A stretch of 37,652 nt of DNA from Thermoplasmatales archaeon. Lineage in GTDB: Archaea; Thermoplasmatota; Penumbrarchaeia; Penumbrarchaeales; Penumbrarchaeaceae. The position numbers and the translations under genes are program-made. The DNA is taken from assembly GCA_030595715.1 (NCBI GenBank), contig JAUVCN010000015.1:1-37652 (forward strand), read 5' to 3'. Every line of letters starts with the position of its first letter. Position 1 is the stretch's first letter. The notes under the pieces are model-generated. The model was not told where the DNA came from, did not search any database, and worked only from the letters and a program-made list of their open reading frames with translations. Positions 1 through 37,652 of the stretch are shown piece by piece.

Positions 1-83
1 TGAATCGGAAGTTCGAGATGCAGCAGCAATGGAGCGTCAATTCAACATTACCATTGTGCGCACTTTGTTTTTCTATACTAATT
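1..83 (+). repeat. Repeat unit 1 (left part, runs off window start), three-hairpin element
   Basis: Positions 1-83 are identical to 288-370. The copy contains the right arm of stem S1 (ggaagtt, 7-13), all of stem S2 (caatgg 27-32 pairing with ccattg 51-56 across an 18-nt loop) and the left arm of stem S3 (ctttgtttttc, 63-73). The S3 right arm expected just downstream is missing. A perfect partner (gaaaaacaaag, 237-247) lies instead beyond repeat unit 2, so this copy looks interrupted in its S3 loop. It begins before the window edge. No coding potential is visible. Function unknown. Confidence 0.85.
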
Positions 84-232
84 GCAAATTAGAAATCTTG
101 TAACTCACTCTCGTCCATTGGATTATGATCACGTGAGTTCAAGACACAGCAGCACCAGGCCGTCAATTCTACAATACTGGTGTGCGCGCTTTGGTTTTTA
201 ATATTAAAATATTCTGATCAAGAAAACCAAAG
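84..232 (+). repeat. Repeat unit 2 (diverged copy), three-hairpin element
   Basis: This is a diverged but alignable copy of the same unit. Stem S1 is aactcac (102-108) with gtgagtt (133-139). Stem S2 is caccag (153-158) with ctggtg (177-182), again with an 18-nt loop sharing cgtcaattc. Stem S3 is ctttggtttt (189-198) with aaaaccaaag (223-232). Each stem differs in sequence from the other copies, yet pairing is retained by matched changes on both arms. Boundaries are set from the shared 'gcaaa' start and the end of S3. Conservation of structure over sequence is seen directly. That it is an RNA is inferred. Confidence 0.85.
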
Positions 233-253
233 TCAGGAAAAACAAAGAACTAT

Positions 254-394
254 GCAAACTCGTAACTTCCTCTCGTTAATTAAACACTGAATCGGAAGTT
301 CGAGATGCAGCAGCAATGGAGCGTCAATTCAACATTACCATTGTGCGCACTTTGTTTTTCTATACTAATTTTATATTAATCAGGAAAAACAAAG
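254..394 (+). repeat. Repeat unit 3 (complete copy), three-hairpin element
   Basis: This is the complete unit. S1 is aacttcc (264-270) with ggaagtt (294-300). S2 is caatgg (314-319) with ccattg (338-343). S3 is ctttgtttttc (350-360) with gaaaaacaaag (384-394), an 11-bp perfect stem with an AT-rich loop. Single-stranded segments shared by all copies are cagcagca before S2, cgtcaattc in the S2 loop and tgcgc between S2 and S3. The right arm of S3, read on the minus strand, also supplies the T-rich tract after the terminator at 400-419. Confidence 0.85.
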
Positions 395-419
395 AAAAAC
401 AGGGGCCCGGAGGCCCCTG
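384..419 (-). terminator. Intrinsic-type terminator of the surface-protein gene at 437-3145
   Basis: A perfect 8-bp GC-rich inverted repeat, caggggcc (400-407) and ggcccctg (412-419) with loop cgga, lies 18 nt past the stop codon at 437. On the minus strand it is followed by a T-rich run (384-399, TTTTTC-TTTG-TTTTTC). Hairpin plus U-rich tail is the classic termination signal. Part of the tail coincides with the S3 arm of repeat unit 3. Confidence 0.75.
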
Positions 420-436
420 CAGGGATCGGATCGATC

Positions 437-3145
437 CTATTCCATATCTCTTATTGGGAGATCATCTTCATCGAGTTCATCAACCTCGTATTCCTCGGTG
501 ATGTCCTCTTCTTCTTCTTCTCCGTAGAGGTCATCCTCATCTTCCGGTGATAGTTCATCATCTTCGAACTTGGCACCGCAGTCCGGACATTCGAGTGAAT
601 CTCCCGGAACCATTGAACCGCACTCCGGACACTCGAAGAGGTCCTCTTCGAACTCAGCACCGCAGTTCGGACAATCCGGTTCATCGGATTCCACCACATA
701 TCCGCAGACAGGACACATGAACTCACCCTCTGGAAGATCATCAAAATGGTCGCGTTCCATGTGCTGAGGCCTCTCATGTGCGAATCCAGGCCTTGAGCGT
801 CCCCTCCCGGTTTCCTCCTCTTCTTCAGGTTCCTTCTGCTTTCTTCCGAGGAAGACATACGCCAGGATCACGATGATCAACAGAACGACTATTATCATGG
901 CGATGAATCCGGGATTCCATATCGAGTCTTCATCCTCTTTCTCAACGGTCAATGAGGTAAGATCCACCTCATGGCCAGCCGCAATGGTGAAAACAGTGGT
1001 AAGTGTCTTGTGATCCGGGATCTCGATGGTAAGGGTCCATTCACCCTCTGCCAGTTCCGCTTCTTCGAACTTTCCATCAAGGCCCACTAAAAGCGACATT
1101 GGAGCACCGGTTCCCAGCTGGATCGTTGCTTTTATCAGATTCGGTGAGAATGGTTCTCCATCCTCATCGAGTATGAAACCAACGACGGACCCGGTTGTAA
1201 CGAGGGCCATGGTCGAGAATGACCAGGTATTACCTCCGAATATCTTGTAAGGGTCCAATGGCTCAATATCTTCATCCAGGGAAACCGAATACATCCCACC
1301 ATATTCCAGATCATCAAGCGGAATGAACTCAGCAGTGTAGTTCTCGGAATAATATACAACCGTTCCAGCGATCGGGGAACCTCCCCCTCCACTCAAGAAC
1401 ACCTGGAATGTGGACTCCGAGATGGTAGAGACATCCATGGGTTCAGGGAATACCGCACTGATCCTGACATCGACAGGAACCTCACTCTGATCATAAGCAG
1501 GATATCTCGACTCGATGTCGATCTCCTGTATCTCGACCATGGTGGTGAAGTTCGAATAGGCGATGAGAGGGAAGTAATGCCCGTTGATATCCTCCACAAG
1601 CTCTGTGACGGTTATCCTGTATTTTCTCAGGTGTACCAGACCTGATTGTGGTGAGAGAAGAACTGTATTCTCGTCCTCTATGAACGCAAAGGATAATGGA
1701 ACGTTCTGGGATGTTGACAGATCGATGATATAGATCGTTGATTCGTTGGTGGTCGAGGTGTTTATCGGCCTCGAGAACTGCAAGGAGATGGTTTCGTCCA
1801 CGGGGAATCCAGGCTCATTGTCCGGAGGAGAGAACGTAACAGTGAACGGTATCTCTCCTATCTGCATATCCAGTTCATTCCATATCTGTTCGATCAAGGT
1901 GAAGTTGGTATCGGCTGCATCAAGATATCCTTCCAGAGAGCCTATCACCTCAATAGTGCCAGCCTTGACGGATGCGAAGCTGTAGTTCCCGAATGAATCG
2001 GTGTAATCTATGAGGGGGGCTTCACCCGGGATCTGCACGGTTATTTCCACACCTTCTGCCGGGGTGCCATCTGGTAGTTTTACCTGGCCCCTGAGACCTC
2101 CGATCGCCTGCTTGTTCACAGTGGCGTTGACCACGGAGGTGACCCCTTCTTCGACATTCACTGAGGTGGTATTACTGGTGGACCACATCTTGATGAATTC
2201 AAGGGCATAGGTCTCGGCGACGACATCCTCGAAGAAATAATATCCATCAGCGTCGGTGAAGACCTGCCCGATAAGGAAGGTCGACCTGAGGTTGACAGTG
2301 ACATTCTGAACCGGGGTTCCCAATGTCGTCTGGACCCATCCTTCGATCGATGGAAGTTGATCGATCGAGAAGAAAACTGTCTTCATGTTGTTGGATGTGT
2401 TGTATGTATCGTAATCCACGGAAAACTTGGCCCTGTAATTACCGGGTGTTTCCGGGGTCCATCCTTCATCGAATATGACGGAGAAGATGTGTCCCGGATC
2501 CTGAGTTGCCTGTCCCTTGACCATTATTGTCATGTTCCGGCCATAGACCACGACCAGAGGTGTCTCGAGTAATTCGATCGTCAGGTTGATGACAACATCA
2601 TCATTCCAGCTATCCACATTTCCTTCATAGGTTACCTGGCAGGTGGGTATCAGCTCTTCACCGGGTGGATACTCTCCATCTGGAATGAAAAAATCGCTAT
2701 CCATGGAAAGATCGACCACGTCCATGATCACAACATCCTCTCTCATGAAGGTCTTCTCCACTCCATCTATCGTCCCGTTAACGACAATGTAGTATTCACC
2801 CTCCGGCATATCAACCGTATCGATGACCAGTTCAACTTCGCTATTGGCATCGATCGGAGGAAAGAACTCTTTTGATGTGTTGTAGAATTCCGAAGTGTTC
2901 GAGTGGAATATCTTGAGATAGAGGGTGGTTGTATTCAGAAAGTTTTCATTTCCGCTATTATTCAGAACAGCCGATATCTCGTGAGTCCCTGAAGAGAATT
3001 CTCCTCCTGGACCTGTCTCTCCTTTTATCGAGATACCAACGATCTCAACCATGGTATCCCTTGTTGGATCAGCAGCGCCCAGGATCGGGATCGATCCAAG
3101 GAGTAGCATTATGGCAACAATTGCAAGCCCTGTCTTCTTTAACAT
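437..3145 (-). CDS. Secreted, C-terminally anchored Ig/carboxypeptidase-regulatory repeat protein with two cytoplasmic zinc ribbons
   Basis: About 902 residues. The start is set at 3145, where a GGGAGGG Shine-Dalgarno precedes ATG and a signal peptide follows (MLKKTGLAIVAIML..., cleavage near GAA). The ectodomain shows CARDB-like segments, then carboxypeptidase-regulatory-like domains (VTVNLRSTFLIGQVFTDADG and VEITVQIPG...DSFGNYSF), two SbsA/Big_5-type Ig domains (FSRPINTSTTNESTIYI; FPEPMDVSTISESTFQVFL) and another regulatory-like domain. A single TM segment (FIAMIIVVLLIIVILAYVFL) is followed by a basic stop-transfer, an acidic tail and two zinc ribbons (CPVC...CPNC and CPEC...CPDC). By topology the ribbons are cytoplasmic. 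It is paralogous to the gene at 8630-10495, which lacks the ribbons. It ends in TAG. No enzymatic motif is seen; a cell-surface or adhesion/sensing role is inference. Confidence 0.88.
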   Translation of the reverse strand: MLKKTGLAIVAIMLLLGSIPILGAADPTRDTMVEIVGISIKGETGPGGEFSSGTHEISAVLNNSGNENFLNTTTLYLKIFHSNTSEFYNTSKEFFPPIDANSEVELVIDTVDMPEGEYYIVVNGTIDGVEKTFMREDVVIMDVVDLSMDSDFFIPDGEYPPGEELIPTCQVTYEGNVDSWNDDVVINLTIELLETPLVVVYGRNMTIMVKGQATQDPGHIFSVIFDEGWTPETPGNYRAKFSVDYDTYNTSNNMKTVFFSIDQLPSIEGWVQTTLGTPVQNVTVNLRSTFLIGQVFTDADGYYFFEDVVAETYALEFIKMWSTSNTTSVNVEEGVTSVVNATVNKQAIGGLRGQVKLPDGTPAEGVEITVQIPGEAPLIDYTDSFGNYSFASVKAGTIEVIGSLEGYLDAADTNFTLIEQIWNELDMQIGEIPFTVTFSPPDNEPGFPVDETISLQFSRPINTSTTNESTIYIIDLSTSQNVPLSFAFIEDENTVLLSPQSGLVHLRKYRITVTELVEDINGHYFPLIAYSNFTTMVEIQEIDIESRYPAYDQSEVPVDVRISAVFPEPMDVSTISESTFQVFLSGGGGSPIAGTVVYYSENYTAEFIPLDDLEYGGMYSVSLDEDIEPLDPYKIFGGNTWSFSTMALVTTGSVVGFILDEDGEPFSPNLIKATIQLGTGAPMSLLVGLDGKFEEAELAEGEWTLTIEIPDHKTLTTVFTIAAGHEVDLTSLTVEKEDEDSIWNPGFIAMIIVVLLIIVILAYVFLGRKQKEPEEEEETGRGRSRPGFAHERPQHMERDHFDDLPEGEFMCPVCGYVVESDEPDCPNCGAEFEEDLFECPECGSMVPGDSLECPDCGAKFEDDELSPEDEDDLYGEEEEEDITEEYEVDELDEDDLPIRDME

Positions 3146-3254
3146 CTCTTTACCCTCCCACTTCCACATTTTCGCATGCTCATGGGCCCAGCGGGCCCTT
3201 TCCCCGTTATGCTGACATGCGTTTGTGTGTACTGTAGTGGAAAAGGATATCCCA

Positions 3255-3262
3255 TTATATAT
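3255..3262 (-). promoter_or_regulatory. TATA box for the surface-protein gene at 3145
   Basis: On the minus strand the sequence ATATATAATGG lies about 110 bp upstream of the ATG, which would put transcription start near 3230 and give a leader of ~85 nt. That leader contains a perfect 6-bp hairpin (gggccc 3184-3189 and 3193-3198). Position and sequence fit an archaeal box A; not tested. Confidence 0.45.
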
Positions 3263-3351
3263 TATGTTCCAAAAAGCCCATGTTCGGGGACATCCCATAC
3301 CTATCACTTCCATGATGGGAGATCGGCCCATGTGAGACCGGGATGGGCATA

Positions 3352-3359
3352 CTTTTAAG
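3352..3359 (+). promoter_or_regulatory. TATA box of the hyp operon
   Basis: The sequence cttttaag lies ~43 nt before the hypB ATG at 3395. A start ~25 nt downstream would leave a short leader (~15 nt) containing the AAGGTGA ribosome-binding site. It is divergent from the promoter of the minus-strand surface-protein gene. Confidence 0.5.
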
Positions 3360-3394
3360 AGGGTGAGATATCTGAAGAGTGCAAGGTGAAAACA

Positions 3395-4048
3395 ATGCAT
3401 CAGCTGCTTTCGATCGATATGGAGAAGGACCTTCTTGAAGCGAACAGGAAACTTGCAGAGGAGAACCATCAACTTCTTCTGAGAAAAGGCATCCGTTCAG
3501 TGGACCTGATGGGGTCCATTGGATCGGGAAAGACCCTTCTGATCGAGAAATTGGTAATATTGCTCTCAAAGAGAGGTATCAAAGCCGGTGTTATAACCGG
3601 TGATGTGGTAGGCGATGACGATTACAAAAGGGTATCAGCCCTTGGAGTTCCCACGATCAATGTGAACACCGGAAAGGAATGCCATATCGATGCTCATCTC
3701 GCGGAACATGCCTTGGAGGATATGGAACTCGATGGGATCGACATCCTCCTGGTCGAAAATGTCGGAAACCTTGTATGCCCGGCAGATTTCCCACTGGGAA
3801 CAGATATCAGGGTCGTCGTTATCTCGGTCACCGAAGGGGATGACATGGTCCGTAAGCATCCTCTTATCTTCAGGGAAGCGGATGTCATCGTGATCAATAA
3901 ATCCGACCTGGCAACGATCATGGAAGTGAATATCGAGGGATTGATATCGGATGCCCGGACGGTCAAACCCGGAGCTCCCACTGTCGTGACCGATGCAAAA
4001 CATGATGTCGGCATCGAAGAACTTGCGAAAGCCCTTGGGATCATTTGA
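3395..4048 (+). CDS. hypB: HypB, GTPase/nickel metallochaperone for [NiFe]-hydrogenase maturation
   Basis: 217 residues. HypB delivers nickel to the hydrogenase large subunit with HypA, using GTP hydrolysis. Visible are the P-loop GSIGSGKT, the HypB signature TGKECHIDAH (Cys-His metal/dimer site), ENVGNLVCP (switch/G3 region) and the NKSD guanine-specificity motif. A His-rich nickel-storage N-terminus is absent, as in many archaeal HypB proteins. ATG 3395 is chosen because AAGGTGA sits 5 nt upstream; a GTG at 3386 in frame has no good Shine-Dalgarno. It is the first gene of the hypBFCAD run, 14 nt before hypF. Confidence 0.95.
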   Translation: MHQLLSIDMEKDLLEANRKLAEENHQLLLRKGIRSVDLMGSIGSGKTLLIEKLVILLSKRGIKAGVITGDVVGDDDYKRVSALGVPTINVNTGKECHIDAHLAEHALEDMELDGIDILLVENVGNLVCPADFPLGTDIRVVVISVTEGDDMVRKHPLIFREADVIVINKSDLATIMEVNIEGLISDARTVKPGAPTVVTDAKHDVGIEELAKALGII

Positions 4049-4062
4049 GCGAAGGAGATAGC

Positions 4063-6426
4063 ATGTATCGCATAGAGGTTCGTGGTGTTGTGCAAGGGGT
4101 TGGTTTCAGACCCTCTGTTAAGAGAGCGGCTGACAACATCGGAGCCTCGGGATTCGTCCGCAATGACGGTTCACATGTTACGATAGTATGTGATAAGGAT
4201 CCCGATCTGTTCATTGATGAGATCAAGAAGATCATTGGACCAATGGCCAGGATCGAGGAATGGTCCTCGACGACGGTCGAAGATGATATCAAGGATTTCT
4301 CCATCCTTCGATCCCTGGAAGGGGAGCGGGACTCATCCCTTCCTCCTGATACTGCAATTTGTGATAACTGCCTGAAAGAAATGATGGACCCGAATGGAAG
4401 GAGATATCTTTATCCGTTCACCAATTGTACGGATTGCGGGGCCAGATATACGTTGATCGAAGGTCTCCCTTACGACAGGGAGAGGACATCCATGTCCGAA
4501 TTCGGCATGTGCGATCGTTGTTCAAATGAATATTCGGATATCAGTTTCAGAAGGTTCCACGCCCAGACACTTTCCTGCAGGAGCAACGGCCCACGCTACA
4601 GATATCTTGGTAATGATCTGGAAGAGATATCAGATGGTTGGAATGGATTCATGGATTGTGCCAAGGATATCCAAAAAGGAAGGACCGTGATCGTCAAAGG
4701 TTGGGGTGGGATGCATATCGTGACCGACCCCGGTGGAATGGATGAGATGAGGAAATGGTACGGGAGACCGAACAAACCTTTTGCGATCATGGCAAAGGAT
4801 ATTGGCACTGTTCGTGAATTCGCCGAGATCCCGGATCATTCAGAGAGAACATTGACATCTCCTGCAAGACCCATATTACTCCTGAAAAAGAAGGATGACC
4901 CTTCATCATGGGCAAGGAAAGCCCTGGATCTGGCATCCCCGGGCCTGAGCTCTATCGGTGTCCATCTCCCGTATTCGGGCATTCACCACCTTCTTTTCAG
5001 GGCATTGGAGGAGATCGGGTCCGACCTAGGATGGCTTGTCATGACCTCTGCGAATCCACCTGGAGAGCCCATGGCCCTGACACTCGTGGACGCGAAGAGA
5101 ATGGAAGCTGATGGATACCTGGTCCATGACAGGAGGATATCGGCCAGATGCGATGATTCGGTCCTTGTTCCGAATCGATATGGAACGGATCGGGCCCATA
5201 CGGTTCCAGGTCCTTTCGATATCAGGAGCTTTCCGATACGGAAGGCCAGAGGTCTCATCCCTGATCCTCTCGAGATCCCGCATAAAAGACAGGTCCTATC
5301 TCTTGGAGCTGAGAGGAATGTCACCATAACGGTAACGAGGAATGGACGCTCCTACACAAGCCCATATATCGGGAACAGTCGCCATCCCGATGTCCTGGAC
5401 CACGCAAAGGACACCTCCAGGAGGTTCATGGACCTCTTCGGTGTCAATGACCCGGAGTTCGTATCGGTCGATCTCCACCCCAGATACGAGACGGTCGAAC
5501 TTGGATCGGAGCTGGCAGATGAATTCGGGGTCCCGTTATTGAGGTTCCAGCACCACCGGGCCCATGCAGCATCACTTCTGGTCGATTCCAGGATCCGGTC
5601 CATGCCTGTTGTTGTCCTCGATGGGGTTGGATATGGAGATGATGGCAGACCATGGGGTGGAGAGATCATCGATGCATCGTGGGATGGAATGGAGAGGATC
5701 GGCCATCTGCAGTACTTCGGATTGCCAGGTGGAGATAGTTCGGTCTACCATCCGGAAAGGATCGCTCACTGGTTGACGATCGAGAACGGAAAGGAGTTCG
5801 ATCTGGATGATGATGATGCGAACTATCTCCTGAAAGCATCCCATGCAAAAGCCGTACTCACCTCCTCCATGGGAAGGCTCCTCGACGCCCTTTCCTCGAT
5901 CCTTCTGGGAGTGACATGGAGATCATATGACGGTGAACCTGCAATGAGGCTGGAGACCCTTCTGGGCCGATCGAAGGATCCGAGAACATCCATATTCAGA
6001 ACCGAAATATCCAAAGGCCAGGTAGATGTCCTGACCAGGTGGGATATCCTTACGGAGCATCTGTTCAAAGATGGGATCGTGACCCCATCATACAGATCAG
6101 GGGACCGTTCCTCGGCGGATCTTGCCATGGGAATGGTCGGTTCCATCATCGATGATATGATCAGCCTGGCGATCGAAAAAGGGGATGGGACCAGGGACGG
6201 GCGGGGCCGCCCGTATGTCGGCCTTTCAGGTGGTGTAGCCTATGACCTTCCAATTGTCGATGCATTCGTAAGCTCATGCCACGAGAAGGGTGCTTTTCCG
6301 GTCCTGCATTCCAGGGTCCCTCCGGGTGACGGTGGCATATCGGTCGGACAGGCAGCTCTTTCGGGTTTCGATCTGGACGGAAGGTCACCATTCATACGCA
6401 AACCTGATAAGGTAAATGGTAGGTGA
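4063..6426 (+). CDS. hypF: HypF, carbamoyltransferase for hydrogenase cyanide-ligand synthesis
   Basis: 787 residues, usual family length. HypF makes carbamoyl-adenylate from carbamoyl phosphate and transfers the carbamoyl group to HypE, the precursor of the active-site CN ligands. Domains in order: acylphosphatase-like (GVVQGVGFRP with Arg17; RNDG with Asn34), a double zinc-finger region (Cys100/103, 122/125, 150/153, 172), YrdC-like (KGWGGMHIV, NKPFAIM, TSPARPILLL) and a Kae1-like carbamoyltransferase domain (HHRAHAA, LDGVGYGDDG, GLSGGVAYD, PPGDGGISVGQ). The eighth zinc ligand, normally the second Cys of CPxCGP, is Asn175 (codon AAC, 4585-4587). Start ATG 4063 is set by GAAGGAGATA just upstream and by the family N-terminus; an upstream TTG at 4045 overlapping hypB is less likely. 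Confidence 0.95.
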   Translation: MYRIEVRGVVQGVGFRPSVKRAADNIGASGFVRNDGSHVTIVCDKDPDLFIDEIKKIIGPMARIEEWSSTTVEDDIKDFSILRSLEGERDSSLPPDTAICDNCLKEMMDPNGRRYLYPFTNCTDCGARYTLIEGLPYDRERTSMSEFGMCDRCSNEYSDISFRRFHAQTLSCRSNGPRYRYLGNDLEEISDGWNGFMDCAKDIQKGRTVIVKGWGGMHIVTDPGGMDEMRKWYGRPNKPFAIMAKDIGTVREFAEIPDHSERTLTSPARPILLLKKKDDPSSWARKALDLASPGLSSIGVHLPYSGIHHLLFRALEEIGSDLGWLVMTSANPPGEPMALTLVDAKRMEADGYLVHDRRISARCDDSVLVPNRYGTDRAHTVPGPFDIRSFPIRKARGLIPDPLEIPHKRQVLSLGAERNVTITVTRNGRSYTSPYIGNSRHPDVLDHAKDTSRRFMDLFGVNDPEFVSVDLHPRYETVELGSELADEFGVPLLRFQHHRAHAASLLVDSRIRSMPVVVLDGVGYGDDGRPWGGEIIDASWDGMERIGHLQYFGLPGGDSSVYHPERIAHWLTIENGKEFDLDDDDANYLLKASHAKAVLTSSMGRLLDALSSILLGVTWRSYDGEPAMRLETLLGRSKDPRTSIFRTEISKGQVDVLTRWDILTEHLFKDGIVTPSYRSGDRSSADLAMGMVGSIIDDMISLAIEKGDGTRDGRGRPYVGLSGGVAYDLPIVDAFVSSCHEKGAFPVLHSRVPPGDGGISVGQAALSGFDLDGRSPFIRKPDKVNGR

Positions 6427-6433
6427 CCCGGAT

Positions 6434-6670
6434 ATGTGCCTTGCAATTCCAGGACAGGTTGTCGAACTGATCGATGATAAGAAGGCCATGGTGGATTATG
6501 GTGGAACAAGAAGAGAGGCAAACACCATCTATGTAAAACCAAAACTGGGAGATTGGGTGGTCGTTCACGCCGGATTCGCACTCCAGATAATGGATGAAGA
6601 GGATGCGAAAGAGACCTTGAAGCTCTGGGATGAAGCGCTGGAAGCATTCGACCTCCACCAGAGAGAGTAA
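6434..6670 (+). CDS. hypC: HypC, hydrogenase assembly chaperone
   Basis: 78 residues. HypC carries the Fe(CN)2CO unit together with HypD and hands it to the hydrogenase large-subunit precursor. The N-terminus MCLAIPGQV has the essential Cys2, which fixes the start at 6434; AGGTGA lies 8 nt upstream and overlaps the hypF stop region. The remainder (VDYGGTRREA, VKPKLGDWVVVHAGFALQ) matches the OB-fold HypC/HupF family. Neighbours hypF and hypA are within 7 and 12 nt, so it is co-translated in the operon. Confidence 0.96.
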   Translation: MCLAIPGQVVELIDDKKAMVDYGGTRREANTIYVKPKLGDWVVVHAGFALQIMDEEDAKETLKLWDEALEAFDLHQRE

Positions 6671-6682
6671 GAAGGTGAGTAG

Positions 6683-7078
6683 TTGCATGAGCTGCAGATC
6701 GCTTCCAATCTCGTCCAAGCAGTGATCCAGGCTGCATCCGGATATGACCATGTCCAGCTGGTGGAAGAGGTCCACCTGTCCATTGGAAGGTTGGCATTCA
6801 TCGGAGAGGAACAGCTAAGGTTCTGCTGGGGGGCCGTTACCGATGAAAAAGAACTGCTGAAAGGGTCGAAGCTCATCATAACGAAGGAGGAAGTTGAAGT
6901 GAGCTGCCCATCATGTGGATACAAAGGTGATCTTGGTGTCAAGGAGGATCCGTTGTACCATTACATGATACCTGTATTCGCTTGCCCGAAATGTTCATCC
7001 GATGTCGAAATATTGAAGGGAAAGGGTATTACTGTCAACAATGTGAAACTGATCATCGATGATGAGGAGGAAGAATGA
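6683..7078 (+). CDS. hypA: HypA, nickel insertion metallochaperone (TTG start)
   Basis: 131 residues. HypA binds nickel through its N-terminal Met-His-Glu and delivers it with HypB. The start is TTG at 6683: AAGGTGA lies just upstream and only this start gives the obligatory MHE N-terminus, with His2 and Glu3 as nickel ligands. A structural zinc site is formed by CPSC (near residue 75) and CPKC (near residue 101). The long linker between the pairs resembles archaeal HypA proteins. An acidic C-terminal tail ends in EEEE. Its stop overlaps the hypD start (ATGA). Confidence 0.95.
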   Translation: MHELQIASNLVQAVIQAASGYDHVQLVEEVHLSIGRLAFIGEEQLRFCWGAVTDEKELLKGSKLIITKEEVEVSCPSCGYKGDLGVKEDPLYHYMIPVFACPKCSSDVEILKGKGITVNNVKLIIDDEEEE

Positions 7079-8169
7079 TGGATTTCAAGCTCAGGGACAG
7101 GAATATCGCGAAAAAGGCCCTAGATGCCATCAGGTCCATTGGTCAAGATATCATGGTCATGCATGTATGCGGGACCCATCAGGACACACTCGTCAGATAT
7201 GGTATAGAACCAATGTTGAAAGATGTGGGTGTCAGCATCAGACAGGGGCCCGGATGCCCGGTCTGTGTTACCACTGGCAGGGAGATCGAAGCTGCGATCG
7301 AACTTGCCCGTAATGGGAAGGTGATCGCATCTTTCGGTGACATGGTCAAGGTTCCAGGTAGAGAGGAGACATTGGCTTCTGTCAGGTCTTCGGGAGGTGA
7401 TGTCAGGATCGTCTACTCTCCCGAGGATGTCGTCAAGATGGCAAGGGATGAAACGGATAAGGAGTTCGTATTCCTTGGGATAGGCTTCGAGACAACGGCC
7501 CCAACCACGTCCGCTCTACTCCTTGATGATTCCATCCCCGAAAATGTTTCCATAATGTCATATCACAGAACGGTTCCGCCTGCACTCGAGTTCATTGCCA
7601 ATGCAGGTGAGATCAAACTGGACGGCCTTATAGAACCCGGTCATGTATCCATGGTCATCGGAGAAGAGCCGTACAGGTTCCTGTCGGATGATTTCAATAT
7701 CCCCCAGGTGATCGCAGGTTTCGAACCACTTGACCTGATAATGGGATGCCTCGAGATAGCCAAGCAGAAGGCCGAGGGCAGGGGAGAATTGATCAATATC
7801 TACGAAAGGGTCGTCAAACCCGAGGGGAACGTGGCTGCCCTGAACGCAATGAAGGAAACATTCGTCCCCATCGATATCCAGTGGAGAGGATTCCCGGTGA
7901 TACCAGGTTCCGGACTGGGTATTTCCCGTGAGTTCCAGGACAAGGATTCCACCAGGAGGTTCGAGGATGAACTGGAAGAGGTCTGGAACCTTGACATACC
8001 CGAACCGGCCGGATGCAGATGCGGTGAGGTCCTCAGAGGTTTGATAGAACCCATGGACTGTCCTCTTTTCGGCAAGGGATGCGCACCCAACACACCGATA
8101 GGGCCCTGCATGGTATCGAGGGAAGGGAGCTGCAACATCCTCCATCGCTGGGGTCGGGATCCCGTTTAG
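7075..8169 (+). CDS. hypD: HypD, Fe-S scaffold for Fe(CN)2CO assembly
   Basis: 364 residues, family length. HypD assembles the iron-cyanide-carbonyl cofactor with HypC and receives cyanide from HypE. Visible are VCGTHQ (redox/iron-binding Cys), GPGCPVC with its thiol pair, GFETTAPTT, and the C-terminal 4Fe-4S cysteine cluster (CRCGEVLRG, DCPLFGKGC, CTP-like APNTPIGPCMVSREGSC). The first ATG of ATGATG, overlapping the hypA stop, follows GAGGAGG. The gene ends in TAG with a backup in-frame TGA two codons later. It is the last gene of this hyp operon; hypE does not follow. Confidence 0.96.
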   Translation: MMDFKLRDRNIAKKALDAIRSIGQDIMVMHVCGTHQDTLVRYGIEPMLKDVGVSIRQGPGCPVCVTTGREIEAAIELARNGKVIASFGDMVKVPGREETLASVRSSGGDVRIVYSPEDVVKMARDETDKEFVFLGIGFETTAPTTSALLLDDSIPENVSIMSYHRTVPPALEFIANAGEIKLDGLIEPGHVSMVIGEEPYRFLSDDFNIPQVIAGFEPLDLIMGCLEIAKQKAEGRGELINIYERVVKPEGNVAALNAMKETFVPIDIQWRGFPVIPGSGLGISREFQDKDSTRRFEDELEEVWNLDIPEPAGCRCGEVLRGLIEPMDCPLFGKGCAPNTPIGPCMVSREGSCNILHRWGRDPV

Positions 8170-8196
8170 ACCGGGTGATGCCTACTTTCGGTTCGA

Positions 8197-8213
8197 CCAC
8201 GACGTAGTCGTGG
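8197..8213 (+). terminator. Hairpin after hypD, possible terminator
   Basis: A perfect 7-bp inverted repeat, ccacgac (8197-8203) and gtcgtgg (8207-8213), loop gta, lies 28 nt past the hypD stop. The downstream sequence is only weakly T-rich, so a termination role is tentative. Confidence 0.4.
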
Positions 8214-8258
8214 GCCATTTCCACCCCTGAATTGATCCTCAGAACCCCTGTATCAACA

Positions 8259-8266
8259 CTTAAATA
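8259..8266 (+). promoter_or_regulatory. TATA box of the small gene at 8344
   Basis: The sequence cttaaata fits an archaeal box A and predicts transcription from about 8288, with a ~55-nt leader carrying a GGAG Shine-Dalgarno 8 nt before ATG 8344. It indicates that the small gene is transcribed separately from the hyp operon. Confidence 0.55.
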
Positions 8267-8343
8267 CTACTGGAAAAGAATGGGCTTTTTGCCGCTGTAA
8301 GTCCGTTGACGGCGACATGAAAAAGACAAACGGAGTTGAGAAA

Positions 8344-8583
8344 ATGACAACAGAAACTAAATTAATGGGATTTGTGAGGCGATCCAACAATGGAGGCGCC
8401 CTCAAATTAAGTGTGAGCCAGAATGCATTCGAGACCGCGGAAAGGTATGTAACCTCCGATGGGACCGAGTATGTAGGAATGATCATCAACCTAAACAGGT
8501 TGAGGAATCTCCTGTCAGGCGAACAGGAGGTCACCGCGATCAGTCAGATCGTTGACGGTCCGGCACCGGAAAAAGCCTCCTGA
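8344..8583 (+). CDS. Small conserved-looking protein of unknown function
   Basis: 79 residues. ATG 8344 is preferred because GGAG lies 8 nt upstream; an ATG at 8317 in frame has a poorer site. The sequence has a compact beta-rich look: KLMGFVRRSNNGGALKLSVSQ, then VTSDGTEYVGMIINLNRLRNLLSGEQEVTAI, with a short Pro/Ala tail. No catalytic motif, cysteine or membrane segment is seen. It stands alone between the hyp operon and a convergent surface-protein gene, with its own TATA box. I do not recognise the family well enough to name it. Confidence 0.7.
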   Translation: MTTETKLMGFVRRSNNGGALKLSVSQNAFETAERYVTSDGTEYVGMIINLNRLRNLLSGEQEVTAISQIVDGPAPEKAS

Positions 8584-8598
8584 GGCTGGATTACCCAC

Positions 8599-8624
8599 GG
8601 GCGGGTGATCCCCCTCATCCGCCC
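8599..8624. terminator. Bidirectional terminator-like hairpin between convergent genes
   Basis: Arms gggcgggtga (8599-8608) and tcatccgccc (8615-8624) pair at 9 of 10 positions around a 6-nt C-rich loop, lying between the stop at 8583 and the convergent stop at 8630. There is no strong U tract on either strand, so the assignment rests on hairpin stability and location. Confidence 0.5.
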
Positions 8625-8629
8625 ACCAT

Positions 8630-10495
8630 TCAAAATCCGGGTGGAGCTTCAAGGAGCTTCGGTTTCTGATGATGGCCCCTATCTCCTCCATTCTTTGACA
8701 TCTCTCTATCTATCAGTTCCTCCATGATCACATCCTCCATCACATCATCTTCAGTATCGTCATGGATGGATATTATCTCATGACGGAGGGGTTTTCGAGC
8801 ATTCATGGTGGAAACCTGCCGTGATGGTCGCTCATGACCTTCCACTTGAACGTTCTTCTCATCGGATTTCGCTCTTACCGTTATCACAGCCGTTATCACC
8901 ATGACGCTGATGATAACAGCGATGATCAAAACAATGACCATCACCATTATATCTTCAGCGGCTTCAATATCTTCCGTGTTCTCCACCATCCGTATGGTAT
9001 CGACCATTGTGGGATCGCCCAGTTCCACGTAGATCGTTCTATGCTCCATCTCATATCCATCCGCTCTGATGGTCAAATTGAATTCTCCCGGAGGAATATC
9101 ATGGAAAACATATCTACCGTTGGGATCAGGATACTGCGCATATACCTGGTCTCTATTTTCCAGGCGTATGACCGCATTTGTTGAGATTATCGGAGCATTC
9201 GTTTCATCAAGTACGTATCCGATCACAGTTCCCGTCATGACCGGAGGAGGCTCTGTCTCGAAGGTCCAACTATGTCCCGGGAAGGTCTTTGTTCGATCCT
9301 CATACTCGATCTCATCCGATAGTGAGACAGCGTATCTCCTTGAATGTTCGAGTGGTTCATCGGGGATCAGAACGGCTTTTTTCTCTTCTACAAAATACTT
9401 GACATCGGATTGGATCGGATGGTTCGCATCATTTCCCAGATAGAGGAAGAATGTGGTTTGATCGATCGTCATCAGATCAAGGGACGTCTTGAACTCGACA
9501 GTGATCTCGATATCAACCGGTATATCTGATGAATCGCTCCGAGGATACGTACTATGGACAGTGACCGGCTCGATGAATATCCCCGTCCTGAAGTTAGAAG
9601 TGTAATTGAACGGAAGATGCTTCTCCCAGATATCGATGATCCCGGTGGTCAGATGTACAATGTATGAAGTATTGTGAAAAAGCAGCTGCTCTGATACCAG
9701 GGTGATCATCATCGATCCCTGTTCAATGGTGAAAAACGACGGGATGACCGCCCCGGTGTCCTCATTGATGAGGAATATCGAGGATCCGTCGATCGAACCT
9801 GGATCGATCGGCCTTCCGAATCCGATCATTATTGATGAGTTCACAGGAACATCTTTCGATCCATCCAATGGCAAGATGGAGATATCGAATGGGGTCTCTG
9901 TCATTACCATGTCCTGATGGTTCCATCTGTGAGGTGATATGGTGATGTTCGAGACCGTGATCGTCTCATATCCTCCCAACTCGAACATCAGTTCACATTC
10001 TCCCTCTTGAACCACATCGAACGCATAGTTTCCCAGAACATCGGTGAATTCAAGCAAGGGTGGAACTCCATCTGCAATGTAATGGACCCCAACCCCGTAT
10101 GCGGGACCTCCATCAGGCAGCTCGACCCGTCCTTCGAGTCCACCGAGAGGAAGATATTCCACCGAGCAGTTGAGATAGGTGGTATTGTCAAGTGTCAACA
10201 TGATATTGGTAGTGAAATTGGAGGTCCAATCCGAGTAGACCGCTATCGTGTAGTTTGTAAATGCCTCCATGAATGCCATCCTGTAATGACCTGCAGGATC
10301 GCTTGATCTCTTGCTCTGGGAATGGTTTCCTATCAAGACCTCGATGGTGATGTTCGCCATTGGCCTCCCCGACCAATCCCTGACCCACCCCTCGAGCACA
10401 GTGTCCTCGGAATTGATCGCTTCTCCATCCGGAATGAACATTGGAACGATGATCAATGAGGTTAAGAGCAAAATTGCAAACAACCTTTTCATCAT
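8630..10495 (-). CDS. Secreted, C-terminally anchored Ig/carboxypeptidase-regulatory repeat protein, paralogue of the gene at 437
   Basis: About 621 residues. The start is set at 10495 (ATGATG), just before the signal peptide MMKRLFAILLLTSLIIVPMF. The order is a carboxypeptidase-regulatory-like domain (GWVRDWSGRPMANITIEV), a second one (GRVELPDGGPAYGVGVHYI), two SbsA/Big_5-like Ig domains (FGRPIDPGSIDGSSIFLI; DLMTIDQTTFFLYLG), another regulatory-like domain (GYVLDETNAPIIS), one TM segment (IMVMVIVLIIAVIISVMVITAVITV) and a short charged cytoplasmic tail. Domain order and many phrases match the protein at 437-3145, so the two are paralogues, but here the tail has no zinc ribbons. It lies 70 nt downstream of the BNR protein gene on the same strand and is probably co-transcribed. 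Role at the cell surface is inferred. Confidence 0.87.
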   Translation of the reverse strand: MMKRLFAILLLTSLIIVPMFIPDGEAINSEDTVLEGWVRDWSGRPMANITIEVLIGNHSQSKRSSDPAGHYRMAFMEAFTNYTIAVYSDWTSNFTTNIMLTLDNTTYLNCSVEYLPLGGLEGRVELPDGGPAYGVGVHYIADGVPPLLEFTDVLGNYAFDVVQEGECELMFELGGYETITVSNITISPHRWNHQDMVMTETPFDISILPLDGSKDVPVNSSIMIGFGRPIDPGSIDGSSIFLINEDTGAVIPSFFTIEQGSMMITLVSEQLLFHNTSYIVHLTTGIIDIWEKHLPFNYTSNFRTGIFIEPVTVHSTYPRSDSSDIPVDIEITVEFKTSLDLMTIDQTTFFLYLGNDANHPIQSDVKYFVEEKKAVLIPDEPLEHSRRYAVSLSDEIEYEDRTKTFPGHSWTFETEPPPVMTGTVIGYVLDETNAPIISTNAVIRLENRDQVYAQYPDPNGRYVFHDIPPGEFNLTIRADGYEMEHRTIYVELGDPTMVDTIRMVENTEDIEAAEDIMVMVIVLIIAVIISVMVITAVITVRAKSDEKNVQVEGHERPSRQVSTMNARKPLRHEIISIHDDTEDDVMEDVIMEELIDREMSKNGGDRGHHQKPKLLEAPPGF

Positions 10496-10565
10496 ACCAT
10501 CTTCCCGGGCCTTCCCCAGAGACCATGGTGCCAGCGGGATATAATATTGACCCGTATTCCAGGGA

Positions 10566-13500
10566 TCAGTCGAACAGTCGATCAAGGAGATCTTCCTCAT
10601 CATCGATGTCTCCTTCTTTGACAGTGGAGCCTTCTCCCGATCCATCATCCGCTTCCGGAGCATCTTCATCCGGACCTACCGCGCTTTTATCTTCATCGGA
10701 GACCGTTCCATCGCCTACATCCCTGGAAACAGGTCCTTCGGCCTCCTCCAATCCTGATCTCCACAGTGCGACCTCCTCATCGGTCGGGTTCTGCCCGTAC
10801 AGGTCCTTGTAGGTCTTGATCCTCTCGGTTATCGGATCGGATGATCTCCTGGCCTTTGACATGATCGTATATATGAAGATCCCAAGTGCGGTTATCGCTG
10901 CCACGATGAGGATGACTATCAAAAGGAAGATCGGTATTATCATGGCATCCGGGAGAAACGATAGGAAAGGAAGGATGCTGGTAATATCTTCTGTGAGTGG
11001 AGTCCCCGTATTCCTGTTCGGTGCATCCTTCACATTGATCACTATTCCTTCCGCAAGGTTCTCCGAAACACCATCTTCCGATACGGCCCTTATTGTAAAG
11101 GTGTAATCCCTCTTGGGGGTCTTCTCTTCGGGAGACACCACTATCTTGAACGATGTGGGAAGCTCATCCTCCAATCCCTGTGAGGACATGGTAAGGAACT
11201 GTCCCGTGATCCCCCCTGTGGATTCGAAAAATACCCATCCGGCATCAACAGGTTCACCTTCTATGACCAGGGTAACATTGTCACCGTAGGTTCCAAGGTT
11301 CACAATGCTGCCTTGTATAGGGCCTGTCAATGCGAATTCCTTTCCACGATAGGCCATATGGAACTCGGGCGCATCCACCCGTGTCGTGTAATCGGATACC
11401 TTGAAAAGCGTTGTCCTGACCCTCGAGTAATTATCATTTCCCCACCCGATCACCTGAACGGAAAAGGTCCCTATCGGAAGTCCGAGAGTGGACATATCGA
11501 ACGATGTGGAAGTGGATGTCCACTCCATGATATCCCCTGTAAGATACGATGAACCTACTCTGATGCTGTACACCGTCCCCTCGAGATCGGACACATCCCA
11601 GCTGATGGTCATGTTGGGATCGGAAGTATAATAGGGTCCGAACTCTGGCACCCGGTTCGGAGGGGCTGCCCCCCCTTCGATGATCTGGAAATGATGATCC
11701 ATGATGTCCTCTCCGCCAATACGATCGGTGACATGGATCCTGAGAACGAAATGGCCGGGCTCCAACGCATCATGGTCGGGAAGATCATAGAACGTATTGG
11801 AACCTGTCTCCTCCCAGTCGATCCAGTTCAAATTGTTCCTGAGGAACATCACCTTGTAGAAGAGGGTATCGTCATCCTCATCGAATGCATCATCCCACCA
11901 GAAATGAGGTGTCGGAGAGGATACGACATTTGGCCACCCCACGCCAACAAAGACGGGCCTGTAGTTGTCAGGAACATCCACATTTATGATGAAGGCCCTT
12001 GATTCCACGATGTTGCCCACATTGTCAGATGCCATCCACTTGATCCTGGAATGGATACCTTCATCCGGGAACGTCACCGTCGCCCACACGCGATAGGTCC
12101 CATCATCCAGCTCCAGGTATCCATCGGGGACCATCCACTCCGAGAAATCATCCGACGTTGTCTTGTATGCATATCTCAGAGAGGTTGGTTCGACCCCGGT
12201 GAAATCAACATTGGTCGTCCCCTCGTTGTTATCCCGAACGGTAATGGAACAGTTCACATCCGGATAGATCCTCGTATCATTGGCCAGCGGTCTGGCATTT
12301 TCGAAGTAGGGGGCATTCGGATCGAGCCACATGTTGATAGGTTCGGTGAGATAAGGGCCATTCCCGACCCTGTCAGTGGCATTGAACCTCAGATAATTCC
12401 CCTTCCCGGGATACATGTGGACACCGACCACGGCCTCGACAGTGTTGTTGTCGATGACATTGTAACTCTTGATCAGGACGCCCTTGTCGAACTTCAATGG
12501 ACCATCGAAGGAGGCGTCGTACCTTATCTTGCCGAGGTCCACACCAGCTCCTCCCGTATCTGTCACGAGGATCTTGCAGTGAACTATATCCGAGGAATTC
12601 CAGATCATCGGCATGGGTTCTATGATCTCCACCATGGGCATTGTCATATCGATCAACGGTCCATCCATTACCCGGGAAGATACGATAGTTGGGTCCGACT
12701 CATCGGACACCTCTATCTTCCAGTAGAATTTTCCCTCTTCGGGAATGTTCACGGTCGCATTGTACGGGACCCCATCCATGTAATAGACGTCCTTGGAACC
12801 TCTCTGCTTCAAGAATAAAGATGGAGATGTCAGAACAGGGTCTGTCCCTGCCTGATCCCGGTATATCTGAAGTCTGGGGAATCCCGCTGACGGTTCATCA
12901 TTGTCCGTATCCCGGAATATCATGTTGAAATGGAAAAGTGTTGAATCGTTGCCGATCGTTGTGTCGAACCATGATCCGCCATTATAACCGGTATCAAGGA
13001 TCTGGGGCAGGTTCGGCAGTCCTCCTATCGTCCTTGAATGTCTTGTTACCATCAGATCCCGGGTATAACCCCCCGGGTATGGCGAACTACCGTAGGAACA
13101 GATGACACGCCCGGTCGAGGTATATACTCCGACAGGTGTTTCCTGGTCCTTCCGATCCTCCACGAACCTGTCGCTGTCATCCACCCTGAGAAACTCCCCC
13201 CAGGTGGAACCCTTATCGGTCGAATTGAGATAATATACATCCTTCTCCATGCCCGGGTTCCCATTATTGTTGATATAATCGATCTCCCTCTCCCATGTAA
13301 TGAACATCCTTCCGGTTCCGAATGTGGCCATGTAGGGACCCATATCCTGGGCATCTTCAGGCGGGTCCGCCAATCTCCTGTCGCTTGTGAAGTTGCCCCC
13401 CTGGTCCTCACTTCTGACGAACCAGATCTCCTTCTTCTCGGACCTCTGATCGGTCCAGGAGATGTAGAGGTCTCCCGAATCGTCAACTGCTGGAAAAGGC

Positions 13501-14381
13501 TCATTCCTGATATTGCCTTCAACGAGATCGTCCGTGAATGGGCTCTCTTCCGAGAACGAAGCGCCTCCGTCCGAAGACACTGCGAGGTAGGGTTTCTCTC
13601 CGTATTTCTTGTCCCTGTCATCAGACCATGTGACATAGGCCTGATCACCATACATCACGCATCTTGGCTTCTTGAGAGAGATACTGTGATCATACATTCC
13701 ATCGTTATTGATCATCAAAATCGTTGACCATGTTTCCCCATCATCATCGGAGTACCTTGACCATAGATTCGCCTTGGTCCCTGTCTCTCTCTTGTCAAGC
13801 CAGGTCACCAGAACCCTACCATCTTCATTTACGGCTACATCGGATGTATCCGCATGTTGTGTCCTGTCCGATGGAGGAGGTGTTATCCTGATCGATCTAC
13901 CGAAGGTCTCACCGTTGGATGAAACGGATAGCCTGATCTGTCTTGGCTGTGTCAGGGATATCTCATCCTTGTATTCCCTCCAATCGGTCCATACCACATA
14001 TACGGTTCCATCGGGGCCAATATCCATCCTTGGTTCAACGCGCTTCTCCATGAATATCTCGTCATTGGACTCGTTGAAGTCCCTGAACACATCATCGACC
14101 CTCACAGGCTCTGACCACGTGAGTCCGTCATCATCCGAATGTGTGAGAAAAGCTCCATAGTAGAACAATGGATTTCCATCGTAGAGGAGATATACCCTGC
14201 CATCCGGATCGACCTCCATATCCATCGGAATATGCGTGTTGTTCCGCATATTCCCGTCAAGGATATTCGTCGATGCCGAGAATATGGGGGCACCTGCATC
14301 AGCCGTATTCACAATGAATGGAATGGTCGATATCAAGAACAATGCGATACTTAGGATAACAGTGATTCTGGTCCTGTTCAT
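10566..14381 (-). CDS. BNR/sialidase-type propeller surface protein with C-terminal membrane anchor
   Basis: 1271 residues. A signal peptide (MNRTRITVILSIALFLIS) is followed by a region to about residue 430 with repeated Asp-box motifs of the S-x-D-x-G-x-T-W type (SDDDGLTWSE, SDDDGETWST, SSDGGASFSE, SEDQGGNFTS, STDKGSTWGE), typical of six-bladed sialidase/BNR propellers. Several fibronectin/Ig-like domains follow. Then come a TM segment (MIIPIFLLIVILIVAAITALGIFIY) and an acidic tail of ~100 residues ending DLLDRLFD. GGGGGTT precedes the ATG. Sialidase active-site residues cannot be assigned by eye, so an enzymatic role is open; glycan binding or a structural propeller is equally possible. Confidence 0.85.
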   Translation of the reverse strand: MNRTRITVILSIALFLISTIPFIVNTADAGAPIFSASTNILDGNMRNNTHIPMDMEVDPDGRVYLLYDGNPLFYYGAFLTHSDDDGLTWSEPVRVDDVFRDFNESNDEIFMEKRVEPRMDIGPDGTVYVVWTDWREYKDEISLTQPRQIRLSVSSNGETFGRSIRITPPPSDRTQHADTSDVAVNEDGRVLVTWLDKRETGTKANLWSRYSDDDGETWSTILMINNDGMYDHSISLKKPRCVMYGDQAYVTWSDDRDKKYGEKPYLAVSSDGGASFSEESPFTDDLVEGNIRNEPFPAVDDSGDLYISWTDQRSEKKEIWFVRSEDQGGNFTSDRRLADPPEDAQDMGPYMATFGTGRMFITWEREIDYINNNGNPGMEKDVYYLNSTDKGSTWGEFLRVDDSDRFVEDRKDQETPVGVYTSTGRVICSYGSSPYPGGYTRDLMVTRHSRTIGGLPNLPQILDTGYNGGSWFDTTIGNDSTLFHFNMIFRDTDNDEPSAGFPRLQIYRDQAGTDPVLTSPSLFLKQRGSKDVYYMDGVPYNATVNIPEEGKFYWKIEVSDESDPTIVSSRVMDGPLIDMTMPMVEIIEPMPMIWNSSDIVHCKILVTDTGGAGVDLGKIRYDASFDGPLKFDKGVLIKSYNVIDNNTVEAVVGVHMYPGKGNYLRFNATDRVGNGPYLTEPINMWLDPNAPYFENARPLANDTRIYPDVNCSITVRDNNEGTTNVDFTGVEPTSLRYAYKTTSDDFSEWMVPDGYLELDDGTYRVWATVTFPDEGIHSRIKWMASDNVGNIVESRAFIINVDVPDNYRPVFVGVGWPNVVSSPTPHFWWDDAFDEDDDTLFYKVMFLRNNLNWIDWEETGSNTFYDLPDHDALEPGHFVLRIHVTDRIGGEDIMDHHFQIIEGGAAPPNRVPEFGPYYTSDPNMTISWDVSDLEGTVYSIRVGSSYLTGDIMEWTSTSTSFDMSTLGLPIGTFSVQVIGWGNDNYSRVRTTLFKVSDYTTRVDAPEFHMAYRGKEFALTGPIQGSIVNLGTYGDNVTLVIEGEPVDAGWVFFESTGGITGQFLTMSSQGLEDELPTSFKIVVSPEEKTPKRDYTFTIRAVSEDGVSENLAEGIVINVKDAPNRNTGTPLTEDITSILPFLSFLPDAMIIPIFLLIVILIVAAITALGIFIYTIMSKARRSSDPITERIKTYKDLYGQNPTDEEVALWRSGLEEAEGPVSRDVGDGTVSDEDKSAVGPDEDAPEADDGSGEGSTVKEGDIDDEEDLLDRLFD

Positions 14382-14438
14382 AATAAGAACCCCCTGGAAA
14401 GGGCATCTGGCGGGATATTGTTCGGGAAGGTGACTTCG

Positions 14439-14450
14439 ATATATATATAA
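14439..14450 (-). promoter_or_regulatory. TATA box of the BNR surface-protein gene
   Basis: An alternating ATATATATATAA block lies ~60 nt upstream of ATG 14381 on the minus strand and immediately after the flavoprotein stop at 14469. Predicted start is near 14415. It likely drives both the BNR gene and the downstream paralogue at 8630-10495. Confidence 0.6.
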
Positions 14451-14468
14451 TGCTAGAAGAACAGGAAC

Positions 14469-15671
14469 TCAGCAGTTATCTCCAGCCAGATAGCCCGTGG
14501 ACCAGGCCAGCTGCAGATTGTATCCACCTGTTCCCGCATGTATATCGATCAATTCTCCTGCAAAGAAGAGGCCCTGAACCTTTTTCGATGACATTGTAGA
14601 AGGATCGATCTCCGTAATGTCCACGCCACCGGATGTGATCATCCCCGCCCTGTCATCCGCTCCGGTGACATGCAGCGGGATCGATATCATGAAGTTGACG
14701 AGGTCCTTCCTCATGGCCTTCTTCAGTTGGGATGATGTGATCCCCCTCGGGATCCCGACCTTTTCTATGATCCTTTCACTGAACCTCTTCCCGAATCTGC
14801 TGGCAAGCACGTTGGGGATCATTTTCTTGGGTTCTTTCAACATTGTCCCCAACAACAGGTCCTCAACTTCGAGGGCATTGTAACCCGGAAAGAGGTCCAG
14901 GGCTACCTCATATGAATGCAGGGTTTCGATCTGGACATCCATATCAAAGACAACAGGTCCCGAGATCCCATTGTGAGTGATCATAAGCGGACCTCTGGCC
15001 GTCACATTTCCGGGTCCGACCATCCCCACATCTTGAAGTGATATCCCTTTCAAACCTCTCAAGATATCATCCCTGCAGATCAGGGGTCGGAGGCAAGGGA
15101 TCGGAGGAACGATCCTGTGACCTGACAACCGGGCGATCTCATACCCGTCACCTGTGGAACCTGTTTCGGGATATGTGACCCCTCCCGTTGCAAGGACAAT
15201 GGAGGAGCATTCCATGGTCCTTCCGTCTTCGAGAACGATCGAATGGACCTTGCCATCCATTGTCCTGATCCCTTTTCCGGTCCCATGTACAATTTTCACA
15301 TCACCATCGTCCAGGAGCTTCAGAAGGGTACGGAGAACAACCCTTGAATCATCTTTTTCGGGAAAGACCCTGTTCCCGCTCTCGACCTTTGTTGCCAGAC
15401 CCGAATCCTCCAGTATCTGAACAAATGAAGAGGGCGGTAATGTGTACAATGCAGAGTACAGGAACTCCATCTTCCCATGAACATGCTCGAGGAACTCATC
15501 TACTTCGCACAGGTTGGTCATATTGCACCTACCTCCGCCTGTGATCAGCAGCTTTCTGCCGGGTTCAGGGTTCTTCTCGACCAGAATAACATTCTTTCCC
15601 CTTCTCGAAGCTGTGATCGCCGCCATCATCCCTGCAGGTCCTCCACCCAAGATCACAACATCAGCGTTCAA
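14469..15671 (-). CDS. HI0933/BaiN-type NAD(P)/FAD-dependent flavoprotein
   Basis: 400 residues, family length. The N-terminal FAD-binding Rossmann motif VVILGGGPAGMMAA is followed by EKNPEPGRKLLITGGGRCNMTN, the hallmark of the HI0933-like flavoprotein family (Pfam PF03486). The second FAD contact LATGGVTYPETGSTGDGY and the C-terminal GLFFAGELIDIHAGTGGYNLQLAW are also typical. The predicted start is TTG at 15671, since the only nearby upstream ATG is out of frame; the glycine-rich motif begins at residue 8. Substrate unknown; family members are putative reductases or dehydrogenases. It is downstream of the TauE/SafE gene by 49 nt. Confidence 0.9.
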   Translation of the reverse strand: MNADVVILGGGPAGMMAAITASRRGKNVILVEKNPEPGRKLLITGGGRCNMTNLCEVDEFLEHVHGKMEFLYSALYTLPPSSFVQILEDSGLATKVESGNRVFPEKDDSRVVLRTLLKLLDDGDVKIVHGTGKGIRTMDGKVHSIVLEDGRTMECSSIVLATGGVTYPETGSTGDGYEIARLSGHRIVPPIPCLRPLICRDDILRGLKGISLQDVGMVGPGNVTARGPLMITHNGISGPVVFDMDVQIETLHSYEVALDLFPGYNALEVEDLLLGTMLKEPKKMIPNVLASRFGKRFSERIIEKVGIPRGITSSQLKKAMRKDLVNFMISIPLHVTGADDRAGMITSGGVDITEIDPSTMSSKKVQGLFFAGELIDIHAGTGGYNLQLAWSTGYLAGDNC

Positions 15672-15720
15672 AGATCATACCCCAATCCCTTGAACGGTCG
15701 TCAACCGAATAAACATTGCG

Positions 15721-16461
15721 TTAGACGAATGCGATCATTGCAGTGACAATTGCAGACAGACCAGCCCCAAGGACAAGAATGAGGGCGATGGATCTGAACA
15801 TCTTCTCCGACACCCTTTTTGATGCTGCCTCACCAATGACAATGCCCAAGGGTAGAGGGAACATCAACACAAAAGAGAGGAGCAGGACCTCAAAATTCAT
15901 GATCCCGGTTACGATGAACACCATGAATGTCACTATGTTCAGGAGGAAAAAATAGGTCACAAGATCGGCCCTGAAATGTTCCTTCCCCATTCCCTGGTTG
16001 GAAAAGAACAGTATCACCGGAGGCCCACTCATCGAGATGGAGCCGTTCAGTATACCGCTGATGAAGCCTACCGGTGGGATAACGATCCTTTCCCTCGAAG
16101 AGCGTCTTGAATAACCTGTAAGAAGCAAGAGGGCAAAGACAGTTATTACAACTCCAATGAATATCTTCAGAACATAGGAAGGAAGGAAGATGTGCAGCGC
16201 GACCCCGAGGGGGATCCCAAGGACCCCTGAAATGAATAACGGAAGGACCCTGTGCCATTGAATGGAGCGCCTGTTCCTGACAGATAGATACATGTTCATC
16301 AATAATCCATGGACCAGGGTCAACGGGACCACAGTCTTCGGACCCAGGAAGATGGAAAGAAGAGGTACCGAAACGAGCCCCGATCCGAAACCTACCAATC
16401 CCTGAATGAAACCTGCGATGAACACCACCATGAAAGCAATGGCAAGGATCACCGTCTCCAT
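15721..16461 (-). CDS. TauE/SafE-family membrane transporter
   Basis: 246 residues, almost entirely hydrophobic, with about eight TM segments arranged as two repeats. The signatures GFIQGLVGFGSGLVSVPLLS near the N-terminus and GFISGILNGSISMSGPPVILFF in the second half match the sulfite exporter TauE/SafE family (DUF81). The family moves small anions such as sulfite or sulfoacetate across the cytoplasmic membrane; the substrate here cannot be read from sequence. It lies 40 nt after the zinc-ribbon membrane gene and before the HI0933 flavoprotein, all on the minus strand. Confidence 0.9.
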   Translation of the reverse strand: METVILAIAFMVVFIAGFIQGLVGFGSGLVSVPLLSIFLGPKTVVPLTLVHGLLMNMYLSVRNRRSIQWHRVLPLFISGVLGIPLGVALHIFLPSYVLKIFIGVVITVFALLLLTGYSRRSSRERIVIPPVGFISGILNGSISMSGPPVILFFSNQGMGKEHFRADLVTYFFLLNIVTFMVFIVTGIMNFEVLLLSFVLMFPLPLGIVIGEAASKRVSEKMFRSIALILVLGAGLSAIVTAMIAFV

Positions 16462-16501
16462 AAAATGGAAATGGAGAACATCCTGAAGTAGGTGTCGGAG
16501 A

Positions 16502-17227
16502 TCAGTTCCTCGATCCGAAGTAGAATCCGATCAGAGCGATGGATGTGCGGATCGTGAATATCGGAACATTATCGGCGAGTGCGAAGGAGAATATCACAAG
16601 CATATACAATGCCATGGAAATGACAATGATGGATTTTGTGTTCTTTATCCACATCGGCGTCTCTATCTTGAACTTCTCGATCACCAGCTTTCTCGATGCG
16701 TAACCGATCGTCATTCCGATAAGGATCGTAAAGAATTCAACAAGGTCTGCCCTGAGAAGGTCACCACGAAGAACAACGAATCCGCCCGCAATAAAGAATC
16801 CACCGATAATGACCCATCTTATCACACCTTTGGGCATGTACAACGGCTGTTTGGTCCCTGCTTCGACCACATCAGGGATTCCTTTCAGGGGAGATGATAT
16901 GACCCTGAAAGCAAAATAATAACCGATCATTATCAGCGCCAGGTTCAGCATATAATCAGGGGTCATCCTATCGAGAACGAACATTGCCCATATGGTAACG
17001 GAAATTGTCAAAGTGACTATGGCTCTGACGGACCCCCTTGGAATTCCAAGTGGTTCTCCTTTTCCGATATCTGCGAGATCGATGAAGACATAGTCCCTCT
17101 GGTCCTTCCTCCATTTCAGGATGAATTGATTCCCGCAACCCGTGCAGTTATATCGAGAATCCTCCCCCAATCTCTCATGGATGGTTCTGGCGCAAACTGG
17201 ACAGCGGGACCTGTTATCATGTGACAT
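16502..17227 (-). CDS. Zinc-ribbon polytopic membrane protein, function unknown
   Basis: About 241 residues from ATG 17227 (MSHDNRSRCPVC). An N-terminal zinc ribbon (CPVC ... CTGC, ligands spaced ~18) is followed by about six TM helices (IVTLTISVTIWAMFVL, LIMIGYYFAF, VIRWVIIGGFFIAGGF and three more). The frame is open upstream to an ATG at 17389 that overlaps the GDPD stop (TAATG), which would add 54 residues. I prefer the shorter form because the extension uses CTA and ATA codons that the neighbours avoid, and because GGGAAG precedes 17227. No family recognised; a cytosolic ribbon on a membrane scaffold is all that can be said. Confidence 0.75.
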   Translation of the reverse strand: MSHDNRSRCPVCARTIHERLGEDSRYNCTGCGNQFILKWRKDQRDYVFIDLADIGKGEPLGIPRGSVRAIVTLTISVTIWAMFVLDRMTPDYMLNLALIMIGYYFAFRVISSPLKGIPDVVEAGTKQPLYMPKGVIRWVIIGGFFIAGGFVVLRGDLLRADLVEFFTILIGMTIGYASRKLVIEKFKIETPMWIKNTKSIIVISMALYMLVIFSFALADNVPIFTIRTSIALIGFYFGSRN

Positions 17228-17388
17228 ATACCATTCTTCCCTGACCGGGCAACGGGTTATTGTTAGATAATGGGTTCCATTGTAGTGATGATCTTTCATT
17301 TTCCCTATTCCCGAAAGTAGCGATCCTTCTTCATCTCTGAATAGAAAAGGGATGATCGGGCCCTCTCCTTGACAGATGAACGATGACA

Positions 17389-18093
17389 TTATCGCAAGGA
17401 CCCGATCCGTTCTACCAGAATATCGGGATGATCTGTGATGATCCCATCAACGCCCCATTCTACAAGCTCCAACATCCTGGAGGGTTCATTGACCGTCCAG
17501 GTATTGATCTTCAGGTCCAGCCCCCTGCATCTTGTAATGAAGTCCGTATCAAGGGACATGAAATTGGGATGAACCGAGCGAGCCCCGATCTCCATCGCGA
17601 AATCCTCGGATCCCCATGGGTCATTATCGATCAGAACGGCCATTTCAATGCTGCAATTGGTGTTGTACAGTTCTAAAAGATCTATCGGTGAGAACGATGA
17701 GATCATCAGGTCATCGGACCTCCATCGACCCTTTCGGACCTGACCCTCTAGTATCTTGAGAACGGGGATGGCCGTATCCTTTCCCTTCAATTCCACATCG
17801 AGGGAGCAGTTCCCCATTAGCTCCGAAAGGACCTCATCAAGGGTCGGTACCCTCTCCCCTGAACCGGCATCCAATCCTCTTACCTCTTTCAGGGAAAGGT
17901 TCCCGATCGTTCCGGTTCCATCAGTGGTCCTGTCAACGGTCCCATCATGGATCACAACTATCTCATCGTCTTTTGTAAGATGAATATCCAGTTCTATCAT
18001 GTCCGCGCCTTGCTTTACAGCTTCATTGAACGATAGAAGAGTGTTCTCGGGATAGTATCCCGAAGCTCCCCGATGCCCGATCACAAGGACCAT
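17389..18093 (-). CDS. Glycerophosphodiester phosphodiesterase
   Basis: 234 residues. GDPD enzymes hydrolyse glycerophosphodiesters to glycerol-3-phosphate (or glycerol-1-phosphate in archaeal lipids) and an alcohol. The N-terminal catalytic motif GHRGASGYYPENT (His-Arg), the metal ligands in MIELDIHLTKD (Glu/Asp) and VIHDGTVDRTTDGTG (catalytic His) are all present. The C-terminal INTWTVNEPSRM and DGIITDHPD motifs complete the TIM-barrel family pattern. No signal peptide, so it acts in the cytoplasm, like UgpQ. It starts 21 nt after the Ldh2-type gene on the same strand. Confidence 0.94.
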   Translation of the reverse strand: MVLVIGHRGASGYYPENTLLSFNEAVKQGADMIELDIHLTKDDEIVVIHDGTVDRTTDGTGTIGNLSLKEVRGLDAGSGERVPTLDEVLSELMGNCSLDVELKGKDTAIPVLKILEGQVRKGRWRSDDLMISSFSPIDLLELYNTNCSIEMAVLIDNDPWGSEDFAMEIGARSVHPNFMSLDTDFITRCRGLDLKINTWTVNEPSRMLELVEWGVDGIITDHPDILVERIGSLR

Positions 18094-18114
18094 GATCCGG
18101 AATGACCTTATGCT

Positions 18115-19206
18115 TCATTTGACCTTTTCGGACCAATCCCAATCATATCCCTTCAGGTCCAGTTCATCTCTCATCAGGATCATCTCCTTCATGAGGCTGA
18201 TGTTCAGAGGTACGCCGACATCCTTTGTTGAAAGGTAGTGGAGATGCTCCTTCTCACCAGGGGTGAAGATCCTTTCGGCACCCGGTGCCTTTCTGGATGC
18301 CCTGAGCTGTCTCATGACCTCACCGGAGGAGGTTTTGAAATCATCAGGATCATTGAACGACCCGATATTCACTGCAAGGAAGAAATGACCCACATTCACT
18401 CCGGTTATCGCCTACAGGAACGGACCTGATTGTAATGCTGACGAGAGGACCTCGACAACAGTGGAATAGCCATATCCCTTGTATCCTGCTGTTTCCTCCC
18501 CCAATCCACCGAGAGGTAGAAGGGCGGCATTGCAGGATACAAGTTCTTCAAGAATGGCTACAGGATCAGTGAGTGAAGTGCCATCCTCTCCCACGACAAG
18601 GTTCTCGGGTATGGGCCTTCCTTCCCTGGCCCTGTATTCTATCTTTCCCCTTTGCCAGATAGATGTGGCGCAATCAAGCAGGAAGGGGAAATCCTCGTCG
18701 GTCGGGAAACCTATCGTGAACGGATTTGTACCCAGCATTCCCTCCGTACCGAACGTTGGTGCGACGGAAGGTCTGGCATTGGTTCCGTTGATCCCGACCA
18801 TTCCATTTTCTATTGCCATCATCGAATAGTATCCGGCCGCCCCATAATGTGTGGAATTCCTGACGGCAACCATTCCAAGTCCAACCTCTCCGGCCTTGTC
18901 GATAGCCATCTGCATGGACCTCTTTGCTATCGCATGGCCCATTCCAAAATGTCCGTCGATCACAGCTGTGGCAGGACCTTCTCTAACGATCTCTATCTCG
19001 GCTTCTGGAAACTGAACCCCATTTTTGATCCTGTCATAATAGAAGGGCTTCATCCGATTGATACCATGCGAGGATATGCCCCTTCTATCTGCAAAGGAGA
19101 GGACCTCGGCACAGATCCTGGATTCATCATTCCTTACACCGAGTCCGTCGAAAACATCCACCATAAAGGCTTCAAGCTCTTCATATCCGACATGAACCTC
19201 GGTCAT
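18115..19206 (-). CDS. Ldh2-family malate/L-lactate dehydrogenase interrupted by an in-frame TAG codon
   Basis: Reading through one TAG at 18414-18412 gives 363 codons, the usual length of the malate/L-lactate/sulfolactate dehydrogenase (Ldh_2, PF02615) family of NAD(P)-dependent oxidoreductases. Family motifs before the stop include RGISSHGINRM, NSTHYGAAGYYSMMA, GTNPFTIGFPTD and GYKGYGYSTVVEVLS. After it, in the same frame, NVGHFFLAVN and the C-terminal helix KAPGAERIFTPGE continue as expected. No frame change is needed, and the downstream piece has only GTG as an initiator. It is therefore either amber read-through (for example pyrrolysine), a recent nonsense mutation or a sequence error. 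Start ATG 19206 is chosen because GGTGG is 5-6 nt upstream; a GTG at 19215 has no site. Confidence 0.8.
18412..18414 (-). other. In-frame TAG codon inside the Ldh2-family gene
   Basis: The minus-strand context is CCG-TTC-CTG-TAG-GCG-ATA-ACC. Codons on both sides encode family-conserved sequence (KGYGYSTVVEVLS before, NVGHFFLAV after) and remain in one frame (19206 to 18115 is divisible by three). Four other genes in the window end in TAG (437, 8167, 32777, 36079), so TAG is not globally reassigned here. Confidence 0.9.
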
Positions 19207-19263
19207 TGTTTCCACCAGATGAAAAAATGGTAAGGATAAAGGAACTGATTATCCTTTCCATCA

Positions 19264-22200
19264 TCATTTTGGAACATTTCCGCTTGCCCCACAGAAGGGG
19301 CATATGATATCCGAATCAGAGGATTTGATGGAGAACTTGCCCACACATGATGGACATCTGACCGTAATGTCATCTTCTGTCTTCTTCCCAAACCTCTCTT
19401 CGAGCTCCGAGATCGTTCCAGCATCGAGCTCGCCAGAGATGTTGCAGAACGGACATTTTGCCTCATTTGTAACCTCATCCAATTCGAACAGCCCGCTGCA
19501 TGAAGGACATACGATCGAAAGTGGATCGGGGCCCTTCTCTTCCACCTCATCATCTTCCTGGGGTCCGTCCTCCTCCTTGTCCCCGGGAACATGAGAGATC
19601 GACCCATGTGCCCCACAATGTGTGCATGTCATCTCGATCGGCCTTTCCCCTTTGTCCTCTACCTTGAAAACCTTCTTGCAAGCAGGACATTTGACCCTTA
19701 TCATGTCTCGCCCCTCGGCCTTTTGAAGGGGCTTTCCATCTTCTACGGGAGGAGCTTGTGTAGCAGGAGGAGCCGATGCCGGTGGGGTCTGCATTATTCC
19801 GGACGGTGCCATGCGCGGAGCAGGAGGCCCCATTCCAGGTGGCGGCGGCATGGCCATCATAAGGTCCCTGGCCCTGTTGGACCTTCTGCCGAACAGAAGA
19901 TAGAGAACCACAGCAAGGATGATGACACCGATGAACACCACGACTCCGGTGATCAGTCCTGAATTATCCTTCTCAACCGTGTTGGAGAATCTTACCTTGA
20001 TCTCCTCTGTCTGTTCAACTCCGGTCTCAAGTTTCACCTTGACCTCGATTGTATGCTCACCATCATGATAATTCCATGTGGCCAATTTGAATTCCCAATC
20101 CGGCCAATTGTCGGCCTTCTGCCACTCTCCGCTGTCGATCCTGATCTCCACACTATCGACCTTGTAATGGATGAAATGATCCACGGACCCCTTGAGCGTT
20201 ACCAATCCTGTAAGTGTGGCTCCCTCCTTTGGGATCCTGACGGAAAGCCCTTCGAACTCGGATACGGTGACGGATATCTGGGAACTTGCCCACAGGTATC
20301 CATCGGTGACCCACGAGAAGATCTCGTATGTTCCCGGTTCGTCGAATTTATGAGAATAGCTGGATGTGGTGTCATTGACAATGGTCCCGTCACCGAAATC
20401 CCAGTGATATTCGAGCTTGTTCCGTTGGCCGGTGTCATCATCATCCGCCGTGGCAGTGAAAAGGACGGTGGAATTTACGTATAGACGCTTCTCCATATTG
20501 GTCTTCAGGTTCGTTACCACGGGAGGATTGTCACCGTAGAGCTTGATAGTGAGATATGATGAGACACCGCGTTCATCGGTCGCATTAAGAATTACAAGAT
20601 GGGTGCCACCCCCCTCGACCGTGACCCTTACTGTGTCGCCTTTCTTGGTGAAATCATCGTCCTTGATGATGTTGTCATCGGGTCCGTCCTTCTCACCGTC
20701 CAGGTCCCAGGAGAAGGTCAGATTGTTCTTCTCCCGTCCATCAATGATACCGTTGTTATTGATGTCATCATCGGGATCCACCGACGCGGAAGCGTCGAGT
20801 TCGATCTCTCCCTCATGATCATCCAGTGCAACGATCATCGGGTCATCACCAACTTTCCATCCAACAATATTTGGAACCGGATGTTCATTGGGGAACCTGG
20901 GGGAGACCTCCATCTCGGTCTCGGTGAATGCGAACCCATCCTCGACCCTCAGCTTGATGGTCACTTCTATCTCTTCTCTGAACGTGTAAGTAGTATTGAA
21001 TCCGGTTTGATCGAAGGTTCCGTCCCCATCAAGGTCCCATCTGAAGATCAGATCATCTTCGTCCTCATCACCCGATCCGTTCGCGGAGAAGAGGAACGGC
21101 TCATCTACCAGGACATTCCCGGGAGCCTCTATCACAGCAGTGGGTATGGTATTGACAGTGATCGATATGGTTGCATTTGCCTTGCTATCTATCTCGGACC
21201 CGTCATCGACCTCAAGGGTTACATTGAACTTCCCAAAACCCGACCATGAATGGGTGGTGTTCTTCCCGGTCCCGGTCTCTCCATCGTCAAAATCCCATGT
21301 ATATTCGAGCTCATCATCGTTGGGGTCCAATGATAGGTAGGCTGAAAAGAATGCAATTTCAGTAACGTTCACTGTTCTTTCACTGTTCCTGAAAAACATT
21401 CCAGGTGTTGTGATGATCGCTTCGGGAGGCTGGTTCGTGATCAGGGTCGCGTCCCATGCCATCGAGGTCAGTCCATCGGTATCGATCACGACAAGAGTGA
21501 CATTATGATAACCTTCTTCGAGTGAGACATTGATCTCGGAACCATATCCCAGGACCTTACCTCCTGACATATTCGTGGACCAGGTGAAGTTCATGGTCTC
21601 CAGGGTATCGAAGGAGTTCACATCCTCTGTTTGTGATGCATCCAGTTTGAGGATATCTCCCTTGTTATGGTCCTCTTTGATCGGCCAGATGGTCATCTTT
21701 GCAACGGGAGCTGACCTGTCCTCCCTGACCAATATCCTTTTGATCAGTGAAGAGGACCCTCCGTTGGGATCCTCGACAGTTAGAGTGATATTGTGCGATC
21801 CCAGAACGTTCATCGTCCTGATGAAAGCTGGAACAGCGGGGAATGTCCCTTCACCGGTCAGGTCCGATGACCAGCCGAAGGTGAGATCCCGACCCTCCGG
21901 ATCGCTCACTGTGGTAGCATTGAATTCGATCGGTGTACCGATCTCGTAGAACGGCCCTTCGGATCCGGAATCAGCGGGCAGGATCGAGAGAGTGTCCATT
22001 TCAGGGTCCTGATTCACAGCGGGAGTGATATCCATCTCATCAGTATCCGTATCTCCCTCCGGGTCGGTAAGGGTAAGGAGGAAGGTAATGGGTTCCTCGG
22101 CGAATACAATGAATGAAGCTATCGGTGAATCACTATCAGTGATATTTACATCCCCATGGGAAATACATTCCCAGGACCATGTACAATTATCGAGGTCCTC

Positions 22201-22416
22201 ATCTGTCGAGTTCGACCCATCAAGCGCAACGGGGTCGTTTAAGAGAACCCCCGTTATATCCTCTCCGGCGATAGCATCGGGCAGTTCATTTGCATCCAGG
22301 GATCCTTCACCCGCATTCAACGGCACCAACATAGCTGAAAATGCAAGTAGCACCGCGAGTACAATAGGAATATGCTTTCCGTGCCTCTTTCCGAAGAGGT
22401 GACCCTTCGCTTCCAT
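19264..22416 (-). CDS. PKD-domain surface protein with C-terminal anchor and three cytoplasmic zinc ribbons
   Basis: About 1050 residues. After a signal-anchor or signal peptide (KHIPIVLAVLLAFSAMLVPLNA), several PKD domains follow, recognised by WDFDDGETGTG, WDLDGDGTFDQTG and WDFGDGTIVNDT, then an Ig-like domain (GATLTGLVTLKGSV). A TM segment (GLITGVVVFIGVIILAVVLYLLFG) precedes a proline/methionine-rich linker (MPPPPGMGPPAP). The tail has three zinc ribbons: CPAC/CTHC, CPSC/CPFC and CPSC/CPFC. Start ATG 22416 is tentative; an in-frame GTG at 22437 would be nearly leaderless relative to the TATA box. The tail implies a cytosolic partner, but no enzymatic domain is seen. Confidence 0.85.
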   Translation of the reverse strand: MEAKGHLFGKRHGKHIPIVLAVLLAFSAMLVPLNAGEGSLDANELPDAIAGEDITGVLLNDPVALDGSNSTDEDLDNCTWSWECISHGDVNITDSDSPIASFIVFAEEPITFLLTLTDPEGDTDTDEMDITPAVNQDPEMDTLSILPADSGSEGPFYEIGTPIEFNATTVSDPEGRDLTFGWSSDLTGEGTFPAVPAFIRTMNVLGSHNITLTVEDPNGGSSSLIKRILVREDRSAPVAKMTIWPIKEDHNKGDILKLDASQTEDVNSFDTLETMNFTWSTNMSGGKVLGYGSEINVSLEEGYHNVTLVVIDTDGLTSMAWDATLITNQPPEAIITTPGMFFRNSERTVNVTEIAFFSAYLSLDPNDDELEYTWDFDDGETGTGKNTTHSWSGFGKFNVTLEVDDGSEIDSKANATISITVNTIPTAVIEAPGNVLVDEPFLFSANGSGDEDEDDLIFRWDLDGDGTFDQTGFNTTYTFREEIEVTIKLRVEDGFAFTETEMEVSPRFPNEHPVPNIVGWKVGDDPMIVALDDHEGEIELDASASVDPDDDINNNGIIDGREKNNLTFSWDLDGEKDGPDDNIIKDDDFTKKGDTVRVTVEGGGTHLVILNATDERGVSSYLTIKLYGDNPPVVTNLKTNMEKRLYVNSTVLFTATADDDDTGQRNKLEYHWDFGDGTIVNDTTSSYSHKFDEPGTYEIFSWVTDGYLWASSQISVTVSEFEGLSVRIPKEGATLTGLVTLKGSVDHFIHYKVDSVEIRIDSGEWQKADNWPDWEFKLATWNYHDGEHTIEVKVKLETGVEQTEEIKVRFSNTVEKDNSGLITGVVVFIGVIILAVVLYLLFGRRSNRARDLMMAMPPPPGMGPPAPRMAPSGIMQTPPASAPPATQAPPVEDGKPLQKAEGRDMIRVKCPACKKVFKVEDKGERPIEMTCTHCGAHGSISHVPGDKEEDGPQEDDEVEEKGPDPLSIVCPSCSGLFELDEVTNEAKCPFCNISGELDAGTISELEERFGKKTEDDITVRCPSCVGKFSIKSSDSDIICPFCGASGNVPK

Positions 22417-22466
22417 CTTTAAATCCAACAGGACCACTCCTTGAACATAGTTCCATATGTGGATTG

Positions 22467-22475
22467 ATTATAAAT
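22467..22475 (-). promoter_or_regulatory. TATA box of the PKD zinc-ribbon gene
   Basis: The minus strand reads GATTTATAATC about 50 nt upstream of ATG 22416, predicting transcription near 22445. This agrees with a short leader and separates the gene from the SCP2-like gene ending at 22506. Confidence 0.55.
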
Positions 22476-22505
22476 CCTTTGGCAGTAAGGTCAAAACCGG
22501 GCCTG

Positions 22506-22853
22506 TTAGAAAAAATCCTTCAAAAGGAGGACTTCCTCCATTGGTCCCTTCACCTTGATCTTCTTCATGGCATATGCCATCAGTGGATTGAGCTTCTTCT
22601 CGATGATCTTCTTCATGGTGCCTATGTCGGTCATTACAAGAAGTGTAGGGTCCTCAACTGTCCCTACTCTGGGTTCCAGCATCTTTCCGTCCTTGATCTC
22701 GAGGATATAATCAACATCATCCGAGAAATGAAGGACGATCGTCCTATCCTTTTCCTCGGCCATCTCTCTCATCTTTGGATCGTCCTCGATCTTCCTGTTG
22801 ACTTCCTTGCTCATGGAAATGAGTGTATCCAGCATGTTATCTCCATCCGTCAT
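22506..22853 (-). CDS. SCP2-like sterol-carrier-fold protein
   Basis: 115 residues. The pattern IVLHFSDDVDYILEIKDGKM, followed by DPTLLVMTDIGTMKKIIEKKLNPLMAYAMKKIKVKGPMEEVLLLKDFF, matches the SCP2/sterol-carrier fold in which a beta-sheet is closed by helices around a hydrophobic lipid-binding cavity. The KVKGPMEEVLLL ending is especially characteristic. The start codon overlaps the stop of the upstream aconitase X small-subunit gene (TAATG), so translation is probably coupled. Lipid or isoprenoid binding is plausible next to a mevalonate-pathway gene, but that link is inference. Confidence 0.8.
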   Translation of the reverse strand: MTDGDNMLDTLISMSKEVNRKIEDDPKMREMAEEKDRTIVLHFSDDVDYILEIKDGKMLEPRVGTVEDPTLLVMTDIGTMKKIIEKKLNPLMAYAMKKIKVKGPMEEVLLLKDFF

Positions 22854-23278
22854 TATCGGTTCTTCTTGAACAATCGTACCCTGCCCGTTCCGGGGTCCAC
22901 CTCGATGAGATCATCGGTGGATATCTCCTTCATGGTCTCGGTATCGATCTTGTTAACAAGAGGGATATTTGCGAGAATACAGCCGATAGTTATAATGGCA
23001 TCGGCCTTGGATAATATGAATGCCAGAGGAGCGTTGTCAAATATCCTCAGATTATAAATGACATATGAACCCACGGTAGACCCCGCACCTTCATGAAAGA
23101 CCAATATGATATCCTTCAGAGGCATTTCCTGTCCATCTTTCTTTAAAACCCCTCTTTCAGGGTCAACATCCCCAAGAAAAGATATCGATCCATCCCATTT
23201 CAGTACCTTCCCGAAAACAGGATGCCGACCCACTCCCTTCAAAGGTTTCCCTACCGCCTCCAGATAGGGGTCGGACAT
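22853..23278 (-). CDS. Phosphomevalonate dehydratase (aconitase X) small subunit
   Basis: 141 residues. This swivel-domain subunit (DUF126) pairs with the Fe-S large subunit to dehydrate 5-phosphomevalonate to trans-anhydromevalonate phosphate in the archaeal modified mevalonate pathway for isoprenoid lipids. Diagnostic stretches are ISFLGDVDPERGVL, HEGAGSTVGSYVIYNL (with the conserved Ser near residue 67) and AIITIGCILANIPLVNKID, closely matching archaeal homologues. ATG 23278 lies 8 nt past the stop of the upstream gene; longer in-frame starts would run into that gene. The large subunit is not adjacent, although the two are often neighbours. Confidence 0.9.
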   Translation of the reverse strand: MSDPYLEAVGKPLKGVGRHPVFGKVLKWDGSISFLGDVDPERGVLKKDGQEMPLKDIILVFHEGAGSTVGSYVIYNLRIFDNAPLAFILSKADAIITIGCILANIPLVNKIDTETMKEISTDDLIEVDPGTGRVRLFKKNR

Positions 23279-23285
23279 CAAAGTA

Positions 23286-24197
23286 TCACTTACCCTGATC
23301 CTCTTCTTTCCTGATAGCTCCAGGTGGAGCAATAGGGGGCGAGGCCGCAGGTGATGGAGGGGGAACGTTTGCCGGGGGTTGAGGCTGCGGAGCAACAGCA
23401 GGAGGTCCGGAAGGAGTGGCTATTGCCGGAGGCTGCGGCGTTGGAGTTGTGGCAGGCAGCTCAACATCCGGTGTCGGAGCGGAAAGTTTAGCCTCGGGAA
23501 CATTTGCAATCTCAGGTGCGGCACTTTGCATCAAGCTCAATGCATCCACATCCGGTGTGGGATCCGATGATGGTGGGGCCTCGGTAAGGTCATTCATTGA
23601 TTGTTCGAAAACAGGTCCGGTAGGTTGCTCATCCATTTCATGACCCGTCTCACCTTGATGATCATACGGATTGAAAGTTGTGATCGCCTGGATCGCAGAA
23701 TCTGCCTTTTTCAACTCATCCAACAACTTTCCATCCATATCCCCCTTGGTGTCGATCTGTTCACCGGTCATTACAACATCCAGGGATCTAAGGTCATCTT
23801 CAGAAACGTGGATCTTCTTCTCATCCAGTTTTCTCGCTATATCATCATATGAACCCATGGTGTCCTTGTAATTGGGTCTTATCTTTTCCTGATCCTTTTT
23901 TGCCCGTTCTACAAGTTCTTCCCGGGTCGCAGTTCTCCAGACAGCATACCTGAGGCCTTTCCAGGGCATTGTCTGATATATGGGGTCATAGATCTCAACA
24001 ATGAGCTCTCCCTTGATCTCCTTGGCCACGGACCTGGCATCCTTTCTGAGCTTCTCGGCAGGTTTCTGAGCATCGAACTGAAAAGGATCGTCACAGAGTA
24101 TATATCCTTGTTTCTCGAGTGCCCTGAAAACATCCCTTTCTCTATCGACCGTTATCGTCTCGAACCTTATCTTTGGCTTCCTGCTGAAAAGTCCCAT
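23286..24197 (-). CDS. Unknown protein with alpha/beta N-terminus and proline/alanine-rich tail
   Basis: About 303 residues. The start at 24197 (MGLFSRKPKIRFETI) is fixed by a near-perfect AGGAGGTG five nt upstream. Residues 1-170 look globular and charged (RDVFRALEKQGYILCDDPFQF, GELIVEIYDPIYQTMPWKGLRYAVWRT). The rest is low-complexity: an acidic/Gln stretch, then repeated Pro-Ala-Thr runs (PTPQPPAIATP, PQPQPPANVPPPSP). No signal peptide or membrane helix. It is the first gene of a run with the aconitase X small subunit and the SCP2-like gene. No family recognised. Confidence 0.72.
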   Translation of the reverse strand: MGLFSRKPKIRFETITVDRERDVFRALEKQGYILCDDPFQFDAQKPAEKLRKDARSVAKEIKGELIVEIYDPIYQTMPWKGLRYAVWRTATREELVERAKKDQEKIRPNYKDTMGSYDDIARKLDEKKIHVSEDDLRSLDVVMTGEQIDTKGDMDGKLLDELKKADSAIQAITTFNPYDHQGETGHEMDEQPTGPVFEQSMNDLTEAPPSSDPTPDVDALSLMQSAAPEIANVPEAKLSAPTPDVELPATTPTPQPPAIATPSGPPAVAPQPQPPANVPPPSPAASPPIAPPGAIRKEEDQGK

Positions 24198-24350
24198 GTG
24201 GACACCTCCTCGGGAACGACCGTATGGATGGACACGGTCTGGGTTAAGTGTGCTTTCAGTTATTTTTTTGTTTCCTTGGAAAGACCCCAACTGAAGTAGG
24301 ATCGAGAGGATGATGAGTTCCGGAAAATGAACCGGGGCCATAGATAATTA

Positions 24351-24358
24351 TTTTATTA
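24351..24358 (+). promoter_or_regulatory. TATA box of the two-TM zinc-ribbon gene
   Basis: The sequence ttttatta within an AT-rich block (24344-24360) lies ~40 nt before ATG 24398, predicting transcription at about 24380. It falls in the divergent intergenic region with the gene at 24197. Confidence 0.45.
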
Positions 24359-24397
24359 TCCTCCTTTCATGGGTGTTCGTTGCAAGTGGAAAATGAG

Positions 24398-24961
24398 ATG
24401 AAACTGAAAAGGGACCCAAAACGAGATCCCAAGGAAAAAACTGAAAGAAAGAGCAGTCCGATCGTTAGCTGGATAGCTATACTGATCGGCGTCTTCATGG
24501 TCGTCGTTGGTGGGATCATCCTCCTCTGGGGATTGTCATTCCAGGCCCAGGTCGGTGAGATCAGGGACCTGGATGGTGGAGAGCTTACTGGGGGGCCTAT
24601 TCTGATCCCGGGTGGAGCTGCTTTCCTGACCTTTGGAACCTTGTGGATCTACCATGGTTTGAAGGGTTTCAAGAAGAGAGAGGAGGACATAGGCTTCAAG
24701 AACTGCCCCAATTGCGGGAAGAAGATCGAAGACGACCTGAACTTCTGCTATCACTGCACTACCACATTTACCAAGGAGGGGGATGAGGACATTGACGGGG
24801 AGAAAGGAGATGGTGATGTGGTCCCTGATGAAAGGGATGATGAAGGATTCACAAATGGCCAGAAAGATCGAATGAAAAGGCAAGAGGAGAGACGGAGATC
24901 GAGGGAAGAGAACAAGGCCAGTACCCTGGATGAGCTGAAGGTGAGATCAAAGGGTCAGTGA
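24398..24961 (+). CDS. Two-TM protein with cytoplasmic zinc ribbon and charged tail
   Basis: About 187 residues from ATG 24398; in-frame TTG 24380 and GTG 24386 are alternatives. A basic N-terminus is followed by TM1 (IVSWIAILIGVFMVVVGGIILLWGL), a short outer loop, and TM2 (ILIPGGAAFLTFGTLWIYHGL). A zinc ribbon (CPNCGKKIEDDLNFCYHC) follows, then an acidic stretch and a highly charged, probably helical tail (KRQEERRRSREENK). By the positive-inside rule both ends face the cytoplasm. It lies 34 nt before cdc6 on the same strand, but cdc6 has its own TATA box. Function unknown. Confidence 0.78.
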   Translation: MKLKRDPKRDPKEKTERKSSPIVSWIAILIGVFMVVVGGIILLWGLSFQAQVGEIRDLDGGELTGGPILIPGGAAFLTFGTLWIYHGLKGFKKREEDIGFKNCPNCGKKIEDDLNFCYHCTTTFTKEGDEDIDGEKGDGDVVPDERDDEGFTNGQKDRMKRQEERRRSREENKASTLDELKVRSKGQ

Positions 24962-24963
24962 AA

Positions 24964-24973
24964 GTATTTTTAT
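24964..24973 (+). promoter_or_regulatory. TATA box of cdc6, predicting a leaderless mRNA
   Basis: The sequence gtatttttat is centred ~27 nt before ATG 24996, and no Shine-Dalgarno precedes the ATG. Transcription would start at or within a few nt of the initiator codon. Confidence 0.55.
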
Positions 24974-24995
24974 CTCGAATATCATACCCTCGTTC

Positions 24996-26171
24996 ATGAA
25001 GACAGCTCTTGATGCCCTGAAACGAAGCAATATCTTCAAGGACCAGTCCAAATTGTCCTTCGATTACGTTCCTGAGCACTTGCCGGGCAGAGAGAAAGAG
25101 ATAGATCAACTGGCAAGGTTATTTCGCCCCGTGCTCTACGAAAGTATGAGCCAGACAGCCATGATCACCGGGCCGGTCGGATCTGGAAAGACCGCTGTTG
25201 TCAAGAGGTTCTGCATGATCCTCAATGAAGCTGGCCTGGAGAACAGAAGAAGGATAGAGCACGTCCATATCAACTGCAGGAACAGGAAATCAGAGTCCAT
25301 GGTCCTGCTGTCGATCCTGACGCACTTCGATTCGAGGTTCCCGGATCGTGGGTTCTCGATACCAGAAATGATCGAGATCCTCAAAAAGCATCTCAAGAAA
25401 AGGGAATGTCACCTTGTGATCATACTTGATGAGGCTGACGTTCTTCTGAAGAGGTCCGGATCGGACCTTGTCTACAATTTCACAAGGATACAGGAAGAGG
25501 ACGATGAACTGCTGGGGGCCATCTCACTGATCCTGATCAGTCAGAAGAAGATCATGCAGCTTCTGGACAAGGCCTCTCTTTCCACATTCAAGAGGACGAA
25601 CCTCATCGATTTCGGCAAGTACGGACACGATGTCCTCAAGAGGATAGTTGACCAGAGAATTGAATTCTCATTCCATCCGAATATAGTTCAGGAGGGCGTA
25701 TCGGACATGATCGCTTCCATGTCAGAGGAATACGGCGATGCCAGATTCGCCATAGAACTTCTGGAGAAATCCGGAATGGTTGCCGAGGAGCAGGGAAGTG
25801 ATATCGTGAATCCGGAACATTCCAGATGGGCAAAGGCCGAGGTTAAACCTTTTGTCTTCGAGGAGACCATTCATCAGCTCAACATACATGAACAGGTGAT
25901 GCTCCTTGCAGCTTCAAGATTACTGAAAAGGTCCGCCTATTGCTCCACCGGAGAACTGGAGACCGAATATCAGGCTCTCTGCGAGCAGGTGAACAAGAGA
26001 CCTCTGGGACATACACAGTTCTGGCAGTACATGAAGGAGATGGATGCCTTCGGATTGATCTCAACCAAGAGATCTGGAAAGGGGACCGTCGGCAATACGA
26101 CATTGATCACCATCCAGGATGTCCCGGTTGCGGAACTTATAGATTATCTGGAGAAAACACTGCTATCTTGA
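24996..26171 (+). CDS. Orc1/Cdc6-family replication initiator
   Basis: 391 residues. Archaeal Orc1/Cdc6 binds origin recognition boxes and loads MCM helicase; it is an AAA+ ATPase with a C-terminal winged helix. The N-terminal PEHLPGREKEI signature, Walker A GPVGSGKT (residues 59-66), Walker B LVIILDEADVL and the sensor-1-like ILISQ are all visible. The C-terminal part (from about residue 290, HEQVMLLAASRLLK ... ISTKRSGKGTVGNTT) fits the winged-helix DNA-binding domain. The gene is preceded by its own TATA box. Nearby non-coding DNA (26172-26347) shows hairpins but no recognisable origin recognition box. Confidence 0.92.
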   Translation: MKTALDALKRSNIFKDQSKLSFDYVPEHLPGREKEIDQLARLFRPVLYESMSQTAMITGPVGSGKTAVVKRFCMILNEAGLENRRRIEHVHINCRNRKSESMVLLSILTHFDSRFPDRGFSIPEMIEILKKHLKKRECHLVIILDEADVLLKRSGSDLVYNFTRIQEEDDELLGAISLILISQKKIMQLLDKASLSTFKRTNLIDFGKYGHDVLKRIVDQRIEFSFHPNIVQEGVSDMIASMSEEYGDARFAIELLEKSGMVAEEQGSDIVNPEHSRWAKAEVKPFVFEETIHQLNIHEQVMLLAASRLLKRSAYCSTGELETEYQALCEQVNKRPLGHTQFWQYMKEMDAFGLISTKRSGKGTVGNTTLITIQDVPVAELIDYLEKTLLS

Positions 26172-26190
26172 GATGGTGCATCGGAATAAC

Positions 26191-26207
26191 CGATCCGTTC
26201 CGGATCG
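26191..26207 (+). terminator. Hairpin after cdc6
   Basis: A perfect 7-bp inverted repeat, cgatccg (26191-26197) and cggatcg (26201-26207) with loop ttc, lies 20 nt after the cdc6 stop. An overlapping alternative hairpin (atcgg 26180-26184 with ccgat 26190-26194) could compete with it. No strong T run follows. Confidence 0.35.
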
Positions 26208-26300
26208 ATCATATGACCTTCAACCCATTTTTTCACATATGATGTACGGAACTGAAATGATCCGGTCCTATGTGGGTTATTAATAATTTTCATACCAAAA

Positions 26301-26321
26301 GCGCCCTGTAGAACAGGACGC
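26301..26321 (-). terminator. Terminator-like hairpin of the PPC/cadherin-like surface gene
   Basis: On the minus strand GCG-t-CCTGT-TCT-ACAGG-g-CGC forms a stem with one internal mismatch, followed by TTTTGG and an AT-rich stretch. It lies ~27 nt past the stop at 26348. Confidence 0.55.
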
Positions 26322-26347
26322 AAAATGTTCCATCCTGGCGGACCTTA

Positions 26348-29300
26348 TCACGGTTCCGGAGGAGGCGGAGGTGGAAGGTCTGACATCTTTGGGGGTGCTG
26401 GTGGGCCTTCTGTCGCTGCAGAAGAGTCCTCTGCTTCCCCGGCATCCACAACGGGTTCATCGTCAGGAGCGTCCGCAAATAGATCATCTATCTGGCTTTC
26501 ATGTGACGCACCTTCTTCCACAGGGGGCCTCCAGATATTGTCCTCACCTTCAAGTGGAGTGGACTCATCCTTGATGGCGGCTGCCGCATCCTCAAGGAAT
26601 GACTCGGGCAGCTGTTCCTCTTCCTTCATCGGCTCCTCTGCCGGAGGAAGGTCCGGAGATACCTGACCACTTCCCACTTCTTCCTGGGCAGGACCCGGTG
26701 GAAGGCCCATAGGAACTTGCCCCGGAAGCTGCTGTTGTCCCTGTCCCGGTGGAAGTCCACTTTCCGAAGCATACATCTGCTGCTGTTGAACAGGTTTCGG
26801 ATTCCTCATGAATGCGAAGATGAAGAAGGCTACAGCGGCCAATACGATGAACGCCATTACTATGAGGGCTATCCAGATAGGATCGAAACCAGCATCGGAA
26901 CTCACCTCTTTTATCGGATGATCGTTCTCATTGATGGGGCTCGTGTTCGCCTGGTATTCCTCGAAGTTGGTGAATCCATCCTTATCAGGGTCCAGGGTGG
27001 CATCGGGGACGAGCTTGTTAAGACCATTCTCATCCTCCCAGATATCTGGTATTCCATCTCCATCGGTATCGAGGTCCGGATCGGGTTCAGGTATAACCTG
27101 TGGATAGATGGTGATGGTCTTTGTCTTGACGAGTTTTGATCCGGATGGGTCCTTGATGGTTACGGTTATTATGTAGGATTGATCGTTGGCGAAGAAGTGT
27201 GAAACGGTGTCTCCTTCCACTATTTCCGTATTATCTCCGAAGTCCCAGAAAACAGTAAGATCGTCTCCATCGGGGTCTTCCATATCCTCCACGAAGAAGG
27301 TTATATTGTTCCCGGTAAGCAGGTCAACGGAGGTATCCCAATCCACTGTGAAACCGGTAGGCGCGTCATTGGTGTTCACGATCTCGTATTCAACGGTAAC
27401 AGAATCAGTATCTCCATCCTCATCGGTCACCGTGAAGATCACCGTATGGATCCCGACCATTTCCTGTGTTGGTCTCATCGTGAAGTTCCCGGTAAATTCA
27501 TCCATTGCATCAGGGTAGAACTGGAAGGACGGGTCACTTGACCTGAATATAATGGAATCCCTGGGGTCGATATCCAATGCGGATATACTGATAGTGAAAA
27601 GATCATCCTCGAGTCCGTATATTCCAGTCTCCTCGGTGAATACGACCTTCTTCAAGACCCCTTGCTTGACCGGAACCTCATTGTTCACGGTCAATATCTC
27701 GGGGGCATCGTTGACATTATCGATCATCAGTCTGATCTTTATCTCGTTGCTCATTGAATTGGACGTATCCATGCAAAAGAGCGTTGTCTCGACCATGGCG
27801 TAGACCGCATCTTCATTTGTCGGTGTGTATGTGACGTAAGCTTTCGACGGATCGGTCGGATGATTGAATACATTCCATCCGTTGGCACCTACGGTCCATG
27901 CAAGGGATTCGGGTTGCCCGATCTCGATATCGGGATCGGATGCTGTGACCGTCAGGTTGATCTCGAAGTCCTCCCTGACATTCTTGAAGGTAGGGGTGTC
28001 TTCCTGGGTAAGGTCGAACGACCTTGCCCCATCACTCCATTCGATCCTGGTCAGTTCGGGTTTATCATTCCTGTTCTGGATAATGAACTTGAGGTCAACA
28101 TAGTCATCCTCTGCATCGCCTTTTTGATCATCCACCCAGATCCTGATGAAGATCGTGCCAACATCATCATTGTTGGGAACGAAATCCATCTGGCCGTTCT
28201 GGTTCAATTGGAACCTTGGAGTGGTCGAATTGTGAGTGTAGACAAGCTTGTTCTGGTCCTCTGTATCATGATCCCTGCCGAAGACCTTCTTGGACCTGAA
28301 TACAGGGCTGCCCTGGGGAATGCTTATCTCGATGGGTTCGTGTTCATTAACAACCGAACCCGCTCCGGTCTCCACCTTCTCGATGTATGCCGGATCGTTG
28401 ATCGGATCGATCGTGATGATGAAGGCGTTCGACATGACTTCCCGGTCATCCACGGATATGGTGGGATCGAGAACACCCCAATCAAGGCATCTTATCTTGT
28501 ATTCTCCTTCACCGTGCCAGTGTTCCTCTGTAACGTTGACCCAAAGATACCTCCCGGAAACGATCTTGATCTCCAGCTCGTCAGGGTTGGTAACACCTGA
28601 TGGTTTGGTGATCACGAATTCCAGGGGTGTTATCGTATCGGTGTCGGAGAAATGCTCTAGCAGGTCTGTTACGTTCCATGGTCCCATGTCCTCGTCGAAT
28701 TCCTGATCATCTATCGGATCCGATAGGATCGGCGCATCGTTGGGCGGGAGCAGGTCCACGTTCAGGTTCGTGATATTGTACTGGACATGAGCACCATCAT
28801 CGCAACCGAACATGTTGTAATTCTGATTATACCATAACTGGACGGGGTTTACCCCTATCCATGCTGCATCTATCTTGTCCTCGAAAACGATGTTCTGGGA
28901 TATGGCAGCTCCCGTACCGGTCCCGAATACAGAGGATATGAAAAAGGGTAGGCCCTGTTGTTGACTTAACATAACAAGGTGGAGTGATGGTTGGCCATTT
29001 GCAAACTCCTCGTAGTTGTTGTATACCACCCACACCCATGTAATGGCGCATGTATCTGCAATAGTGTCGTACATGGTCGGCTGCATGTATGCATTCTGTT
29101 TTCCCTTGTATGCGGTGGCCTCATCTATCCTGAATCCCAACCTGATGGAATCACCTCTTGCGGTATCAAGGCCATGGTCATCTATCAGGGGTGACAGCGA
29201 GAACCAATCCCATGTATCATTAGCCTGGTCTGCCACCTGCATTCGAGAAGGCAAAATGGTACTGTTCACAAAGGTCCCTCCAGGCCAGATGGCATTCCAT

Positions 29301-30052
29301 TCCGGATTGCTGACAGAAACAGTGGATATCGATGCCTCGATGGTATAATTGACAGTGGTATGGTTCCAGGTATAGATCTGAAGATAGTAGGTCCCTGTAG
29401 CCTCCACCGTGGCTTCAATGGTCGAAGTGTTCCTATCAGTTCCTCCTGTCATCTCGAAGTCCATCGTATCGAATGCAGCATTAACTCCAAAGAGGCTGCC
29501 CGTGAAGTAGGTCCCGAACTCTGCGATCACGGGGGCATTCTTCTCATCCGCATCCGGAGAGGAGATGTCAATGGTGATCCTGTCAGCGGTATTCAGGTTC
29601 GTGTCCACTGTGAGATTGAAGTAGAACCAGTCCGTATCACTGAGATAAATGCTTGTGGAGTCCATCCATGATGTCACATTATCTTCATATGTGCTGCCAT
29701 CGGTCATCTCGGTAGCGTTACCCGGACCATCGTTCTCATCCTTGGTGGCACCCGGAGATGTTGGAGGGGACATGGTCCTTGGACCGAACCATCCAACCGT
29801 TGTTGGGATATTATCATAATCCATCACCCATTCCGTAGCATGACCTGAATCGATCAGGTCATCAAGGAGAACGTAATCCTCATCTTCGGGGGCAAATTCC
29901 GATTCGAATTCCGGAGTAATAGGTTCCTGGATCTCATGGACCGTCATGTCATCCATATAGGTCCCGGTAGAGGTTTCACCTGTTACCAGGGTGAATCCGC
30001 TGATCATCATTATCAATGCAATAAAACTGTTCAGAAAGAGAGCTCTCTTCAT
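26348..30052 (-). CDS. Large surface protein with PPC, cadherin-like, PKD and calcium-binding segments and a C-terminal anchor
   Basis: 1234 residues. Start 30052 is set by GGAGGAT 7 nt upstream of ATG and by the signal peptide that follows (MKRALFLNSFIALIMMIS). The order is a PPC-like domain near residues 90-240 (DTDWFYFNLTV ... ATGTYYLQIYTW), a beta-rich domain, and tandem cadherin/tandem-95-like repeats. These are followed by a PKD domain (WDFGDNTEIVEGD) and type-III/EF-like calcium repeats (DTDGDGIPDIWED, DPDKDGFTNFEEY). A TM helix (IWIALIVMAFIVLAAVAFFIFAFM) then leads to a Gln/Pro-rich acidic tail with polyproline runs. The tail has no zinc ribbon, unlike two of its neighbours. No catalytic motif is seen. 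Confidence 0.86.
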   Translation of the reverse strand: MKRALFLNSFIALIMMISGFTLVTGETSTGTYMDDMTVHEIQEPITPEFESEFAPEDEDYVLLDDLIDSGHATEWVMDYDNIPTTVGWFGPRTMSPPTSPGATKDENDGPGNATEMTDGSTYEDNVTSWMDSTSIYLSDTDWFYFNLTVDTNLNTADRITIDISSPDADEKNAPVIAEFGTYFTGSLFGVNAAFDTMDFEMTGGTDRNTSTIEATVEATGTYYLQIYTWNHTTVNYTIEASISTVSVSNPEWNAIWPGGTFVNSTILPSRMQVADQANDTWDWFSLSPLIDDHGLDTARGDSIRLGFRIDEATAYKGKQNAYMQPTMYDTIADTCAITWVWVVYNNYEEFANGQPSLHLVMLSQQQGLPFFISSVFGTGTGAAISQNIVFEDKIDAAWIGVNPVQLWYNQNYNMFGCDDGAHVQYNITNLNVDLLPPNDAPILSDPIDDQEFDEDMGPWNVTDLLEHFSDTDTITPLEFVITKPSGVTNPDELEIKIVSGRYLWVNVTEEHWHGEGEYKIRCLDWGVLDPTISVDDREVMSNAFIITIDPINDPAYIEKVETGAGSVVNEHEPIEISIPQGSPVFRSKKVFGRDHDTEDQNKLVYTHNSTTPRFQLNQNGQMDFVPNNDDVGTIFIRIWVDDQKGDAEDDYVDLKFIIQNRNDKPELTRIEWSDGARSFDLTQEDTPTFKNVREDFEINLTVTASDPDIEIGQPESLAWTVGANGWNVFNHPTDPSKAYVTYTPTNEDAVYAMVETTLFCMDTSNSMSNEIKIRLMIDNVNDAPEILTVNNEVPVKQGVLKKVVFTEETGIYGLEDDLFTISISALDIDPRDSIIFRSSDPSFQFYPDAMDEFTGNFTMRPTQEMVGIHTVIFTVTDEDGDTDSVTVEYEIVNTNDAPTGFTVDWDTSVDLLTGNNITFFVEDMEDPDGDDLTVFWDFGDNTEIVEGDTVSHFFANDQSYIITVTIKDPSGSKLVKTKTITIYPQVIPEPDPDLDTDGDGIPDIWEDENGLNKLVPDATLDPDKDGFTNFEEYQANTSPINENDHPIKEVSSDAGFDPIWIALIVMAFIVLAAVAFFIFAFMRNPKPVQQQQMYASESGLPPGQGQQQLPGQVPMGLPPGPAQEEVGSGQVSPDLPPAEEPMKEEEQLPESFLEDAAAAIKDESTPLEGEDNIWRPPVEEGASHESQIDDLFADAPDDEPVVDAGEAEDSSAATEGPPAPPKMSDLPPPPPPEP

Positions 30053-30134
30053 CGGGGTATCCTCCAAAGGATCTTGTTCGGCAGACGAACTGTTCAGGTC
30101 ATCTTACACAGTGGATTGGACCTAAACTGTACTG

Positions 30135-30142
30135 CTTATAAA
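30135..30142 (-). promoter_or_regulatory. TATA box of the large surface-protein gene at 30052
   Basis: The minus strand reads CCTTTATAAGC, a strong box A, ~85 nt upstream of ATG 30052. Predicted start ~30110, leader ~58 nt. Confidence 0.55.
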
Positions 30143-30173
30143 GGGTTTATGGTCCTATGCGGCAGTAAAAAAG

Positions 30174-30581
30174 TCATATGGATGGATCAAATCTCATCCA
30201 GACATCGTCAGGGATATCCTTGTAGATGGTGGATTCATCCTCAGTGATGGAGCGTTTGCCAGCTCCGTCGCATGCCATTGTGTGAATGACATTCTTCTTC
30301 AAAAGCCAGTAGTGGATCCTCCACTCCCTGCCGTCATAGAGGGTTGTCTCCTCCCTCTCGGTCACGAGCAGGCCAAAATCCTCAAGCATGTAGAAAAGAT
30401 CACGGTCTTCCGGTTCCAGGATGTTGTCGACGATCCTGTCACCGAAACCAAAGAAATTGAGAACATGGTAGGCCATGTTCTGGGCGTCCTCCTCGGTCAT
30501 GTTGTGCTCCTTGTAGGAGTTCACGATCGCTTCTGTTAGCCGGTTCATACTGACGACCAGACCCATCCTGTTCATTGACAT
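30174..30581 (-). CDS. Small soluble protein of unknown function, possibly winged-helix-like
   Basis: About 135 residues from ATG 30581; ATGs at 30575, 30566 and 30548 are also possible because Shine-Dalgarno signals are weak. The sequence MNRLTEAIVNSYKEHNMTEEDAQNMAYHVLNFFGFG looks helical. It is followed by LFYMLEDFGLLVTEREETTLYDGREWRIHYWLLKK, which has the helix-then-beta-wing look of an archaeal winged-helix domain. It may belong to an archaeal DUF family, but I cannot name it with confidence. It has its own TATA box and a hairpin in the predicted leader. Confidence 0.68.
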   Translation of the reverse strand: MSMNRMGLVVSMNRLTEAIVNSYKEHNMTEEDAQNMAYHVLNFFGFGDRIVDNILEPEDRDLFYMLEDFGLLVTEREETTLYDGREWRIHYWLLKKNVIHTMACDGAGKRSITEDESTIYKDIPDDVWMRFDPSI

Positions 30582-30647
30582 AGGACCACATTCCTTTGCG
30601 AGAAGAGGGCTTTTGCCCTCTGGGAGCAGGCGGCTATTAAAGAAGGT

Positions 30648-30655
30648 ATATTTAA
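30648..30655 (-). promoter_or_regulatory. TATA box of the small gene at 30581
   Basis: The minus strand reads GGTTAAATATACC, a good box A, predicting transcription near 30625. The ~45-nt leader would contain a perfect 6-bp hairpin (gagggc 30605-30610 and gccctc 30615-30620 with a TTTT loop on the plus strand). Confidence 0.5.
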
Positions 30656-30730
30656 CCATTATGGAATAGGAAAATACCACTCTGCATTCAGTTCTCTGAA
30701 ACAAAAGGTCAGTTACAGTTTTTTACACCA

Positions 30731-30740
30731 AAATATAATA
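30731..30740 (+). promoter_or_regulatory. TATA box of the SHOCT-like/proteasome operon
   Basis: The sequence aaatataata lies ~48 nt before ATG 30784 and predicts a start near 30760, leaving a ~24-nt leader with GGAGGT 5 nt before the ATG. Confidence 0.55.
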
Positions 30741-30783
30741 ACCATCGGTGGATTTTGGTTAACATCCTACCTGGAGGTATGAT

Positions 30784-31365
30784 ATGGCACCGACCGACAG
30801 GAAACACGAAAAGAAGCTCAGGGAAGCGGAAAGAGCGTACAACAAATGGAGGAAGGCCTTTCTTGCGGGAAAGATCTCCAAAGATGAGTTTAAGGACAAA
30901 TTGAGACCCTTCAAATATGAGCTTCATGAACTAAAACTGGTCAAGTTGAAGGAAGGTGACACTCCACCAAAGGAGGAAGGAGATGAACCTGCTTCGGAAA
31001 AGAAGGTGATCGACGTTCAGAGGCCGGTCACATACCACCCTTGGAAGAAAGCTTCCTCCCTAACGATCGAGGAGATAGAGAGAAGGGTGGACCTGCTCTC
31101 ACTTGGTTCAAAACCATCCGAGACGCTTCAGATGCTGTATGAGAAGAGGTATGGAGAGGACCTGGCCCCACCTCAAGACCTGGTCACATTCCATGTGGAT
31201 GATGAAGAAGATGACGTGGAAGATCTTCCAACGAGAAGCTACTCCGAACTCCCCCCTGTTGGAGTGGACAAGGAGTCCACAGGGGATGAAGAAGGTGCTG
31301 ACGATGAAACCAAGAAGAAACCCTTCTGGAAGGGACTTCTGAAGAGAAAGAAGGGAGAGGCCTGA
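30784..31365 (+). CDS. Charged protein with SHOCT-like N-terminus, upstream of proteasome alpha
   Basis: 193 residues. The N-terminal ~55 residues are helical and highly charged, with AGKISKDEFKDKLRPFKYEL resembling a SHOCT motif. The middle (VTYHPWKKASSLTIEEIERRVDLLSLG) looks like a second short helical module. The C-terminal half is acidic and disordered, ending in a basic KKKPFWKGLLKRKKGEA patch. GGAGGT sits 5 nt before ATG. The stop is 14 nt before the proteasome alpha start, so the two are one operon. A role linked to the proteasome is inferred only from this arrangement; there is no C-terminal HbYX motif. Confidence 0.75.
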   Translation: MAPTDRKHEKKLREAERAYNKWRKAFLAGKISKDEFKDKLRPFKYELHELKLVKLKEGDTPPKEEGDEPASEKKVIDVQRPVTYHPWKKASSLTIEEIERRVDLLSLGSKPSETLQMLYEKRYGEDLAPPQDLVTFHVDDEEDDVEDLPTRSYSELPPVGVDKESTGDEEGADDETKKKPFWKGLLKRKKGEA

Positions 31366-31379
31366 AGCGGTGATATCTG

Positions 31380-32315
31380 ATGGAACAGGACCAATATGAT
31401 ACATCATCAACCATATTCTCACCGGAAGGTAGAGTTCATCAGGTTGAATATTCCAGAGAAGCCATAAACAGAGGCGGCCTCGCAATGGCCATCAAGTTCA
31501 AGGATGGCATCCTCTTCACAATAGACAAGTCGATCTTCTCCCCTCTTGTGGAAGAAGATGACCTGGAAAAGTTCTTCCGCATCACTCCGACAATAGGTTC
31601 TGCGGCATCCGGACTCATTGCCGACGCCAGGGTGTTGATCGATATTCTCAGGGAAAAGGCCCAAGAAGAGAAGAAGAAGTATGGTGAGGACCCTGATCTG
31701 AGAACCCTTGTGATATGGATCTCCCGGATCTACGAGGTTTATACCAGATATGAAGGTGTTCGGCCTTTTGGCACCGCGATCATCATCGGCGGCCTGGATC
31801 CCACAGGCTTCCACTTATACGAGACCGATCCCTCCGGTGTATTTCAGGAGAAGAAAGCAGCTGCTATCGGGAAGGGTTCGAAGACCGCCCTGCGGATCCT
31901 CGGAGAAAAATACAAGGATACCATCTCGAAGGAGCAGGCGATCGCTCTTGCCTTTTTGATCCTTAAGGAGACACTTGCGGAAAGGCCACAGGATGTTCCA
32001 ACCGGAGAAGAGTTCCATATCGTTACGAAGGACGGTTTCGAAAGGATCGACCTTGATGACAATATCGAAAAGATCCAGAAACTGATCAAAATTGCCGAAT
32101 CATCCTCAAAAAAGAAGTTGCCACCTGCATCTGCAGACCTTGAAGAGTTCCTCTCCGGGATCAAGGGAGTATCCTCAAAGGTCGTTTTGATAATGAAAGA
32201 GAGATACAGGTCCCTGAGCGACCTCAAAGGTATCGAGGAAATGGAACTTGTATCTGTCCCAGGTATTGGAAAGGCCACGGCCAGGAAGATACTTGAAGCA
32301 TTAAAGGACCTTTGA
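31380..32315 (+). CDS. psmA: Proteasome alpha subunit with extra C-terminal helix-hairpin-helix domain
   Basis: 311 residues against ~230-250 for typical archaeal alpha subunits. The alpha signature near the N-terminus (TIFSPEGRVHQVEYSREAI) and the body (GSAASGLIADARVLID, YTRYEGVRPFGTAIIIGG, ATAIGKGSKT-like AAAIGKGSKTA) identify it; Lys64 aligns with the pocket lysine that contacts activator tails. The alpha domain ends near residue 235. A lysine-rich linker leads to a tandem HhH module (residues ~252-311: LSGIKGVSSKVVLIMKERY and LVSVPGIGKATARKIL), a fold usually used for DNA binding. GGTGAT lies 6 nt before ATG. The beta subunit is not in the window. Confidence 0.93.
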   Translation: MEQDQYDTSSTIFSPEGRVHQVEYSREAINRGGLAMAIKFKDGILFTIDKSIFSPLVEEDDLEKFFRITPTIGSAASGLIADARVLIDILREKAQEEKKKYGEDPDLRTLVIWISRIYEVYTRYEGVRPFGTAIIIGGLDPTGFHLYETDPSGVFQEKKAAAIGKGSKTALRILGEKYKDTISKEQAIALAFLILKETLAERPQDVPTGEEFHIVTKDGFERIDLDDNIEKIQKLIKIAESSSKKKLPPASADLEEFLSGIKGVSSKVVLIMKERYRSLSDLKGIEEMELVSVPGIGKATARKILEALKDL

Positions 32316-32330
32316 GGCCCTTTTATCGGT

Positions 32331-32756
32331 TCATTTGTAGTCCTTGGTATTTCTTATCAGCTTGACACAGGCTTCCACAGCGGACCTTGCATTTTCGATC
32401 CTTGCCTGTGCCTGACCCCTGCTCATCCCCGGACCTGTGATCCCCAGACCGACAGGTTTGTCCGCTTCCAGTGAGATATCGATTATCTTTCTTGACGCAT
32501 GCTGGATCACGATCTCGTCATGATCCGTCTCACCCTCGATCACAGCGCCGAGGGCAACAACGCAGTCGATCCCCTCATGCTTTATCATTCTCTTCAATGC
32601 AAAGGGCAGATCATAGACCCCGGGAACCTGGATCACATCTTTGACCTCGCATCCAAGGAACTCTGCGTGTGCCTTTGCTCTTTCCAACATCATCATGGTG
32701 ATATCGAAGTTGTACTCCGAAACCACGAATCCTATCCTGATTCCTTCATCTGTCAT
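32331..32756 (-). CDS. ribH: RibH, 6,7-dimethyl-8-ribityllumazine synthase
   Basis: 141 residues. RibH condenses 5-amino-6-ribitylaminouracil with 3,4-dihydroxy-2-butanone 4-phosphate. Motifs present are FVVSEYNFDIT, VPGVYDLPFALK, ALGAVIEGETDHDEIV (with the catalytic His) and the glycine-rich GLGITGPGM. ATG 32756 follows GAGGAGTGAT at 5-6 nt; an in-frame GTG at 32765 lies inside that ribosome-binding site. It is the last gene of the flavin operon, 20 nt after ribC. Confidence 0.95.
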   Translation of the reverse strand: MTDEGIRIGFVVSEYNFDITMMMLERAKAHAEFLGCEVKDVIQVPGVYDLPFALKRMIKHEGIDCVVALGAVIEGETDHDEIVIQHASRKIIDISLEADKPVGLGITGPGMSRGQAQARIENARSAVEACVKLIRNTKDYK

Positions 32757-32776
32757 TTGGATCACTCCTCTGTAAC

Positions 32777-34482
<1,706 letters not shown>

Positions 34483-34505
34483 ACTATCGCTTATTGAAGT
34501 AATGA

Positions 34506-34516
34506 AAATAAATATA
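34506..34516 (-). promoter_or_regulatory. TATA box of the flavin (rib) operon, leaderless
   Basis: The minus strand reads CAATATATTTATTTTC, centred ~30 nt before ATG 34482, so transcription should start within a few nt of the initiator. The absence of a Shine-Dalgarno before ATG 34482 agrees. Confidence 0.6.
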
Positions 34517-34523
34517 TTGTAGC

Positions 34524-34539
34524 TACCAAATTATTGGTA
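34524..34539. promoter_or_regulatory. Perfect palindrome upstream of the rib TATA box, candidate operator
   Basis: taccaa (34524-34529) and ttggta (34534-34539) form a perfect inverted repeat with spacer atta, ending next to the stop codon of the upstream TPR gene and starting ~8 nt above the rib TATA box. This is where a dimeric archaeal repressor or activator would act. RbkR-type riboflavin regulators exist in archaea, but I cannot match their motif from memory. Confidence 0.45.
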
Positions 34540-35448
34540 TTAATCAGTATCCCGGTCGATCATTATCTCTTTCATGTAGATCTCATCATCATCATCCCTG
34601 TCCTTCTTTCCCTTTATATCGTTGATATCAAATATCCTGCCTTCTCGATCCAGAGCCTGTCCGAGAACCTCTCTGGCCTCATCCATCTTTCCCCTTTTCT
34701 GCAGGAGCCTTCCCTTGGAATAAAGGGCAGGATAATACTTTGGATCCATCTCGATGACCTCATCGTAGATATCCATGGCCTCATCATCCCTTCCCTGAGC
34801 CTCGATTGCGGTCCCCAAATTGTTAAGGATAGGTGGTGTGGGGCCTGTTTTATCGATCAGGTCCATCAACATGTTCTCGGCCTCGGGGAGTTTTCCCAGT
34901 TTGATAAGAACGACGGCCATATCGAAATAAATCTCGAGTGGGGCTTCGGGCAGTGATGCTGCTTCCTCGTATTCCCGAAGAGAGGGCTCCAGTTTGTCCA
35001 TTTCACGATATATCAGTCCCATGATGGAACGGGCCCTCCAATCCGGCTCCGTGATCTCCATCAATTTGGTGAAACATAATGCTGCCCCCAACCACTTCCG
35101 GTCATTGAGAAGCTGGGTCCCGAGCATTGTATATCTACCAATATCCGCTTCCGGACCCTCCATCAAGGGCCACTTGTCGCTCTCCATCATGTTCAAGGCC
35201 CATCTGGCCTCGGGATAATGGCCTTTCTTCGAGGTTGCCTCCCTGAAGGCCGACCTTGCTCCCTCCATATCACCGTAATAGAACATTGTCATTCCATTGA
35301 GTTCCCAGGCTCTTCCAAGCTCGGGGTCCAGTTCCAGGCATTCCATTACAGGGCCATAGAGTTCCCCGTATGACATGGATGAGTACAGTTCCTCGGCTCT
35401 TTCAAGGGCCTTGACCGCATCCACATGATCATCGTAATTCTCATCCAT
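34540..35448 (-). CDS. TPR-repeat protein
   Basis: 302 residues made almost wholly of helical tetratricopeptide repeats, for example ELGRAWELNGMTMFYYGDMEGARSAFREA, PPILNNLGTAIEAQGRDDEAMDIYDEVIEMDP and YYPALYSKGRLLQKRGKMDEAREVLGQAL. There is no signal peptide or TM helix, so it is cytoplasmic; TPRs mediate protein-protein contacts. A CATTTAAACG TATA box ends ~27 nt before the ATG, indicating a leaderless transcript. The C-terminus is acidic (KKDRDDDDEIYMKE). Its stop is 57 nt upstream of the flavin operon start. Partner unknown. Confidence 0.88.
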   Translation of the reverse strand: MDENYDDHVDAVKALERAEELYSSMSYGELYGPVMECLELDPELGRAWELNGMTMFYYGDMEGARSAFREATSKKGHYPEARWALNMMESDKWPLMEGPEADIGRYTMLGTQLLNDRKWLGAALCFTKLMEITEPDWRARSIMGLIYREMDKLEPSLREYEEAASLPEAPLEIYFDMAVVLIKLGKLPEAENMLMDLIDKTGPTPPILNNLGTAIEAQGRDDEAMDIYDEVIEMDPKYYPALYSKGRLLQKRGKMDEAREVLGQALDREGRIFDINDIKGKKDRDDDDEIYMKEIMIDRDTD

Positions 35449-35470
35449 CGATCGCGAAGTGTTTTGCTGA

Positions 35471-35480
35471 CGTTTAAATG
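35471..35480 (-). promoter_or_regulatory. TATA box of the TPR gene, leaderless
   Basis: The minus strand reads CATTTAAACG, centred 27 nt upstream of ATG 35448; no Shine-Dalgarno precedes the ATG. Confidence 0.6.
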
Positions 35481-35491
35481 TTGTCGCTGGT

Positions 35492-36028
35492 TCAATTCGC
35501 TTTCATCCAACCCTCTTCTTCCAGGACAAGACCTTCAGCGGGGATCTCCCAGTCCCCCTTGGAGAAATGTTTATTGCATCGAGTGCATGAGAAAAGGGAG
35601 CTTCCATACTCATGCATCTCGTCCATGCACATCGGGCAGAGGGCACGTATCCTTGCCCTGACGCCGGTGAAGAACCTGTGTCCGTCCGAGCACTCCAGAC
35701 CATTGACATCCATCTGGTACCTGGTAACGGTCTTCTTCGTAATGTCACCACCCATGAGCTTCAGACCATGCATGTTGATCCTGATCCCCTCACGATCCAC
35801 TTCCACTCCACCATCGATCAATCTGGTGGGAGCATCACACAGAGGGCAGGGGCTATCCTCATCGAAACTTGCCAATCTTATTCGTTCCTTTTTGACCACT
35901 TCGACCTTGTCTTCGGATATGCTCCTGTTCTGCTGAAGCATATAAGCGGTCATATCGAATGAACATCTGCTACAGACCTTTGCTTCCGGGTCATGTTGAT
36001 AGGCACTGCAGTTGGGACAATAATGCAT
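35492..36028 (-). CDS. Multi-zinc-ribbon cytoplasmic protein
   Basis: 178 residues. Four cysteine pairs form ribbon knuckles: CPNC...CSRC at the N-terminus (residues 4-22), CPLC near 61, then CPMC and CTRC near residues 131 and 148. In between is a probable beta-rich segment (GGVEVDREGIRINMHGLKL, VTRYQMDVNGLECSDGHRFFTG). No TM helix or enzymatic motif. GGTGAT lies 6 nt before ATG 36028, inside a short palindrome (tcaccc-a-gggtga, 36035-36047). It lies 50 nt after the stop of the C45-like gene. Nucleic-acid or protein binding is the usual role of such ribbons; the specific function is unknown. Confidence 0.82.
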   Translation of the reverse strand: MHYCPNCSAYQHDPEAKVCSRCSFDMTAYMLQQNRSISEDKVEVVKKERIRLASFDEDSPCPLCDAPTRLIDGGVEVDREGIRINMHGLKLMGGDITKKTVTRYQMDVNGLECSDGHRFFTGVRARIRALCPMCMDEMHEYGSSLFSCTRCNKHFSKGDWEIPAEGLVLEEEGWMKAN

Positions 36029-36078
36029 CTCATATCACCCAGGGTGACACCATACCCTGAGAGGCTATGGAATTGTCC

Positions 36079-37652
36079 CTATTTTGATTTGTTGCTCTTC
36101 TTGATGAAAATGTATGAAATACCAAGAAGGATCAAGATCATTACGATGAAAATAACTATTTTGGATCCTCCATCCAGGATCGAAGCCCCACCATTGACCT
36201 GTTCCATTACCAGTTCCACCTGGCCATCCTCCTTCTGGATGAATCGATGATCGGCCGCCATATCTCCTTTTTCGGCTTCAAGGCGGTAATCCGAACATGG
36301 AAGGAACTCAAAGCATACCGTCCCGCTAGCATCCGTGATCAGCTCGAAGGTAGCATTGTCCACTTCCGACCTTATTGTAACGGTTGCCCCGGTAACAGGA
36401 TCACCGCCCGGGTCCTTGATCATTACGTCAAGGGTTGTAAGTGGTGAGAAAGCCGCATATGGCCTTGGAATGATATCCACCAGATCATCGAATGCATATT
36501 CAGGATGCTCCCGGGCATGGACTTCAACAATGAAAGGTTCGCCACAGGAATGGCCGAACCGGGACCAGATCTCCTGTCTCTGGGCCATTGTCCGGTTGGT
36601 TACTTTTCCATCAAGGGACCCATGTGGATATCCTGACGCGTTCTCTACATGACCGCAAAGTGTATGTGAACAGGGATTGATCTTCTCTTCCACAGTATCA
36701 AAATGGTCCCCCAGATACTCCATTCCCTTGAACACATCTATTGTCCCGTAATCCCTTTCCGATAGCTGTTCCCACCTGACCCACCTGGGATAGCATCCAT
36801 GGTCCCAGCCCTGGGTAGCTCCCATCTCCGCTGCGACCTCCGGATCCCAGGGATAATTACAGGAGGGCAGGAACCCGTTCATCGTTCTCTTTAGCTCCCA
36901 CTCGTAAGAACCCAGTTCAAGGATCGCCACCTCGTTGGTCTTGGAATCCGCCAGAAGATAATCTCCACAATATGCCCCATTGGTGTTCAGAAGCATGATA
37001 TCTTTGAACTCATCGATGGAGGAGGCATACTGAACGGCTTTCCTGAGCCTCACGAAAGATGGGACCCCAAGCCACCTGTAAGGTCCGGTTCCCAGGGTCG
37101 TCTCGGCTATCACCATTCCGGCTGAATTGGTGTAGAACTCCGTGCCTGACCAGATCATTCCAGCGGTAACCTCCATCATGATCCTCAGGCCATCATCCGG
37201 TATTATGTCGATATAGACAGCATGGGCGGGTGACAGGAAATACGGCATCCAGAGAGATTGTGCTAGAACGAAACCGCCGTCGGCCGTGGCATCCCCGGTT
37301 GCAACGAAAGCGGAACAGTGATGAGGCGTCTCGGATGCAGGTTGCGGCAGATCTGAATCGAACGGCAACCACCACCAGATATCACCGGGAGGTTCAGCTC
37401 TCCACCAGATATCCCAGATGGCGTTCAAGGCCAGTATATCCCATTCATCCACAAGATCCCCATTTGGATTCCTTGCACCTTTCTCCGAAGCTCCCCTTGC
37501 GATCCCCAGGATCTCCTCCTGTTGTTCCGTGGGGACATATCTCCAGTAGGTCCTTCCATGAAGACGTACCTGAGACCAATCAAGGCCATAGGAACTTTCT
37601 GTCGCATGTCCATATGCTGAAAGGGATATCGGGATGAGATCATGAAGAAGGG
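36079..37652 (-). CDS. Membrane-anchored C45/phospholipase B-like Ntn-type hydrolase (partial at window edge)
   Basis: The frame is open without a stop from 36079 to the right window edge, so the true start lies outside; at least 524 residues are visible. The segment HCSAFVATGDATADGGFVLAQSLW, with a candidate nucleophile Cys, followed by GLRIMMEVTAGMIWSGTEFYTNSAGMVIAETT and EVAILELGSYEWELKRTMNG, matches the C45 peptidase/phospholipase B-like family. These are autoprocessed Ntn-fold amidases or acyl hydrolases. A C-terminal carboxypeptidase-regulatory-like domain (VMIKDPGGDPVTGATVTIRS) precedes a TM anchor (IVIFIVMILILLGISYIFI) and a basic KKSNKSK end, so the enzyme is probably displayed outside the membrane. 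Substrate unknown. It ends in TAG. Confidence 0.82.
   Translation of the reverse strand, partial: LLHDLIPISLSAYGHATESSYGLDWSQVRLHGRTYWRYVPTEQQEEILGIARGASEKGARNPNGDLVDEWDILALNAIWDIWWRAEPPGDIWWWLPFDSDLPQPASETPHHCSAFVATGDATADGGFVLAQSLWMPYFLSPAHAVYIDIIPDDGLRIMMEVTAGMIWSGTEFYTNSAGMVIAETTLGTGPYRWLGVPSFVRLRKAVQYASSIDEFKDIMLLNTNGAYCGDYLLADSKTNEVAILELGSYEWELKRTMNGFLPSCNYPWDPEVAAEMGATQGWDHGCYPRWVRWEQLSERDYGTIDVFKGMEYLGDHFDTVEEKINPCSHTLCGHVENASGYPHGSLDGKVTNRTMAQRQEIWSRFGHSCGEPFIVEVHAREHPEYAFDDLVDIIPRPYAAFSPLTTLDVMIKDPGGDPVTGATVTIRSEVDNATFELITDASGTVCFEFLPCSDYRLEAEKGDMAADHRFIQKEDGQVELVMEQVNGGASILDGGSKIVIFIVMILILLGISYIFIKKSNKSK

What the first reader, a model, noticed from the sequence alone, without database searches (positions are those of the whole stretch)
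84..394. Three-hairpin repeat with compensatory changes in all three stems
Aligning unit 2 (84-232) with unit 3 (254-394) shows three local stems conserved in position and loop size while the sequence changes on both arms. S1 is aactcac/gtgagtt against aacttcc/ggaagtt (two compensated pairs). S2 is caccag/ctggtg against caatgg/ccattg (three compensated pairs, 18-nt loops in both). S3 is ctttggtttt/aaaaccaaag against ctttgtttttc/gaaaaacaaag (one compensated pair). Six matched double changes in ~140 nt argue for selection on base pairing, that is a structured RNA or a single-strand-folding DNA element. G-T pairs next to S2 and S3 pair only on the plus strand as G-U, which weakly favours a plus-strand RNA. 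The loop and linker words cagcagca and cgtcaattc are conserved. I do not recognise it as any known RNA family.
Basis: partly seen in the sequence, partly recalled or inferred. Interest (0 to 1): 0.86.

Follow-up and report, generated by a model that had tools for sequence, protein, structure and literature searches.

The report
Nested hairpin elements from an IS110 transposon
The repeat at the start of this contig is a small mobile DNA element made of three hairpins; it has lost its own enzyme, appears to descend from a transposon whose enzyme family is steered by a guide RNA (IS110), and in this archaeon it has filled intergenic spaces by jumping into copies of itself.

Summary
Window 84-394 carries a three-hairpin unit (S1, S2, S3), and a cut-off third copy (1-83) continues it. 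The genome has 62 matches to a covariance model of the unit. Pairing is maintained far beyond chance: 93% of pair cells are standard, and 21 of 28 pairs have changes on both sides. It is a mobile element family, not an RNA gene of fixed place. It occurs in all 8 held genomes of one Thermoplasmatota family and in none of 285 other Thermoplasmatota searched. Founders (about 205-260 nt) carry an extra 5' domain. That domain and the 3' terminus match the left and right ends of an IS110-family transposon (PF01548/PF02371) in one relative, so founders are non-autonomous IS110 derivatives. In the window's genome, shortened copies inserted repeatedly into the loops and feet of other copies, next to a TC dinucleotide. 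Evidence includes empty/filled pairs, one element in at least three hosts at one position, and an empty orthologous locus. Movement by an IS110-type recombinase in trans is inferred. Whether the hairpins encode a bridge RNA is the open, most interesting possibility.

The parts
1..83 (+). Unit 1, cut by the contig start: S1 right arm 7-17, S2 arms 19-32/51-62, S3 left arm 63-73 and loop; its S3 right arm lies at 237-247
   Evidence: 1-91 is 97% identical to 288-378; nested fold
84..232 (+). Unit 2, a complete S1-S2-S3 element inserted in the S3 loop of unit 1; exact 5' end uncertain (84-92)
   Evidence: R1 hit 92-233, 145.5 bits; right junction CCAAAG|TCAGGAAAAAC
97..143 (+). S1 of unit 2: arms 97-108 (CTTG-T-AACTCAC) and 133-143 (GTGAGTTCAAG), one bulged T
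145..188 (+). S2 of unit 2: arms 145-158 and 177-188, loop with CGTCAATT
189..232 (+). S3 of unit 2: arms 189-199 (CTTTGGTTTTT) and 222-232 (GAAAACCAAAG)
233..247 (+). Right part of the S3 hairpin of unit 1 (TCAGGAAAAACAAAG), split off by the insertion of unit 2
   Evidence: identical to 380-394; pairs with the unit 1 left arm in the fold of 1-400
254..395 (+). Unit 3, complete S1-S2-S3 element: S1 259-270/294-304, S2 306-319/338-349, S3 350-360/384-394
   Evidence: R1 hit 152.6 bits; fold z -5.3
396..418 (-). A-rich stretch and G+C-rich inverted repeat (401-407/412-418): terminator-like on the minus strand for the convergent gene; array 3' ends typically abut such a site
   Evidence: sequence; same arrangement at other arrays
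437..3472 (-). Convergent neighbour gene (Ig-like, carboxypeptidase-regulatory and zinc-ribbon domains); context only, not part of the element

Best explanation
The repeat is a cluster of non-autonomous mobile elements descended from an IS110-family insertion sequence. Founders keep the transposon's left end (AAAACCCTCATGAGCC..GGCTCACAACATAGYATGAAGAT) and right end (CTATCTTCATACCAAA), and in place of the transposase gene hold a compact core of hairpins (S1, S2 and the left arm of S3). In the window's genome shortened copies (S1-S2-S3, without the left end) have spread by inserting into other copies. Insertion is mostly without a clear target-site duplication, next to a TC dinucleotide, in the S1 loop, at the S2 foot or in the S3 loop. 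This built nested arrays in intergenic regions, usually against the 3' end of a convergent gene. Shown: the structure, the shared ends, the nesting and the mobility. Inferred: that movement uses an IS110-type recombinase acting in trans, steered by a guide RNA as in studied members of that family, and that hairpin pairing is kept because the folded form is recognised or because arms correct each other.
For: IS110 transposase in relative G002 (L247:730-1968, PF01548 2.6e-29, PF02371 5.5e-22, NF033542 4.7e-89). Its left end is 94% identical over 48 nt to a founder in the same genome (E 5e-14), 83% over 71 nt to G003 and 87% over 47 nt to the window's genome at C127. Founder model R2 matches that left end (39.7 bits, E 6e-9). 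The right end CCTATCTTCATACCAA is identical in the founder L213/L162. Subterminal inverted repeats CATGAAGATgGGCGTGTGG / CCACACGCCtATCTTCATAcc are visible. Mobility: C95 empty against C176 filled by 152 nt with matching host sequence on both sides; C168 intact against C175 interrupted S3 loop; element X with no difference over the stretches read in at least three hosts at the same S1-loop position; G007:C113 element absent from the same gene interval in G003 and G002. Copy number 62 in G000 against a few found in each relative.
Against: Only one of eight genomes shows a transposon with these exact ends. The window's genome has an IS110 gene of another type whose left side is cut by the contig end. 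The S1-S2 core has no sequence match to the transposon's own noncoding region, and the shortened copies have lost the left end, so how they would be recognised is unknown. Two elements (C79 and G007:C113) are flanked by 36-40 bp direct repeats of the S3 hairpin, which a duplication-free insertion does not predict. About 2 of 25 copies break the link between S3 foot and target site.
Confidence: 0.68

Rival explanations
1. A structured non-coding RNA gene, transcribed from the plus strand, that happens to be multi-copy; pairing is kept for RNA function.
For: Strong covariation; 5' domain plus three hairpins conserved over four genera.
Against: Copies sit at different loci, nest in each other and are absent from an orthologous interval; both founder ends match an IS110 transposon; G-T pairs 1.5% of cells and no more common than A-C; no fixed orientation to the upstream gene.
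Confidence: 0.1
2. REP/BIME-like palindromes moved by a Y1 (HUH) transposase of the RAYT or IS200/IS605 kind.
For: Intergenic hairpin clusters; no clear target duplication; CGTC motif in loops recalls CGTC-tagged REPs (PMC3733652).
Against: No PF01797 match in the own genome or in any of 8 family genomes, while controls ring; CGTC lies in 18-24 nt loops, not at a hairpin foot; units are about 140 nt, not 20-40.
Confidence: 0.06
3. The paired changes do not reflect selection: one hairpin arm is copied from the other (quasipalindrome correction by template switching), so arms drift together in one step. This can act together with the best explanation.
For: Double changes far outnumber wobble intermediates (256 against about 18 cells); many are transversions such as UA to AU; S3 copies flanking one element can share arms.
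Against: Bulges in S1 and S2 persist at fixed places although correction should remove them; founder S1 arms are invariant across four genera.
Confidence: 0.3
4. Arrays grew only by tandem and segmental duplication, not by insertion.
For: C33 has a near-exact 168-nt tandem copy.
Against: Empty/filled pair with the host intact, and the same element at the same place in hosts of different sequence.
Confidence: 0.05

Closest known systems
IS110/IS1111-family insertion sequences with bridge RNA / seekRNA (PMC11208160, PMC11187229)
   Same: Shared left and right ends with an IS110-family transposase gene in G002; subterminal inverted repeats; insertion at a short core mostly without target duplication; known members choose palindromic targets such as REP elements and attC sites.
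   Different: No transposase in the elements; a covarying hairpin core in place of the gene; targets are other copies of the same family; the subterminal repeat lies about 38 nt from the apparent left end instead of 7 bp.
Prokaryotic MITEs (review PMC10969869)
   Same: Short non-coding derivatives that keep the ends of a transposon; multi-copy and intergenic.
   Different: No terminal inverted repeats or short target duplication of the classical kind; the review text has no mention of IS110.
REP, BIME and CGTC-tagged palindromes (PMC3733652), REPINs (PMC3116915)
   Same: Intergenic hairpin repeats, often near convergent gene ends; CGTC elements also lack a known transposase.
   Different: 20-40 bp single hairpins with a tag at the foot and 4-5 nt loops; here three hairpins in about 140 nt with 18-24 nt loops.
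Repetitive and double hairpin elements of mitochondria (PMC2800124)
   Same: Mobile multi-hairpin elements with complementary substitutions between motif types.
   Different: Organellar, no parent transposon known; compared from the paper's text only, not by sequence.

Membership tests
IS110-family (autonomous) | Encodes a DEDD recombinase (PF01548 + PF02371) | tested here: not met
   No such gene in the dispersed elements; present only in the G002 transposon that shares their ends
Non-autonomous derivative of an IS110-family element | Both ends shared with an IS110-family transposon | tested here: met
   Left end 94% over 48 nt, right end 16 nt identical for founder L213/L162. The shortened copies of the window keep neither the left end nor the original right-arm sequence; they are linked to founders through the shared S1-S2-S3 model
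Non-autonomous derivative of an IS110-family element | Mobilised by the recombinase in trans | not testable with these tools
   Needs an experiment
IS110/IS1111 mode of insertion | Insertion at a short core shared by element and target | tested here: inconclusive
   Right junctions of nested copies nearly always read T|C; left junctions read TC at S1 and some S3 sites but not at S2 sites
Bridge RNA / seekRNA | Noncoding RNA with target and donor guides | not tested
   Guide complementarity was not tested; core not similar to the G002 transposon's noncoding region
REP with RAYT / IS200-IS605 | Y1 transposase in the genome | tested here: not met
   0 of 8 family genomes, controls positive
CGTC-tagged REP | Unpaired CGTC at the foot, 8-9 bp stem, 4-5 nt loop | tested here: not met
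   CGTC lies inside 18-24 nt loops
Known Rfam RNA family | Match to a covariance model | tested here: not met
   No match
Integron attC site | R' box GTTRRRY (from own knowledge) | tested here: not met
   S1 right arm reads GTTCGAG or CTTCGAA

The most novel reading that the evidence does not exclude
The hairpin core is itself a guide RNA: transposase-less IS110 derivatives carry their own reprogrammed bridge RNA, whose target is the element family, so they home into each other. Subfamilies with different S3 feet use different target positions (S1 loop, S2 foot, S3 loop).
Probability: 0.2. Interest if true: 0.88.

Novelty: new variant of a known kind. Interest (0 to 1): 0.66.

Why it matters
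IS110 recombinases are RNA-guided and of wide interest as genome-writing tools. A natural non-autonomous lineage that keeps IS110 ends, replaces the gene with covarying hairpins and inserts at a few fixed positions inside its own relatives would be a natural record of how target choice in this family changes. It also supplies an archaeal source of many aligned insertion events from which guides and targets can be read, and shows that strong covariation in a repeat need not mean an RNA gene.

Tried and rejected
Rfam at gathering and at E up to 1: nothing. Y1 transposase: absent from all 8 family genomes. Reverse transcriptase as a driver: none in the own genome, only G001 and G003 in the family. 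Viral contigs and plasmids: no match. Strand test by G-T against A-C cells: no preference. Association with one kind of neighbouring gene: not pursued, neighbours were only placed and oriented, not annotated. Reading S3 as a 36-40 bp target duplication: fits C79 and G007:C113 only, not the nested copies. A tRNA-based control for G-U frequency failed: no tRNA genes were found in the loci held. Literature searches in the held open library found no description of this family or of IS110-derived palindromic MITEs; subscription papers were not covered.

Full report
WHAT IS THERE. Units 2 and 3 of the window carry three adjacent hairpins with almost no linker. S1 has a 4-bp foot, a single bulged T and a 7-bp stem. 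S2 has a 3-bp foot, a bulged A and an upper stem. S3 has 10-11 bp. S1 and S2 loops share the word CGTCAATT (with variation). Positions 1-83 are the 3' part of a further copy (1-91 is 97% identical to 288-378). The fold of 1-400 nests unit 2 inside the S3 hairpin of that copy.

MORE THAN CHANCE. The window stretch has 32 BLAST places in its own genome, and a covariance model (R1) finds 62 matches, two of them on contigs, C148 and C122, that no BLAST search had listed. On a sequence-only alignment of 31 units, 93.4% of pair cells are standard against 74% shuffled and at most 47% with slid partners. Twenty-one of 28 pairs show changes on both sides. The G-T and A-C counts (18 and 26; founders 9 and 6) give no strand preference. 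These copies are related, so cells are not independent events.

RELATIVES. R1 matches all 7 other genomes of the same family and none of 4 from other families of the class. A founder model (R2) matches 8 of 8 family genomes and 0 of 285 other Thermoplasmatota genomes, with stricter filters and at most 8 candidates scored per genome, so copy numbers there are lower bounds. Records that could be named are Candidatus Thermoplasmatota or Thermoplasmata MAGs M17C-73-04, SW_4_56 and Zod_Metabat.266. Founders carry a 5' domain (AAAACCC/GGGTTTT closing a GAGCC/GGCTC hairpin) followed by S1, S2 and S3. Their structure has 11 of 46 pairs with double changes in 7 sequences. S1 arms AAGTCCC/GGGACTT are invariant in these founders but vary freely in the window's genome.

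MOBILITY. (1) C95 and C176 hold the same host copy, read alike on both sides of the site, and C176 has 152 extra nt between GACGCA and TCAACAATGG. (2) The S3 loop ACATTAATCAAGAAAA is intact in C168 and interrupted in C175. (3) One element, with no difference over the stretches read, lies in the S1 loop of at least three hosts of different sequence. (4) The element beside a rubredoxin-domain gene in G007:C113 is missing after the orthologous gene in G003 and G002. Copies lie between genes; where both the element and a 3' neighbour could be placed, that neighbour is convergent in 38 of 55 cases (simple ORF caller, so approximate).

PARENT. The IS110 search found an IS110-family gene beside a weak element hit in G002. 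Its left end gives R2 39.7 bits and matches founders in several genomes, best 94% over 48 nt. Its right end, CCTATCTTCATACCAA, equals the founder's 3' end. Left and right ends form subterminal inverted repeats. The protein has both IS110 domains. The long noncoding region lies upstream of the gene, as in the IS110 group, while subterminal repeats are an IS1111 trait (PMC11187229). The noncoding region has no sequence match to the S1-S2 core.

HOW IT MAY WORK. Known IS110 elements excise as circles and insert at a short core chosen by a bridge RNA, often within palindromic repeats (PMC11208160). Right junctions of nested copies here read T|C almost without exception, and S3-foot subtypes go with target position: CCAAAG with the S3 loop (9), CAAGA or CAGA with the S1 loop (7), CAAGG or similar with the S2 foot (8), with about two exceptions. 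Many of these cases are related by descent, so the counts are not independent. Mobilisation in trans, and any guide role of the hairpins, are inference.

LIMITS. The assembly is a fragmented MAG. The window begins inside an array, and many array contigs end in one. The founder's exact left boundary (A-tract against the AACATAG stretch nearer the inverted repeat) is not settled. Only one autonomous transposon with the matching ends was found.

Noticed in passing
window 1 and contig ends of C61, C95, C99, C112, C114, C116, C117, C138, C158, C168, C189: Many contigs of this genome begin or end inside these arrays, so the repeat breaks the assembly; C158's right end is 98% identical to window 339-460, giving an alternative upstream context for the window.
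   Followed up: partly
L098:5222-5402 (C79) and L159:1450-1640 (G007:C113): S1-S2 is flanked on both sides by the S3 hairpin sequence as 36-40 bp direct repeats; in G007 the left copy includes the stop codon of the upstream gene. Not explained by the nested-insertion rule.
   Followed up: partly
L100:975-1400 (C21): An array lies directly after what looks like the 3' end of a 16S rRNA gene, in opposite orientation.
   Followed up: no
L142:5200-5700 (C148): An element copy lies beside a duplicated stretch that includes a tRNA-like 3' end, resembling an attachment-site duplication.
   Followed up: no
L245:21-1373 and 1486-2691 (G003:C57): A group II intron-like reverse transcriptase ORF lies directly upstream of another IS110-type transposase gene.
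   Followed up: no
window 558-685: Three 42-nt direct repeats in the convergent gene fall where its zinc ribbons are predicted.
   Followed up: no
L087:5036-5345 (C33): Near-exact tandem duplication of a 168-nt stretch of the array, so arrays also grow by duplication.
   Followed up: no
L215, L217, L218 (G002): Three founders carry the same extra pair of short hairpins of about 60 nt between S1 and S2.
   Followed up: no
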